64,000 nucleotides of DNA, from positions 25,204-89,203 of the forward strand of contig JACZJN010000197.1 in assembly GCA_014860565.1 (NCBI GenBank), in the 5' to 3' direction. Position 1 is the stretch's first letter; the number at the start of each line of letters is the position of its first letter. This document shows positions 1-64,000 of this stretch, piece after piece. The translations under genes were made by a program, and so were the position numbers. Below the pieces are notes generated by a model. That model did no database searches. It had not been told where the DNA came from and saw only the letters and a list, made by a program, of their open reading frames with translations. This DNA is from Bacteroidota bacterium. GTDB taxonomy: Bacteria > Bacteroidota > Ignavibacteria > SZUA-365.

Positions 1-279
1 GCGGAAAAGCGTCTCAAGAGCGGGGGACATGAACACGCGGGAGACGTCCCCTCCATAAACCTTCGGTTTTCCCTGCAGTACCCGATTCGTTTCTGCGCGA
101 AGCATGTCGAGATCAGCCCCGATCTTTTTAATGAGGGAAACGGGAACACCCTCGCCGTCGGCGAGCAGTGAAGCCAGCAGATGCGTCGGTTCAAGCTGCT
201 GATGGGAATGTTCGGCAGCGATGCCCTGTGCGGTAGTGATGGCGTCCTGCGCCTTCACCGTGAATTGATCCAATCTCAT
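1..279 (-). CDS. clpB: ATP-dependent chaperone ClpB, N-terminal part (truncated by window edge)
   Basis: Minus-strand translation MRLDQFTVKAQDAITTAQGIAAEHSHQQLEPTHLLASLLADGEGVPVSLIKKIG matches the Clp N domain; AGGAGG just upstream. Absent from the ORF track because it runs off the window. Confidence 0.93.
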   Translation of the reverse strand, partial: MRLDQFTVKAQDAITTAQGIAAEHSHQQLEPTHLLASLLADGEGVPVSLIKKIGADLDMLRAETNRVLQGKPKVYGGDVSRVFMSPALETLFR

Positions 280-291
280 TCTATTGTCCTC

Positions 292-1062
292 CTAGAAGCG
301 CATCCCCAACTCCCTGAGCAGGGCTGCCGCTTTTGTTTTCTGTTCTTCCGTCAGGTTGACAGGGATGGTCAGGTGCGTGCGGATGTACAGGTCACCGCCT
401 TGCCCCCGGTCGTTGAAACCCATTCCGCGTACGCGAAGCACCGCCTCTGGCTGTGTTCCGGGAACGATTTTGACGTTCACCCTCTTCCCCTGCGGGGTTC
501 GAACGCGGATCGTCGATCCCAGCAGTGCCTGGCCAAGGTTAATGGGGATATCGACGTACGCGTCGTCACCCTTACGCTTGAAAAATGCGTCATGCGTGGC
601 TTCAGGGTGCATCGCTTCGCTGTTGCTTTTCGCGCCGCCAAAATCGAAATGGTAGCTCCGGCTTCGCTGCGATGGACGACGGCTCCGATTTCCTGCCCCT
701 CCGAATAGCTGTGAGAAGATATCGTCGAGACCACCACCGAAGCCCCAGGTGAATTCTTCCTGTTCACCGCCGCGACCACGATAACCGCCAAAGCGGTTGA
801 TGAAATCCTCGTACGACATATTTCCCGGTGGAGGCTGCCCTGCGCCGTAGCGACGCAATTCGTCGTATTTCCGGCGCTTCTCGGTGTCCTTCAGCACCTC
901 ATACGCTTCGCCGATCTCCTTGAATTTAGACTCGGCACTTATATCGTCGGGATGCCTGTCCGGATGATATTCCTTCGCCAGCTTCCGATACGCCTGTTTG
1001 ATTTCCGCTTCGGTCGCGGACTCGGCGACTTGCAATATTTCGTAGTAGTTCTTTTGATTCAT
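292..1062 (-). CDS. DnaJ/CbpA-type co-chaperone (J domain plus C-terminal substrate-binding domain)
   Basis: N-terminal J domain with HPD (YHPDRHPDD), Gly/Phe-rich linker, DnaJ C-terminal domain; no Cys zinc repeats. Directly upstream of clpB. Confidence 0.95.
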
Positions 1063-1122
1063 GGTAATCCTGTTCTAATGCAATCATCATACCAAAGCGC
1101 TTTTAAGGGAAAAATCAACCAC

Positions 1123-1278
1123 ATTGGCATCATTTGTTGCCAATACGTCGCCACACTATGACATATTGGCATGCTCATGACATTTATTGTAAATTCATAG
1201 GCCTTCTAGGGTCATATTGTCATGCAAATATGCCATTATTGACAATCAACGTAATTGGCATAACAGTTGAGTATACTC
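1123..1278. promoter_or_regulatory. Divergent heat-shock promoter region with repeated ATTGGCA/TGCCAAT sites
   Basis: ATTGGCA-N8-TGCCAAT perfect inverted repeat at 1123-1144; further ATTGGCA at 1165-1171 and 1254-1260; TTGTCA-N17-TGACAA at 1217-1245; GAGTATACTC palindrome at 1269-1278; lies between dnaJ (-) and hsp20 (+). Confidence 0.5.
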
Positions 1279-1335
1279 TTGGCGAAGAAACAAATCACGA
1301 TTCAACGATCTTAACCTAACAGGAGGAATGATACC

Positions 1336-1776
1336 ATGACAGTCGTACGCTGGAACCCCGTCAACGAAATGATGAACCTGCAGCGCGAGATGAACCGCTT
1401 TTTCAACGGCATGCCGACCCGTCGGGAGCGCGACGAAGACTATGAGTCCGCGGTCTGGAGTCCGATGACCGACATCACCGAAGACGCCGACAAGTATGAG
1501 CTGACCTTCGATATTCCTGGAATGACGAAGGAAAACATCAAGATGAATTTCACCGACAACACGCTGAAAATCAGCGGCGAACGCAAATCCGAAGTGGAGA
1601 AGAAGGACGCAACCTGCCATCGGGTCGAGCGGTTGAGCGGGAAATTCTATCGCAGCTTCAACTTCCCGACGCAGGTGGATGCAGAGCATATTTCCGCTTC
1701 GTACAAGGATGGCGTCCTCATCGTGACGGTCCCCAAGTCCGAGGAAGTCAAACCTCGTCAGATCTCCATCAACTGA
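1336..1776 (+). CDS. Hsp20/alpha-crystallin family small heat shock protein
   Basis: Alpha-crystallin domain (YELTFDIPGMTKENIKMNFTDNTLKISGERK ... ISASYKDGVLIVTVPKSE); strong AGGAGG SD at 1321. Confidence 0.96.
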   Translation: MTVVRWNPVNEMMNLQREMNRFFNGMPTRRERDEDYESAVWSPMTDITEDADKYELTFDIPGMTKENIKMNFTDNTLKISGERKSEVEKKDATCHRVERLSGKFYRSFNFPTQVDAEHISASYKDGVLIVTVPKSEEVKPRQISIN

Positions 1777-1842
1777 TATTTTTCAATCACATCGCTTTTC
1801 GCGCACATCATCCCCCGGTGGGTTTGCTCTCCGGGGGATTTT

Positions 1843-2907
1843 CTATTCCGAGTGTCTTCCTGAGGGAATGGATCCACTCATGAGCACACCGATCGGCTTG
1901 AGGGGTTCGATATTTTCAAAAATGATCTTCAGAATCGACATTATGGGCACCGCGAGTATCATACCCCAGATTCCCCACAGCCAGCCCCAGAAAATCAGTG
2001 CAACCAACACAAGAAGCGGACTGAGGTTGAGACTGAATTCCATGACCTTGGGCTCGACCACGTTGCCCATGATCCCCTGCGTCACGGCAAGCAGTGCGAG
2101 TATAAGCAGCGGTGTGGACACGGAATCGAACTGCAGAAAGGAAATCGTGATGGGGAAAATGATCGCGACGATCGAGCCGATATTGGGAATAAAATTCAAC
2201 AGGAAGGTCAGGAATCCCCAGAGCAGCGCAAAATCCACCCCGAAAATGATGAGAATGCCCGTCGTCAGCGCTCCAGTCGCCAGACTGATGAGCGTCTTGG
2301 CGATCAGATATTGCCGCACGCGCTGATCGATGCTCACGAGCATGGCGGAAAGGGCCTGGGAATGGCGTTTGACCATCGAGTAGCGCACTTTGGCGACAAG
2401 ATCCCCGCTTCCGGCCAGTATGAAGAACATCAGGAGGAGTATCAGGAAGATATTGCCCAATCCCGAAAAAACGGATCCAGCGCCCGAGGTCACGACGGAA
2501 GTAAGTGCGGAGAAATCAACCAGGTCCCCGAACCCGAAATTTTCCGGTTTGATATCGAAGCGGGCGGCAAAGTGATCGAGTTTGAGGGTGAGTTCGCGCA
2601 GGATCAGTGAGAGTTTGTCCTGATATTTCGGCGCCTCGCGGATAAAAGACTCGAAGCTGGAATAGACAATTACCGACAGCCCGAAAAAGAGTCCCGAAAT
2701 GAAAATGAATACCATCAGGAGTGCAAGCGGAGCGGGAATCTTCTTCTTTTTCAGATACAGGACGAATGGCTTGAAAATGTAAGAAAGGAATATGGCGAGA
2801 ATGAAGGGAAGAAGCACGGATTGCAGTTGATACAACAATACACCCGTTGCGAAAACGACGATAATTCCAAGAAAAACATTTGTCAGCTGTAATTCTTTGC
2901 TTTCCAT
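1843..2907 (-). CDS. AI-2E family transporter (PerM-like) membrane protein
   Basis: Multi-TM protein with the C-terminal GNVVEPKVMEFSLNLSPLLVLVALIFWGWLWGIWGMILAVP signature; start taken at MESKELQLTN. Confidence 0.92.
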   Translation of the reverse strand: MESKELQLTNVFLGIIVVFATGVLLYQLQSVLLPFILAIFLSYIFKPFVLYLKKKKIPAPLALLMVFIFISGLFFGLSVIVYSSFESFIREAPKYQDKLSLILRELTLKLDHFAARFDIKPENFGFGDLVDFSALTSVVTSGAGSVFSGLGNIFLILLLMFFILAGSGDLVAKVRYSMVKRHSQALSAMLVSIDQRVRQYLIAKTLISLATGALTTGILIIFGVDFALLWGFLTFLLNFIPNIGSIVAIIFPITISFLQFDSVSTPLLILALLAVTQGIMGNVVEPKVMEFSLNLSPLLVLVALIFWGWLWGIWGMILAVPIMSILKIIFENIEPLKPIGVLMSGSIPSGRHSE

Positions 2908-3202
2908 TGGCGCTCCTATAACGGAATATCCCAAAGTACACCGATCCGGGATGAATCGAAAGCCCCATGAATCCCTTGGCCCCCATACGACATCCCATGT
3001 TTCATGGGCCTGATTTCCCGGGTCCGACAATCCAGGCCGGCAGGAAAGCGAAGGAAATTTCCGATCGCAGGACAGAAGACGCTGCGAAGGACTATTTCAC
3101 TGCATGTCGCGAGGGCTTGACCGGTATTGTAAAAAGGTGGTAACTTTTTATTCGTCTCGCCTTGGGCGGGACCGCATGGAGTTACTACTAGTACGGAGAC
3201 CT

Positions 3203-3940
3203 ATGAAGAAGAAGATCATTGTGAAAGCTCTTATTATGCTTTCGCTTGCAATCGGACTGGCCTCGATGCCCGCCATGATGTCGGGAGCCCCGATACCCAA
3301 CGGCAGCAGCAAGGACGCCAAGACCACCAAAGCTGAAAAGAAACGGATTGCCAGAAAAGAACGCGCACTATCTGTGCTTCGCGAGTACCTGCCCCGGTAC
3401 GCTGATATTCTCGAAACAGAGATGGTCAGGTTTGAAGACGCGTTTTACGGCGGAAGTTCGTTACTCCCCATCAAGACAAACTTCGACGCTCGCTCACCGT
3501 TTACCAATCCCTTCATGCGCCTGCAGCTGATGCAGGTGATCAATGACTGGCTCGGAACCCGCTACCGCTTCGGCGGACGGTCGAAAGCCGGCGTTGACTG
3601 CTCGGGTTTCACTTCAAAAGCGATGACCGAGGCGCTCGGGCACGATTTCATCGGGAGTTCCCGCGTGCAGGCTGCACAGTTCTCCCCGATTATCAGCGTG
3701 GACAGTCTCCAATTCGGCGATATCATCTTTTTCACCGGCACGAGCCGCCGCTCCAATCGCATCGGACACGTGGGCATCTATCTGGGGAACGGTGTTTTCG
3801 CGCATTCCTCGACATCGGTCGGCGTGACGTTCAATCACCTGAGTGACGGGTACTATTCACGTCGGTATCGCTTCGGAGGACGCTTCACAAACAGCCCCGC
3901 CTCAGACATAGAACGGGCCGGCGTCTACGCGCACCCCTGA
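3203..3940 (+). CDS. Exported C40/NlpC-P60 family peptidase
   Basis: Signal peptide MKKKIIVKALIMLSLAIGLASMPAMMSG; catalytic motifs AGVDCSGFT, RIGHVGIYLGNG. Confidence 0.93.
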   Translation: MKKKIIVKALIMLSLAIGLASMPAMMSGAPIPNGSSKDAKTTKAEKKRIARKERALSVLREYLPRYADILETEMVRFEDAFYGGSSLLPIKTNFDARSPFTNPFMRLQLMQVINDWLGTRYRFGGRSKAGVDCSGFTSKAMTEALGHDFIGSSRVQAAQFSPIISVDSLQFGDIIFFTGTSRRSNRIGHVGIYLGNGVFAHSSTSVGVTFNHLSDGYYSRRYRFGGRFTNSPASDIERAGVYAHP

Positions 3941-3992
3941 TCTCTATCGAGAAGCACTCCGCTCACCCCTGAATTTCATCTGTAGAAATTGG

Positions 3993-4018
3993 AAAGTCCG
4001 CCACGTGGCGGACTTTTT
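3993..4018. terminator. Intrinsic terminator (24-bp perfect palindrome plus T tract)
   Basis: AAAGTCCGCCACGTGGCGGACTTTTT between convergent genes. Confidence 0.85.
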
Positions 4019-4039
4019 CATTTTGTCTGTCCTGTTCCG

Positions 4040-4675
4040 TTAATCAGCGACTTGCGGCTTTTCGCGACGAAGCTCTGTCTTGAACACCATATCCCAGAGA
4101 GGCGAACTCACTCCGAAGCCGTTTTCCGGGTCCTGGAAGTGGTGGCGCATGTGCAGCTCGCGCAACCTGCCAAAAAACTTCCCCTTGATCGGGAAATGGT
4201 GAACAGCGTAGTGCGTCATGTCATAAAACAGATAACCCGTGAGAAAGCCCGCGGAAAACGGTGCGGCAGCAGGGAACCCCATGACAGCGGCGAACAGAAA
4301 GTAGAAAAGGCCGGCAAGGGGAAGACTGATGGTCGGCACCATCACCAGGCGCAGCGGATCACTGGGATAGTCGTGATGTACGCCATGAAACATCCAGTGG
4401 ATGCGCGCTCCCCATGCGCTCGTCGGTTTATAATGGAATATGAAACGATGAAGAAAGTACTCCGCAAAGGTCCAGAACGCCAGTCCGATGAGCGCAAGCG
4501 GAACGATCGTCACGATGCGCAGCGCGTAATGTTCAACGGACAAGAAAAGCAGAGCCGCGATGATCGGGACGAAAAACAGAAGCGGAACAACCCAATGCAC
4601 ATGTGAGAGAAACTCGGCGATGTCATTCTGAAACATCCGGGGAGTTTCGCGCTTATTCGATACATACATCTTCAT
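4040..4675 (-). CDS. Fatty acid hydroxylase / sterol desaturase family membrane protein
   Basis: Histidine clusters HRFIFH, HGVHHDYP, HYAVHH, HMRHH typical of the FA hydroxylase superfamily. Confidence 0.9.
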   Translation of the reverse strand: MKMYVSNKRETPRMFQNDIAEFLSHVHWVVPLLFFVPIIAALLFLSVEHYALRIVTIVPLALIGLAFWTFAEYFLHRFIFHYKPTSAWGARIHWMFHGVHHDYPSDPLRLVMVPTISLPLAGLFYFLFAAVMGFPAAAPFSAGFLTGYLFYDMTHYAVHHFPIKGKFFGRLRELHMRHHFQDPENGFGVSSPLWDMVFKTELRREKPQVAD

Positions 4676-4873
4676 GAAACAGCTCTCGGGAAGATTCAAT
4701 GCAGCTATAACAGCCGACCACCTGCATTGCGTTCCATTACGGTCAATTTGGGAGTCGTCCGGATGAAAAATATGCGCCCCGGCCTCATGACCGGGGGCGC
4801 TTCCAATCTGCATCCGAGGTTCAGGTCACGTTCTGACACATCTCACCAGCGACCTATGAGAGGGAGGTCGGTC

Positions 4874-5890
4874 CTAACGTTCGACGACGACGATACCGCC
4901 GATGGTTGTTCGCAGGGAGATGGAACGGATATGCTCGAGCGTGAGCATGCTGTACCATTTCAGATCGTTTGACGCAACGTACACCACCTTGTTGTTGTGG
5001 TTGACGGCGATGCCGTTGAGCACGACGCCCGAGTTGAAAATCTTGGTGATTTCGTTCTTGGATGCGTCGATAACGTTGACGCCGTCGATTTCCTTGAACG
5101 TATCCTTGTGGTTGAGCACAAAGGCGTATTTTCCGTCGGGACTGAAGATGATACGCTTCTGGATACCAGTGTGGTATTTCGGAACGTCGATCACGCCGGT
5201 CTGCTGATTATTGGCCGTGTTGATCACCTGGATCTTGTTCGCCGAGCCATAGGTCACGTAGCCGAGCGCGGCGGTCGGGCTGCAGGCAATGCCCCAGACA
5301 TTGCTTTCAAACCCGGCAAGCAGCTTGACGCTGCCGACCTGCTTGTTGTCCTCGGTATTGAAGACGCGGATACCTTCACCCTTGTTCACGACAAAGAGCT
5401 TCGTCCCGTCGCCGGATACCGCCATCGCACTGATATTCTTTCCAGCGTCGAATTGTGCGGTGACATTTTCCTTCTGTGTATCGATGACGTACACGCGAAG
5501 ATCGCGCGAAGGATCATCGGAGCGTTCGGCAACATAGACGCGTGTACCTTCCCAGTTCCGGATCATGACACCGGTATTGATGCCCCTGCGGTTCACTGGC
5601 AGACGCAGTACCTGCACTTCTCTCGCTTCCGCCAGATCAACGATTGATACCGTGATATCTCCCGTGTTGCTGACATAGAGTCTCGACAGGTCTGCGTTCA
5701 GCACGACATCGAGTGGATCGCGGCCCACCTGGATGCGCTGCACCAGACGGCTGCTACCGGGATCGACCACGGCAATGTTCCCCTCGTCCGTCAGTGCGGC
5801 ATAAACAAATGGTTTCTGTGCGGACGCAATTTCACTGCAGAGAAGCACTGCCAGGACAAACAGGGCGAAAGCGGTGAGGAATGGTTTCAT
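4874..5890 (-). CDS. Exported YVTN-family beta-propeller protein
   Basis: Signal peptide MKPFLTAFALFVLAVLLCSEIASA; YVTN-type repeats (RLYVSNTGDITVSIVDLA, KLFVVNKGEGIRVFNTEDN). Confidence 0.88.
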   Translation of the reverse strand: MKPFLTAFALFVLAVLLCSEIASAQKPFVYAALTDEGNIAVVDPGSSRLVQRIQVGRDPLDVVLNADLSRLYVSNTGDITVSIVDLAEAREVQVLRLPVNRRGINTGVMIRNWEGTRVYVAERSDDPSRDLRVYVIDTQKENVTAQFDAGKNISAMAVSGDGTKLFVVNKGEGIRVFNTEDNKQVGSVKLLAGFESNVWGIACSPTAALGYVTYGSANKIQVINTANNQQTGVIDVPKYHTGIQKRIIFSPDGKYAFVLNHKDTFKEIDGVNVIDASKNEITKIFNSGVVLNGIAVNHNNKVVYVASNDLKWYSMLTLEHIRSISLRTTIGGIVVVER

Positions 5891-6093
5891 AAGTAAACTC
5901 GTTTGGCTATGGGTAAGGACTACTCGGCTGAATACAATGGTAGCAAACAGGGATGTCTCAATCAAGAACAGAGGACGAAAAACACTCTTTGAGGTAAAAA
6001 GCCACCGCAACAATTCCTGTGGGGCACGCATAGTTCCATTGATTCCGAGACCGCATATTCCGATAATACGTAAATGAATGCAGGACTGTTCCC

Positions 6094-7314
6094 ATGAGAG
6101 TGTATTTCCCGATTCTGTTCAGCATGGTTGTGATCGCGATTCTCAGTGGATTCGAGATCCTCCTCCTGAAGAAACTCCATCGTGACTGGTGGCAATACCG
6201 GAAGGTACGGCAGCTATCGTACGGCATCCCCCTTGCGGGTATTGCCGGTCTGACCTTGTGGGCATTGGGAGTGGCGCTCGAGTTCGATTTGATCGTCACC
6301 ATTGGCGCATCGCTTACGACCGGAATTCTGGTACTCGGACTCGCGCTCATGATCTCCCTGCCGCTCTCTGGCGTTTTTCATGCCATCGACAGGTTCGTCT
6401 CCTTTCTTCTTCGGAAGCGGAGTGAGCGGCGAGGCAATGAACCGCCTCCTGATCCGTCGCGACGAAGACTCCTCACGACATCCGCCGCGGCTTTCCCGAT
6501 TCTCGCGATCGCCGCGGGCGGGAAAGGCCTGGCGACGGCGTACAGCGAGCCACGCATGCCCGTCATCCCGCTGCACTATCCGGATCTTCCGGCGGGCCTC
6601 GAGGGTCTGCGTATTCTTCACATCACCGACGTACACATCGGCCTGATTATCGGCTTTGATGAAGTGGAACGGATGGTCGAGCTCTCCGCAGCGCAAAAGC
6701 CTGATCTCGTGCTGCTGACCGGTGATTTTTCAGACGACGCCGACAGCTACCTCGACGCGCTTCGGCTGGCGGGGCAAATACCTGCCCGTTACGGCGGCTT
6801 CGCCTCCATCGGAAACCATGAATATTTCCGAGGCATCAAGGCCATCGTGAGAGCGTATGAAAAGGGTCCTATTCCCCTGTTCATAAACAGCGGCACAAAC
6901 ATCGATATTGGTGGCACGCCGCTTTATATCGCCGGTGTCGATGATCCGCGCTCCAATTTCGGACTCCCCGCGGGTTTCTTTGAACGCGGCATCGACGTTG
7001 CCATGCGCGATGCTCCGTCGAATGTGTTTTCCATACTCATGTGCCATCGCCCCAATGGATTCGATGCCGCCGCGCAAGCCGGCATTCCGCTCACGCTCTC
7101 GGGCCACACCCACGGCGGCCAGATCGGCTTCAATGGGCGCAGCCTTCTTTATGCCACCAATCCCGAGAAATACATGTGGGGGCAATATCAGAAAAACGGA
7201 TCCCAGTTGTACGTCTCGTCGGGAGCGGGACACTGGTTCCCCTATCGTCTGGGCTGCCCGACCGAAATTCCCCTCTACGTGTTGACGTCCATCCCCCCCT
7301 CGGCTCAGGAGTGA
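6094..7314 (+). CDS. Membrane-anchored metallophosphoesterase (YkuE-like)
   Basis: N-terminal TM helices, TAT-like RRRLLTTSAAAFP segment, then LRILHITDVHIG, LLTGDFSDD, IGNHEY, LSGHTHGGQIG. Confidence 0.93.
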   Translation: MRVYFPILFSMVVIAILSGFEILLLKKLHRDWWQYRKVRQLSYGIPLAGIAGLTLWALGVALEFDLIVTIGASLTTGILVLGLALMISLPLSGVFHAIDRFVSFLLRKRSERRGNEPPPDPSRRRLLTTSAAAFPILAIAAGGKGLATAYSEPRMPVIPLHYPDLPAGLEGLRILHITDVHIGLIIGFDEVERMVELSAAQKPDLVLLTGDFSDDADSYLDALRLAGQIPARYGGFASIGNHEYFRGIKAIVRAYEKGPIPLFINSGTNIDIGGTPLYIAGVDDPRSNFGLPAGFFERGIDVAMRDAPSNVFSILMCHRPNGFDAAAQAGIPLTLSGHTHGGQIGFNGRSLLYATNPEKYMWGQYQKNGSQLYVSSGAGHWFPYRLGCPTEIPLYVLTSIPPSAQE

Positions 7315-8012
7315 TCGGCCAGCCAGCGCACGAGCGGCGCCATCGCGGCAAAATGCTCCACGAGGCTGTCGAGTAGCGCCGCCTCCGTCACCTGCGCAAC
7401 GGGGAGGGTCTGCCAGCAGAGAAACTGCTTTTTTTTCAGAAGATCGGCATCAGGATGTTCCTTGTCGTATCCCTGCGGTACGCGGGTCAGTTCCTCCCCC
7501 ACCAGTTCACCAAAAAACCGTTTGAATTTCTTTTCCTTCAAAATGGCGCGCAGCGGCGCTGCATCCGCATCAATGGCCTTGCGCAGATTTTTCAGACGGT
7601 CGCCCTGCGGTGCGTATAATCCGCCCCCGATTCCCAGTTCGTCGGGCGTGATGTGGAAGTAGAATGCCGCATCGATCTTACGGTCGAAACCGCGGTAGGT
7701 AAACGCGGCGGCGATCCAAACCTTGTACGGCGATTTATCCGCACTGAAGCGCACGTCACGATAGATCCGGTACATCGCCTTTTTCGGTTCAAGTACGATA
7801 TCGGGATCGATCGCGTGAAGCCGCGCTGCCAGGCTGCTCAGCAGCATCTGCATCGGGTCCTTTACATTCTGCTCATATCGCTGCTTGTGTTCCGCAAACC
7901 ACTCGCGGTTGTTGTTTTTCTTCAGGTCCTTGAGAAACTTCAATGTGTCTTTGGGGAAACCGTCGAAGGGAGGAAGGGTGTCTTCATTGAAGGGATTTAT
8001 CTGTCGGGCCAT
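7305..8012 (-). CDS. DUF2461 / TIGR02453 family protein
   Basis: FDGFPKDTLKFLKDLKKNNNREWFAEHKQRYE ... YRIYRDVRFSADKSPYK signature. Confidence 0.92.
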   Translation of the reverse strand: MARQINPFNEDTLPPFDGFPKDTLKFLKDLKKNNNREWFAEHKQRYEQNVKDPMQMLLSSLAARLHAIDPDIVLEPKKAMYRIYRDVRFSADKSPYKVWIAAAFTYRGFDRKIDAAFYFHITPDELGIGGGLYAPQGDRLKNLRKAIDADAAPLRAILKEKKFKRFFGELVGEELTRVPQGYDKEHPDADLLKKKQFLCWQTLPVAQVTEAALLDSLVEHFAAMAPLVRWLADHS

Positions 8013-8797
8013 GGGAAACTCGCATGATTGTTGAACTGATGGTGAATGTCCTTGTCTTCGTATCGATCTCCCGGAGAAGCGAGATCCTCCTCTGAGTATC
8101 CGCTGAACACCTCCTGAATATCGACGACACGCCTGTCGTCGTCGACGCGAAAGCGCAGTCGCCAGGTGCGATACGCCAGCATGTACTCTTCTGACACATG
8201 CCCGGAGGGGTACACGCGCTTGCGCGCTCCGTCGCGAGGCGCTGCCTCGAGCTGGGTGCGCGCGAAGGGGAAAATGTCGACGCCGTGTTCACGCAGCCAG
8301 GCCAGCTGCGCCTCGGCACGTTGCTGGCACTGCACGGTATACAATTCCTCGTTTCTCGGTACCCAGCCCGTCGCCGCGTCTGTGAAACTGTCGGCATACG
8401 GCAGGTAGGGCTTGATATCCAGCACCGGCGTTCCGTCCAGCAGATCGCATTCGGCGATGTGCAGCGTCAGTCCGTCGATTCCGAGAAGGCGCACACAGCT
8501 GAGGCCGACCGGATTCGGCCGATACGGTGCGCGGGTGGCGAACACGCCGACCTTGTCCGCACGGTGGCGGGGGACATGGACCCGCGGCTTCCAGCCCGTG
8601 TTCAGGTGAAAAACGTATATGAGCCAGATGCGTTCAAATCCTTCGAGATCATCCAGCGCCTGTTCGAAATTACGGCCGGGAAGCAGAAGCACGCGCGCGG
8701 TATGCGATGCATCGAGCGTACCCTGCCGCGGTACGTCATAGCGGTTGCGCCGCTCAGAGGCCACGGTGGCGATCGGGTTGAAGGTCCAGGAGTCCAT
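7997..8797 (-). CDS. trmO: tRNA (N6-threonylcarbamoyladenosine37-N6)-methyltransferase TrmO (TsaA/YaeB family)
   Basis: FEQALDDLEGFERIWLIYVFHLN, RAPYRPNPVGLSCVRLLGI, DLLDGTPVLDIKPYLPYADS. Confidence 0.93.
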   Translation of the reverse strand: MDSWTFNPIATVASERRNRYDVPRQGTLDASHTARVLLLPGRNFEQALDDLEGFERIWLIYVFHLNTGWKPRVHVPRHRADKVGVFATRAPYRPNPVGLSCVRLLGIDGLTLHIAECDLLDGTPVLDIKPYLPYADSFTDAATGWVPRNEELYTVQCQQRAEAQLAWLREHGVDIFPFARTQLEAAPRDGARKRVYPSGHVSEEYMLAYRTWRLRFRVDDDRRVVDIQEVFSGYSEEDLASPGDRYEDKDIHHQFNNHASFPWPDR

Positions 8798-8977
8798 CCG
8801 CTAATATAGGAAAGGACGGCGACGGGCGCGAGTTCGCTTACGCACGCTGATCGGTTGTGCCATTGCATGCATCTGACGGGAAACCGACCCCCAAGGGCAA
8901 ATGCGATGAAATGCGTATGTTAGGGATTGCGGCAGATGGCGCCGTGCATCCCACGCTTCGCAGAACGAGTGCAGTTC

Positions 8978-10540
8978 ATGGACCTTTACGATCTTATCCC
9001 TTTGGTAGACGAAATACCGGCCGACAGTCGTCCGCCCTTCGTCGAACTTCGCCAGTATCTCTGTTCGACAATCTTGGAGACGGAGGGATCGCCGCATCCG
9101 GTGTTTTCTCCGATCCCCGTGCGTGACGGCGATCTCGTGCGGTATCCGCTGCTCGGTTCATACCCGGATCTTGGTGAAAACGAGGCGGCGGCTGTCCTCG
9201 ACGCTGCGCTTGAGGCCTTTGACTCGGGGGACGGCGTCTGGCCCTCGCTTGCGCTCGAAGAACGGGCTGAGCGCGTACGAAATTTCATCGACGCGCTGCG
9301 CCCTTTGCGCGATGTGATTGCCCTGCACATTATGTGGGAAGTTGGGAAGGTGCATTCCGAGGCGCTGAATGAATTTGACCGCACGCTCGAATACGCTCTC
9401 GAAACCGTCGATGCGGCGCTTGCGCTCGACAAGCGTGAACGCCGGGATACTTCGCTGCAGCAGGTCATAGGGCGCGTCGATCTGCTGCCGATCGGTGTTG
9501 TACTCTGCGTCGGTCCGTACAATTATCCGTTCTATGAAACGCTGACCAACGCCATTCCCGCCCTGCTGATGGGCAACAGCGTGATCATCAAGGCGCCGCC
9601 ACGGGGAGGACTGCTCTACACCCACCTTCTGCCGCACTTCGCCGAAAATTTTCCCGCCGGCACGATCGGCCTGCTTTTCGGTGACGGCGAACGACTGCTG
9701 ACGCCGTTGATGGCTTCGGGATACATCGACGTTTTCGCCTTCATCGGCAGCAGTGCCGTAGCGGACAGTCTCATCGCACTGCATCCGCAACCACACCGAT
9801 TGCATAAAGTGCTGGGACTCGAAGCGAAAAATGCCGCCATCGTTTTTCCGGATGCGCCGATGGACATCACCATCGAGGAGTGCGTCAAGGGGGCGCTCGC
9901 ATTCAACGGACAGCGCTGCGCCGCCATCAAGATGATTCTCGTCCATGAAGATATCGCGGTGCCGCTGCTCGACCGTATGGTCGCCGAACTTGAGAAAATC
10001 GAGCCCGGCATGCCGTGGCACGATGTGCGCTGCACCCCGCTCAGCAGTCCTGAGCACGCCACCTGGCTGGCGGAGCTGCTCGATGATGCTGTATGCAGCG
10101 GCGCGACCGTTCGCAATTCAGACGGTGGAGAATGCGTGTACACCATGATGCGCCCCGCTCTGCTGACGGGCGTCACCGCGGACATGCGCATTTTCGAGGA
10201 AGAGCAGTTCGGCCCCATCATCCCTGTGCTGACCTTCCGCGAAGAGCATGAAGCGCTTTCCTATCTCAAGTATTCACGCTTCGGTCAGCAATGCAGCGTA
10301 TTCGGCACATCCCCCGAACAGCTGACACGCATCGTCACGTCGGCTGCGCGGTATGTCGGACGCGTCAACATCAACGGGAAATGCCAGCGTGGTCCTGATC
10401 ATTTCCCGTTTACCGGAAAGCGTGATTCCGCATTCGGTACCGTATCGATCGAAGAAGCTCTGCGGAGATTCTGCATCAGCACCGTCATCGCAACACCGGA
10501 ATATCCGGAGAACACGGAGCTCTGGACAAAGTTGTTTTAA
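8978..10540 (+). CDS. NADP-dependent glyceraldehyde-3-phosphate dehydrogenase-like aldehyde dehydrogenase (GapN-type)
   Basis: ALDH fold: GPYNYPFYETLTNAIPALLMGNSVIIKAPP, LGLEAKNAAIVFPDAP, FNGQRCAAIK catalytic Cys, FPFTGKRDSAFGTVSIEEALRRF C-terminus as in GapN. Confidence 0.88.
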   Translation: MDLYDLIPLVDEIPADSRPPFVELRQYLCSTILETEGSPHPVFSPIPVRDGDLVRYPLLGSYPDLGENEAAAVLDAALEAFDSGDGVWPSLALEERAERVRNFIDALRPLRDVIALHIMWEVGKVHSEALNEFDRTLEYALETVDAALALDKRERRDTSLQQVIGRVDLLPIGVVLCVGPYNYPFYETLTNAIPALLMGNSVIIKAPPRGGLLYTHLLPHFAENFPAGTIGLLFGDGERLLTPLMASGYIDVFAFIGSSAVADSLIALHPQPHRLHKVLGLEAKNAAIVFPDAPMDITIEECVKGALAFNGQRCAAIKMILVHEDIAVPLLDRMVAELEKIEPGMPWHDVRCTPLSSPEHATWLAELLDDAVCSGATVRNSDGGECVYTMMRPALLTGVTADMRIFEEEQFGPIIPVLTFREEHEALSYLKYSRFGQQCSVFGTSPEQLTRIVTSAARYVGRVNINGKCQRGPDHFPFTGKRDSAFGTVSIEEALRRFCISTVIATPEYPENTELWTKLF

Positions 10541-10569
10541 TACGTGCTCGGGATGGAGAGAGCGGGAAA

Positions 10570-10953
10570 TCAGGCCCGGAGATGTTCCTGAATCTGGGAA
10601 ATGAAGGTTCCGGGGTTGATGGGTTTGGCAATATGATCAGTGAAGCCGTGCTTGAGAAGACGCTCGCGATCACCGGGGTTCGCGAGTGCGGTTACTGCCA
10701 GAATATGCAGGTTCTTGCCATGGGGGAGGATGCGAATGAATGAGAGAACTTCCTCGCCGTGCATGCCAGGGAGCATGATATCGCAGAGAATAAGGGCGGG
10801 CTCGTTATCACGCATCCACTCGCATGCGGCTTCACCCGTGTCGAACGTTGTCACCTCAAATCCAGCTTTGCGTAGAATGATCGTCAACAGCTTGGTGATC
10901 GATCCAATATCTTCAATAACCAGAATGGTGTTGGGAAGCTTGTTCACGGCCAT
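10570..10953 (-). CDS. Single-domain response regulator (CheY-like)
   Basis: ILVIEDIGSITKLLTIILRKAGFEV ... ALILCDIMLPGMHGEEVL ... AVTALAN ... HIAKPINP. Confidence 0.92.
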   Translation of the reverse strand: MAVNKLPNTILVIEDIGSITKLLTIILRKAGFEVTTFDTGEAACEWMRDNEPALILCDIMLPGMHGEEVLSFIRILPHGKNLHILAVTALANPGDRERLLKHGFTDHIAKPINPGTFISQIQEHLRA

Positions 10954-11101
10954 GATGATGCGTCCATGATTAGGGATGAAACTCGCCTTCTGAATATAAC
11001 ACGTTGCGGGAGCAATTCGGAATGCTGCCACCGATGCCCGAAGCACAATGTCAGCGGAGTACCGGCGCAACGCTCAATGCCTGTGATGCGTGCACAGGCG
11101 A

Positions 11102-11881
11102 TCAGGGCATGTTGAAATCGATTTTGTACTCTTTCGGGAGCACAGGGAGAGCCTCGTTTCCGAGATCCTCACGTTCCGTATTGAAACGAATGATGGCCTT
11201 GTAGCGGCCCGGGGGCATTGATTTGTCCTTGATATCCAGGACCTGCCGCTGCCGATCGTAAATATCAACGGGGCGATGCGTCGTGTACACGATCTTGTTC
11301 CTGGTGTTCTTGATATCCACAAGCATGTTGCCCCTGTATGCGGCATTGCCGAGAGGGATCAGATCGACATAAAAATGGACACCGTCACTTTCCCGCGTCC
11401 CGCCGGCGGAAACGAGTTTCACATCGGCAAAGGCCTCGCCTTTCCGATACACCACTCCAATGACAGACGAAGAGCCGTCGGCAGAATCGGCACCGGCTTG
11501 CTGTTCGCCCGCGGTCCAGGCCACAACGATGCGTGCCCAATACTCGCCCTGCGGCAGCGCGGCGGGCAAAGAAGCCTCGCATGTGATCTGCTGCTGCGCT
11601 CCCGGCAGCAGCACAACGCTGCTGTCTCCCGTCTTCAGGTAGGCAACCAGAGACCGCTCCGGTTGCGCATCGGTATTCGCGCCTCCGGCATTTCCGGGAA
11701 TCACACGGAGCGAAACCATAACAGGGACTTTTTCCCGAGACAGTATTCTGAACGTGCGCGCCCGTGTTCCGTCATTGAGGAAAATCACAGACGGCTCAAC
11801 GAGAACGTCAGCCCAGAGACCGTCAGTGGCGCAGGAACTGAACAGCAGAAAAAAGAGAAAAAATGCGGTGGTTCGATACAC
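11102..11881 (-). CDS. Exported PapD-like (pilus/fimbrial chaperone-type) protein, probable lipoprotein; GTG start
   Basis: Hydrophobic leader FFLFFLLFSSC; Ig-like VEPSVIFLNDGTRARTFRILS plus SLPAALPQGEYWARIVV motif. Confidence 0.6.
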   Translation of the reverse strand: MYRTTAFFLFFLLFSSCATDGLWADVLVEPSVIFLNDGTRARTFRILSREKVPVMVSLRVIPGNAGGANTDAQPERSLVAYLKTGDSSVVLLPGAQQQITCEASLPAALPQGEYWARIVVAWTAGEQQAGADSADGSSSVIGVVYRKGEAFADVKLVSAGGTRESDGVHFYVDLIPLGNAAYRGNMLVDIKNTRNKIVYTTHRPVDIYDRQRQVLDIKDKSMPPGRYKAIIRFNTEREDLGNEALPVLPKEYKIDFNMP

Positions 11882-11912
11882 TCGTATGCCGGAAGTAATG
11901 AACGGAGAAATT

Positions 11913-12284
11913 TCAGATATACTTGTCGATGACGCTTTTCAGATGCACCCACTGGAAGGGTTTGGATACATAGTCGTTGCAGCCGGCTTCGAGACTGCGC
12001 TTGCGGTCTTCGGGGAATGCATGTGCGGTGAGAGCGATGATGGGCACATTGGGATTGGGGCCGCTTTCGCGAATTTTCCGCGTGATTTTCAAACCATCCT
12101 CACCGTCACGAAGAGAGAGATCCATCAGGATCAATGCCACATTCTCGGACTCAAGGATTTCCCAGGCCTGTGAGCTGCCAGCGGCGATAAACACTTCGAA
12201 TTCACGTGAAAGCAGGATTCGCATATACTTCTGACTTTGCTCGTCGTCTTCAACGACAAGAATATTTTTCCTCAGGTCAGACAT
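11913..12284 (-). CDS. Single-domain response regulator (CheY-like)
   Basis: ILVVEDDEQSQKYMRILLS, ALILMDLSLRDGEDG, ALTAHAFPED, YVSKPFQW. Confidence 0.93.
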   Translation of the reverse strand: MSDLRKNILVVEDDEQSQKYMRILLSREFEVFIAAGSSQAWEILESENVALILMDLSLRDGEDGLKITRKIRESGPNPNVPIIALTAHAFPEDRKRSLEAGCNDYVSKPFQWVHLKSVIDKYI

Positions 12285-12361
12285 GAAAACTCTCCATTAC
12301 CTGATTTGTTCGCGGCGGTCTGAATAGAGACAACATACGATTTTGTCGGTTAAGTTTCGAC

Positions 12362-15300
12362 TTATGGGTGTCTGGAAGCAGCCGAGGCCGAGAATCCGGG
12401 GAAACGAACCTCAATACGCGTCCCTTCCCCTTTTTTGCTCACGATATTTATAAGCGCCCCATGCGCTTCGAGATACAACTTCACCAGCGTCAGTCCCAGA
12501 CCGATTCCTTCGTACATGCGATTATAACCCATGTCCTCCTGCAGATAGGGATCAAAGACTCTTTCGAGAAACGTCTCTGATATTCCGATCCCCGTGTCTG
12601 CGATGAGCACGACCGCTTCACCCTCCTGGCCTTCTGTCAGCGAGAGTGCGACACTCCCTTTGGAAGTGAATTTGACCGCGTTATCGAGCAGGTGTTCGAA
12701 GGCCTCGGCAAGAAAATGCTGATCCCCGCGCAATTCGATCGCACCGGATGTGTTTTCAAAGACAAACTCCAATCCTTTCTCCTCCGCTTGCCGGCGAAAT
12801 TTTTCGCCGCAATCAGCGAGAAGTTTGTCCAGACGAAGCGGGACGCTATTTATCGCAATGTCATGTGCGTGAAAGCGGGAAATATTCAGAATCGAATCGA
12901 CAGTACGGATGAGGCGAAGACTGGCTTCGTTGATGGCGACGACGAACTCCTGCAGCTCCTCACCATTTTCGCGTTCCATCAGCTCCGCCACCAAGGCAAG
13001 GTAGCCAAGGATAATATTCAGCGGCGTCCTGACTTCATGCGAGATGTTCGCGATAAATGACTTTTTGATTGCATCAGCCTGTACCGCCTGTTCGCGAGAG
13101 GCAACCAATTGCTCTTCCGCCAGTTTCCTCCGGATGGCAGCTCCGAGTGTTTCCGCGCTGACCCCCATCGCCTCGAGCTCTGCGCGAAGCCAGCTGCGTC
13201 TGAGACGGCATTCGTCAAAGCGGATGATGCCCCACCAGTGATCGCCGCAGAATACCGGGAGCACCGCGAGGGATCGTACATTCTGTCTCGCAAGGAACAC
13301 CTGTTCCTCGTCGGGAAGGTTGTCGATGATGCCGGCGATCGGATTCCCCGCCGAGAGCTCGGCGGCCCAGCGTCGGAAGGGTTCGTCTTCGAACGATTGG
13401 CCGTCGGGGACGCGATCGATCATGCTGTCGCGCATTTCCGGGCGCACCCACACTGCCCGCTGGCGCATTATACGTGCCCCGTTTTCGTCAGGGACATTCT
13501 CGAATATGACAAGGCGACAGACGTTTGCCGCCGCTCCAAATCGTTCCAGAACTTCCATGATGGAGTCCTTCCAGTCCGCCGTGCGCAGAAATCGCGCCGC
13601 GGCGAAACCAGCTGCACGGATCAGGGCATCGCTCCGTTTGAGCTCCTCTTCCTGCGACTTGCGCGACGTGATATCACGGACGGTCACCAGCGCCGCGGCT
13701 TCACCTTCGTAACGAATCAACGTTGTGGCGAATTCACCCGTACGGATAGTGCCGTCCTTGGTCAGAATCCGTCCTTCATAGACGATTGGGGCCTTGCTGC
13801 CCTCCAGCCGCTGCGCAGCAACGGATTGAATGCGTTGGCGATCATCCGGATGTATGAGTGTCCACGGATTCAATGATGCGAGTTCGTCTCGCGTGTAGCC
13901 GGTAAGCGCCAGCGTCTTCTCGTTGACAAATACGAGGTGGTCATCACGGTAAATGAAAATGGCGTCATGGCTTTTTTCAACGACGGCGCGATAGAGCAGG
14001 TCGCTCTCCTTCCTCGCCTCCTCGGCGAGCATCCGCGCGAGTACTCCGCCCAGGAAGGAGGCGATGGATTCGAGGGTGCGCTGCACGGGTTCATCGAATC
14101 GCTCCGCCGTCAACGACGCGACGTCCAGGGCCGCGATACTCAAGCCTCCGTGCAGCACCGGGATCAGGCCAAACGCGCGTATCCCCTCGGGAGAAAGCAT
14201 CTTTCCGATGCGATCATCAGAGAGCGATTCGGCGTCCAGATACAGAGGGGTTGTTTCCCGTACGAGGCGGTTGTGCACCTGATCGAAAACCGCTTGCGAT
14301 GCGGCCGAGGGGAACGGACCGCAAAGGCCCCGCCAGGCTGCCTGGTGAAAAGTGCCGGTATCGGGGTCCTGCACATAGATCGCGGCCAGGTCGATGTTTT
14401 CAATGCGCAGTACTCCCTGGAGTACGTGATCATAGATTTCTTCCCGCTGCTGGCTATGGGCGAGTTCAATGGCCAGCCGATGCTGAAGCCGCATCAGATA
14501 GGAAACGCGATACTGTTCAGTAATATTCTTCAGCGTCCCCATCACCCCGATGCCGTCTTTCAGCGGAATGCGCCCGACGCTGAGCTGAACCCGCAGCCGT
14601 GAACCGTTACGGTGAAGTGCGGTGAAATCATACCGCCCTCCCACTTCCTCACCTGCCACACGCCTGCGATAATTCGAAAGCACAAGCTCATGGTCCTCGG
14701 GTGCAACCAGGTTGACGATCTCCTTGTCCACCAGCTCTTCTGCTTCATAGCCGAGCATATCCGCAAGGGCGGCGTTCGCGAAGACAATCTTTCCGTCAGA
14801 GAGGACGAAGACTCCATCCTGGCTGTGCTCAACCAGCGCCCGGTAGCGGGTCTCCATCTCTTTCCCCTCACTGTCCTCATCCACGCCGGCGGGCGCCGCG
14901 ACGACCGTCCCCTGCACCAGCCCACTGTCGGTGCCGGTTGAAACACGAGACAGAATGATCAACAGCCTTCCGCCCGGGCCTTTCGGAGCGGCCGCATGTG
15001 CGATGAGCGTTTCAGCGCTCCCGCTGCGCTGCACGCGCGTCAATGCCGCCGTGACCCGGGGTGTATCCAACGGATCGATAAAGGACAGAATCGGCTTGTA
15101 AAGCAGGGCGAAGGGGTCGGTTTGCTCGAACAGGCGGGCGAGCTGCGCCGCAGCCAGACAGATGTTGCCTTCCGCATCGAGAGCGAAGGAGGCTGAAAGC
15201 GGAAGTTCGGGATTGTCGGCATGGAGGGAGATGCGTCCGCTCAGACCGGCAGCCTGCTTTCTCGCAATCGCATATCCGACCACACGGGTGAGCGTCTCGC

Positions 15301-15634
15301 TGGTAATGCTCCCTTTGACAAGATAATCCTGTGCACCGTGTCGAATGGCGGCTCGTGCCAGCCTGTCATCGGCAACAGCCGAGACGATGACGACGGGGAG
15401 TTCGGGGGCCGCGGTCTGCAACGCCAGGAACGTATCAATGCCTTTGGAATCCGGGAGATTGAGATCCAGGAGCGCTACATCGTAATTTCCGCCCTCAAGT
15501 GAGGCGAGCGCTTCATGGAGCGTCCGGAAACTTTCAAAATGAAATTCTGTAGTGTACGAGCGTTCGAGCAGCCGCTGGTTGAGACGCGCTTCCCCTTCAT
15601 GGTCTTCCAGCAGCAGCACCTGGACGATTTCCAT
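12362..15634 (-). CDS. REC-PAS-GAF-PAS-GAF sensor histidine kinase with N-terminal receiver domain
   Basis: N-terminal VQVLLLEDHEGEARLNQ...ALLDLNLPDSKG; PAS domains; ISHEVRTPLNIILGY H-box; DNAVKF, ADTGIGIS, GIGLGLTLVK ATPase motifs. Confidence 0.93.
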   Translation of the reverse strand: MEIVQVLLLEDHEGEARLNQRLLERSYTTEFHFESFRTLHEALASLEGGNYDVALLDLNLPDSKGIDTFLALQTAAPELPVVIVSAVADDRLARAAIRHGAQDYLVKGSITSETLTRVVGYAIARKQAAGLSGRISLHADNPELPLSASFALDAEGNICLAAAQLARLFEQTDPFALLYKPILSFIDPLDTPRVTAALTRVQRSGSAETLIAHAAAPKGPGGRLLIILSRVSTGTDSGLVQGTVVAAPAGVDEDSEGKEMETRYRALVEHSQDGVFVLSDGKIVFANAALADMLGYEAEELVDKEIVNLVAPEDHELVLSNYRRRVAGEEVGGRYDFTALHRNGSRLRVQLSVGRIPLKDGIGVMGTLKNITEQYRVSYLMRLQHRLAIELAHSQQREEIYDHVLQGVLRIENIDLAAIYVQDPDTGTFHQAAWRGLCGPFPSAASQAVFDQVHNRLVRETTPLYLDAESLSDDRIGKMLSPEGIRAFGLIPVLHGGLSIAALDVASLTAERFDEPVQRTLESIASFLGGVLARMLAEEARKESDLLYRAVVEKSHDAIFIYRDDHLVFVNEKTLALTGYTRDELASLNPWTLIHPDDRQRIQSVAAQRLEGSKAPIVYEGRILTKDGTIRTGEFATTLIRYEGEAAALVTVRDITSRKSQEEELKRSDALIRAAGFAAARFLRTADWKDSIMEVLERFGAAANVCRLVIFENVPDENGARIMRQRAVWVRPEMRDSMIDRVPDGQSFEDEPFRRWAAELSAGNPIAGIIDNLPDEEQVFLARQNVRSLAVLPVFCGDHWWGIIRFDECRLRRSWLRAELEAMGVSAETLGAAIRRKLAEEQLVASREQAVQADAIKKSFIANISHEVRTPLNIILGYLALVAELMERENGEELQEFVVAINEASLRLIRTVDSILNISRFHAHDIAINSVPLRLDKLLADCGEKFRRQAEEKGLEFVFENTSGAIELRGDQHFLAEAFEHLLDNAVKFTSKGSVALSLTEGQEGEAVVLIADTGIGISETFLERVFDPYLQEDMGYNRMYEGIGLGLTLVKLYLEAHGALINIVSKKGEGTRIEVRFPGFSASAASRHP

Positions 15635-15764
15635 TGATACTCCTGTCAATCTGGATCTCGAAACGTTAATCCTCGCGTCCGTGCAGGTGATCTTTGGGGA
15701 GGATCATCCGATGCGCGATATAGCTATAATACTGCAATTCACAGCTGTTCACAAGATACGCGAC

Positions 15765-16916
15765 TCAGCCGCCCTGGCACACATATTTCCGAGGCACGCG
15801 CGTGTTCAGCATGGTCAGAATCTCGTATGGAATAGTGTCGCAGTACGAGGCCAATTCTTCCACCGAGATGCGCTCTTCGCCCTGCCCCCCGATCAGAACG
15901 ACTTCATCTCCGGTGTACGCGGAATCCTGACCAATGTCGACCATGCACTGATCCATCGAGATGCGCCCGACGATGGGGTACCGACGTCCATTAATCAGGA
16001 CCTCGGCGTGATTGGACAGGCTGCGTGCGTAGCCGTCGCCGTATCCCACCGGCAGCGTGACGATGCGTGTATTCTTCTCCGCCGTCCACGTGTGATCATA
16101 GCCGATCGACGCGCCTGCGAGTACGACCTTGAAGTACACGACGCGGGTCTTCATGCTCAGCACGGGCCGGATCTCCACCGACCGATCCACCGCGGGTCCG
16201 GGGTACACTCCGTAGAGTATGATTCCAGGACGCACCATATCAAGCGTCGCTTCCGGATGCTGCAGCACCGCGGCAGAGTTTGCAATGTGCCTGATCGGCA
16301 TCGGAAGTCCGTTGCCCGGGAAATACTCCAGCACGTCGAGGAAACGCGCGAGCTGGAGCCTGGTGAAGCTTTTATCGGGATCGTGCGACGACGCGAAATG
16401 AGAGAATACGCCGCGGAGGTCGCAATGCCGCGCCTCCTGCATCGCGTCGAACAATTGTGCCGCGTTTTCATGACGGATGCCGATGCGTCCCATACCCGTA
16501 TCGATTTTCAGCTGAACCTGTGCACGTATCCCCATGGCCGCGGCGGTTTCGTCGATCTGTCTGAGTTTGTACACGCTGGAGGCAGTGATCTGCAGGTCGT
16601 ATTCGAGGAAGTGCGCGATCTGGTTGCCGATGATTCCACCCAGCACCAGCACCGGTGCGGTGATGCCGGCGCGGCGGAGCATGATCCCTTCTTCGAGAAA
16701 GGCCACGCCGAGTTCATCCACCCCGAAGCGGAGCAGTTCCTGTGCCGTGCGGACGAGGCCATGTCCGTACGCATTCGCCTTGACCGAGGCCATGATCCGT
16801 GTTTTCCCGACGCGTTCCCGCAGGCGCGCAACATTGTCGCGCAGTGCATCAAGATCGACCTCGATCACCGTCGGCCGCATGGCGATGGACCCATCGTCGA
16901 ATACGCTTTGAATCAT
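15765..16916 (-). CDS. alr: Alanine racemase
   Basis: PLP motif MASVKANAYGHGLV; RPGIILYGVYP; SMDQCMVDIG; NTRVPRKYV C-terminus. Confidence 0.95.
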   Translation of the reverse strand: MIQSVFDDGSIAMRPTVIEVDLDALRDNVARLRERVGKTRIMASVKANAYGHGLVRTAQELLRFGVDELGVAFLEEGIMLRRAGITAPVLVLGGIIGNQIAHFLEYDLQITASSVYKLRQIDETAAAMGIRAQVQLKIDTGMGRIGIRHENAAQLFDAMQEARHCDLRGVFSHFASSHDPDKSFTRLQLARFLDVLEYFPGNGLPMPIRHIANSAAVLQHPEATLDMVRPGIILYGVYPGPAVDRSVEIRPVLSMKTRVVYFKVVLAGASIGYDHTWTAEKNTRIVTLPVGYGDGYARSLSNHAEVLINGRRYPIVGRISMDQCMVDIGQDSAYTGDEVVLIGGQGEERISVEELASYCDTIPYEILTMLNTRVPRKYVCQGG

Positions 16917-16933
16917 GCGTGTGCCCTCCTGAT

Positions 16934-19117
16934 CTACCCGCAGATGAGCAGGAGCTGCTGGGATTCGTCTTCCTGAACCGAGAACACCTGACATGAGATT
17001 TTCGCGTTCTGTGCCGGCAGTGTTGTAAATACCGTTTCACCGACACCCTTGGTCATCAACACATCAGAAAGAAATTCAGCCATGCCGTCGCCGAAGAAAT
17101 CGGAAGGAGAAACACCCACGGTTTCACCCGAGGCACCGAAAAGCGCGCATGCGGCGCGGTTGGACTCCAGCACCTGTCCCTCTTCCATGAATCGTGCCAG
17201 GCGGGTTTCCGCCTTTGCGCGGGCTCCGAAGCGTGGAGCGGACATCCGGATCACCGCGGGCGTGTCCGGAGCATCACCCAAGGAAACGGCCGAAGTGATC
17301 TCGCCAGTCTGTCCTTCCGCAACGGATGCTCCGGCATCCAGGCGATATGCGACATAAAGCAGCTGCTCGTTGCCCGATTCACCCGCAACCGGAACGATGC
17401 GCCAGCTCCAATGCATCTCCTGTCCCTGCCAATCCGTGAACACTTCATCTTCGCAGCCGACGGTTTCCACGCCAGAAGCCGCTTCCGCCATCCGCTGATA
17501 GATGTCGCGATGGTACACCGCATACATGATGTCGGTGATGAAGCAGCCTTCTATGCCTGTGCTGCGATACGGTTCGTCCACCAATGCGAGGAAATGGGCG
17601 TTCGCGGATTCGCAGCGGAAAGGCTCACGGATATCGAAACGCGCGACGGCTACGGGAAGGGTACTGTTGTAGATGTCGAGCAGCATTTTCTGCGTCGCGT
17701 ATTCACCTCGCACGATGCGATCGGCTTCTGCACGGCGCCTCATGCCTATCCCGTAGGAAAAGAGGGTGGCGATCTCCTTCAGCCGTTCGAGCTCGGAACC
17801 GACGAAGTGATTTTTATCCTGCGCATAGCATACGAGAATCCCCACGTTCGCGCCGAGGAATTCCAGGGGGAAGGCCACCAGCGAGTGCAGCCCCATGCGT
17901 TCCGCCTGTCGCAGCCAGGGCTCATAGGTGGAATCGGCGGAAAGATCGGGCACGATAACCGGTTGCCGGGTTTTCATGGCCCTGCCGATGGGTCCGTTGC
18001 CGTATTCGCTCTCGTCATAGCGAATCTTGATCTTCATCAGGTAGTCGGTGGCAGCGCCTGCGCTCACCGTGGGATGAATGCGTTCGTCGCTCGCCTTAGT
18101 TATGCCCCTCCAGACGAGATGGTAATCACCGTGTCGGACCAGCGCCTCACAGACATTTCGTTCCAGGTCATCTTCCGATCCCGCCGTGATCATCGCCTGC
18201 ACCACATCGCGGTACATGGCGTTGAGGCTGGTATCCCGCCGCACCTGTTCCTTGCGCTCGGTGCTGTCGTCATAGGGCCGCAGACAGCCGATGGCCCCTG
18301 TGAGCGAGCCCGCATCGTCGTAGATCGGGGCCGCGTTGATCATCATCATCCGCCGTGAACCATCGAGCGCGAGCATGTGAATCCGCCGGTTCGACACCGG
18401 CTGTTCCTCCACGAGCGCGATCATCATCGGGTGGCTGCTGATCCCGAGTGGTGAGCCGTCACTGTCGACGAGACGCCAGCGGGAGTCGATGCAGGACCGT
18501 CCGTTTATTTCGCTTTTCGATACACCGAGAAGTCGTTCGGCGACGGCGTTGCTTTCGATGATGGTTCCGCGCGTATCGACGACGAGCACGCCGTCGGACG
18601 TTGACTGCATCAGCACCTGTTCCCTGGTTCGCACTGTGGAGGCAGGACTGCGTTTCCCCTCCATGCGGTCGATTCCCTTCCCGACACAGAGCACATACGT
18701 ACGTGATTTGTATGTGACATACGACGCCGAGATTTCCTTCGCCTTCACACTGCCGTCCCGCGCAATATGCTCGGTTTCAAAAATGTCGGGCTCTTCCGAT
18801 TGTTTCAGACGGGATACTCTGCCGAGCCAGGCCGCGCGGGTGTTATTCGGATCGATGCGGGGGAGCGACATCCCGAGAATTTCCTGTTCCTCATATCCGA
18901 GGCGTTGCAGCGCGGTATCGTTCACAAATACGAAGCGCCCCGTCTCAGTGACAAGAAAGAGTTCGTCACCTTCGGCATCCTCGACGAGGGCAAACAGCGC
19001 ATCCTCATCAAACTTGCCGTTTGCCTCGCTCGTCTCGGCGCATTCCTCGTATTGCAGGCGCAGGCGGTTGACCTCTTCAATGAGTTCAGCTTTTGTCATA
19101 CTGGTGACATTGGACAT
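16934..19117 (-). CDS. Multi-PAS/GAF sensory protein without a recognisable kinase or output domain
   Basis: PAS (LFLVTETGRFVFVNDTALQRLGYEEQEILG), PAS, GAF, further PAS-like segments; no H-box, HATPase, GGDEF, EAL or HTH before the C-terminus. Confidence 0.8.
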   Translation of the reverse strand: MSNVTSMTKAELIEEVNRLRLQYEECAETSEANGKFDEDALFALVEDAEGDELFLVTETGRFVFVNDTALQRLGYEEQEILGMSLPRIDPNNTRAAWLGRVSRLKQSEEPDIFETEHIARDGSVKAKEISASYVTYKSRTYVLCVGKGIDRMEGKRSPASTVRTREQVLMQSTSDGVLVVDTRGTIIESNAVAERLLGVSKSEINGRSCIDSRWRLVDSDGSPLGISSHPMMIALVEEQPVSNRRIHMLALDGSRRMMMINAAPIYDDAGSLTGAIGCLRPYDDSTERKEQVRRDTSLNAMYRDVVQAMITAGSEDDLERNVCEALVRHGDYHLVWRGITKASDERIHPTVSAGAATDYLMKIKIRYDESEYGNGPIGRAMKTRQPVIVPDLSADSTYEPWLRQAERMGLHSLVAFPLEFLGANVGILVCYAQDKNHFVGSELERLKEIATLFSYGIGMRRRAEADRIVRGEYATQKMLLDIYNSTLPVAVARFDIREPFRCESANAHFLALVDEPYRSTGIEGCFITDIMYAVYHRDIYQRMAEAASGVETVGCEDEVFTDWQGQEMHWSWRIVPVAGESGNEQLLYVAYRLDAGASVAEGQTGEITSAVSLGDAPDTPAVIRMSAPRFGARAKAETRLARFMEEGQVLESNRAACALFGASGETVGVSPSDFFGDGMAEFLSDVLMTKGVGETVFTTLPAQNAKISCQVFSVQEDESQQLLLICG

Positions 19118-19240
19118 GAGAACCTCGTAAAATCAGAAACGATGGAAAATGAAAGAAACGCACACGGCATCGTACCGCGTTGTACTGAGAACGGGATGCC
19201 GGCAACAGCACAGCAGTTGATTCCGGCAGAGAACACGACC

Positions 19241-20845
19241 TCAGGGTAGAATGGTCACCATGCGGGAGACGATCTCCGTCCCCATGCCAGGTCCCTGCAT
19301 CACGGCGCGGCAGATGTACACTCCCGGCCGGCAGCCGCGAACGTCGACGGACAGTGCATGCACTCCCTCGGTGACGCGATGTTCCGTTGTCGGGCCCACG
19401 TGTCGACCCATCAGATCAAAAAACGCGATTTCCGCCAACCCGTCCGCCTCCGCATGCAGCCGCAGCGTCAGTTTCGTGCCGGAAGTATACGGCACGGGAT
19501 TGGGGAATGCCTGCATGTTGAAACCCTCGGAAGGACGGGGCGGCGTAATGCCGTTGGGGGCCTTGTCGATCAACGCGGTGTGGATGGTCAGCTCACCCTG
19601 ATCGAGTTCGACCCAGATCGGACGTACCCGCCCGCCGTAAGCGGCAATTCCATTATAGTCGCCGAAAAACACCATGGGGCTCGGATAAAACGCCAGGTCG
19701 CTCAAGCGCTCGTTGACGAAGGTCTGGCCGCCGTCGCTCGAGTGTGCAATGGAGACATCCGTTGAGTCGCTGCCGTAGCGGCGGCGATCATGAAATACGA
19801 CCCAGAGTTCGCCGGTCAACGGATCGACGGTCGCCCAGGTGAAAAACTGGTCGCGGCCGTTCCCGATGGCGTCGTCGTTGACGCGGATCGGGGCCGACCA
19901 GGTTTCACCCTGATCCGTAGACGTCGCAACGAACACGTCCGGATCACCGTGGCGCTGATCCACCCAGTTGACGTAAACATTCCCGCGATAGGACGAGGAA
20001 GAAATATCGGCTACCGTCACCGGTAGACCGTTTGAGCGGGAGATGCCTGAAATATCGATATCCCACCCACCCGGCATGTCAGCGATGACCTTATCGGTGC
20101 CGAAGGTCCTGCCACCGTCCAGCGAACGGTCGAAGTACAGTCCGTCAGGGCCGGCCCAGGCGATGTATATCTGTCCCTCCGGCCCGACCGCAGGCACCGC
20201 CCCTTCCATCGTTTCATCGCTGTCGATCGCATCACCCGCCTTGTCGCTGACCCGCACGAAGGGCTCGAAGCTCTCACCACGGTCCGTTGATCGCGCAAAG
20301 ACGATGACGCTGCTGTCGCGCGGATCGTTGCTTCCGTATTTCGTGAAGTCTGTCCAGGAAGCGTAAATGTTCCCGCTGTACGGACCGTCGGTCAAATCCG
20401 TGGCGAGGAATTCCTTGTCCTGCAGGCTCGAGCGAAACAGACTGCCGGCCTTCGCGCTGTCGGAGCTCGGTCCAAACAGCTTCACCGCGTCGGACCAGGT
20501 GAGACCACCGTCGTCGCTGTGCCGTACGATGATGGCATCCCATCCATAGACGAGATTCGCGATGTATGCCCGCCCGGTCTTGTCGAACAGTACCGCGGGA
20601 TCTCCCCACGTGCCGCCCGGCAATTCGCCCTGCGTCCAAGTTTTGCCTCCGTCAAAGGAGGCGAAATAATAGCTGAGATTCGCACCCGCAACGATGTTGT
20701 CGGGATCGAGCGGATTGATGGCGATCGACACTTCCTCGGCGGAACTGCCGGGCTTGTCGATACGCACATTTTGGGGCTGCGCGGCAAGTTCAACCGCAAG
20801 AACGGAAAGAACTGCCATCAGCAGATAGGTGTACAGCTTGTTCAT
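19241..20845 (-). CDS. Exported sialidase/BNR-repeat-like beta-propeller protein with C-terminal sorting-domain-like tail
   Basis: Asp-box-like repeats (SFDGGKTWTQG, HSDDGGLTWSDA, STDQGETWSAP, SSDGGQTF) and C-terminal FPNPVPYTSGTKLTL...FFDLMGRHVG...GVYICRAV. Confidence 0.85.
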   Translation of the reverse strand: MNKLYTYLLMAVLSVLAVELAAQPQNVRIDKPGSSAEEVSIAINPLDPDNIVAGANLSYYFASFDGGKTWTQGELPGGTWGDPAVLFDKTGRAYIANLVYGWDAIIVRHSDDGGLTWSDAVKLFGPSSDSAKAGSLFRSSLQDKEFLATDLTDGPYSGNIYASWTDFTKYGSNDPRDSSVIVFARSTDRGESFEPFVRVSDKAGDAIDSDETMEGAVPAVGPEGQIYIAWAGPDGLYFDRSLDGGRTFGTDKVIADMPGGWDIDISGISRSNGLPVTVADISSSSYRGNVYVNWVDQRHGDPDVFVATSTDQGETWSAPIRVNDDAIGNGRDQFFTWATVDPLTGELWVVFHDRRRYGSDSTDVSIAHSSDGGQTFVNERLSDLAFYPSPMVFFGDYNGIAAYGGRVRPIWVELDQGELTIHTALIDKAPNGITPPRPSEGFNMQAFPNPVPYTSGTKLTLRLHAEADGLAEIAFFDLMGRHVGPTTEHRVTEGVHALSVDVRGCRPGVYICRAVMQGPGMGTEIVSRMVTILP

Positions 20846-20967
20846 CGATGTAGGAGTCGCATTTCGGAGTGGAAGGTCCGAAATTTATGTTAGTAACAAT
20901 CCGGCTGGGGAGTCGGTGCCGGTATGTCCGCGATCGGATCGGAAGATAAACGGATGCTTCTGCCCTG

Positions 20968-21675
20968 TCAGGTAGCCCCGTTGAGATGCTGAAAGATCGT
21001 AATCGTAAAATACACTCCAAAACCAATGATCACAAGAGCAGTTATTGATGACGCCATTTTCACGAAGCCATCGGAAATGACATGTCTGCGATTGCGAACG
21101 AAGAGTGCAAGCGAAAGAAACCAGCCCATGCTGCCGGCACCGACAGCGAGCGAAAACAGCAATTTGTGCACCGTGCTGTCGATCAGGAGACCATGGGCGC
21201 TTACGAAGCTGAGCACTGCCACCCAGGAGAAGAAGAGCGTCGGATTGGCCAGCGTCATCGAAATGCCAATCAGCACGCCGCCGTAATGCGATTTCTTGAA
21301 TAGGCGGGGCCGAACTTCCGGGAGACTGTCGTCATCGGCGTCGCCGTTGTTTTCTTCATTCCCTGCCTCGTCCTCATCGCGGATGTGTTTCTTTTCGAAG
21401 AACAGCATCTTCACGCCGTAGCCGATCAGGAAAACCGAAAACACTATCTGCACGACCGCGTTCTGCATGTAGGGATGCACCAGGGCGATCAGCCCCATGG
21501 TGATGATCAGGCAGTAGAATATATCGACGATCACAGCTCCCACGGCGACCAGCAGACCCTTCCTCGTATCGCCGCGCAGCGTCCGTTGCGCGACATAGAT
21601 GGATGTGGGGCCGAGCGGAACTGTAATCAGAATTCCGACCAGCGTCCCGATGAGTACTGTGGCAATATATTCCAT
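20968..21675 (-). CDS. LysE family translocator
   Basis: GILITVPLGPTSIYVAQRTLRGDTRKGLLVAVGAVIVDIFYCL; multi-TM. Confidence 0.88.
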   Translation of the reverse strand: MEYIATVLIGTLVGILITVPLGPTSIYVAQRTLRGDTRKGLLVAVGAVIVDIFYCLIITMGLIALVHPYMQNAVVQIVFSVFLIGYGVKMLFFEKKHIRDEDEAGNEENNGDADDDSLPEVRPRLFKKSHYGGVLIGISMTLANPTLFFSWVAVLSFVSAHGLLIDSTVHKLLFSLAVGAGSMGWFLSLALFVRNRRHVISDGFVKMASSITALVIIGFGVYFTITIFQHLNGAT

Positions 21676-21818
21676 GCAGGACGGAGTTGTGGCTCGATAC
21701 AGAAGAGAGATTGTTGGATCTCAGCTGGGCAAGCTAAGAAAATCGCCCCTTTGATCAAAGGAACGACGCGCGTGAGCAGCCCGGCGGACAATGATGTCTG
21801 CCGGGGTGAAACCGGAGC

Positions 21819-23339
21819 TCAACCCGGCAGATACCGCAGCGGACCGTCGGGACCGACGGGGAGCTCGAAGAGCATCCACGCCACGAGCAGCAGCGTCCAC
21901 ACAATACCAAAGACGATGCTGTATGGCAGCATGGTGGATATGATGGTGCCGATGCCGTAATCCTCGTCGTATTTCTCCGCGAACGCGACGATAAGTGCGA
22001 AATATGACATCATCGGAGTGATGACGTTCGTTATCGAATCGCCGACCCGGAACACCATCTGGGTCAAGGACGGGTGATATCCGAGAAGCATGAACATCGG
22101 CACGAACACTGGTGCCATGATTGCCCATTTCGCCGATGCGGAACCCATGAACATGTTGATGAACGCGGAAACGATGATGAAGGCGATCATCAGCGGTATG
22201 CCGGTAAAGCCGATATGGCTCAGAAGCTCGGCACCCTCGATAGCAAGAATCAGACCAAGGCGCGAATAATTGAAGTAGAAGACGAACTGCGCTGCAAAAA
22301 ACACCAGGACGATATACGTGGCGAGATGGCTCATGGACGTGATCATCTGCTTGATCCCATCCTTGTCCGAGCGGATGGAACCGGTGACGATTCCATACAC
22401 GACGCCGGGAATCAGGAAGAAGATCATGATGGCGGTGATCATGCCGTTGAAGAACGCGGAATGCAGGACCGTTTCGCCTGGAATGCGCAGCAGTCCTTTT
22501 TCGGGAATCACGGTGATCGCGAATAGTGCGAGGACGACCAGTACACTGATGCCCGCCAGAAGAATCCCCTTGCGCTCGACCACCGTCAGACGTTCCATCT
22601 CTATTGGTTTTTCCTCACCCTGATATTTGCCGAGGCGAGGTTCGACGATTTTTTCCGTAACGAGCGAGCCGATAATGACAACCATAGCCGCGGATACAAA
22701 CATGAAATAGATATTGGTTGCCGGGGAAATCAGTATCTCTGGATCGATAATCTGCGCCGCGCTCTGCGTGAGTCCCGCGAGAACGGGATCGACACTGCCG
22801 ATCAGGAAATTGGCCCCGAAGCCGCCGCTGACGCCTGCGAATGCCGCCGCGAGTCCCGCGATCGGATGCCGCCCCAACGCATAGAACATCACGGCGCCAA
22901 GCGGAATGAGAACGACGTAGCCGGCCTCCGAGGCGAGATGGCTGAGCACGCCCGCCGCCACCACCGCCATCGTGATAAGACGGGGCGGAGCCTTGAGCAC
23001 GAGTGCCCGGATAACCACGGTAATCAGGCCGGATCCCTCCGCCACGCCGATGCCGATCATCGCGACGAGCACCAATCCCAGCGGCGGAAATGACACGAAA
23101 TTCGCCTCCACGTTTTCGAACATCCAGCGGATGCCTTCGGCGGAAAGAAGATTGCGAACGGTGATGATTTCCTTTGTGCCGGGATGGATGGCCGAGAGGT
23201 CCATCGTGGCGGTGATGCCCGAGACGATGACTACGACGACGGCGAGAATACCGAAAATGGTAGCGGGATGGGGAAGGGCGTTGCCTATGACTTCGACGGA
23301 ATCAAGCGAGCGTCGGAAGAGGGATTTTTTCTCACTCAT
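21819..23339 (-). CDS. AbgT family transporter
   Basis: SLDSVEVIGNALPHPATIFGIL start, SASAKWAIMAPVFVPMFMLLGYHPSLTQMVFRVGDSITNVITPMMSYFALIVAF signature. Confidence 0.93.
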   Translation of the reverse strand: MSEKKSLFRRSLDSVEVIGNALPHPATIFGILAVVVVIVSGITATMDLSAIHPGTKEIITVRNLLSAEGIRWMFENVEANFVSFPPLGLVLVAMIGIGVAEGSGLITVVIRALVLKAPPRLITMAVVAAGVLSHLASEAGYVVLIPLGAVMFYALGRHPIAGLAAAFAGVSGGFGANFLIGSVDPVLAGLTQSAAQIIDPEILISPATNIYFMFVSAAMVVIIGSLVTEKIVEPRLGKYQGEEKPIEMERLTVVERKGILLAGISVLVVLALFAITVIPEKGLLRIPGETVLHSAFFNGMITAIMIFFLIPGVVYGIVTGSIRSDKDGIKQMITSMSHLATYIVLVFFAAQFVFYFNYSRLGLILAIEGAELLSHIGFTGIPLMIAFIIVSAFINMFMGSASAKWAIMAPVFVPMFMLLGYHPSLTQMVFRVGDSITNVITPMMSYFALIVAFAEKYDEDYGIGTIISTMLPYSIVFGIVWTLLLVAWMLFELPVGPDGPLRYLPG

Positions 23340-23895
23340 TCAGCAGCTCCTCGATCTGCGAAATCACGTTCCCCTCGAGAGGATCGACCTTCGTTTCGAA
23401 ACGCGCAACGACTTTCCCTTCACGATCAACGAGGAACTTCGTGAAATTCCAGCGGATGTCTCCCGGGAAGTCCGTTTCCGTGGTCAGGTACCGATACAGC
23501 GGATGTATGTCCTCGCCCTTGACGCTGATCTTCTCGAAAAGATCGAAGGTGACAGCGTAATTCGAAGAGCAGAATTCCTTGATCTCGGCGTTGCTGCCCG
23601 GCTCCTGTCCGCCGAAATTGTTTGCAGGGAAAGCCAGAATGCGGAGGCCCTTGTCGTGGAACCGGCGGTAGAGTTTCTCAAGCGGCGCATACTGCGGCGT
23701 GTAGCCGCATTTCGATGCGGTATTCACGATCAGAAGCACTTTCCCGGAATAATCGGAGAGCGGTGTTTCCTTCCCGTCGATGTTGTTCAGCGTAAAATCG
23801 TACACGCCTTTGGACCGGTCCGTGCTCTTCTCCTGTGCGGACACGATGACCGTGGCGCAGAGCAGCAGCAAAACAACGATGGATGTGGAGTTCAT
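23332..23895 (-). CDS. Glutathione peroxidase family protein, exported
   Basis: VLLIVNTASKCGYTPQYAPLEKLYRRF, LAFPANNFGGQEPGSNAEI, RWNFTKFLVDREGKVVARF. Confidence 0.95.
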   Translation of the reverse strand: MNSTSIVVLLLLCATVIVSAQEKSTDRSKGVYDFTLNNIDGKETPLSDYSGKVLLIVNTASKCGYTPQYAPLEKLYRRFHDKGLRILAFPANNFGGQEPGSNAEIKEFCSSNYAVTFDLFEKISVKGEDIHPLYRYLTTETDFPGDIRWNFTKFLVDREGKVVARFETKVDPLEGNVISQIEELLNE

Positions 23896-23938
23896 GGATG
23901 CAGGTTCCTTCTATGTAGTAATTGAATGTTCATTGTCT

Positions 23939-24490
23939 TCAGGGGATGGAAAACGGACCGACGCGCATCGCGGCGAGGGCGAGGCCGGTGATGGTCTTCC
24001 CGTCGCGGATGCGTCCGTCGGCGCACATGGCGAGCGCCTCATGCATGGGGACACGAAGCACGGCGATGCTTTCCTCACCTTCTTCCAAAGCCTGTTCGCC
24101 GTCGTGGAGTTCCCGCGCAAGAAAAATGTGCAGGACCTCGCTGCAGAAACCCGGGGTGGTCAGCATGGCGGTAAGCTTCTCCCAACGATCGGCACGGCAG
24201 CCGGTTTCCTCGCGCAGTTCCCGTTTCGCGCATTCCAGCGGATCCTCGCCCTCGCCGAGTTTTCCGGCGGGGAGTTCGAGTATTTCACCGGCAACGGGAT
24301 AGCGGAATTGCCGGATGAGCAGCACATCGCCGTTTTCATGCACCGCGGCAATGACCGCCCCGCCGAGATGCTCAACGACCTCGCGTACGGAGGCATAGCC
24401 GCTTTCATGCCGCACCTCGTCGCGGACAATGGTAAAGACGCGCCCTTCATAGATGATTTCATGGCGCGTAATTTCATACGGGTTTTTCAT
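23939..24490 (-). CDS. NUDIX hydrolase (ADP-ribose pyrophosphatase-like)
   Basis: Nudix box GKLGEGEDPLECAKRELREETGCRADRWEKL. Confidence 0.93.
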   Translation of the reverse strand: MKNPYEITRHEIIYEGRVFTIVRDEVRHESGYASVREVVEHLGGAVIAAVHENGDVLLIRQFRYPVAGEILELPAGKLGEGEDPLECAKRELREETGCRADRWEKLTAMLTTPGFCSEVLHIFLARELHDGEQALEEGEESIAVLRVPMHEALAMCADGRIRDGKTITGLALAAMRVGPFSIP

Positions 24491-25622
24491 ACGGACCTTT
24501 CGGTTTCTCTTCCTCACGGAATGAACGCTCGAGCGCCTCTCGCGCCTCGGGAGCCAGGTGCAGAACGCGCTGCGGGAAGGGAATTTCTATCCGATGCTCG
24601 TAGAGCGTATTGTACATGATCAACAGCAGGTCGCTTTTACGCCGGGGAATATTGTTGGGATTACGGATTTTGCACAGAAGCTTGGCGTTCATCGACGAAT
24701 CCGCCATCTCGGTGATGCGCACCTCGGATGTCTCCGGCTCGACGACGTCGCCTTCCCGGTTGATGCGTTCGAGAATGATGTTCCGCATCGCGTTCAGATC
24801 GGTGCCGTACGCCACGCCGAAGGGCACCTCGAAACGCACGATATCGTTGGGGTAGGAGAAATTCTTGATCTGGCTCTTGACGATCTCGGCGTTGGGGGTG
24901 ATGACCATGACCTGATAATCGTCGATCACCTTCGTCGACCGGATGCCGATTTCCCTGACGAGGCCGATTGTACCGTCGGGCAGACAGATACGGTCGCCAA
25001 TGCGGAACGGACGGTCGATCATGAGCACGAAGCCTGCAATCATGTTGGCGAGTGTTTCCTGCGCCGCCAGGGCGATCGCGAGGGAACCCACGCCGAGCGA
25101 CACGACGAGCGTGCTGATATTCTGCTGGAAATGATCGAGAATGATGACGACGCCGACAATGTAAATCAGGATTTTCAGCACTCTGTTGGCCAGCGGTGCC
25201 AGTTCGTCGTCGAGATGCGTCTGCGTCCGCGTCGCGACCTCATGCAGGTACCAGCGCACCGCGGCATCGATCAGACGCGTAATGAAATAGCACGCGTACA
25301 GGACCGAAACGACATACAGGCCCTCCACCACAATCGTAAGGCCTTGCTTGAGCAGGGAGATCGAATCGTCGAGGGCCATTGCTGCCCACGAGATGGACCA
25401 GTACATCACGAAAATGGTCAGGACGGGCGTGATGTATTGGGCAAGTGTATTGACGATCAGGTCATCGAGAGCCGAGCGCGTTTTTTTTGTTATCTTATCG
25501 CTGAACAGCCGCAGCACTACTTTGAGTGCGCGTCCCGCCACGTACCCCAATACGATAAGCAGAAGCGTGGAAAGCAGGACTGAAAGCAGCGTTTTACCGA
25601 GAAAGAACTCGAGTATGTTCAT
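24474..25622 (-). CDS. MscS family mechanosensitive ion channel
   Basis: VVSLGVGSLAIALAAQETLANMIAGFVLMIDRPFRIGDRI and VREIGIRSTKVIDDYQVMVITPNAEIV. Confidence 0.95.
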   Translation of the reverse strand: MNILEFFLGKTLLSVLLSTLLLIVLGYVAGRALKVVLRLFSDKITKKTRSALDDLIVNTLAQYITPVLTIFVMYWSISWAAMALDDSISLLKQGLTIVVEGLYVVSVLYACYFITRLIDAAVRWYLHEVATRTQTHLDDELAPLANRVLKILIYIVGVVIILDHFQQNISTLVVSLGVGSLAIALAAQETLANMIAGFVLMIDRPFRIGDRICLPDGTIGLVREIGIRSTKVIDDYQVMVITPNAEIVKSQIKNFSYPNDIVRFEVPFGVAYGTDLNAMRNIILERINREGDVVEPETSEVRITEMADSSMNAKLLCKIRNPNNIPRRKSDLLLIMYNTLYEHRIEIPFPQRVLHLAPEAREALERSFREEEKPKGPYEKPV

Positions 25623-25678
25623 GGCTGATCGCGGACTGTTGCAATTCACCCAATATAGAAAAAATCAGGGCACCTGAC

Positions 25679-26848
25679 ATGCTGCTGCCCGACATCCGCA
25701 TCCCGACCCTGCTGCTCAGCGAATCCGTATGCCGGCGTAATATCGCGCATATGCGGGACAGAGCCCGGGCGCACGGACTGCACTTTCGGCCGCACTTCAA
25801 AACACATCAATCGCGGCGTATCGGTTCATGGTTCCGCGACGAGGGCGTTACCTCGATCACGGTTTCCTCGGTCGGCATGGCGCGCTATTTCGCGGATGAC
25901 GATTGGGAAGACATCACCATCGCCTTCCCTGTCAACCTTCGTGAAGTCGAGGATATTGACTCCCTCGCCGCGCAGGTCGCGCTCGGCGTGCTGCTCGAAT
26001 CCGTTCCGGTGGCCCAGCGGCTCGATGCTGCGCTGAAAAATCCCGTGGACGTCTGGATCAAGATCGATACCGGATATGGACGCAGCGGCATCGCCCATGA
26101 TGACATCGATGCGCTCCGCAGGCTCGCCGAGACCGTCGGAGCTTCACGCCATCTCCGGCCGAGGGGAATATTGACGCATGGCGGCGATACGTACCGGGCC
26201 GCGGGTCCCGCCGAAGTGCTGCAGCGCTTTTCGCTTTCGCGCGACCGCATGATCATGGCGGCCGACAGCCTGCGGGATCAATACCCTGAGATCCGAATTT
26301 CAGTCGGCGATACTCCGGGCTGTACGCTCGCCGATGACTTTTCGGGGATAGACGAAATCCGCCCGGGGAATTTCGTCTTCTATGATGTCATGCAGCTGCA
26401 GCGGGGGGTATGCCGCGCCGAAGATATCGCCGTCGCCCTGGCCTGTCCCGTGGTCTCTCTCCACGAACGACGCAGCGAGGTCGTGCTGTACGGAGGTGCC
26501 GTTCATCTTTCCCGCGAACATGTCGCCGATGCTCGCGGGACACAGCTTTTCGGGCTCGTGGCCCAGCTCGCATCGGGCGGCTGGGGTGCTCCGCTCTCCG
26601 GGGCCTTCGTCACCCGGATGTCGCAGGAACACGGCATCGTCCATCTGCCGGACTCACGCACAACCGCAATCATCGAGGGAGATTTGCTGGCGATTCTGCC
26701 TGTCCATTCCTGCCTGACGGCGGAATGCATGAAGGGGTATCGCCTTCTCGACGGCAGCAGTGCCGATCATTTCGCAGGTGTTTCGAAACTCGCACCTGCA
26801 CCGTCCGCACCCGCGCAAACAGACAGACAGGAGACACACACACCATGA
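25679..26848 (+). CDS. D-threonine aldolase / D-serine dehydratase-like (DSD1) PLP enzyme
   Basis: Alanine-racemase-N fold IPTLLLSESVCRRNIAHM...FRPHFKTHQS (PLP Lys), C-terminal metal-site-like LPVHSCLTAEC. Confidence 0.88.
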   Translation: MLLPDIRIPTLLLSESVCRRNIAHMRDRARAHGLHFRPHFKTHQSRRIGSWFRDEGVTSITVSSVGMARYFADDDWEDITIAFPVNLREVEDIDSLAAQVALGVLLESVPVAQRLDAALKNPVDVWIKIDTGYGRSGIAHDDIDALRRLAETVGASRHLRPRGILTHGGDTYRAAGPAEVLQRFSLSRDRMIMAADSLRDQYPEIRISVGDTPGCTLADDFSGIDEIRPGNFVFYDVMQLQRGVCRAEDIAVALACPVVSLHERRSEVVLYGGAVHLSREHVADARGTQLFGLVAQLASGGWGAPLSGAFVTRMSQEHGIVHLPDSRTTAIIEGDLLAILPVHSCLTAECMKGYRLLDGSSADHFAGVSKLAPAPSAPAQTDRQETHTP

Positions 26849-27891
26849 AAACCGCTTCGGATCGGATTCGCGCGCTGATGAGCGCACATCCCGTGGTCGA
26901 CACCCATTCCGATTATGCGATAGAACTGTACCGGCGGGAGCAGGACGGGGTGTCTGACGCGCTCGCGAGCGAACATCTTCCAGCCCTGCGGGAGGGCATG
27001 GTGAGCATGGAAGTGCTGACCGTGGCCGGCGATTTCGATATCGACACGCTGAAACTCTGGGATCAGCGCCTGACGCGGGGCGTCATCGATGCCACCCGGC
27101 GGCAGATCACCGCGCATGCTGATTTCCACATCGTGCGCAGCGCCGAGGACGTGGCCCATGCCGCGAAACGCGAGGGCACGCACTTCATGCTCGCGCTCGA
27201 GGGCATCCGCGGCGTCGAAGACCTTGCCGCCCTGCGGATGCTGCATGCATTCGACGTGCGGGCCGTGATCCTGACGCATAACGAGCGGAATCTCGCGGCC
27301 GACGGCTGCGGCGAACCGCAGCCGGGAGGCCTCAGTAAATTCGGCCGCGCCGTCGCGCGGGAACTCGAACAGCTGCGGATGATATTCGATCTTGCGCATC
27401 TCTCGGATCCTTCGTTCTGGGACGCCCTCGATCACTACACGCTGCCGCCGGTGGTCTCGCACAGCAACGCCCGCGCACTTTGCGACCATCGCAGGAATCT
27501 GACCGACGAACAAATACGCGAGATCGGACGGCGCGGCGGCGTCATAGGATTGAACTTCCTCGCCATGTTCATCGATGCGGATCGCGGCAGCGCGACGACC
27601 GACCGGCTGGCCGACCATGCCGTGCACATCTCCGCACTGGCAGGCGCGCAGTCGCTGGCACTCGGCCCCGATTACGCGGATTATTACATGGACGCCATGC
27701 TGCGCTGGCTGCAGCGCGACCAACTCCCCGCGGATCTGATGACCTTCGTCCACGGCGCCGAGACCGTGCGTACGCTCCCTGTCTTCATCCAGGCCCTGGC
27801 CGACCGCGGGTTCAGCGACGACGAACTCATCGGCATTCTCGGCGGCAATGCCCTGCGCATCTATTCCACGGTTCTTTCTCACAACAATTGA
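26845..27891 (+). CDS. Membrane dipeptidase (peptidase M19)
   Basis: HPVVDTHSDY, EGIRGVEDLAALRMLHAFDVRAVILTHNERN, DLAHLSDPSFWDAL, VSHSNARALCDHRRNLTDEQI, LGPDYAD; ATGA overlap with upstream gene. Confidence 0.93.
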   Translation: MKTASDRIRALMSAHPVVDTHSDYAIELYRREQDGVSDALASEHLPALREGMVSMEVLTVAGDFDIDTLKLWDQRLTRGVIDATRRQITAHADFHIVRSAEDVAHAAKREGTHFMLALEGIRGVEDLAALRMLHAFDVRAVILTHNERNLAADGCGEPQPGGLSKFGRAVARELEQLRMIFDLAHLSDPSFWDALDHYTLPPVVSHSNARALCDHRRNLTDEQIREIGRRGGVIGLNFLAMFIDADRGSATTDRLADHAVHISALAGAQSLALGPDYADYYMDAMLRWLQRDQLPADLMTFVHGAETVRTLPVFIQALADRGFSDDELIGILGGNALRIYSTVLSHNN

Positions 27892-27896
27892 CTGCC

Positions 27897-28676
27897 ATGC
27901 CTGCGCTGCCCCTCCTGCTGTTGACCGCATTGATGCTTCCCCTTCATGGCGGAGGCGATCCCGAACGCCATTTCCGCGAAGCGGGCGTGAAGGGTTCCTT
28001 TCTTCTCTGCGAACTCGATGGCGACAGCTGTCTGCGCATCAATCCGGAGCGCTGCGCACAGCGCTTCATTCCCGCCTCCACGTTCAAGATTCTCAACTCG
28101 ATGATCGCACTCGAGTACGGCGCGGTGAACGGACTCGACGATACGCTTCGATGGGACGGCACCCGGTACAGCATCGAATCCTGGAATCAGCATCAGTGCA
28201 TGCGCGATGCATTCCAGCGTTCCTGCGTCTGGTTTTATCAGGAGCTTGCACGGCGCATCGGCGAAAAGCGCATGAAAGCTGCCGTTACGGCCGTCGGCTA
28301 CGGGAATACGGATATCGGCGGAGGTATAGACCGCTTCTGGCTTGACGGCGCCCTGCGTGTATCTTCGGAGGAACAGCTCTCTTTTTTGAGGCGTCTGTGG
28401 AAGGAAGATCTGCCGTTTTCCGTGGATGTGCAGCGTACGGTGAAGGAATTGATGGTGCTCGAGCGCACGGACGCCTACACACTGCGTGGGAAAACCGGCA
28501 CGGCGATGCGCAGCGACGACATCGTCGGCTGGCTGGTCGGGTTTCTCGATCGTGGGGATCACGTGTACGTGTATGTCCTCAACCTTGAATTGCCTGACAC
28601 GGACGACTTATCCGGGTTCCTGAAAATACGGTACGATCTGCTTCGCACTCTCCTGCACGATCAGGGCCTGATATAG
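27897..28676 (+). CDS. Class D (OXA-type) beta-lactamase
   Basis: STFK (FIPASTFKILN), S-x-V (RSCVWFYQELARRIGEKRM), YGN (VGYGNTDIGG), KTG (LRGKTGTA), GWLVGFLDR; signal peptide MPALPLLLLTALMLPLHG. Confidence 0.94.
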   Translation: MPALPLLLLTALMLPLHGGGDPERHFREAGVKGSFLLCELDGDSCLRINPERCAQRFIPASTFKILNSMIALEYGAVNGLDDTLRWDGTRYSIESWNQHQCMRDAFQRSCVWFYQELARRIGEKRMKAAVTAVGYGNTDIGGGIDRFWLDGALRVSSEEQLSFLRRLWKEDLPFSVDVQRTVKELMVLERTDAYTLRGKTGTAMRSDDIVGWLVGFLDRGDHVYVYVLNLELPDTDDLSGFLKIRYDLLRTLLHDQGLI

Positions 28677-28799
28677 CCCTCCGGCTTCCGGCGGATGCAG
28701 CGCATCTGCGAAATGAGTTAGCCGCGGGCGGAACCCTCGACGCCCCTTTCCCTGTTTTGCTGACATGTCCTTTTGCAATGCACTCTTCCGGAGCATAGA

Positions 28800-29189
28800 A
28801 TGGTTTCACTTTCCCTCGGTCTCGGTGTTCTCCTCAGTCTTCTGGGCGTCGTCGGCTTCGCAGCCTCCGGCGCCGAAAGCATTACCGCTCTTATTCCCAC
28901 GTTCTTCGGCATTCCCATCCTCATTCTCGGGTTTCTTGCCCGCAAGGAGCATCTGCGCAAGCACATGATGCACGCGATCGCGGCTCTGGCGCTGCTCGGC
29001 TTCGCCGGATCGGCCCGCGGGCTCGCGTCCCTGATCGATATGCTCGGCGGACACGAGGTCACGCGTCCCCTTGCCACCATCATGCAGAGCATCATGGCGC
29101 TGCTCACCCTCGGCTTTGTCATTCTTGCAGTGAAATCCTTCATCGACGCGCGCCGCCAGCGCAGCGTGCCAGCCGGGCCGGGACAATAA
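28800..29189 (+). CDS. Small predicted integral membrane protein
   Basis: Four hydrophobic segments in 129 aa; no recognised family. Confidence 0.65.
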   Translation: MVSLSLGLGVLLSLLGVVGFAASGAESITALIPTFFGIPILILGFLARKEHLRKHMMHAIAALALLGFAGSARGLASLIDMLGGHEVTRPLATIMQSIMALLTLGFVILAVKSFIDARRQRSVPAGPGQ

Positions 29190-29194
29190 CGGCG

Positions 29195-29605
29195 ATGCCT
29201 CCGCGCAAACGCGAGGTCGAAGAACTGCGCTCGCTGAAGGAGCCGACACTCGATAGCCATCAGCGAGAGAATTTCCTCAAGGGCGTTGCCCTTTTCAATC
29301 AGGGGAAGTACTGGCACGCACATGAAGCGTGGGAGGCCGCCTGGCTTCCGATGGGTGATGGCCCGGAAGACGACGGTGAAATTTTCTTCCGGGCGTTGAT
29401 ACAGCTTGCCTCAGGTCTGCATTTAAAGAAATGCGGGCGCTATCACGGCGCACGGAATCATTTCTCCAAGGCGGGAAGCAAATTCGCGGTGATGCCTGGA
29501 GTGTTTCTCGGCCTTGATACGGTGGCGCTGCGCATATTCTCCGCGCATCAGCTCTCCCATTTTGACCAGAATTTTACCTGCCTGCTTCGGCTGCGGGGAG
29601 AGTGA
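29195..29605 (+). CDS. DUF309 domain-containing protein
   Basis: FLKGVALFNQGKYWHAHEAWEAAWLPMGDGPEDDGEIFFRALIQLASGLHLKKCGRYHGA. Confidence 0.9.
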   Translation: MPPRKREVEELRSLKEPTLDSHQRENFLKGVALFNQGKYWHAHEAWEAAWLPMGDGPEDDGEIFFRALIQLASGLHLKKCGRYHGARNHFSKAGSKFAVMPGVFLGLDTVALRIFSAHQLSHFDQNFTCLLRLRGE

Positions 29606-32264
29606 AACTGAAGGTGCTCCCCCGTCCCTCTTCCGAAACGACATCCACCTCGCCACCCGTTTTCTCAATGATGCGCTTGACAATGGAGAGTCCCAGCCCG
29701 TGACCCTCGATTTTCGCCTGGGCAAGACGAGTAAAGGGCTGAAAAAGTTCGCCAAGCCGGTGGGCCGGAATTCCTGGACCATTGTCAGCGACCGAATACC
29801 GCAGCATACCGTCAGGAAGTTTTTCGGCGGTGATGGAAACGTGGCAGCCTTTGCCACCGTACTTGACGGCATTTCCGATATAATTGACCCACACTTCCTC
29901 GATCCAGGGGGCATACCCTCGCGGTACGAACCATTCGTCCGGCAGAATGATCGTACTCCGATTGTCGTTGATCTGCTTCTGCAATCGTCGAAGGGCGTCG
30001 CTGACGATCTGCTGCATTTCGATACGGTTGAAGTCGACATCCTCCTCGCGCACACTCGCGAGAAGCAGCAGGGAATTGATGATGGCGATCATCTTGCGGC
30101 CGTTGAACAGAATGCTGCTCATGTAATCTGTTAATTCCTCGACAGAGAATTCGCCGCCTTCGAATTGCACCATGTCGGCATAGCCGAGAATAAGGCTCAA
30201 CGGATTTTTCAGATCGTGCGCGACACTGTGTGTAAACGTGTCGAGTTCCTCATTTCGCTCGCGCAGCTCCGCATTCTGTTCTCCAAGCAGCCGGTTTTTC
30301 TCCTCGACGTCCTGCTCGGCAAGCTTGATTTCGGTGATATCGCGGGTGACCGAGCCCGTAAGTGTGCCGAAAGATGAATTTACGCGGAAGCTGACCATTT
30401 CGATGAATCGCCGTTCACCGTCCGGCTGCTGTATCCATTGTTGAAACAACCGATGCAGCCAATCGGGATTACCGGTTTCGAGATATTCCTGGGTCTCCTT
30501 CTTGATCTCATCGAGCCTCGCAGCATCCTGGCGAGATTTCTCCGGCAGCATACGGAATTGCACGTCCCAGTAAAACAGCGACAGCGCTTCCGGCTTCGTG
30601 ATGCCCGTAATACGCTCCATGGAAGGATTCCACTCGATGATCCGTCCGCTGTTGTCCATGAGTACGATGCCGTCGGTCGAGTTCTCGATGATGCCGCGGA
30701 ATTTTTCCTCTTCACGCCGCAGGGTGTCCTGCCCGCGAATTTCATCGGTCACATCCCGGGCGAAGACCACGACCATGGTAGGAGCACCGTTTCCATCGAG
30801 TACAGGCGTTCCACGCACACGAATGTGACGATCCTGGAATTCCGTGGTGTATTCAATCACCTCGCATGCGTGACAAAGCCGGAGCAGTCGTTCGCGCCGC
30901 TCCTCCGGAAAATCCGCAGGGAAATAATCGGTGAGATTCGCCCCAGCCATTTCATCAGGCGTTTTGCCGAAAAAGTCGGCTATTGTCGCACCCACCGTGA
31001 GCACTGTCCCGTCCGTGGCCAGAAGCAGAGCGTAATCCTGCGTCGAATTGATGAGCGCATCGAGTGTGTGTTTGGCCAACCGCTCCGACTCCCGGGCGGC
31101 TTTTTCCGCGGAAATATCCTTCACCGCGCCGAGGATGCCGACGAGCCGTCCCGTCTGTTTGTCAAACGTGGGATGGATATTGTCGCGCAGCCAGCGGATG
31201 GATCCGTCTTTACGATGGATTCGGTATTGGAACACGCTCGGTCCCTTCTCGCAGTCCCGGAGGAATTCATCCGGTTTCGGCAGTTCCTTGGCAACTAAGA
31301 CTCTCAACCAGGCATCGGGCAAGCCGATTATTTCACCTGGTGCATATCCAGTGATTCGCTCGAAGGCACCTTCAACCCACCGGGTGACGATGTGGCCGTC
31401 ATCATCGATGCTGGCGGAATAGGCATAGTCCGAGGTCATTTCCGAGAGGATGCGGAATCGCTGCTCGCTTTCGAGTATACCATCGTTGGCATTGCGCCGA
31501 TCGGTGACGTCATTGCCCACGAGCATGCAGCCCATGACCTCGTTTGCGTTCCCGCGGATAATGGTGGAATTCCACGAGATGACGCGGTGCTCGCCCGAGG
31601 CGGTGCGGATATCGGTTTCGAAGTCACGAATCCCCCGCTCATTCTGAAGGAGGATCTCATATTGTTCGATCATCTCTCGCCTTTTTTCCGCGTCCGGATA
31701 GAGATATTCCCATCGATTCCGGCTGGCGAGGATGGATTCAGGTCCGTATCCCGATATTTTTTCCGCTCCCTTGTTCCAGAGAATCACATTTCCCTGGCGG
31801 TCGAGTGCCTCGACCCACACATTTGCTTCCCTGAGCAGGTTCTCATAAAATTCTTTCTGCGTGCGCAGATCGTGCTCGTGCCGCTTGCGTTCGATCGCAT
31901 AGAGCAGCGCTTTTCCGAGTACGGAAGGACTGATCTCATCGATGCGGAGATAATCCTGCGCTCCTTTTTTCACTGCCTCCAGCGTGACGTCATGGCTGGT
32001 GGAATTCGTGATGAGGATGAGAGGAAGCGAGGAGGCGTGACTGCGCATGGCGACATACGTGTCGAGACCCCGGCTGTCGGAAAGAGTGAGATTGAGCAGG
32101 ACGGCGTCGAAACGGGCATTGAGCGACTGCTGCAGTGCGTCAGCGAGACGCCTGACATGAGTGACCGAGCAGGAAACAGAGCTTTGCCGCAATGCTTCCT
32201 GAATCAGTTCCGCATCCGCGATGCGTTCTTCTACAAGAAGAACCTGATACGACATACCTTCCAT
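29574..32264 (-). CDS. REC-PAS(x4) sensor histidine kinase with N-terminal receiver domain
   Basis: N-terminal YQVLLVEERIADAELIQEALR...LLNLTLSDSRGLDTYVAM; PAS domains; FTHSVAHDLKNPLSLILGYADM; NAVKYGGKG, VADNGPGIP, GHGLGLSIVKRIIEK. Confidence 0.93.
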   Translation of the reverse strand: MEGMSYQVLLVEERIADAELIQEALRQSSVSCSVTHVRRLADALQQSLNARFDAVLLNLTLSDSRGLDTYVAMRSHASSLPLILITNSTSHDVTLEAVKKGAQDYLRIDEISPSVLGKALLYAIERKRHEHDLRTQKEFYENLLREANVWVEALDRQGNVILWNKGAEKISGYGPESILASRNRWEYLYPDAEKRREMIEQYEILLQNERGIRDFETDIRTASGEHRVISWNSTIIRGNANEVMGCMLVGNDVTDRRNANDGILESEQRFRILSEMTSDYAYSASIDDDGHIVTRWVEGAFERITGYAPGEIIGLPDAWLRVLVAKELPKPDEFLRDCEKGPSVFQYRIHRKDGSIRWLRDNIHPTFDKQTGRLVGILGAVKDISAEKAARESERLAKHTLDALINSTQDYALLLATDGTVLTVGATIADFFGKTPDEMAGANLTDYFPADFPEERRERLLRLCHACEVIEYTTEFQDRHIRVRGTPVLDGNGAPTMVVVFARDVTDEIRGQDTLRREEEKFRGIIENSTDGIVLMDNSGRIIEWNPSMERITGITKPEALSLFYWDVQFRMLPEKSRQDAARLDEIKKETQEYLETGNPDWLHRLFQQWIQQPDGERRFIEMVSFRVNSSFGTLTGSVTRDITEIKLAEQDVEEKNRLLGEQNAELRERNEELDTFTHSVAHDLKNPLSLILGYADMVQFEGGEFSVEELTDYMSSILFNGRKMIAIINSLLLLASVREEDVDFNRIEMQQIVSDALRRLQKQINDNRSTIILPDEWFVPRGYAPWIEEVWVNYIGNAVKYGGKGCHVSITAEKLPDGMLRYSVADNGPGIPAHRLGELFQPFTRLAQAKIEGHGLGLSIVKRIIEKTGGEVDVVSEEGRGSTFSFTLPAAEAGR

Positions 32265-32363
32265 CTATAGCAGGTGGGAAAGGTGGTTTCGTAAGGTGGC
32301 ATAATACTGGAAAGCCACGATAAAAAAAACGAAGTGCTCCGCAACGAAGCAAGGAAAGCGACG

Positions 32364-33920
32364 CTATCGCGATTCGACCCGGTACGCCGGGTTAAGCGGA
32401 CGTCGATCGTCATACATTCGTTTCAGAGAATTGAAGGCCGTCTGACTGCCGCGCACGGCGCAGTCGCGATAGCGCCGCGCGGCTTCGCCGATGTCGGCGG
32501 TGCGTCCGGTACCCCGCTCATAGGTCGACGCCAGGGCGACCTGCGCGAGCAGCGACCCCTGCTTCGCTCCCGCTTCGAGCAACGAGAGAGCGGAGGCCAG
32601 TTCCATCGTAGCATTTTGCCCAAACACCCTCGCGGCCGCGAGCCGTAGCCGCGCTTCGTCCATTGGCAGTGATGCGGCCTGAGTCCACAGGGCAGTCGCC
32701 TTCTTCGTGTCCGCCGTCACCCAGCGTCCCGTCGCATAACAGATTCCAAGCTGCACGAGCGCGGGGGCATACTGCTGCACTGCCGCGCGTTTGAGCAGAC
32801 CCAGCGCCTGCGCATCGGAGAGGCGCGTATCGATATCCATGGCCTTGAGGGATGCCCAGACATATTGCGCCTGGGCATCGCCGCCCCATGCACGATCCGG
32901 CAGCTGCGCGGGAAGGCCGGAATTCCGCAGCAATTCGATCAGGAGGGCCGGCGCACGCGCGGATTCGAGATAGATTGCCGTGACAAACAGTGACGCGGCG
33001 GTCATGCGGTTTCGCGTGACATGTATTCCTTCGTCATATAATCTTCCCAGCAATGCGAGCGCTTCCGGATTTCCCCACTCCGCCATGCGCGTGAGCTGCA
33101 GCCATGCGGCGGTATCGACATGCTCCTCAAGCAGCGTTCCGAGCGATAACGAATCGCCGGCCGTGAAATCTCGCGATGCCAGCAATTCATCGAAGAGCAG
33201 AGGAGTCGCAAGTGCTTTCGGCTGCGCCTCGCGGCTGAAGTCGAGCAGCACCGGCGTCCAGGCAACGAGCGATTGCGCGTCGCTGCTTTCTTCCCCGTCC
33301 GGTTTCGGCGACGCAGGTTCAACGCGTGCCGAGTCGGCGGAGAGGTGGACATATCCCCTGCGCTGAATTTCCTGTTTCGCACGGAGCGCTGGCTCATACC
33401 CTGCCTGGGCGGCTTTGTCCACCCACACCCACGCGCTGTCCCAGTTCCGCGGCACGACGAGGTTGTCGGTATAGAAAATCCCGGTCACATGCTGTGCCTC
33501 AACCATGCCTTTCTCCGCCGCGGCGCGAAACAGGCGATATGCCTTGAAGGGATTCCACACGGTACCCCGGCCGTTGTTGAGCAGCATCGCGTAATTGTAC
33601 ATGGCGGGCGGAAGCTCCTGCAGCGCCGCTTTCTCAATCCAGTACGCGCTTTTCACGGTATCGGCCGCCACCCCGTTTCCGGTCAGCAGTCGTACGCCGA
33701 GTTCGTGCTGCGCCAGAGGATCGCCGTTGGCGGCGTCGCGTTCGAGCAGGAAAATGTTGATCTGTTTGCGCAGCCCGTCATTCCGCGCATCCTTGTTGCT
33801 GCTCTCGGGCCGATAGCCGCGAAATACCGGTGAATTTGGATAGCCCTGTGCGTGTACCATTGAAGTGCAGAAAATCGTGGATACAACAATCAGGCTATAT
33901 GCGAGGCGTTTTGAAGTCAT
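32364..33920 (-). CDS. Sel1-repeat (SLR/TPR-like) exported protein
   Basis: Repeats such as DPLAQHELGVRLLTGNGVAADTVKSAYWIEKAA and NPEALALLGRLYDEGIHVTRNRMTAASLF; N-terminal signal peptide. Confidence 0.88.
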   Translation of the reverse strand: MTSKRLAYSLIVVSTIFCTSMVHAQGYPNSPVFRGYRPESSNKDARNDGLRKQINIFLLERDAANGDPLAQHELGVRLLTGNGVAADTVKSAYWIEKAALQELPPAMYNYAMLLNNGRGTVWNPFKAYRLFRAAAEKGMVEAQHVTGIFYTDNLVVPRNWDSAWVWVDKAAQAGYEPALRAKQEIQRRGYVHLSADSARVEPASPKPDGEESSDAQSLVAWTPVLLDFSREAQPKALATPLLFDELLASRDFTAGDSLSLGTLLEEHVDTAAWLQLTRMAEWGNPEALALLGRLYDEGIHVTRNRMTAASLFVTAIYLESARAPALLIELLRNSGLPAQLPDRAWGGDAQAQYVWASLKAMDIDTRLSDAQALGLLKRAAVQQYAPALVQLGICYATGRWVTADTKKATALWTQAASLPMDEARLRLAAARVFGQNATMELASALSLLEAGAKQGSLLAQVALASTYERGTGRTADIGEAARRYRDCAVRGSQTAFNSLKRMYDDRRPLNPAYRVESR

Positions 33921-34071
33921 TTATGCATTCTATGCTGCCGAATGATCAGAAACAATGGATTTCCGCAGTTGCGTGAAACCCAACCCCATGCGCGCATTCC
34001 TCGCGAACCATTGCCTTTGCTACCAGGATGAACTAGATTCAAGACATGTATCTCCAACATCGGACACAACT

Positions 34072-36789
34072 ATGAAAATCAGACGTACGCTCGGCATCGT
34101 CTTTTCGGTCCTTATCGCATTGATGATCCTGCTCGGGCTTGTATCCTCTTTCGTCACCGACATGTGGTGGTTCGACAGCGTGGGCTACATCGAGGTATTC
34201 TGGAAAAGCTACAGCGCCCAGTACATGCTCTGGATCGCGGGTTTTTTGATTTTCCTCATCGCGATGAATCTCAATCTGAGCATCGCACTCCGCTCCGAAT
34301 CCAATCTGACGGTCGATCCCCGGCTGCAGAAATTCGTTGAAGGTTTCCAGAAGGCCATCCGCTGGCTCGCCTATGGCGCTTCGCTCTTCCTCGGCGTCAT
34401 CATGGCCGGCATGCTCAGCAGCAACTGGATGGAAATGCTGGTATATGGCAGCAGCGAAAGCTTTCATCTGGCGGATCCGATTTTCGGCAATGACGTTTCG
34501 TTCTATCTCTTTCAACTTCCCTTCATCACCACCATTCAGTCGTGGCTTATCGGCCTCGTGGTGCTGACGATCATCGGGACGGTGGCCGTGTACGTCGTGC
34601 GCCAGGGCGTCAGTTTCGCCGTGGGACGCATTTCCATTTCCGCCATGGCGCGCAAACATCTCGCCATCCTTCTCGGCATACTGTTTCTTCTCATCGCATC
34701 GAGCTACTGGCTCGGCCGCTATGATATCCTCTCCTCCGGACGCTCTTCGAGCTTTTTCGGTGCGGGATTCAGCGACGTTAATGCGCAGCTCCCCGCGGCC
34801 TGGATCATGACCTTCGTCTCACTTGTGGGCGGCGCCGCGATCGTGTACGCTCTCTTTTCCCGCAGCTTCAAGCTGCTCGCGAAAGTCGGCGTCGGCTACA
34901 TCGTGATCGCGATACTCGCCGGTTCGGTCTATCCGGCTCTCGTCCAGAAATTCATCGTCAATCCGAACGAACAGAGCAAGGAACTGCCGTTCATCGAAAA
35001 CAACGTGAAGTTCACGCGCGAGGCCTACGACCTCAATCGCATCGAGGAAAAGCCGATCGATCCGCAGTACACGCTGAACTCCGACGATATCATCGCCGAC
35101 AGCTCCACCGTGCGCAACATCATGCTGTGGGACTACCGTCCGCTGGCCAGCACGCTCGATCAGCTGCAGGTCATCCGCCTCTATTACACATTCCCCGACG
35201 TGGACATCGACCGCTATCGCCTGCCCGACGGCAGCTTCCGCCAGGTGATGCTCAGCGCGCGCGAACTCGACCAGAACAAGCTGCCCGCCAACGCGCAGAC
35301 CTGGGTCAACACCAATCTCGTCTACACGCACGGCTACGGACTCGGGATGAGTCCGGTGAACGTCGTAACGGAAGAGGGACTCCCCGAATTCTTCATCAAG
35401 GACATTCCCCCGATCTCGGAACACGGGTTGACCGTCGACCGTCCGGAGATCTACTATGGCGAGGAGACGAACAAACACGTCATTGTGAAAGGCAATATCG
35501 AGGAATTCGACTATCCGCTCGGCGATGTGAACCAGATGACGAAGTATCTCGAGACTTCGGGCGTTTCGACCGGATCGATGCTCCGCCGCTTGATTTTCGC
35601 GATGCATTTCAGCGATCTGAACATGCTGATTTCCGGATACATCGCTCCGGAAAGCAGGGTGCTCTACTATCGCAACATCCACGAACGTGTCCGCAAAATT
35701 GCGCCGTTCCTTACCTTCGACGGGGACCCGTACCTGGTCGTCGCGGACGGGCGGTTGTACTGGATTTACGACGCCTATACCACCAGCCGCAATTTCCCGT
35801 ATTCGAAACCGACCGCGGATTTCAATTACATACGCAACTCGGTGAAAATCGTGATCGACGCCTATAACGGTGACACGAAATTCTATCTGTTCAATGCGGA
35901 CATGGACCCCTTCATCCGCGTCTACAAAAGCGTCTTCCCGGACCTCTTCCTCGACCAGAGCGAATTGCCGGAAAATCTCCGCGCGCATATCCGCTATCCG
36001 CAGGATCTCTTCGATATTCAGTCCGAAGTCTACTCGACCTATCACATGGATGACCCACAGGTCTTTTATAACAAGGAAGATCTTTGGAACATCGCCAACG
36101 AGAAGCTGCAGGATCAGGTGGTGCAAATGGAAAGCTATTACGCCATCATGCGCCTCCCGGGCGAACCGCATGAGGAATTCATCCAGATGATTCCCTACAC
36201 GCCGAACAAGCGCGACAACATGATCGCATGGCTGTGCGCGCGCAGCGACGGCGATAATTACGGGAAAATGCTGGTGTACAAGTTCCCGAAGAAAGAGCAG
36301 GTGTACGGTCCGATGCAGGTCGCGGCGCGCATGGACCAGGATCCCGTGATTTCGCAGCAGCTCACGCTGTGGAACCAGCAGGGATCGAGTGTCTACCGCG
36401 GTAATCTGCTCGTGATTCCCATCCGCGAAGAAGTTATCTACGTGCAGCCGATTTACCTGCAGGCGACCTCGGGCAAGCTCCCCGAACTCAAGCGCGTGAT
36501 CGTCGCATACCACAATCGTCTCGCGATGGAAACCACGCTCGAACAGAGTCTCCGGCAGGTGTTCCGCGGGAGCGTCCCGGCCGAGGCCGATGGAACCGTG
36601 CCGACCGTGGTGCAGTCCCAGGACGCGCAACGTTCGACCAAGGGCGTCCGTGAACTCTCACGTTCCGCGATGAAATACTTTAACGACGCCATCAGCGCGC
36701 AGCGCAGCGGTGACTGGGCGCGATACGGCGAGGAGATCGAACTTCTGAAGAAGGAACTCGAAGCCCTCGTCAAGGAAGCAGGAAAATAG
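34072..36789 (+). CDS. UPF0182 family large membrane protein
   Basis: N-terminal TM block, then LNRIEEKPIDPQYTLNSDDIIADSSTVRNIMLWDYRPL, VNTNLVYTHGYGLGMSPVN, IYYGEETNKHVIV, PFLTFDGDPYLVVADGRLYWIYDAYTTS: family signature. Confidence 0.95.
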   Translation: MKIRRTLGIVFSVLIALMILLGLVSSFVTDMWWFDSVGYIEVFWKSYSAQYMLWIAGFLIFLIAMNLNLSIALRSESNLTVDPRLQKFVEGFQKAIRWLAYGASLFLGVIMAGMLSSNWMEMLVYGSSESFHLADPIFGNDVSFYLFQLPFITTIQSWLIGLVVLTIIGTVAVYVVRQGVSFAVGRISISAMARKHLAILLGILFLLIASSYWLGRYDILSSGRSSSFFGAGFSDVNAQLPAAWIMTFVSLVGGAAIVYALFSRSFKLLAKVGVGYIVIAILAGSVYPALVQKFIVNPNEQSKELPFIENNVKFTREAYDLNRIEEKPIDPQYTLNSDDIIADSSTVRNIMLWDYRPLASTLDQLQVIRLYYTFPDVDIDRYRLPDGSFRQVMLSARELDQNKLPANAQTWVNTNLVYTHGYGLGMSPVNVVTEEGLPEFFIKDIPPISEHGLTVDRPEIYYGEETNKHVIVKGNIEEFDYPLGDVNQMTKYLETSGVSTGSMLRRLIFAMHFSDLNMLISGYIAPESRVLYYRNIHERVRKIAPFLTFDGDPYLVVADGRLYWIYDAYTTSRNFPYSKPTADFNYIRNSVKIVIDAYNGDTKFYLFNADMDPFIRVYKSVFPDLFLDQSELPENLRAHIRYPQDLFDIQSEVYSTYHMDDPQVFYNKEDLWNIANEKLQDQVVQMESYYAIMRLPGEPHEEFIQMIPYTPNKRDNMIAWLCARSDGDNYGKMLVYKFPKKEQVYGPMQVAARMDQDPVISQQLTLWNQQGSSVYRGNLLVIPIREEVIYVQPIYLQATSGKLPELKRVIVAYHNRLAMETTLEQSLRQVFRGSVPAEADGTVPTVVQSQDAQRSTKGVRELSRSAMKYFNDAISAQRSGDWARYGEEIELLKKELEALVKEAGK

Positions 36790-36790
36790 A

Positions 36791-37609
36791 TCAGCTCCCG
36801 GTAACGATCGGATTCTCTTCGTAGCTGATCCAGTCGCTCCAACTGCCGGCATAGAGACGCGGAATATCGAGTCCCGCGCGCGCGGCGGCGAGCACGTTGA
36901 CGCAGGCCGTCACGCCCGACCCGCAGTAAACAATACTGCGTTCGTCGGCCACGGCGAGCGCATCGGCCATGCGGGCGATACTCACAAAATGCCCGTTCTC
37001 CGCAACCAGGTCCCGCCAGGGCACGTTGATCGCGCCGGGGATATGTCCGGCTTTCACATCGATGGTTTCCTCCTCGCCGGTGAAGCGTTCCGAAGCGCGG
37101 CAGTCGAAGAGGATTTCCGATGCGGTGCGATCGCGGACATCCTCCATCGACGCCAGCATTTCCGATTGCACTTCCGCGGTGAACAGGACGGGTACCGGCG
37201 CGGCCGACTCCCCGCTGACCTCTCCGCCCATGTCCTTCCATGCCGTGAATCCACCGTCCAGCACACGGACGTTCTCTTGTCCGCAATACCGCAGCATCCA
37301 CCACAGCCGCGCGGCGTAACACCCGCCTTCGTCGTCGTATGCGACGACCGCGGTTTTCCCGCGCTCGATGCCGAGGCGGCCGAACAGCGCCTGCATGTCT
37401 TCGACGGTTGGCAGAGGATGCCGTCCGCCATGCTCAGCGAGCGGCGCGGTCAGGTCATCATCGAGAGAGACATAGTTCGCACCAGGAATATGTCCCTCAT
37501 CGAAACGGCGTCGGCCGTCCGCCGGCTGCGCGAGGTCGAAGCGGCAGTCGAAGAGCAGAACGGAAGAAATTTCCTGTGAAAGCTGTTCCGGGGAAATAAG
37601 AACCGACAT
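36791..37609 (-). CDS. Two-domain sulfurtransferase (thiosulfate/3-mercaptopyruvate type)
   Basis: Tandem rhodanese domains; HIPGANYVSLDDDLTAPLAEHGGRHPLP, second-domain active-site VYCGSGVTACVNVLA. Confidence 0.93.
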   Translation of the reverse strand: MSVLISPEQLSQEISSVLLFDCRFDLAQPADGRRRFDEGHIPGANYVSLDDDLTAPLAEHGGRHPLPTVEDMQALFGRLGIERGKTAVVAYDDEGGCYAARLWWMLRYCGQENVRVLDGGFTAWKDMGGEVSGESAAPVPVLFTAEVQSEMLASMEDVRDRTASEILFDCRASERFTGEEETIDVKAGHIPGAINVPWRDLVAENGHFVSIARMADALAVADERSIVYCGSGVTACVNVLAAARAGLDIPRLYAGSWSDWISYEENPIVTGS

Positions 37610-37812
37610 GGTCATCCTCTGTTGAAATCGTCCGCACCCGCGCGGGGTTCCATCCAAACACGCGGTTTTTCCAAACATACGGAATTCATCCTCATCGGCG
37701 TGCATGGACGAAATTTTGACCTGGATTGCACTGCGCCGCGGGTAACTATTTCGTAACATAAAGCGTTAAGAAACTAGGAAGTGTGAAGCGAACGGACCCC
37801 TTCTTCACAATG

Positions 37813-37896
37813 ATGGATAGACTCAATACCCTTCCTGAGAAAAAGGCTCAAGTAACGGCACCTCTCGAAAAGTCCCTCGTTTCCCTTCCTTTTTAA
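37813..37896 (+). CDS. Candidate small ORF (27 aa) ending at an intrinsic terminator
   Basis: MDRLNTLPEKKAQVTAPLEKSLVSLPF with stop TAA overlapping the terminator stem; no clear SD. Confidence 0.25.
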   Translation: MDRLNTLPEKKAQVTAPLEKSLVSLPF

Positions 37897-37935
37897 AAGA
37901 TCCCGGTTCCCCTCCTCTGACCGGGATCTTTTTTT
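37895..37935 (+). terminator. Intrinsic terminator
   Basis: AAAAGATCCCGGT-N12-ACCGGGATCTTTTTTT. Confidence 0.85.
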
Positions 37936-38074
37936 ATTTCCCGCCTCCCGCTCTCCCTCCCATGCTTGAAAAAGCGCGTCAAATCAGATACCTTCTATCT
38001 TCGATCACCACATTCATTCTCCTGCGGAATTCGATTCCGTCAGTACGATTCGTTGCAGCTCGCAGGCATCCGTC

Positions 38075-40741
38075 ATGACTTCTTTCATCCGACATTCCAT
38101 TTTTTTCCTGGGGCTGCTGCTCCTCTGCGCGGTCCCCGGGTACGGGCAGGTCATCCTCTGGGACAGCACCGGCGTCCCCGTCTGTACGGCTGCCGGCTGG
38201 CAGCGGAATCCGCGCATGGTCACCGACGGTGCGAAGGGAGCGATCATCGTGTGGGAAGACTTGCGTTCGGGTTCCGATGCTGCGATTTACGCTGCGCGCA
38301 TCCGCGAGGATGGGACGATGGTGACGACCACGGACGGACGGGAGCTCGTTCCCCCACAGAGCGGACAGCGTCTCGCCGGCATCGTCAGCGACGGCATGGG
38401 CGGCGCGTATGTCGGCTGGTGGAATCGCGTCGGGAACGACGGCGACGTGTTCGTGCAGCGCATCGACCATACCTGCATGCAGATCTGGCCGGGTGGCGAC
38501 GTGGCCGTCTGCGCCGCCGTGGGCCGGCAGGAATGGGCGGAGATGACCTCCGACGGACAGAACGGGGTGATTCTCACATGGCATGACAAGCGCACTGGGA
38601 GCGACAATGACATTTACGCACAGCGCGTCGATCCCTTCGGCGCCGTGCTGTGGACCGCCGACGGGGTCGCGGTTTCCACCGCCCCGGGCGACCAGAACTA
38701 TCCTCAGCTGGCGACCGACCAGGCGGGAGGCGCCTACGTCGCGTGGATGGACCGGCGAACGGAGGACGATATCTACGCACAGCATGTCCTCGCCGACGGC
38801 ACGCTGGACTGGAAGGAAGATCTGCCGGTCTGCGTCGAAAGCAATCGCCAGGTGGCCCCGAAGGTGATTCCCTACGGCGAAAAATCCGTCGCGTTCTTCT
38901 GGCAGGATTACCGTCTCGGTCCATCGACCTCGGCGCTGTACCTGCAGGTCATCGACGAGAATGGGGATCGTCTGTATCCGGAGGATTACCAGGTCTCGCA
39001 ATCCGACAACGCGCAAAGCGGGATGGCGCTCACCGACGACGGACAGAAGGGCGCGCTCGCGGTATGGACCGACTACCGCAGCGGCGCGGGCGAAGGAGAC
39101 GTGTACATGCGGCGCATCCGCGCTGACGGTATGATCGTCGGTGATTTCGGCAACGCGCTCTGTGATTATGCGAACACGCAGGAGCGTCCGGCGATGATCT
39201 CCGACGGACACGGCGGCGGTTTCGCGGTTTGGCAGGACAAGCGCAACACGTTCGACTACGACCTGTACATGAACCGCATCTCATCGCAGGGCCAGACGAA
39301 TTACCCGGAATGGAACGGACACAGCGGCGTCCTGCTCGCCAGGCACGACAACAACCAGCTCGCACCGCAGGTGATCGCGAGCGGCGTGGGTCACGCGTTG
39401 ATCTGCTGGTACGACGGCCGGACACTGGACGGGCAGGCCGACATTTACGCACAGCGCGTCGCCTGGGCGCCCAGCCTCAGCTTCCCCGATTCTGTCGATT
39501 TCGGCATACTCAAAGTCGGCAAGACCGCGTACGACACCATTCGAGTGTTCAATGATGGCGCGCGTCCGCTGACCATCACCAACATCCGGCGAGCCAGCAA
39601 TCCCGGGACGACGCATCCGCAGGATTTCATTTTCTACCCGACGTTTGCGCTTCCCGCCACACTGCAGCCCGGCGAGGGCGTCGACATCGCGCTGTCATTC
39701 ACACCGGGCGGAACCGGCGATCGGATTTCCGAACTGCGCGTCACCAGCGATGCGCCACAGGATCCGGTGATCATTCCCCTGCACGGACTGGGAACGAATC
39801 CCGAGCTGCGGCTGAAAAGCGTCCACCAGTTCCGTGTCACGAAAGTCGGCGCCGTGAACGAAGAAACCGTGGAAGGAATGATACAGAACACCGGCACCGG
39901 CATGCTCGTCGTGCCCGGTATCGAGATCGACGGCACCGACAGGGAGCGATTCTCGCTCGGCGCGAATCCGCCCTTTCCCCTGCTGATTCCCGAAGGCGAA
40001 TCCTACGCGCTCAAGCTGCGCTTCGCCCCGCTGGGCACGGGTCCAAAGGAAGCCACCATACGTGTCTTCAGCAACGCGGAGGATATGCCGAAGGAAGCCC
40101 GTCTCTCGGGCATCGGCGCGGAGCCCTCGCTGATTACCATCCCCGTCGGCGCGCATTTCGATACCACGATGACGACGCGCAACCGGGAAACGGAGCTGCG
40201 TATCCGCAACACTTCAGGCGTGGAACTGGTGGTGACAGACATTCAGCTTTCGGGCGGCGACGCCGATCAGTTCGAGATCGACGCGACTCTGCCGATGCGC
40301 ATTCCCGGCGAGGGCAGCGAGCCCTTCCTCGTGCGTTTCACTCCGAGCACCGTGGGCATCAAGCGCGCCGACATTCTCATTTTTTCCGACGCACCGACAT
40401 CTCCGAACTCGACGCGCGTCGACGGGACGGCCATACTCCTCGGCGTCGGGGATCCGTCCGTGGGAGGCGATTTCCGCATCGAAGCACTGTATCCGCAGCC
40501 GGTCGTGCAGGACCAGCCGCTGCTGCTCCGGCTCGCGTGTGCGTCGCCATCGCCGGTGCAGATCCGGCTGTACGATGTGCTGGGCAGAATGCGCGGTGAG
40601 CTCTTCGACGGACGTCTCCCGTTCTCGACCTCGACGCTGCAGTTCCCCACCGCATCGCTCGGCCTCGATCCGGGCATATACATGCTGCGCGTAGAGAGCG
40701 GACCGCGGCGCGTCACGCGCATGGTCGTCGTCTCGCGCTGA
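38075..40741 (+). CDS. Exported W-x-D-x-R repeat (propeller-like) protein with ASH/SPD-2-like domains and C-terminal sorting-domain-like tail
   Basis: Repeats such as GAIIVWEDLRSGSDAAIYAARI, GVILTWHDKRTGSDNDIYAQRVD, GAYVAWMDRRTEDDIYAQHV, GALAVWTDYRSGAGEGDVYMRRI; then VDFGILKVGKTAYDTIRVFNDGARPLTI; C-terminal LYDVLGRMRGE...GIYMLRVESG. Confidence 0.85.
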   Translation: MTSFIRHSIFFLGLLLLCAVPGYGQVILWDSTGVPVCTAAGWQRNPRMVTDGAKGAIIVWEDLRSGSDAAIYAARIREDGTMVTTTDGRELVPPQSGQRLAGIVSDGMGGAYVGWWNRVGNDGDVFVQRIDHTCMQIWPGGDVAVCAAVGRQEWAEMTSDGQNGVILTWHDKRTGSDNDIYAQRVDPFGAVLWTADGVAVSTAPGDQNYPQLATDQAGGAYVAWMDRRTEDDIYAQHVLADGTLDWKEDLPVCVESNRQVAPKVIPYGEKSVAFFWQDYRLGPSTSALYLQVIDENGDRLYPEDYQVSQSDNAQSGMALTDDGQKGALAVWTDYRSGAGEGDVYMRRIRADGMIVGDFGNALCDYANTQERPAMISDGHGGGFAVWQDKRNTFDYDLYMNRISSQGQTNYPEWNGHSGVLLARHDNNQLAPQVIASGVGHALICWYDGRTLDGQADIYAQRVAWAPSLSFPDSVDFGILKVGKTAYDTIRVFNDGARPLTITNIRRASNPGTTHPQDFIFYPTFALPATLQPGEGVDIALSFTPGGTGDRISELRVTSDAPQDPVIIPLHGLGTNPELRLKSVHQFRVTKVGAVNEETVEGMIQNTGTGMLVVPGIEIDGTDRERFSLGANPPFPLLIPEGESYALKLRFAPLGTGPKEATIRVFSNAEDMPKEARLSGIGAEPSLITIPVGAHFDTTMTTRNRETELRIRNTSGVELVVTDIQLSGGDADQFEIDATLPMRIPGEGSEPFLVRFTPSTVGIKRADILIFSDAPTSPNSTRVDGTAILLGVGDPSVGGDFRIEALYPQPVVQDQPLLLRLACASPSPVQIRLYDVLGRMRGELFDGRLPFSTSTLQFPTASLGLDPGIYMLRVESGPRRVTRMVVVSR

Positions 40742-40833
40742 CAAGCAGAGACAACCACCTTCTCCCCACTTCGCTCGACCAGGGGCCGCGCGCCGAATTG
40801 CCGAGGACACCCCGGTGTCGTTGAAAAGCCGGA

Positions 40834-41601
40834 CTATTTCTTCCAGTAGAATCCGCGCTCATGGCGGTCGTGGCGGAAAAGGGCGAGGGCTGCGAAATCA
40901 GGTTCGATGATCTGCAGTTCCGCGTCCCCCGTGGCTCGGAAGAACGCAGCGGGCTCCATACCCGTCGTGTCAGCGAAGCCGCCGACGCCACTCGTGATAT
41001 GCTTCGGCAGCTGCGACGGAAAGCCCCAGTCGCTGATGCCGGCGAGGACGCCGAATTCATAGGCACGGCTGATGGCCAGATTCCGCCACAGGGCGCGTGA
41101 GTAGTCCGGAGTGGACTTCCGTGTCACGGACAATGCGGGAACCAGGACAAGATCCGGCAGCGCCTTCGCCTGGAAGAAAAGGTCGCTGAACCAGAAATCC
41201 GCACAAATCGTCACCAGCACGTTCAGCTCCCCGATACGGAATTCTCCCAGCCGCGTTCCGGCATCCACCCGGCTGCGTTCGTCGGAATAGGGCCTCAGCT
41301 TGTCGAACCAGCCCAGCACCTCTCCTTCCGGCGTAAGCACGGCGCCCGTGTTGCGCTTCGCATTCTCCCCGATTTCATGAAAAGATCCTGCCACCAGGTG
41401 GCAGCCATGCTCCCGCGCCAACGGCGCGACGATGTCCAGGTATTCTGCCTTCGTCTCCACGAAAAACGCATGCTCCGGCAGCAACACGATATCATCGTGC
41501 GACAGCCCTCCCGGCACCCCGTCCAGGATGCGGCGGAAGGTCTCGAGCGAATGCGCGTTGTCGAAGGCGGAGAGTTGGGGTTGAGTGAGAATCAAACGCA
41601 T
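40834..41601 (-). CDS. Carbon-nitrogen hydrolase (nitrilase superfamily)
   Basis: DIVLLPEHAFF (Glu), GWFDKLRPYSDE (Lys), LNVLVTICADFWFSDLF (Cys) triad context. Confidence 0.88.
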   Translation of the reverse strand: MRLILTQPQLSAFDNAHSLETFRRILDGVPGGLSHDDIVLLPEHAFFVETKAEYLDIVAPLAREHGCHLVAGSFHEIGENAKRNTGAVLTPEGEVLGWFDKLRPYSDERSRVDAGTRLGEFRIGELNVLVTICADFWFSDLFFQAKALPDLVLVPALSVTRKSTPDYSRALWRNLAISRAYEFGVLAGISDWGFPSQLPKHITSGVGGFADTTGMEPAAFFRATGDAELQIIEPDFAALALFRHDRHERGFYWKK

Positions 41602-41663
41602 GCTACATCATCCTTCCATGTTTCCATCATTCCATCTTTCCATTCTTCCATGGAGTCATCCTG

Positions 41664-42086
41664 TCATTCTCCCAGCACAGTCACCACGATCCGCCTCGCC
41701 CCACCATGCTCCCGATGTTCGCCGAGGTAGATTCCCTGCCAGGTACCGAGATGGAATCGTCCGTCACGGACGGGAACGAGCACACCGCTGCCGAGCAGGG
41801 AGGCTTTCAGATGTGCGGGCATGTCGTCCGGCCCCTCGCTTGTATGGCGGTAGTAGGAGGCGTTCTCCGGCACGACACGGTCGAACCAGCGTTCGAAGTC
41901 CCCTCGCACCGTGGGATCCGCGTTCTCGTTAAGCGTCAGCGACGCGGAGGTGTGGAGGATATGGATGTGCGCGAGTCCGGTGTGCACATTCCGCAGCTCC
42001 GGCAGCTGTTCGAGTATCTCGCCGGTCACGAGATGGAAGCCCCGCGCGCGGGGACGGAGGGTGATGGTTTTCTGGAGGATAGTCAT
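41664..42086 (-). CDS. Secondary thiamine-phosphate synthase / YjbQ (UPF0047) family protein
   Basis: [38 protein letters not shown] ... [39 protein letters not shown]. Confidence 0.95.
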
Positions 42087-42340
42087 CGATTGGATTCCCT
42101 GCGATGTGCAACCTTGACGACGGTAATGATCAATCCTTTGTCGAGGACTTCGTAGAGAACACGATACCGGCCTTGGCGCAGGCGGTATTGCTCACGGTCC
42201 GTCAGCTTCTCCGCTTGCTGGGGACGAGGGTCCGTGCGCAGGCTGTCAACGGCCTTCAGGATCATTTGCACGTCCCTGGCCGGGAGTCCGCGCAGGTCTT
42301 TCGCGACGGACTTCCGGAACACGATCTCATAGTGCGCCAT
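42083..42340 (-). CDS. RelE/ParE family toxin
   Basis: [82 protein letters not shown]. Confidence 0.92.
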
Positions 42341-42551
42341 GCTTCTTCAAATCCTTGAGCAGGGCTTCGTAGCTCAGCCTCGGTTCCGCGGCCCGTTCCT
42401 CGAAAGCCCGGATATCCTCCTCGTCCTCACGCAGCAGTTGCCGCACCGCCTGGTTGATCAGTTCCGAGACGCTGGTCTCCGTTTCCATCGATTTTACCCG
42501 CAGCGCCCTGTGCAGCGCAGGATCAAGATAAATCGTCGTCCGCTTGTTCAT
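42327..42551 (-). CDS. Ribbon-helix-helix type antitoxin
   Basis: MNKRTTIYLDPALHRALRVKSMETETSVSELINQAVRQLL; overlaps the toxin start. Confidence 0.88.
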   Translation of the reverse strand: MNKRTTIYLDPALHRALRVKSMETETSVSELINQAVRQLLREDEEDIRAFEERAAEPRLSYEALLKDLKKHGAL

Positions 42552-42562
42552 TCCTGCTCCGA

Positions 42563-42608
42563 TATCGTAACGTTATGACATAATAACATTATAACATTAC
42601 AACGTCAA
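42563..42608. promoter_or_regulatory. Toxin-antitoxin promoter/operator with repeated TAACrTTA motifs
   Basis: GTAACGTTATGACATAATAACATTATAACATTACAACGTC: repeated ATAACATT directly upstream of the antitoxin in an AT-rich patch. Confidence 0.45.
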
Positions 42609-42843
42609 GATGAAACACCCGCCTTCATCGAGCTGAATCCGATGCGTCATGAAAACGCTCATCCACGAAAATCCGTTCAATCCGTGTTCACCCGTGTTCC
42701 TGCATTTTTATGTTCGACCCAGGATGCGTAATTTTGGAGTCGGCGGTATGCTGTTTACTCCACCACGGGGAATTGACATATCAGAGGGGCTCAACACTGC
42801 TTTCGAGCATACATCCCGATACACGAATCGCAGGAGATTTTTC

Positions 42844-44475
42844 ATGTCCAACGCATATTTCAAGGTACCGGCGCCGATCAACGAGCCGATCAAAGCATAT
42901 GCACCCGGAAGTCCGGAAAAGGCCGAACTCAAGGCCAAAATCGCCGAACTCAAGGCAATGGAAATCGAAGTGCCGCTCATTATCGGCGGCGAGGAAATCC
43001 GCACCGGCGACACCGCCGAGATGCGCATTCCGCATGATCACGGCCACAAGCTGGGCGTGTATCATCGCGCCTCCGAAAAAGAAGTGAACATGGCCATCGC
43101 GGCCTCGCTCGAAGCGCAGAAGGAATGGGCGGTGATGCCCTGGGAGCAGCGCGCGGCGATCTTCCTCAAGGCGGCGGATCTGCTCGCGGGTCCCTGGCGT
43201 GCCACCATCAACGCCGCGACCATGCTCGGACAGTCGAAGACCGCGTTCCAGGCGGAAATCGACTCTGCCTGCGAACTGATCGACTTCTGGCGCTTCAACG
43301 TGCATTACATGACCGAGCTGATGAAGGACCAGCCCTACTCGCCCGCGGGAATGTGGAACCGCGTGGAATACCGTCCGCTTGAAGGCTTCGTCTTCGCCGT
43401 CACGCCGTTCAACTTCACGTCCATCGCGGGCAACCTTCCGACCGCGCCCGCCATGGTCGGCGGCGTAGCGCTGTGGAAGCCGGCCTCGAGCGCAGTGTAC
43501 TCAGCGTACTTCCTCATGCAGCTGCTGATCGAGGCGGGACTCCCGAAGGGCGTGGTGAACTTCATTCCGGGATCCGGCGCCAAGGTCGGCAATCCCGTCA
43601 TGGCCAGCGAGCATCTCGCGGGCATTCACTTCACCGGTTCCACCGCGGTCTTCCAGGACATGTGGAAAACCGTGAGCGAGAATATCGCGAAGTACCATGC
43701 CTATCCGCGCATCGTGGGCGAGACGGGCGGGAAGGACTTCATCTTCGCGCATAACAGTTCGGACGTCGACGCGCTGGCGATCGCCGCGCTGCGTGGCGCC
43801 TTCGAATACCAGGGACAGAAATGTTCCGCCGCCTCGCGCATGTACATTCCGCAATCCATCTGGCCCGCCTTCAAGGCGAAATACACCGCCGAGGTCGCGA
43901 AGATCAAGATGGGCGACCCCGAGAACTTTACGAACTTCATGAGCGCCGTCATCGACAAGGGCGCGTTCACGACCATCACTTCGTACATCGATCACGCAAA
44001 GGCAGCTGACGATGCAGAGATCATCACCGGCGGCGGATACGACGCATCGAAGGGATACTTCATCGAACCGACCACCATCGTGACGACCAACCCGCGTTTC
44101 AAGAGCATGGAAGAGGAGATCTTCGGTCCGGTGCTGACGATTTACGTGTACGAGGATGAGAAATTCGACGAAGCGCTGGACCTCTGCGACACGACGTCGA
44201 TGTACGCCCTCACCGGCGCCATCTTCGGACAGGACCGCTACGCACTGACGAAGATGTCCGACCGCCTTCGCAACGCCGCGGGCAATTTCTACCTCAACGA
44301 CAAGCCCACGGGCGCCGTGGTCGGACAGCAGCCGTTCGGCGGCGGTCGCGCCTCGGGCACCAACGACAAGGCCGGTTCGGCGATGAACCTGCTGCGCTGG
44401 ATGTCCGTCCGCACGCTGAAGGAGACCTTCGCGCCGCCGAAAGCGTGGGAGTATCCGTTCATGGGAGAAGAGTAA
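42844..44475 (+). CDS. pruA: L-glutamate gamma-semialdehyde (1-pyrroline-5-carboxylate) dehydrogenase
   Basis: MSNAYFKVPAPINEPIKAYAPGSPEK start, FNFTSIAGNLPTAPAMVGGVALWKP, GETGGKDFIF, YQGQKCSAASRMYIP, TGAVVGQQPFGGGRASGTNDKAGS. Confidence 0.95.
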   Translation: MSNAYFKVPAPINEPIKAYAPGSPEKAELKAKIAELKAMEIEVPLIIGGEEIRTGDTAEMRIPHDHGHKLGVYHRASEKEVNMAIAASLEAQKEWAVMPWEQRAAIFLKAADLLAGPWRATINAATMLGQSKTAFQAEIDSACELIDFWRFNVHYMTELMKDQPYSPAGMWNRVEYRPLEGFVFAVTPFNFTSIAGNLPTAPAMVGGVALWKPASSAVYSAYFLMQLLIEAGLPKGVVNFIPGSGAKVGNPVMASEHLAGIHFTGSTAVFQDMWKTVSENIAKYHAYPRIVGETGGKDFIFAHNSSDVDALAIAALRGAFEYQGQKCSAASRMYIPQSIWPAFKAKYTAEVAKIKMGDPENFTNFMSAVIDKGAFTTITSYIDHAKAADDAEIITGGGYDASKGYFIEPTTIVTTNPRFKSMEEEIFGPVLTIYVYEDEKFDEALDLCDTTSMYALTGAIFGQDRYALTKMSDRLRNAAGNFYLNDKPTGAVVGQQPFGGGRASGTNDKAGSAMNLLRWMSVRTLKETFAPPKAWEYPFMGEE

Positions 44476-44551
44476 CCCCCCGCCTTCGTGCCGCTTCACG
44501 GCACTTCAGCGCGGCCGGCGGATTACACGGATGACACAGATTGGATTATTC

Positions 44552-44583
44552 AAGGCGGGTCTATTCCAGACCCGCCTTTTTTT
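44552..44583 (+). terminator. Intrinsic terminator
   Basis: AAGGCGGGTCTattccAGACCCGCCTTTTTTTT. Confidence 0.88.
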
Positions 44584-44790
44584 GTTGATGTTTCGGGAAT
44601 TCTTCCTCACCTCCGGTGTCATGAATACGAATGGCGACACGATTCTGTGTAACATCGGGGAGGTTCATCTGTTATATTCAAATAAGCCGGCAGCCACGGC
44701 GCGCTGGAGCGCGCCACTCCCGGACACATTCGCATTCAGCCATCTTGTCATCTTGCTATTTTGCCATCTTGCCATCCTCCCGGAGGAACC

Positions 44791-46914
44791 ATGCACCGTT
44801 TCGCAACAATCCTCGCCCTGCTGCTCCTCACTTCGCTCTCCGCGAAATCGCAATGGCCCGACTGGGACCGGCTGCCGGGGCCGACCGGCGGAATGATCAG
44901 CTCCTTCGCCGAGATCGGGGGCGATATCATCGCCGCGCCCACGCAGGGCGCGTTCTATCACTCCACCGATGGAGGAGCGAGTTGGGAATTCCTCTATCAA
45001 GCTTCGTGGACGAGAAGCACTGCCACTCTGCACGGCAGCGCGGACGGGATGCTCTACGCGCTCGGCTACGGCGGTGCGTACCTAAGTTCGGATCATGGTG
45101 TGAGCTGGACGAAATGCAACCCCGGCGGTACCGCGCTGTTTGCAGCATCCGCGCCGGACGGTACCGTGCTGTTCGGCATGCGGGGATCCATCGCCGTGTC
45201 CACAGACAAAGGAGAAAGCTGGACCGAGATCATTCCCTCGCCGGGAGCAACGCGCGATTACAAGGTCGCCATGGATGTTGTCGGGAACTGGTATGCAGGA
45301 GCATACGAAACCGGAGTGTTCCTCTCTACCGACCGGGGCGCCACCTGGACGGCGATCGATACGGGACTGCCCAACAATGCGGTATACATGGTCAGCGTGC
45401 CAGCGGGAGATGCGCTGTATGTCGGGCTGAATAACACGACGTACCGCTCCAGTGATCAGGGCAGTACGTGGGAAGAGATCAGCAGCCTTGGCGGCCTGAA
45501 TGTTTACACCATCCAGCATGCCGGGGGGAACATCATGTTCGCCGAGTCCACGGGCGGCATGCTGCGTTCCACGGATTTCGGCGCCAGCTGGGAGCAGGGT
45601 CCTTTCGCCGCCTATCCCATGTCCAATCGAATCTTCGCAAATCGGAATGGAACCGTGCTGCTCTCTTCGGCGGGCCGGGTCCTTCGCAGTAGCGATCAGG
45701 GTGCGAGCTTCTCCATCAGCGACGCAGGACTGTTCGTGCAGAACATCAGCCAGATTTTGTCAATGAAGAACGGAGTTCTTCTCGTCGGCAATGACGGCGG
45801 CGGCATCTATCGTTCCACTGATGCCGGAGCAAGCTGGGAGTGTGCTGCCATCGGGCGATGGGGAGTATCCGTACAACAGATCCTCGAAACCGCCAGAGGA
45901 TCGATCTACGCGTTGTGCGATGGGGATATCCTCCGCAGCAGCGACGGAGGTGTCGTATGGACAGAACTTCCACGTGTCAATGCCACCGAGATTTCGGTCT
46001 CCATTTGCGAAGATCGCGATACACTGCTGACAGCGATTTCCGACGGCAGCCTCCACGCCTATTTCGAATCAACAGGGACTCATGTGAAACTGGGCGACAT
46101 CGTTCCTTCCGGCGGTATCGCTGCGGCCGCACTCACGGCGCAGCCGGGCGGTCCGATCGTGCTGGCTGGAACCGACCGCGGATTGTACCGAAGCACGGAT
46201 AACGGGCAGAGCTGGAATCTCGTGCTCGTCGACGGACTCCCGCAGTGGTTCACCGAAATCGCTGCCAATCCTACGACGTGGTGGGGGCCCATGTATGCCA
46301 GCACCCCGACGTCATTCTTCGTGGCAGCGGATGATGGCTCCACGTGGATGGAGATTCCGAACCTGAGCGTGTCTGCGCCACGGCAATTGACATTCTACAA
46401 GGACGGGCAGGACTTCGCCTTCGTCGACAGGGAGAGGATTCTCTTTTATGCGCGTCTTTCGAAAGACTGGGAAACCCTCCCGCCGCTCCCCTTTCAGGGA
46501 CTGAATGCGATCGCCTACCAACTTCCCAGCCCGGGAGTCTGGGCCGGGCGACTGCTTGCAGGTACAGCGACGCGCGGCCTCTTCCGTAGCGTGCAAAGCC
46601 TGCTCAACACTCCCGCTGCAGCGGCTGTCCCTGCAGGCTTCTCCATCGCCGCAGTCTATCCCCTTCCGCTTTCCACAGGTGCCAATGCGTTGCATCTCCA
46701 GCTCGACATGGAGAGCGGAAGCAACGTCACGATGGAAATCTGCGACATGCTTGGTCGCGTGCTTCAGCGCTTCGAGCGCGGGACATTGCCTGCGGGACGC
46801 AGCGATATCGCGCTTGCGCTCGACCGGATCCCATCGTCGATGCTGCTGCTGCGGGTGCATGGACCGGGTGGTACGGCGCAGCGGTTGCTGCCGGTCATGG
46901 CTTCGCATCCCTGA
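44791..46914 (+). CDS. Exported YCF48/BNR-like beta-propeller protein with C-terminal sorting-domain-like tail
   Basis: Signal peptide MHRFATILALLLLTSLSAKSQ; repeated STDGGASWEF, SSDHGVSWTK, STDKGESWTE, STDRGATWTA, SSDQGSTWEE; C-terminal ICDMLGRVLQRFERG. Confidence 0.87.
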   Translation: MHRFATILALLLLTSLSAKSQWPDWDRLPGPTGGMISSFAEIGGDIIAAPTQGAFYHSTDGGASWEFLYQASWTRSTATLHGSADGMLYALGYGGAYLSSDHGVSWTKCNPGGTALFAASAPDGTVLFGMRGSIAVSTDKGESWTEIIPSPGATRDYKVAMDVVGNWYAGAYETGVFLSTDRGATWTAIDTGLPNNAVYMVSVPAGDALYVGLNNTTYRSSDQGSTWEEISSLGGLNVYTIQHAGGNIMFAESTGGMLRSTDFGASWEQGPFAAYPMSNRIFANRNGTVLLSSAGRVLRSSDQGASFSISDAGLFVQNISQILSMKNGVLLVGNDGGGIYRSTDAGASWECAAIGRWGVSVQQILETARGSIYALCDGDILRSSDGGVVWTELPRVNATEISVSICEDRDTLLTAISDGSLHAYFESTGTHVKLGDIVPSGGIAAAALTAQPGGPIVLAGTDRGLYRSTDNGQSWNLVLVDGLPQWFTEIAANPTTWWGPMYASTPTSFFVAADDGSTWMEIPNLSVSAPRQLTFYKDGQDFAFVDRERILFYARLSKDWETLPPLPFQGLNAIAYQLPSPGVWAGRLLAGTATRGLFRSVQSLLNTPAAAAVPAGFSIAAVYPLPLSTGANALHLQLDMESGSNVTMEICDMLGRVLQRFERGTLPAGRSDIALALDRIPSSMLLLRVHGPGGTAQRLLPVMASHP

Positions 46915-46932
46915 TTCGGATCCTGCGTGCAT

Positions 46933-47149
46933 GGGCACGCCAGGGGCGCAGCATGCTGCGCCCCTACAAATGCCTTCCTATGTTCTGGGCACGCCAAGCG
47001 GGGAGCATGCTGCGCCCCTACAAATGCCTTCCTATGTTCTGGGCACGCCAAGCGGGGAGCATGCTGCGCCCCTACAAATGCCTTCCTATGTTCTGGGCAC
47101 GCCAAGGGGCGCGGCGTGCTGCGCCCCTACAAATGCCTTCCTATGTTCA
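46933..47149. repeat. Four-copy 54/55-bp tandem repeat containing a GC-rich palindrome
   Basis: Units at 46933-46986, 46987-47040, 47041-47094, 47095-47149; consensus GGGCACGCCAAGCGGGGAGCATGCTGCGCCCCTACAAATGCCTTCCTATGTTCT; unit 1 holds GGGGCGCAGCATGCTGCGCCCC. Confidence 0.95.
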
Positions 47150-47167
47150 ATGTCCTGCGTCCTACAT

Positions 47168-47190
47168 CGCGCGCGGCAGTGCCGCGCGCT
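47168..47190. repeat. GC-rich palindrome downstream of the tandem array
   Basis: GCGCGCGGCA-G-TGCCGCGCGC. Confidence 0.8.
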
Positions 47191-47359
47191 TCCCCGCGTT
47201 GGAACTTCCCGCCGTTTTCGATATTATTGCTACGGCACAGGCGCTCCATACGAGCACTTTATCTTATTTCGCCCTGATAGATCTTCCCCTCCGCAGTCCC
47301 GAAAGCCGCGGAAGGGTTCGTTTTCCGCTTCACGTCCAGCGCGACAGAAGGAATCTGCT

Positions 47360-49174
47360 GTGGAAAAACCCACCGGCGCAGCTTCGGTCGACCATTTTAA
47401 TCTCTTTCCATCGGAGAATCCGTTCCCGGTACTTCGCGTCCTGCGGAGCGGCGTCCTTTCTTTCGCCAATCCGGCCAGCCAGCCCCTCCTCGATTTCTGG
47501 GGACGACGGGTGGGCGAGCGGCTACCTGTCGAGTGGCTCGAACTGATTTCGAAAGTGCTGCGCAACGGGACGCGCTTCGACACCGAGGTGTACGCGGGGA
47601 AAATACTGCTCTACCTATCACTGATTCCCGTCCCTTCCTGCGACTGCGTGAACATTTACGGCTTCGACGACACGGAGAAAGCCGTCGCCAGGAAGCGGCT
47701 GGAGGAAAGCGAAAATCTGTTCCGCGGTGCCTTTCATACCAGTCCCGACGCAGTGAACATCAACCGCCTCTCCGATGGCCTGTACGTCGACATCAACCAG
47801 GGTTTCACCGCGCTCACCGGTTATACCCGCGAAGAGGTGATCGGGCGGACCTCATTCGAAATCAACATCTGGGACAACATCGATGATCGCACGAAACTGA
47901 TCGCCGGCCTGAAGGAACAGGGCATCGTGCAGAATCTCGAAGCACGCTTTCGCCTCAAGGACGGACGCGCCAAAATGGCGCTTCTGTCGGCGCAGATACT
48001 GCAGATCAACGGCGAGCTGCACATTCTCTCGATCACGCGCGACATCGAAGAGATCATAACCGCGCAGGAAGCGTTGCGGGAGAGCGAGGCGCGCATGCGC
48101 TCGCTGCAGGAGAATCTCCCGCTCGCCCTGTACCGAACGACCCCGGACGGCCGCATCGTATATGCCAACACGGCGATGGCGCGCATGTTCGGCTTCGACA
48201 GCATCGAAGATCTCTACCAGGTACGCACAGGCGATTTGTATGTGGATCCGCACCAGCGGGAACAGGTGCTGAGCGTTCTCAAGAAACATGGCCTCGTGAA
48301 GGATTGGGAAGTGAAGTTGTTTCGCAGGGACGGCAGCATCATCGACTGCGCCCTCAACGTGCGCGCGGTGTTTGATTCCCATGGAACACTCGTCAACCAG
48401 GACGGCATCGTCAACGATATCACCGAACGCAAACGCATCCAGCAGGCGGTCCTCTTCGCAAAGGAGAGAGCCGAGGAAGTGAGCCGGATCAAATCGAACT
48501 TTCTTGCCACCATGAGTCACGAGCTGCGCACTCCCCTCAACGGTATCCTCGGTTTCGCCAGCCTTCTCGAGGAGGCGCTGGAGGACGAAGGTCTGCGCGA
48601 CATGGCCGCGGTCATCAATACCAGCGGACACCGCCTTCTTGAAACACTCAACAGCATCCTGGACCTTTCCATCATCGAGGCGGACAAACTCAATGTTAAC
48701 TGGGACGATGTTGCCGTCACCGATATCATCGCCGAGGTAGAGGTGCTGTACAAGGCCAACGCGCGGAAGAAGGGACTTTCCCTGCGGAGCCAACTTCCGG
48801 AAACTGCCCTGACCATTCGTTCCGACGAACGGCTGCTCCGGCAGATTCTCACCAATTTGCTGAACAATGCGGTGAAATATACAGAGACGGGAGGGATCAC
48901 GCTCGTGGTCGAAACCGCCTCCGATATACACCGCGAGGGAATTTCCATTCATGTGTGTGATACCGGTATCGGCATCTCACCACATGACCAGGAAGTGATT
49001 TTCGATGAATTCCGACAGGCGAGTGAAGGCTACAGCCGTGCATACGACGGCTCGGGTCTGGGGCTGAGCGTCAGCCAGAAGTTCGCACACGTGCTCGGCG
49101 GCCGTATTACACTGCAGAGCACGCCGGGCAAGGGTTCCTGTTTCACTCTGCACCTGCCTCACAGAAACGTCTGA
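47360..49174 (+). CDS. PAS-domain sensor histidine kinase (probable GTG start)
   Basis: Three PAS-like domains, FLATMSHELRTPLNGILGFASLLEE, NNAVKYTETGG, CDTGIGISPHDQ, GSGLGLSVSQKFAHVLGG. The ORF track extends upstream through the tandem repeats; that extension is not credible coding. Confidence 0.9.
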   Translation: MEKPTGAASVDHFNLFPSENPFPVLRVLRSGVLSFANPASQPLLDFWGRRVGERLPVEWLELISKVLRNGTRFDTEVYAGKILLYLSLIPVPSCDCVNIYGFDDTEKAVARKRLEESENLFRGAFHTSPDAVNINRLSDGLYVDINQGFTALTGYTREEVIGRTSFEINIWDNIDDRTKLIAGLKEQGIVQNLEARFRLKDGRAKMALLSAQILQINGELHILSITRDIEEIITAQEALRESEARMRSLQENLPLALYRTTPDGRIVYANTAMARMFGFDSIEDLYQVRTGDLYVDPHQREQVLSVLKKHGLVKDWEVKLFRRDGSIIDCALNVRAVFDSHGTLVNQDGIVNDITERKRIQQAVLFAKERAEEVSRIKSNFLATMSHELRTPLNGILGFASLLEEALEDEGLRDMAAVINTSGHRLLETLNSILDLSIIEADKLNVNWDDVAVTDIIAEVEVLYKANARKKGLSLRSQLPETALTIRSDERLLRQILTNLLNNAVKYTETGGITLVVETASDIHREGISIHVCDTGIGISPHDQEVIFDEFRQASEGYSRAYDGSGLGLSVSQKFAHVLGGRITLQSTPGKGSCFTLHLPHRNV

Positions 49175-49203
49175 TCAGTATCACAGAACGGAGGTTGCCC
49201 ATC

Positions 49204-51132
49204 ATGCGTACTGCCATTATTTCCCTGTTTCTTTTATTGTGCACTCCGCTCCTGTATGGTCAGGACAGCACCTGGTTCCGCATCATCACCACCGACGTCG
49301 GATTCGGTCAGGATACGAAGGCGCTGCGCTTCAACGCCATGGATCTCAACGGGGATCACTACCCCGACATCGCCGTCGTGCGCGGGACGTACAAGCGCGG
49401 CGACATGCGCGTCTACATGAACGAGGCAAATCAGACCGTTCCTCCGGCACCTGCTCCCCCCCGTCGTTTCGTCGATTTCACCGCGGCAAGCGGCGTCAAC
49501 GCGCATCCTACCCTCGACACGACAAAAAAAGTAGAATCCATTTCCTTCGGCGATGCCGACAACGACGGCGATCTCGACCTGATCAACGGCGTATGGATGT
49601 ATAACGACAACATTCCCTTTCGGGAAGACCGCTGCGAGGTTCTGCTCAACGACGGACATGGCGTGTTTTCCCATGTGGCGGACGACGGACTCGAATCGCT
49701 CACCGATCCCACCGATTCCCAGTGGGCGATCAGCTCGTCAGGCGCCTCATGGCTCGATTACGATCTCGACGGTATTCTCGACGTGTATGTCGCGGCCTAC
49801 TGGCGCACACCGAACGGTCCCTATCACGCCGACCGCCTGATGAAGGGCAATGGCGACGGGACGTTCACCGACGTCTCATCACAGGCGCGCGTCACCACCG
49901 CCTATCCGATGCAGGGGGCGTCGTGCGTGGACTGGAACAACGACCGCTGGACCGACGTCCTGACTTCGCCCTACTGCCGCAGCAACGGCAGCCTGCTCCG
50001 CAACGAGGGCAACGGCACCTTCCGCGATATTGCCCCCATGGTGGGATACAACGCGCGGACACTGCAGGGCGACAACGGACAGAACCTCTGTCAGTGGGGC
50101 GCCTATCCCTACGACTACGACAACGACGGCGACATGGATGTGCTGCAGGTGATGGTGCACGGCGGACTTGACGCAGGCGAAGGACGTACGGTCATTTCGG
50201 TGAACCAGGGGGCTGCGGGCGATTATCGGCTCGTACAGAATCTGAACCTCCTGCATCGGAGCAATCCGCAGTCCACTCACCTCGGCAACATGGATGCACA
50301 GTGGCTCGACATGAACAACGACATGCTTGCCGACGTTGTCATCACCGAATGCGAATACATCGACGCCACCGATCGTCCGTATTTCTACCTGCAGAGTGCG
50401 GAGCACCAATTCTTCGACATCACCCCCGAACTGAACCTGATAGGAAAAATCCGCAGTGCGCATTCGCTCGAAGCGTTGGACTATGACCGCGACGGAGACT
50501 ACGACCTCGTCATGAATTCGAATCACTTCTCCGCGCAGGGCAATACCGACCGCGCGGACATCGTATTCCTCGAAAACACCATCGGCAATAAAAACAACTG
50601 GATCGGGATACAGCTCACGGGTCCGTCAGGCGTGAACCGCGCGGCCATCGGCGCGCGCGTCATCGTCCATGCGGGAGGCGTGCGGCAGATGCGCGAGGTG
50701 CATGCGGGCCGGGGACATTTTTCCGGACAACAGCCTCTGGAACTCCTCTTCGGACTCGGCGGCAACGCGCAGGCCGACAGCATCATCGTGCTTTGGCCGC
50801 GGCAGCCCTTCGCCCACACCCTGCTGACCGACGTCCCGGCGAACCAGTACATCGACATCGACGGCAGCGTGCTCGCGGCCGACGATCTCGCCTCAGCCGA
50901 GGACCTGGCGCTCGATTTCTTCCCGAATCCCGTCCGCGGCAGGCTCCGGCTGCAGATCGCCGCGCCGCAGGATGCGCGGGTGGCGCTGTACAGCCCGCTC
51001 GGCCAGCGCGTGTACGACGGTCCGGCTTCATCGCAGTGGATCGACGTCGGGTCTCTGCGTCCGGGGATGTATTTCCTTCGCCTGCAGTCGGCGGCGGGGA
51101 TACTCGTGCGCAAGGTGTGTGTCGTCCGTTGA
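49204..51132 (+). CDS. Exported FG-GAP/VCBS repeat protein with ASPIC/UnbV domain (CRTAC1-like) and C-terminal sorting-domain-like tail
   Basis: FNAMDLNGDHYPDIAVV, FGDADNDGDLDLINGVW, YDYDNDGDMDVLQ; NKNNWIGIQLTGPSGVNRAAIGARVIVHAGGVRQMREVHAGRGHFSGQQPLELLFGLG; FFPNPVRGRLRLQI. Confidence 0.9.
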   Translation: MRTAIISLFLLLCTPLLYGQDSTWFRIITTDVGFGQDTKALRFNAMDLNGDHYPDIAVVRGTYKRGDMRVYMNEANQTVPPAPAPPRRFVDFTAASGVNAHPTLDTTKKVESISFGDADNDGDLDLINGVWMYNDNIPFREDRCEVLLNDGHGVFSHVADDGLESLTDPTDSQWAISSSGASWLDYDLDGILDVYVAAYWRTPNGPYHADRLMKGNGDGTFTDVSSQARVTTAYPMQGASCVDWNNDRWTDVLTSPYCRSNGSLLRNEGNGTFRDIAPMVGYNARTLQGDNGQNLCQWGAYPYDYDNDGDMDVLQVMVHGGLDAGEGRTVISVNQGAAGDYRLVQNLNLLHRSNPQSTHLGNMDAQWLDMNNDMLADVVITECEYIDATDRPYFYLQSAEHQFFDITPELNLIGKIRSAHSLEALDYDRDGDYDLVMNSNHFSAQGNTDRADIVFLENTIGNKNNWIGIQLTGPSGVNRAAIGARVIVHAGGVRQMREVHAGRGHFSGQQPLELLFGLGGNAQADSIIVLWPRQPFAHTLLTDVPANQYIDIDGSVLAADDLASAEDLALDFFPNPVRGRLRLQIAAPQDARVALYSPLGQRVYDGPASSQWIDVGSLRPGMYFLRLQSAAGILVRKVCVVR

Positions 51133-51169
51133 CCTCGAACCGGCGCCCGTCGGGCTGCTGACTGCGTTT

Positions 51170-51194
51170 CGGCAGGGAGTCGCGCTCCCTGCCG
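51170..51194. terminator. Strong GC-rich hairpin between convergent genes
   Basis: CGGCAGGGAG-TCGCG-CTCCCTGCCG; no T tract, so it may be a repeat element rather than a terminator. Confidence 0.5.
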
Positions 51195-51195
51195 C

Positions 51196-51576
51196 TCAGC
51201 TCTCGACGGAGTTGCGCTGGCGCTGCGAAATCGCGCGGAGCGCAAGCCACAGGAGAGCGCTGATCAGCAGGACATAGAGGCCGAACAGCGTCGTGTTGAA
51301 GGAGACCAGCACCCCCTCCGCGATGATCTGCGGCGAGACATTCGTCGCGTGCACGATCACGACAGCGGCCCGGTACAGGCCGGTCAGCTGTGCGATGGCA
51401 CCGAGGAGCAAGGCGGTCAGGCCGAGATAGAGCACGGTGTTGACGGGGGCGGGGGCGAGCGGCCGTCCGGTGCGCATACACTGGGCGGCGCGGAAAATCG
51501 TCAGAACGAGCGCGGTGATGCCGAGCAGGAGGATCGGAACCATGAACGGTCCTCCTGCAGAAAAGAACGTTGCCAT
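51196..51576 (-). CDS. MotA/TolQ/ExbB-like small membrane protein
   Basis: MATFFSAGGPFMVPILLLGITALVLTIFRAAQ ... IAEGVLVSFNTTLFGLYVLLISALLWLALRAISQRQR resembles the MotA/TolQ/ExbB core. Confidence 0.65.
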   Translation of the reverse strand: MATFFSAGGPFMVPILLLGITALVLTIFRAAQCMRTGRPLAPAPVNTVLYLGLTALLLGAIAQLTGLYRAAVVIVHATNVSPQIIAEGVLVSFNTTLFGLYVLLISALLWLALRAISQRQRNSVES

Positions 51577-51855
51577 GATGGACTCCTGTGGAGATTGTGT
51601 GTACAGTGGGTTTTGTACCATGATGTCTGGAAAGACCAGCATGAGGGAATTTCCTTGCGAGATGTTCCGTCGGCAAGGTACGGAGACAAAACAGCCGGTG
51701 GCGGGAAATGCGGCCTGCTGTCCTCCTCCGGCGACGCAGGAACTGCCTTCCGCCATCAGAGACGTGCGTCGCATGATTCGCGTCGTTCATCCCGGGAAAC
51801 GCGACCGCCGTCTCATTTTCTGGCACCAGAACCCTCAGATGGGTAGATTACGCGC

Positions 51856-52989
51856 ATGAACGCCTTACGGGCATCGGAATCGGACTCTGCTCCCAAACCC
51901 GGACGATGGCGGCGCGTTGGAAGACACGCCGTGTTCTGGGCGGTCGCCGCCGTGGCGATGCTGGCGCTGTACACCCGCATGCTCGGCAGCCCGACCGCGG
52001 CGATGTGGATGATCGCGGCGACATCCCCGCTGTTTTTAGGCGCGGTGTACTTCACCCTCTATGTCACCCTTCCCCACGCACTGTACACACGACGCTACGG
52101 CCTGCTGCTCATACTCGTGCTTTACACCCTGCTCGGGGTGGTCTTCCTCGAGATTCTGTTCTTTATTCTGCTGACCGTGGGCGTCATCCCCTTCCCCAAC
52201 ATCCCGGACTACCTTCCCCCCGAGCGCGCGTTCGATGCCGTGCTGCTTTCCGCGGGGCCGTTTATCGTCACGCTCGCGGCTGTCGCGGTCAAGCAGGTGC
52301 TCCGGGCGCGGGACAGCGAACGCACGGCACAGCGGCTGCGGCAGGAAAAGCTCGAAGTCGAGCTGGCCATGCTCCGTTCCCAGGTTCATCCGCATTTCCT
52401 TTTCAACACGCTCAACAACCTGTACGCGCTCACCCTAAAGAAATCCGACCAGGCGCCGGAGGCGGTGCTCATGCTGTCGCAGCTGCTCGATTACATGCTG
52501 CATGAGAGCGGCGCCGAGCGGGTCGCCGTCGCCCGGGAAGCCGCGCTTATCGAGCAGTATCTCGCGCTGGAGAGGCTTCGTTACGGTCCTGATGTGCGCA
52601 TGCAATTCGATCAGCGGATCGAGGCGGCACGCAGCATCGCGCCGCTGCTCTTCCTCCCCCTCGTCGAGAACAGCTTCAAGCACGGCGTCAGCCGTTGCGG
52701 CAGCGGTGCATGGGTGGAAATCAGCCTGCACTGCGACAGACGCGAACTGCTGTTCCGCGTCGCGAACAGCCTCCCTTCCGCTCGCGCCGATTCACGACAG
52801 TCCGAAGAGGAGGAGGGGCATGAGCTGATGCAGAAGGACAAAGAGGGGCTCGGCCTGAAGAATGTCCGCTCCCGGCTGGCACTGCTGTATCCCGGGGCGC
52901 ACCGCTTCAAGGTCGAACACGGATCCGACAGCTTCACGGCAGAGCTTTCCATCACCTTCACGGGTACCACCGATTCGGAGGGCACATGA
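51856..52989 (+). CDS. LytS/YehU-type sensor histidine kinase
   Basis: LRSQVHPHFLFNTLNNLYALTLKKSDQAPEAVLMLSQLLDYML (His_kinase) and FLPLVENSFKHGV. Confidence 0.94.
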   Translation: MNALRASESDSAPKPGRWRRVGRHAVFWAVAAVAMLALYTRMLGSPTAAMWMIAATSPLFLGAVYFTLYVTLPHALYTRRYGLLLILVLYTLLGVVFLEILFFILLTVGVIPFPNIPDYLPPERAFDAVLLSAGPFIVTLAAVAVKQVLRARDSERTAQRLRQEKLEVELAMLRSQVHPHFLFNTLNNLYALTLKKSDQAPEAVLMLSQLLDYMLHESGAERVAVAREAALIEQYLALERLRYGPDVRMQFDQRIEAARSIAPLLFLPLVENSFKHGVSRCGSGAWVEISLHCDRRELLFRVANSLPSARADSRQSEEEEGHELMQKDKEGLGLKNVRSRLALLYPGAHRFKVEHGSDSFTAELSITFTGTTDSEGT

Positions 52990-53705
52990 AAACACGCTGC
53001 ATGGTCGTCGACGACGAACCGCTGGCCCGCGAAGTGCTGGCCGCGCACATTGCGAAGGTCGAGACGCTGGAACTCACCGCGGCCCTCGACACCGCCGAGC
53101 GCGCATTCTCGGCGCTGCAGCGGCAGGACGTCGACATCCTCTTCCTCGACATCGAAATGCCGGGCATGAGCGGGCTCGGCCTGCTGCGTGCCCTGCGCCA
53201 TCCTCCCTCCGTGGTCATCACCACGGCCCACCGGAACTACGCAGTGGAAGGCTTCGAACTGGACGTGGTGGATTTCCTTCTCAAGCCCATCCCCTTCGAC
53301 CGATTCCTGCGGGCCGTGCAGAAATACTACGATCAGCGTCCCGCGCAGCAAACCGTCATCGAGGCGCCGCCAGGTCTGGAGGAGGCGAGTCTTTCGCTGC
53401 GTGCCGACCGCAAAGTGCACAAGCTTCCGTTGCGGGATATTCTCTATGCGGAAAGCGCCGGAGATTATGTCACGGTGCATGCCACGGACCGCAGCATTAC
53501 CGCACGCATTTCCATGTCGGCACTGGAGCAGCTGCTTCCGGCCCCGCGCTTCCTGCGCATCCACCGCTCCCTCATCGTTTCCGTCGAGCGCATAGACGCG
53601 TTTACCTCGAACAGCGTGGAAATCGGGCGGCATGAGCTGACGATCGGGCGCAATTATCGTCACGCGGTCTTGCTCGCGCTCAACGCCGATCCACGCACCA
53701 CTTGA
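52986..53705 (+). CDS. LytTR family response regulator
   Basis: MVVDDEPLAREVLAAHI, LFLDIEMPGMSGLGLL; LytTR domain LRADRKVHKLPLRDILYAESAGDYVTVHATD ... FLRIHRSLIVSVERIDAF. Confidence 0.95.
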   Translation: MKTRCMVVDDEPLAREVLAAHIAKVETLELTAALDTAERAFSALQRQDVDILFLDIEMPGMSGLGLLRALRHPPSVVITTAHRNYAVEGFELDVVDFLLKPIPFDRFLRAVQKYYDQRPAQQTVIEAPPGLEEASLSLRADRKVHKLPLRDILYAESAGDYVTVHATDRSITARISMSALEQLLPAPRFLRIHRSLIVSVERIDAFTSNSVEIGRHELTIGRNYRHAVLLALNADPRTT

Positions 53706-53716
53706 AGGAGAACCGC

Positions 53717-54478
53717 ATGTCCGTCGCCGCCGCCGCACGCCTGCTTCGCAACGCCCGTCATGCCACCGCCTTCACCGGAGCGGGCATTTCAGTGGAGAGC
53801 GGCATTCCGCCCTTTCGCGGGGTGGATGGACTCTGGAACAACTATGACCCGCGGTGCCTGGACATCGGATATTTCCACGCGCATCCCGAGGATGCATGGC
53901 GCGTGATCAAGGAACTATTCTATGATTTTTTCGGGAGCGCGCACCCCAACGACGCGCACCGGTCGCTCGCCGTACTTGAACAGGATGGGATCGTGAAGGC
54001 GCTGATCACGCAGAACATCGACAACCTGCATCAGGAAGCGGGGAGCCGGACGGTGTTCGAGTTCCACGGCAGCTCGCGGCAGCTTCTCTGCCTCGCCTGC
54101 GGAGCGCGGCGGTCTGCGCAGACGATCGATCTCTCAACCCTCCCTCCCCGCTGCGGCTGCGGCGGCATATTAAAACCCGATTTCGTTTTTTTCGGTGAGA
54201 GTATCCCGGAGGAGGCCAGTCGCCTTTCCTTTGCGGAGGCGGAACGAGCCGACGTATTCCTTCTTATCGGAACCACGGGCGAAGTCATGCCCGCCTGCCT
54301 GATACCGGAGGAAGCGAAGCGCCGCGGTGCAACGATCATAGAGATCAATACCGAACCATCCAACTATACGGGGCGCATATCGGATATTTTCCTGCGCGGC
54401 AAAGCGACGGAACTGATGCGCGCGCTGCTCGGGGAAATGGGTCTGCGCGACCGGCTTCCCCCGCCGCCTCTTCCTTGA
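53717..54478 (+). CDS. cobB: NAD-dependent protein deacylase (sirtuin)
   Basis: TAFTGAGISVESGIPPFRGVDGLWNNYDP, LITQNIDNLHQEAGS, FHGSSRQLLCLAC, PPRCGCGGILKPDFVFFGESIP. Confidence 0.94.
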   Translation: MSVAAAARLLRNARHATAFTGAGISVESGIPPFRGVDGLWNNYDPRCLDIGYFHAHPEDAWRVIKELFYDFFGSAHPNDAHRSLAVLEQDGIVKALITQNIDNLHQEAGSRTVFEFHGSSRQLLCLACGARRSAQTIDLSTLPPRCGCGGILKPDFVFFGESIPEEASRLSFAEAERADVFLLIGTTGEVMPACLIPEEAKRRGATIIEINTEPSNYTGRISDIFLRGKATELMRALLGEMGLRDRLPPPPLP

Positions 54479-54511
54479 CGCTCACGCAAACAGCCATCCG
54501 TTAAAAAGGGA

Positions 54512-54536
54512 AGCGCCCCGTGGTATGCGGGGCGCT
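54512..54536 (-). terminator. Intrinsic terminator for the minus-strand ilvE
   Basis: AGCGCCCCG-N7-CGGGGCGCT preceded by aaaaaggga on + (stem followed by U-rich run on -). Confidence 0.75.
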
Positions 54537-54586
54537 ATGAGCCGATTTGTTCACCTGACGAAGCGCGTGCAGCGCCCTGATAATGC

Positions 54587-55678
54587 TCAGGCGTTCACTT
54601 CTTCTTCAATTTTGATGTTCTCGATCCAGCCGTAGGGATCCTCGAGTTCACCGTACTGGATGCCGGTGAGCGTATCGTAGAATTTCTGCGCCAGGGGACC
54701 GATTTTCCGATCGTTGATGACGAGCGATTCACCGCGATAGACGAATTCTCCGACAGGGGAGATAACCGCGGCCGTGCCGGTGCCGAAGGCTTCCTGTAGC
54801 GTGCCGGCGCGGTGTGCCTCATGGATTTCGTCGATGCCGATCGACCGTTCCGAGACCTTCATGCCCCAGTCGCGGCCGAGATGAAGCACGGAGTCGCGGG
54901 TGATGCCCGGCAGGATCGATCCCTGTGTGAGCGGCGGGGTGATCAGTTCGTTGTCGATGATGAACATGATGTTCATCGCACCGATTTCATCGACGAAATT
55001 GCGCGTGACAGCTTCGAGGAAAAGCACCTGCGCAAAGCCTTCCTTCTTGGCCTGCATGCCGGCATAGAGACTGGCGGCATAGTTGGCCGCGGTCTTGGCT
55101 TGCCCGAGTCCGCCCCGCACGGCGCGGATATGTTCTTCATCGACCTTGATGCGCACGGGATTGAGTCCCTCCGCGTAGTAGGAAGCGACGGGTGAGGTGA
55201 TGACCATGAAGCGGTATTTCAATGACGCCTGCACACCGAGGAAGTTTCCGGTGCCGAAGGCGAAGGGCCGCAGGTACAGCGAATGTCCGCGTTCCTTCGG
55301 GATGAATTCATGATCGATGGCGATCAGCTCGCGGATGCCGTCGACAAAAATTTCTTCATCGATGGTCGGGATACACACGGCTTTCGCCGAGTTGTTCATG
55401 CGTTTCGCATTCATGTACGGACGAAAGAGATTCACGCCGCCCTTTGCGGAGCGGTATGCCTTCATGCCCTCGAAAATGGTCTGTCCGTAATGCAGGGTGC
55501 AGTTGGCGGGTTCGATATCCATCGCGCCATAGGGGTCGATGCGGGGATCTCCCCACGCGCCGTCCGCATAATCCACGACGAACATGTGATCGGAAAAAAA
55601 CCTTCCGAAGCCGAGATTGCTGTAATCGATTCCGCTCATGCGGGACTGTTCGGCCTTTGTGATCTTGAGATTCTCCAT
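54587..55678 (-). CDS. ilvE: Branched-chain amino acid aminotransferase
   Basis: MDIEPANCTLHYGQTIFEGMKAYRSAKGGVNLFRPYMNAKRMNNSAKAVCIP; GGLGQAKTAANYAASLYAGMQAKKEGFAQVLFLEAV; EAFGTGTAAVISPVG. Confidence 0.95.
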   Translation of the reverse strand: MENLKITKAEQSRMSGIDYSNLGFGRFFSDHMFVVDYADGAWGDPRIDPYGAMDIEPANCTLHYGQTIFEGMKAYRSAKGGVNLFRPYMNAKRMNNSAKAVCIPTIDEEIFVDGIRELIAIDHEFIPKERGHSLYLRPFAFGTGNFLGVQASLKYRFMVITSPVASYYAEGLNPVRIKVDEEHIRAVRGGLGQAKTAANYAASLYAGMQAKKEGFAQVLFLEAVTRNFVDEIGAMNIMFIIDNELITPPLTQGSILPGITRDSVLHLGRDWGMKVSERSIGIDEIHEAHRAGTLQEAFGTGTAAVISPVGEFVYRGESLVINDRKIGPLAQKFYDTLTGIQYGELEDPYGWIENIKIEEEVNA

Positions 55679-55823
55679 AAACTTCTCCTCAATTTGCGCA
55701 GAACAGGTAGTGTTGGCTCCCCGGAAATCCTCCGAAATATACGGAGAAATTTGTCACGAATCCTCGCCCGAAAGCCCCAATGCCGGCTGTTTCGGCACAT
55801 CAGGATGCGGGACATCCCAATTC

Positions 55824-56081
55824 TTACTTTTTTCCGGCTCCCAGCAGACTCGCGACCCAGAGAAAGGCGATGGCGCCGACGGTGGCCACGAAGAGGCTCC
55901 AGGGATTGAAGCCCGTGACGGATTCCTCTCCGAGCCATGAGAACAGCAGTCCCCCCACCACGCTGCCGATCACACCGATAACGATCGAAAAGAAGCATCC
56001 CTTATCCGACCCGATGCCGGTGACGCTTTTCCCGATCCATCCGGCGATGCCGCCGAGAATGATCCAACCAAGAATACCCAT
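55824..56081 (-). CDS. GlsB/YeaQ/YmgE family stress response membrane protein
   Basis: MGILGWIILGGIAGWIGKSVTGIGSDKGCFFSIVIGVIGSVVGGLLFSWLG. Confidence 0.9.
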   Translation of the reverse strand: MGILGWIILGGIAGWIGKSVTGIGSDKGCFFSIVIGVIGSVVGGLLFSWLGEESVTGFNPWSLFVATVGAIAFLWVASLLGAGKK

Positions 56082-56288
56082 GGAAGCTCCGTGATTTCCA
56101 GCCAAGATGTCTTTAGAATATAGGGGGCAGAAGATGACGATGCAATGACCCTCGCGGTGCACGCGAAACGATGTGATAGTTCGTTGGGAAAGTCCGTGGA
56201 ACGCAGCACCCTGGGCCATTCAACAAAAAATCCCGCACGATGTCGAATGCGTGCGGGACGAGGAAGTCAATCGGTAAAAAGCGCGATA

Positions 56289-56699
56289 TCAGACGGTGGC
56301 GGTTTCTTTCACCGTCGTGTAGATGTCGAATGCGGGCGGTTCTTCCATATGCTTTTTCACCGCGCAGAGAGAGGCCGATTTCACCAGCGCTTCGTGATAT
56401 TTCTCAGGGAACGCCGGAGGGACGGTGATCTCGAGATTGATCTTGCTGACCATGCGGCGCACGGGATCGAATTCGAGTTTCTGCGTCAATTCGATGCCTT
56501 CGGTGGGCAGTCCGCGCTGCTGGCAGAAACCGAGAACGTAAATCCCCGCGCAGGTACCGAGCGAGGCAAGAAAGAGATCGAAAGGTGCGGGGGCGGTTCC
56601 GTCGCCGCCGCCGAATGCGGGCTGGTCGGTGCTGATGCGGAAGCCGTTATAAAGTGCGTCGACTTTCTTGTTACCCGGGAAAACGATTTTCATTTCCAT
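56289..56699 (-). CDS. OsmC family protein
   Basis: PAPFDLFLASLGTCAGIYVLGFCQQRGLPTEGIELTQKLEFDP; conserved Cys context. Confidence 0.9.
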   Translation of the reverse strand: MEMKIVFPGNKKVDALYNGFRISTDQPAFGGGDGTAPAPFDLFLASLGTCAGIYVLGFCQQRGLPTEGIELTQKLEFDPVRRMVSKINLEITVPPAFPEKYHEALVKSASLCAVKKHMEEPPAFDIYTTVKETATV

Positions 56700-56862
56700 T
56701 GGTGCTGCTATCCTTGCGTGAATGATGAATTCCATTCCAATACCCATAGGATGAATGAACACGCGAAAAGGATTCCATGGACTCCTGCCGCACTGTACGC
56801 GGCCGGGGCGGAAGTATGGTCCCTCCTCCGCAAGTGGATTCTGACCGGCGGAGGACGTATGT

Positions 56863-58872
56863 TTGCCCCAGCGCCACACCTGCTGTTCACCTCGCCCCCG
56901 TACCGTTGTGAAACTTCCTGCCACAAAACTCAAGACCAAGCTCCAGCTCGCCTTCGTTTCCATCGGATTCATTTCGATTTTCATCACCGGTTGGCAGGCG
57001 TATGAAAATGCGCGCACCGCACTGGAAGAAGTGACCTTTCAGCGTCTGACCGCCGTGCGCGAATCGCGCAGGCGTCAGATCGAGTTCTATTTCGAGCGCA
57101 TCCGCAGCGACGTCGTGTCGTATTCCAACGATCAGCTCGTCATACGCGCGGCGAAGCTTCTGACTGTTGGGTCCGGCGGAAAGGATGGCGCGATGGCATC
57201 CTATGACCGCGACATACGCGCACATCTCGATCAGCAGGGGTATTACGACATTTTCCTGGTCACTCCCTCGGGCGACGTCATCTATACCGTGAAACACGAG
57301 GCGGATTTCGGCACGAACCTGCGCAGCGGCCCGTATCGCGATTCCAACATCGCCGAGGTGTACCGCGCGGCGGCCGAGTCCACGGACCGGCAATTCGCCC
57401 GCTTCGTCGATTTCAAACCCTACCAGCCTTCCGGATTCACTCCTGCGGCGTTCGTCGCCTCCCCCGTATACGACGGCGACCGCATGCTCGCGGTGCTGAT
57501 TTTCCAGATATCCATCGATGACATCAACGCGGTGATGACGGAGAACAGCAACTGGCAGAGCGAAGGGTTCGGGCAAAGCGGCGAAACCTATATCGTCGGC
57601 ACCGACCACCGCATGCGCAACGATTCGCGCTTCTTCATCGAACAGCCGCGTGCGTATTACCGGACGCTCGAAAGCGTCGGCACCGACTCCGCCACCATCG
57701 GCGCCATCCGCCGGCACCGGACCTCGGTGCTGCTGCAGGAAGTGCGGACCGAGGCCACGGAAGCCGCGCTTGCCGGACGCACCGACACCCGCAACGTGCT
57801 CGATTACCGCGGGGTTCGGGTGCTCAGCTCCTTCGCGCCACTCGACATTCCGGATCTCCACTGGGTGATGCTCTCCGAGATCGACGAAATCGAGGCGTTC
57901 CGTTCCGTTTACACGCTGCGCGAGCAGCTGATCCTCAGCGGACTGATCATCCTGCTCTTCGCTGTGGGGCTCGGCTTCGGCATTTCGCAGACCATCTCGC
58001 GTCCCATCCAGGCATTGACCACCGTCACCGAAAAATTCGGCCGCGGCGATCTCGACAACCGTGCCGACGTCGGCGCACGGGATGAAATCGGACTGCTCGC
58101 GCAGACCTTCAACACCATGGCCGACAAGATCAAGTCGCACACACAGCAGCTCGAAGAAGAGGTGCAGGTGCGCCGACGGACGGAAGAGGAACTCGTACAT
58201 TCGCAGGAGCTGTTCCGCAATCTCTCTCGCCATCTGCAGACCGTGCGCGAGGAGGAACGCAAGGGCATCGCGCGGGAAATCCACGACGAACTCGGCCAGA
58301 ACCTCACCACGCTGAAGCTGCATCTGAGCCTGCTGATCGAAGATCTGCCCGAGGACACCGCCGCGCCGCGCGCGAAATTCCAGGCGATCATCGAAGACAT
58401 CGACGTGACCATCCAGTCGGTGAAGCGGCTGATCTCCGATCTGCGTCCCGGACTGCTCGACGACCTCGGTCTCGTCGCCGCCATCGAATGGCAGGCGGAA
58501 GAATTCCAGCGCCGCACGGGAATTCACTGTGATCTGCATATCGATCCACCCGACATTTCTCTCGACGCCGACCGGTCCACCGCGGTGTTTCGTATTTTCC
58601 AGGAAACGCTGACCAACATCGCGCGGCATGCGCAGGCCGACCGTGTGATGATCACGTTGCACGCGGATGACGCGGCGATCATGCTGCAGGTACGCGACAA
58701 CGGCCGCGGAATATCATCCGAAGACATTTCCGCTCCCCGCTCCTTTGGCCTGATGGGCATTCGCGAACGCGCGCATTACTGGGGCGGCGCCACGGAGATA
58801 CACGGTGCGTCGGGCAGCGGAACGACGGTAACGGTGACCATTCCCCTTGACCACGCAGGAGCAACATCATGA
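56863..58872 (+). CDS. Sensor histidine kinase, HisKA_3/NarX type, with extracellular sensor and HAMP (start may be GTG 56908)
   Basis: TM, extracellular dCache-like domain, HAMP (ISRPIQALTTVTEKFGRGDLDNRADVGARDEIGLLAQTFN), EERKGIAREIHDELGQNLTTLKLHLSLL, VRDNGRGI, SFGLMGIRERAHYWGG. Confidence 0.94.
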   Translation: MPQRHTCCSPRPRTVVKLPATKLKTKLQLAFVSIGFISIFITGWQAYENARTALEEVTFQRLTAVRESRRRQIEFYFERIRSDVVSYSNDQLVIRAAKLLTVGSGGKDGAMASYDRDIRAHLDQQGYYDIFLVTPSGDVIYTVKHEADFGTNLRSGPYRDSNIAEVYRAAAESTDRQFARFVDFKPYQPSGFTPAAFVASPVYDGDRMLAVLIFQISIDDINAVMTENSNWQSEGFGQSGETYIVGTDHRMRNDSRFFIEQPRAYYRTLESVGTDSATIGAIRRHRTSVLLQEVRTEATEAALAGRTDTRNVLDYRGVRVLSSFAPLDIPDLHWVMLSEIDEIEAFRSVYTLREQLILSGLIILLFAVGLGFGISQTISRPIQALTTVTEKFGRGDLDNRADVGARDEIGLLAQTFNTMADKIKSHTQQLEEEVQVRRRTEEELVHSQELFRNLSRHLQTVREEERKGIAREIHDELGQNLTTLKLHLSLLIEDLPEDTAAPRAKFQAIIEDIDVTIQSVKRLISDLRPGLLDDLGLVAAIEWQAEEFQRRTGIHCDLHIDPPDISLDADRSTAVFRIFQETLTNIARHAQADRVMITLHADDAAIMLQVRDNGRGISSEDISAPRSFGLMGIRERAHYWGGATEIHGASGSGTTVTVTIPLDHAGATS

Positions 58873-59501
58873 TTCGCATTCTTCTCGCCGACGACCATGT
58901 CCTCTTCCGTGAGGGGCTCAAGCAGATTCTCGGAAAGCACAAGGAACTGCGCGTGCTCGACGAAGCCGGCAGCGGCACCGAAGCGCTGGAGAAAATTTTC
59001 AGCAAGCGCTACGACGTGGTCATCCTCGACATCTCCATGCCGGGCCGGGGCGGACTCGACATTCTCGGCGAGATCAAGAAAGAGCATCCCGATCTGCCGG
59101 TGCTGATTCTCAGCATGCATCCCGAGGATCAGTACGCCGTGCGCGTGCTCCGCGCAGGGGCCGCCGGTTATCTGACAAAGGAAAGCGCCGCGTCGGAGCT
59201 CATCACCGCGATTCACAAAGTCGCCTCGGGAGGCCGGTATATCAGTCCGAGCGTGGCCGAGCGCCTTGCCGACGCCGTCGTCGTCGATCACCAGGAGGCG
59301 CCGCATCAGACGCTCTCGAACCGCGAATACCAGGTCATGCGCATGCTCGCGTCGGGAAAGACGCTAAAGGAAATCGCCGAGGACCTTTTCCTCAGCGAAA
59401 AGACCATCACCACCTACCGCGCGCGCATCCTCGAAAAGATGAAGCTGCGCAACAACGTCGACCTCTCGCACTACGCGATCAAGCACAAGCTGCTGGATTG
59501 A
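58869..59501 (+). CDS. NarL/LuxR family response regulator
   Basis: IRILLADDHVLFREGLKQIL; DVVILDISMPGRGGLDIL; LSNREYQVMRMLASGKTLKEIAEDLFLSEKTITTYRARILEKMKLRNN. Confidence 0.96.
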   Translation: MIRILLADDHVLFREGLKQILGKHKELRVLDEAGSGTEALEKIFSKRYDVVILDISMPGRGGLDILGEIKKEHPDLPVLILSMHPEDQYAVRVLRAGAAGYLTKESAASELITAIHKVASGGRYISPSVAERLADAVVVDHQEAPHQTLSNREYQVMRMLASGKTLKEIAEDLFLSEKTITTYRARILEKMKLRNNVDLSHYAIKHKLLD

Positions 59502-59503
59502 GT

Positions 59504-59532
59504 GCGAAGAACCGCCTTTGGTGGTTCTTCGC
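59504..59532 (+). terminator. Hairpin directly after the response regulator stop codon
   Basis: GCGAAGAACC-N9-GGTTCTTCGC; no long T tract. Confidence 0.5.
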
Positions 59533-59575
59533 GCAGGAGGCAGTAGGCAGGAAGTAGTACGATGGCGATCCTCCC

Positions 59576-59668
59576 CCGTCATGCCGAGTAGTCCAGCGAA
59601 GCGGGACGTATCGAGGCACGCCCCCTCGATACGCGCCACCCTGCGGGCGTCGCTACTCGGTGTGACGG
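59576..59668. repeat. MITE-like imperfect inverted repeat, about 93 bp
   Basis: CCGTCATGCCGAGTAG...CGTATCGAGG / CCTCGATACG...CTACTCGGTGTGACGG: long imperfect inverted arms. Confidence 0.7.
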
Positions 59669-59852
59669 ATCAGGCCATCCCTCCCGTAGGGAATCCCCTA
59701 CATCCGCACGGCGTACATCCGCACAGGGAATTCAGGCTTCCGCGTATTTGGCGGCCGGGCCGGGAACGGTAGTTTCAGAGCGTATTATCTGCTTATTGCG
59801 GAATCGCGTCTCGTGCTATCGTTCTACCCATCCCCATACACAGGAGACCTCC

Positions 59853-61070
59853 ATGTTTGACACCGGAAACACCGGCTTCATGCTCGTGGCGACCAGCCTT
59901 GTCATGCTCATGACCCCCGGACTCGCCTTCTTCTACGGCGGCCTGGTCGGCCGTAAAAACGTCCTCACCATCATGATCCAGAGCTTCGTCTCCATGGGCA
60001 TCACTACGGTGCTGTGGTTCGCGGTCGGCTATTCGATGTGCTTCAGCGGAGACATCGGCGGCATCATCGAGAACCTCGATCATGCTTTTCTTGCCGGCGT
60101 ATCCGTGAACGAGGTTTTCGGCAGCGGACAGAACAACATTCCCCTGCTCGTATTCATCGCCTACCAGATGATGTTCGCCATCATCACCCCCGCACTCATC
60201 ACCGGTGCCTTCACGAATCGCGTGACCTTCAAAGCCTACCTGATTTTCCTCGTGGTGTGGCTGCTGTTCGTGTATTTCCCGTTCGTGCACATGGTATGGG
60301 GCGGCGGCATGCTCGCGCAGTGGGGCGTGCTCGATTTCGCGGGCGGCATCGTCGTTCATGCGATCGCGGGTATGGCGGCACTGGCGTCGGTGTTCTACCT
60401 GGGCAAGCGCCGCGTCGAAGAGAAAGGGCCGCACAGCATTCCACTCGTGGCGCTGGGTACCGGTCTTCTCTGGTTCGGCTGGTATGGCTTCAACGCCGGA
60501 AGTGAACTGCGCGTGGACGAAGTGACCGCACTCGCTTTCCTCAATACCGACGTCGCGGCCTCATTCGCCGGCGTCACCTGGCTGATCCTCGCCTGGGTCA
60601 TCGAGAAAAAACCGAAATTCGTCGGCCTGCTCACGGGCGCCGTGGCGGGACTCGCCACCATCACTCCCGCCGCGGGCTTTGTTACCACCAGCAGCGCAGT
60701 CATCATTGGCATCTCGTCTGGCATTATCTGCTACTTCGCGGTCACCATGAAAAACCGGTTGAAATGGGACGATGCGCTTGACGTGTGGGGCGTCCACGGC
60801 GTCGGCGGCATCATCGGCACCATAGCCCTCGGCCTGTTCGGAACCACGGCAGTCAATGCAGCGGGCGCCAACGGGCTGCTCTTCGGCGGACCCGATTTCT
60901 TCTTCAAGCAGGTCGTCGCCGTGATCGGCGCCAGCGCCTATGCGTTCTTCTTCACCTACGGCGCCCTGAAGCTCATCAATCTCATCACCCCCGTGCGCAC
61001 GTCCGACGCCGAAGAGGCGAACATGGACGAAGTGCTGCACGGCGAAACCGCGTACATCGAGGGTATCTGA
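59853..61070 (+). CDS. amt: Ammonium transporter
   Basis: NTGFMLVATSLVMLMTPGLAFFYGGLVGRKNVLTIMIQSF; WLLFVYFPFVHMVWGGGMLAQWGVLDFAGGIVVHAIAGMAALA; DDALDVWGVHGVGGIIGTIALGLF. Confidence 0.96.
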   Translation: MFDTGNTGFMLVATSLVMLMTPGLAFFYGGLVGRKNVLTIMIQSFVSMGITTVLWFAVGYSMCFSGDIGGIIENLDHAFLAGVSVNEVFGSGQNNIPLLVFIAYQMMFAIITPALITGAFTNRVTFKAYLIFLVVWLLFVYFPFVHMVWGGGMLAQWGVLDFAGGIVVHAIAGMAALASVFYLGKRRVEEKGPHSIPLVALGTGLLWFGWYGFNAGSELRVDEVTALAFLNTDVAASFAGVTWLILAWVIEKKPKFVGLLTGAVAGLATITPAAGFVTTSSAVIIGISSGIICYFAVTMKNRLKWDDALDVWGVHGVGGIIGTIALGLFGTTAVNAAGANGLLFGGPDFFFKQVVAVIGASAYAFFFTYGALKLINLITPVRTSDAEEANMDEVLHGETAYIEGI

Positions 61071-61071
61071 T

Positions 61072-62178
61072 ATGAAATTCCGCACCATCACGCTGATCGC
61101 ACTGTTTCTCTTCACCGGACTTTCCCTGCATGCACAGGATGCCCGGTGGTACGACTCCGTGGAAATGCAGGGCTTTCTCTCCACGTCGTTCACCTATAAC
61201 CTCAACACGCCGGCGAGCGGAGAAAACGGTTTCCGTATTTTCGACCGTCATCACAACAGCTTCAACCTCGACGTGTTTCAGCTCGTACTGAAGCGCGACG
61301 CGGAGAAAGCGGGCGACGCCGGATTCCGCTTCGACGGCATTTTCGGCCAGCTGCCGATGTACACTGCGTCGTCGGGACTCTTCGGCGGACAGAACATCGA
61401 CGTGCTGCAGGCCTATGCCACCTACATCATCCCGATCGGCGACGGACTGACGCTCGACGGTGGAAAGTTCCTCACCCATATGGGCTATGAGTTGATCGAA
61501 GGCCGCGACGGCTGGAACGACAACATCAGCCGCTCGTTCTGTTTCGGTTACGCCATTCCCTTCGCGCACACCGGTCTCCGCGCGCGTTACGGCTTCGGCG
61601 AACGCGTTTCGGCGATGGTCATGCTCGCGAACGGCTGGGACAACGCGGTCGAAAACAACAGCAATAAAACCGTGGGCGCGCAGCTGGCCTTTGTCCCTGT
61701 CGACGGACTCAACCTCGTGGCGAACGCGATCTACGGTGCCGAAGGCAGCGATGACAACAGCAACAACACGTCGGTCATCGACATCGTCGCCAGCTGGTCG
61801 GCCAGCGATCTGATCACCATCGGTGCGAACGTCGACCTCGGTTCCGCGCAGGCCGCTGCCGCGGAAGGCGCGGACGCAGCATGGACCGGTTTCGCCGGCT
61901 ATGTCCGCCTCAACTTCAGCGACGCATTCTCGCTGGCCCTTCGCGGCGAGCAGTTCGACGATGCCGACGGTGTGCGCACCGGTGGCGTGCAGAAACTCAC
62001 GGAGTTCACCATCACCCCGGAATACCGGCCGACCGACAACCTGGTCTTCCGTGCCGAGTTCCGCATGGACACTTCCGACAAGGAAGTGTTCGAGGACGGC
62101 GACTCGTTTGAAAATCCTTCCCTCCCAAACAGCGATGCGCAGTCCACGATCGGACTGAACATGCTCGTTTTGTTCTAA
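61072..62178 (+). CDS. Outer-membrane beta-barrel porin (OmpL/BBP2-like)
   Basis: Signal peptide, FLSTSFTYNLNTP, FNLDVFQLVLKRDAEKAGDAGFRFDGIFGQ, alternating beta pattern to a C-terminal LNMLVLF; directly downstream of amt. Confidence 0.85.
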   Translation: MKFRTITLIALFLFTGLSLHAQDARWYDSVEMQGFLSTSFTYNLNTPASGENGFRIFDRHHNSFNLDVFQLVLKRDAEKAGDAGFRFDGIFGQLPMYTASSGLFGGQNIDVLQAYATYIIPIGDGLTLDGGKFLTHMGYELIEGRDGWNDNISRSFCFGYAIPFAHTGLRARYGFGERVSAMVMLANGWDNAVENNSNKTVGAQLAFVPVDGLNLVANAIYGAEGSDDNSNNTSVIDIVASWSASDLITIGANVDLGSAQAAAAEGADAAWTGFAGYVRLNFSDAFSLALRGEQFDDADGVRTGGVQKLTEFTITPEYRPTDNLVFRAEFRMDTSDKEVFEDGDSFENPSLPNSDAQSTIGLNMLVLF

Positions 62179-62198
62179 TCCCTCCTTCGAGCGCGAAC

Positions 62199-62232
62199 GG
62201 CGGCGGTTCCTACCTCAGGAACCGCCGTTTTT
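62199..62232 (+). terminator. Intrinsic terminator
   Basis: CGGCGGTTCC-TACCTCA-GGAACCGCCGTTTTTG after the porin. Confidence 0.85.
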
Positions 62233-62536
62233 GTTTCAGGCATTAAAGCGGATAGGGATCCCATTTCTTACAAAAAATTAATGTAAAAAATGAAGATAAT
62301 TTTGGCCATTCAGGGTGAACTCCCACGATAGAGTGGTATGGAGGCTCCGTGGCCGCGAACACGGCCGCCTCGGCGGAAAATCGGCCAGTACCGTACAATG
62401 GACACCGTCACCAGACGGTCTCCGAGAATGTGGGGCACCTGCCAGGTCGGACGAGCTGGTCAACCCGCGCCCGCATCCCGGGCCCGGGGGATTGCTCTTT
62501 GCGTCTCTTTTTCCTTCATTTATCATGGAGTTACCC

Positions 62537-62719
62537 ATGAAGCAACACGACACCGCCTCAATGGGGCGGATCCCGGCACGGTTCTTGACACACACACACA
62601 CACACACAGCACATGTGATGAGCCGGGCAAAACCCGTCGACCACGGGATCCCCGACGATCCCGTCACTGTCACTTCCCGCTTCGTTTTCTCCCGTTCCTT
62701 CTGCTCCTTCTCTTCATGA
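62537..62719 (+). CDS. Short ORF with good SD that runs through the (CA)10 tract; probable out-of-frame leader of the next gene
   Basis: GGAG-TTACCC-ATGAAG at 62527-62542; MKQHDTASMGRIPARFLTHTHTHTAHVMS...SFCSFSS stop at 62719. Confidence 0.5.
   Translation: MKQHDTASMGRIPARFLTHTHTHTAHVMSRAKPVDHGIPDDPVTVTSRFVFSRSFCSFSS
62589..62608. repeat. (CA)10 dinucleotide microsatellite
   Basis: Ten uninterrupted CA units between the SD/ATG at 62537 and the downstream signal-peptide frame. Confidence 0.97.
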
Positions 62720-64000
62720 TAAGCGGTGTGTGGAATATCGCGCTGGGGCAAACCGAATGGAAGGACCGCTCTCCATGCCTCGCGCCCAATGACCAGCTCA
62801 ATCCGGCGGTTGCCCTGCCCACGCAGACCGACTTCACCGTCAGCGTCTGGGAAGACGAACGTGATTTCGGTGATTCGGGCTCGGATATCTACATTCAGCG
62901 CATCGATAACATCACCGGTGTTTCCACCTGGATCGGGGACAAGACGGGGTATTACTATTATGGAAACATCAACGTCGTGGAGGACCGCTTCGACGGCATC
63001 CCCGTGTGCACCGCCCCGGAGGACCAGCGCAATCCCCGCGCGGCCTATGACGGCATGGGCGGTGTGGTGGTGGTCTGGGAGGACTATCGGAGCGGAATCT
63101 GCGATGTGTACGCGCAGCGCATCGATCTTGCCACGGGCCGCCCCGATCCGGCCTGGCCTGTTGATGGCATCCCCGTCTGCCAGACCGGCGCGCGCAGCGA
63201 ACGCCCGCGAGTGGTCGGAACGAGCGACGGCGTGTTCATCACCTGGATCGACTATCGCAACGACCCGGGCACGCCGCCACGCGACCGGGACATTTTCCTG
63301 CAGTACATCCAGAGCGCCACGGCCAGCTGGCCGCCGCCGCCGACCGCCTGGGTGCAGAACGGCATCCAGGTCACCACGAACACGCGGCCCGACCAGATCA
63401 ATCCCGAGTTGGACGCGGACAATATTTTCGCACTCGACCTGCTCGGCAACATGACGCAGGGAGTGGTTGTCACCTACCAGGATGACCGCTTTCGAGGGCT
63501 GTCTTCCGGACAGCCGGTGTGGACGGTGTTCGCCAATCGCATCGACGCGAACGGCGCGCAGATGTACACGATGGGCATGCCGCCATGGACGGCCGACGTG
63601 CCCGCGGCGCCGTCGTACGAGCACCAGGAGTATCCGCGCATCGTGACCACCGGCAAGCAGCCGAACGTGACCAACCAATCGGCGGTGATCGTCTGGCAGG
63701 ACATGATCGAGAATCCCGTCCTGGGCTATACCGACATCTTCGCCCAGCGCCTCGACGCCAGCGGACTCGCGCTGTTCGGCGGCGCGACCGGACTTCCGGT
63801 CTGCCAGGTGCCGCTCGCGCAGATGCTCCCGCAGCCCGTGCTCTGGGAATCGGGCGATCCGCTGCTGGGGACCTACGTGCCGTACGTGACCGTGGGTTGG
63901 ATCGATTACCGGAACGCGACCCTCAACGGAACGGATATTTACGGCGGACTGATCATGGCCAACGCGCCGGGCGGGATGGTCAATCCGCAGGGAGGGATGG
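62716..64000 (+). CDS. Exported W-x-D-x-R repeat (propeller-like) protein, 3'-truncated by window; coding frame opens upstream of this ATG
   Basis: Frame open to window end: ...GVWNIALGQTEWKDRSPCLAPNDQLNPAV...VSVWEDERDFGDSGSDIYIQRID...VVVVWEDYRSGICDVYAQRID...VFITWIDYRNDPG...VVVTYQDDRFRG...VIVWQDMIENPVLGYTDIFAQRLD. Homologous repeats to 38075..40741. Absent from the ORF track because it has no stop in the window. Confidence 0.85.
   Translation, partial: MISGVWNIALGQTEWKDRSPCLAPNDQLNPAVALPTQTDFTVSVWEDERDFGDSGSDIYIQRIDNITGVSTWIGDKTGYYYYGNINVVEDRFDGIPVCTAPEDQRNPRAAYDGMGGVVVVWEDYRSGICDVYAQRIDLATGRPDPAWPVDGIPVCQTGARSERPRVVGTSDGVFITWIDYRNDPGTPPRDRDIFLQYIQSATASWPPPPTAWVQNGIQVTTNTRPDQINPELDADNIFALDLLGNMTQGVVVTYQDDRFRGLSSGQPVWTVFANRIDANGAQMYTMGMPPWTADVPAAPSYEHQEYPRIVTTGKQPNVTNQSAVIVWQDMIENPVLGYTDIFAQRLDASGLALFGGATGLPVCQVPLAQMLPQPVLWESGDPLLGTYVPYVTVGWIDYRNATLNGTDIYGGLIMANAPGGMVNPQGGM

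Follow-up and report, generated by a model that had tools for sequence, protein, structure and literature searches.

A (CA)10 tract as a candidate translational phase-variation switch ahead of a T9SS cargo gene in an Ignavibacteria/Bacteroidota-related lineage

The gene for an exported repeat protein at the end of a 64,000-nt stretch of DNA (hereafter the window) carries ten CA dinucleotides between its best start codon and its putative signal peptide. Judging from this sequence and from homologous genes, the tract very probably serves as a translational contingency switch, by which T9SS cargo of an Ignavibacteria/Bacteroidota-related lineage would undergo slipped-strand phase variation. On a wider scale, T9SS-exported proteins likely form a multi-locus phasome in an uncultured, probably free-living order of this kind, where the switch stays at a conserved position and the repeat (units of 1, 2, 4, 5, 8, and 13 nt) has been replaced repeatedly, in two unrelated protein families and perhaps with further promoter-type poly-G switches. 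The slipped-strand mechanism is already known; the lineage and the gene families appear to be new, and a search of open-access text found no literature in which SSR phase variation is linked to T9SS cargo or to Ignavibacteria, which NCBI taxonomy places within Ignavibacteriota in the Bacteroidota/Chlorobiota group.

The source genome (G000) is a 223-contig MAG of 4.75 Mb, and the count of ten CA units is that of the assembly. Since the window ends with contig C56, the last part of the gene is absent from it. Each gene in the comparison was scored as ON when the Shine–Dalgarno-supported ATG (SD-ATG) is in frame with the signal-peptide core and as OFF when it is not, and signal peptides in the window gene and its homologues were judged by eye. 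The parts of the leader are collected in Table 1.

Table 1. Features of the CA-tract gene and its leader, in window coordinates
Feature	Position	Strand	Basis
Intrinsic terminator of the upstream porin-like gene (61072-62178)	62199..62229	+	Terminator scan, inverted repeat I3
Shine–Dalgarno GGAG, N6 before ATG 62537	62527..62530	+	Read in the sequence
OFF reading frame MKQHDTASMGRIPARFLTHTHTHTAHV..., 60 codons then stop	62537..62719	+	Translation, frame scoring
(CA)10 tract (putative slippage tract), 20 bp, 52 nt past ATG 62537	62589..62608	+	Sequence; repeat search
Signal-peptide-like segment FPLRFLPFLLLLLFMISGVWNIALGQ	62674..62751	+	Translation by eye; frame offset +2 from ATG 62537
Stop codon TGA closing the OFF frame	62717-62719	+	Sequence
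Exported repeat protein, beta-propeller-like, open to contig end	62752..63999	+	Homology; AlphaFold; Foldseek

A preliminary description of this DNA had proposed that the SD-ATG is read through the repeat to an early stop, and that the long downstream gene lies in another frame with no start codon between the tract and the signal core; the coordinates and the translation bear out both statements. The signal core lies 77 nt beyond the tract at an offset of +2 relative to ATG 62537, and FPLRFLPFLLLLLFMISGVWNIALGQ aligns with the signal regions of the homologues ahead of a common TEWKDR start. Between the tract and the hydrophobic core, a sequence scan of the downstream frame found no ATG, GTG, or TTG, and the nearest start-like codon in that frame, ATG 62716, is inside the core itself. 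By eye, the homologues show a hydrophobic core with an AQ-type end; in the window gene, the signal-peptide-like segment is joined to a start only in the ON frame. The earlier calculation that the loss of one CA unit or the gain of two would fuse the start to the signal peptide is also right, i.e., 9 or 12 units bring ATG 62537 into the signal-peptide frame. Upstream in-frame ATGs are present at 62338, 62398, and 62428. None of them has a Shine–Dalgarno-like sequence ahead of it, and a start at any of the three would place about 86–116 residues before the hydrophobic core; ATG 62398 is the alternative start that had been suggested.

The tract unit is not divisible by three, the tract sits between start codon and coding body, and across the 4.75-Mb assembly it is the sole site with at least seven CA units. 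The terminator separates the gene from its porin-like neighbor, and an Rfam search of the window leader together with the homologue leaders gave nothing credible, hence no known riboswitch. Further upstream, at 62285-62321, the window contains AAAAAATGAAnATAATTTTGGCCA followed by GGTGAACT; this stretch also occurs at intergenic sites in genome G002 and partly on G000:C134, and is possibly a promoter element of the lineage.

Full-length homologues of the window protein comprise about 1100–1220 residues, with a best identity of 65–66%, and no Pfam family was matched by the window protein. The AlphaFold model of the window part is all-beta (mean pLDDT 80), and its best Foldseek matches are beta-propeller enzymes (neuraminidases, GH43 hydrolases) at modest TM-scores of about 0.3–0.5, which supports a predicted propeller-like fold and not an enzyme assignment. 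Contig C126 opens with a 696-codon piece (G000:C126:2-2089) that resumes the homology: the window ends near profile position 408 and the piece begins at 429 in the same sense, so that it is probably the missing C-terminal continuation, the join being drawn from homology. The C-terminal T9SS type A sorting domain (TIGR04183) scored above cut-off in four of five full-length homologues tested (L049, L053, L055, and L056), and the probable continuation reached 20.8 against a cut-off of 23. The translocon is represented in G000 by SprA (TIGR04189), encoded on G000:C10 with an E-value of 1e-290. Contig C126 also carries a truncated paralogue of the window gene (14804-15772, about 335 residues matched), after which comes the gene of a large unrelated exported protein.

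The comparison of homologues covered the DNA upstream of all 14 members of this first family whose 5' end is present, and seven of them have a tandem repeat between the start codon and the signal-peptide core. Besides (CA)10 in G000, these are (TTCGTCGA)n and (ACAGT)n in the single-contig genome G007, (TC)8 and (CGAACGCT)n in G010 (both at contig ends, with the start codon missing), C10 in G006, and C9 in G013. The units, with poly-C occurring twice, are mutually unrelated. As in the window, an SD-ATG precedes the tract in homologues in G007, G006, G013, G010, and G002. The five tract bearers of this family that could be scored for frame are all OFF, and some contain additional lesions that could reflect decay or assembly error, namely a TAG in one G007 copy and frame breaks inside the G006 and G013 genes. 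The other seven members, three in G008, two in G003, one in G009, and the truncated paralogue in G000, are free of tracts; half of the family does not need one, which counts against the switch reading. The breaks of the G010 contigs at their repeats were discarded as evidence for length heterogeneity, because an 87-nt pure repeat ends the contig and an assembly with k=87 breaks there anyway. A conserved leader (CCGACCTCACGGACCTG...CAGGTGCCGCAAGGCCGGC) was seen ahead of tract-free genes of the family in several species (G000:C126:15884-16039, three sites in G003, and three in G008); it was not found ahead of tract-bearing members of the family and has no Rfam match. In a distant homologue from a Saganbacteria MAG (L071, 3803-3835), (AAATGTC)4.7 extends over the start codon in frame with the signal peptide.

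A second, unrelated family was found by scanning for long poly-C/G tracts, with the seeds in G000 (contig C134) and G007, where G11 lies between the start and the signal core of an exported protein. Its proteins show weak matches to an M6 metalloprotease model and possess T9SS sorting domains; a PDB sequence search with one of them gave no match. A tract occupies the corresponding position in seven of the eight members (G11, (AAGC)6, (AAGC)8.5, G11, G12, C10, and a 13-mer repeated 4.3 times), the sole tract-free copy being that of G001. Within the 16 genomes, (AAGC)n of at least four units occurs at exactly two sites, on G000:C164 and G010:C295, both at the start of a gene of this family; the two genes are homologous, belong to different genera, and are OFF with 6 units and ON with 8.5. 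Repeat comparison among relatives had been put forward as a check on the candidate switch, and this pair in the sister family favors it. The same holds for the unrelated slippery repeats found in the homologous slot in other genera, with the SD-ATG out of frame, which lend strong support to the candidate as originally described.

Over both families, all eight scored members without a tract are in frame, and among the 12 scored tract bearers, 10 are OFF and two are ON, the latter (G000:C134 and G010:C295) both in the second family. This proportion of ON genes shows no clear departure from the one third expected with random frames, and is compatible with other mechanisms of initiation or frameshifting. 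Five of the 10 OFF genes lack any ATG, GTG, or TTG in the signal-peptide frame from the preceding stop to the core, and thus no standard start yields the exported protein as sequenced. The other five have starts that lack a clear Shine–Dalgarno sequence or lie far upstream. Counting against the switch, an ATG is present within every repeat unit of one G002 copy, and the gene in G006 and one G007 copy contain GTG/TTG codons without Shine–Dalgarno, which are candidate alternative starts.

The recurrence of tracts in this slot is far above chance. At fixed thresholds, tandem repeats occur once per ~64 kb in G000 (637 kb searched) and once per ~36 kb in G007 (400 kb), so that for a slot of ~170 nt between start and core a chance tract is expected in about 0.3–0.5% of genes. 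With the seed members left out, the binomial P is about 1e-11 to 1e-13 per family, for members that are partly non-independent as paralogues. Because the tracts differ in sequence, inheritance of one tract is no explanation, the AAGC pair excepted, and across both families the length of the unit is never divisible by three. No claim was made for most of the remaining long poly-C/G tracts of these genomes, which lie between genes, in the middle of genes, or at the ends of contigs, and a generic search for purine/pyrimidine alternation was too unspecific to be of use. Many heptanucleotide arrays (CGTGAAT, GTGAAGA, AGAGCGG, and others), apparently mostly intergenic, were seen in the G007 samples L125, L126, L135, L136, L137, and L053; they lie mostly elsewhere and were entered as background.

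Each rival explanation is contradicted by part of this evidence. The preliminary description had named a sequencing or assembly indel as an alternative, in which case the tract would really contain 9 units and the reading frame would be intact, without any switching. Repeat tracts are the usual spot for such errors, a single unit suffices, and the gene stands at a contig end of a 223-contig MAG; nevertheless, the 20-bp CA repeat is unique in the genome and stays in place even if its count is wrong, and an indel fails to account for unrelated units at homologous positions in independent assemblies, including the single contig of G007. We regard an indel as improbable. Smaller still is the probability that expression is independent of slippage in the DNA, with the SD-ATG frame as a leader peptide and the protein produced by translational frameshifting, transcriptional slippage, or an unrecognized start. 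This would suit the 10 of 12 tract bearers that are out of frame as sequenced, and G/C homopolymers of 9–12 nt can provoke polymerase slippage. However, efficient slippage in transcription or translation would be unexpected on units of 4, 5, 8, and 13 nt, the SD-ATG is directly in frame in the tract-free members and also in two tract bearers, and the signal frame of five OFF genes lacks any ATG, GTG, or TTG after the preceding stop.

A neutral microsatellite drifting in a dead gene is very improbable. The truncated tract-free paralogue on C126 (335-residue match), the TAG in the G007 copy, and the extra frame breaks in G006 and G013 could point to decay in the family, but the window ORF is unbroken to the contig end with 65% identity to a complete homologue, and both families have their tracts in one and the same short slot, in units whose length is never divisible by three. 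Least probable of all, and barely credible, is a role of the tract as promoter spacer or upstream element, i.e., transcriptional phase variation. A TTGACA hexamer (62585-62590) continues into the CA repeat, and other poly-G tracts of G000 lie beside or between promoter-like hexamers; yet there is no −10 partner at 16–18 nt from this TTGACA, and a transcript begun past the tract would have no in-frame start ahead of the signal core. As a scan for sigma-70-type promoters over 62150-62760 found none, and hence no −35/−10 pair around the tract, the promoter-spacer reading of the CA tract was dropped.

In the translational switch preferred here, ribosomes would initiate at ATG 62537 and translate across the CA tract, and replication slippage that gains or loses CA units would change the frame of everything downstream. 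Ten units would lead to a stop after 60 codons (OFF), and 9 or 12 units to the signal peptide followed by the full beta-propeller-like protein of roughly 1100 residues (ON), whose export would proceed through Sec and then the T9SS. The region just ahead of the signal peptide may act as a sequence-tolerant spacer; since such a spacer would accept many amino-acid sequences, lineages could swap the repeat often and still keep the switch. We infer that slippage takes place in living cells and that the ON protein gets to the cell surface, where the benefit would be bet-hedging against phage, grazers, or neighbors.

The layout of the CA-tract gene appears closest, by analogy, to Neisseria opa and to the tetranucleotide contingency genes of Haemophilus influenzae. 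In opa, (CTCTT)n lies in the signal-peptide coding region, so both cases place out-of-phase repeats after the start, in or before the signal peptide, and would switch the frame of a surface protein. Unlike opa, where a pathogen uses one unit per gene family for an outer-membrane adhesin, the unit here varies from gene to gene, and the product is a large T9SS cargo of an uncultured environmental lineage. The Haemophilus genes hgp, with (CCAA)n, and lic, with (CAAT)n, have their tetranucleotide tracts near the 5' end, to which the (AAGC)n of the metalloprotease family is directly comparable, although the proteins and the secretion route are unrelated. The phasomes of Campylobacter and Neisseria have been catalogued in pathogens and commensals (PMC6321876, PMC5953494) and likewise include multiple surface genes with SSRs in each genome, some of the repeats being homopolymeric G/C; by comparison, the present genomes come from uncultured organisms, contain few SSRs of such length, and combine units of different sizes. 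Surface functions are also phase-variable in Bacteroides, on the Bacteroidota side of the tree, but by way of invertible promoters, i.e., DNA inversion by recombinases (reviewed in PMC11868660), which differs from slippage, and no evidence of inversion was found at this locus. Phase variants as a population defense against phage are discussed in PMC6625227, and such defense is one possible benefit for a free-living bacterium.

SSR phase variation has so far come mainly from pathogens and commensals, where it is ascribed to host immunity. Its occurrence in an uncultured environmental lineage, on secreted proteins of beta-propeller and protease-like type, would point to other selective forces such as phage, predators, or competitors. 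In practical terms, gene callers will mis-start or split tract-bearing genes in MAGs. Moreover, unrelated repeats in one slot provide a natural series for asking how contingency tracts arise and get replaced.

Other repeat loci were noted in G000 and its relatives. At L199 (G000:C101, 1485-1494), G10 occupies the spacer of a promoter-like pair, TTGACA-atatcgga-G10-TATTTT, some 250 nt before the ORF of an exported protein (MIRFILITMLLLNSSLLHAQ), and is a candidate for transcriptional phase variation. G12 at L195 (G000:C41, 1692-1703) and G13 at L194 (G000:C26, 1605-1617, minus strand) are situated 1 and 7 nt upstream of TTGACA and TTGACT, respectively; the former precedes a membrane protein, which is followed by one with a T9SS domain, and the latter precedes a lipoprotein-like gene. 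In a relative of the same order, (GT)12 lies between sugar-nucleotide/glycosyltransferase genes (L213, G012:C106, 1400-1423). Within the window itself, a 54-nt tandem repeat in four copies, 94% identical, follows the ORF of a secreted protein at 46932-47148.
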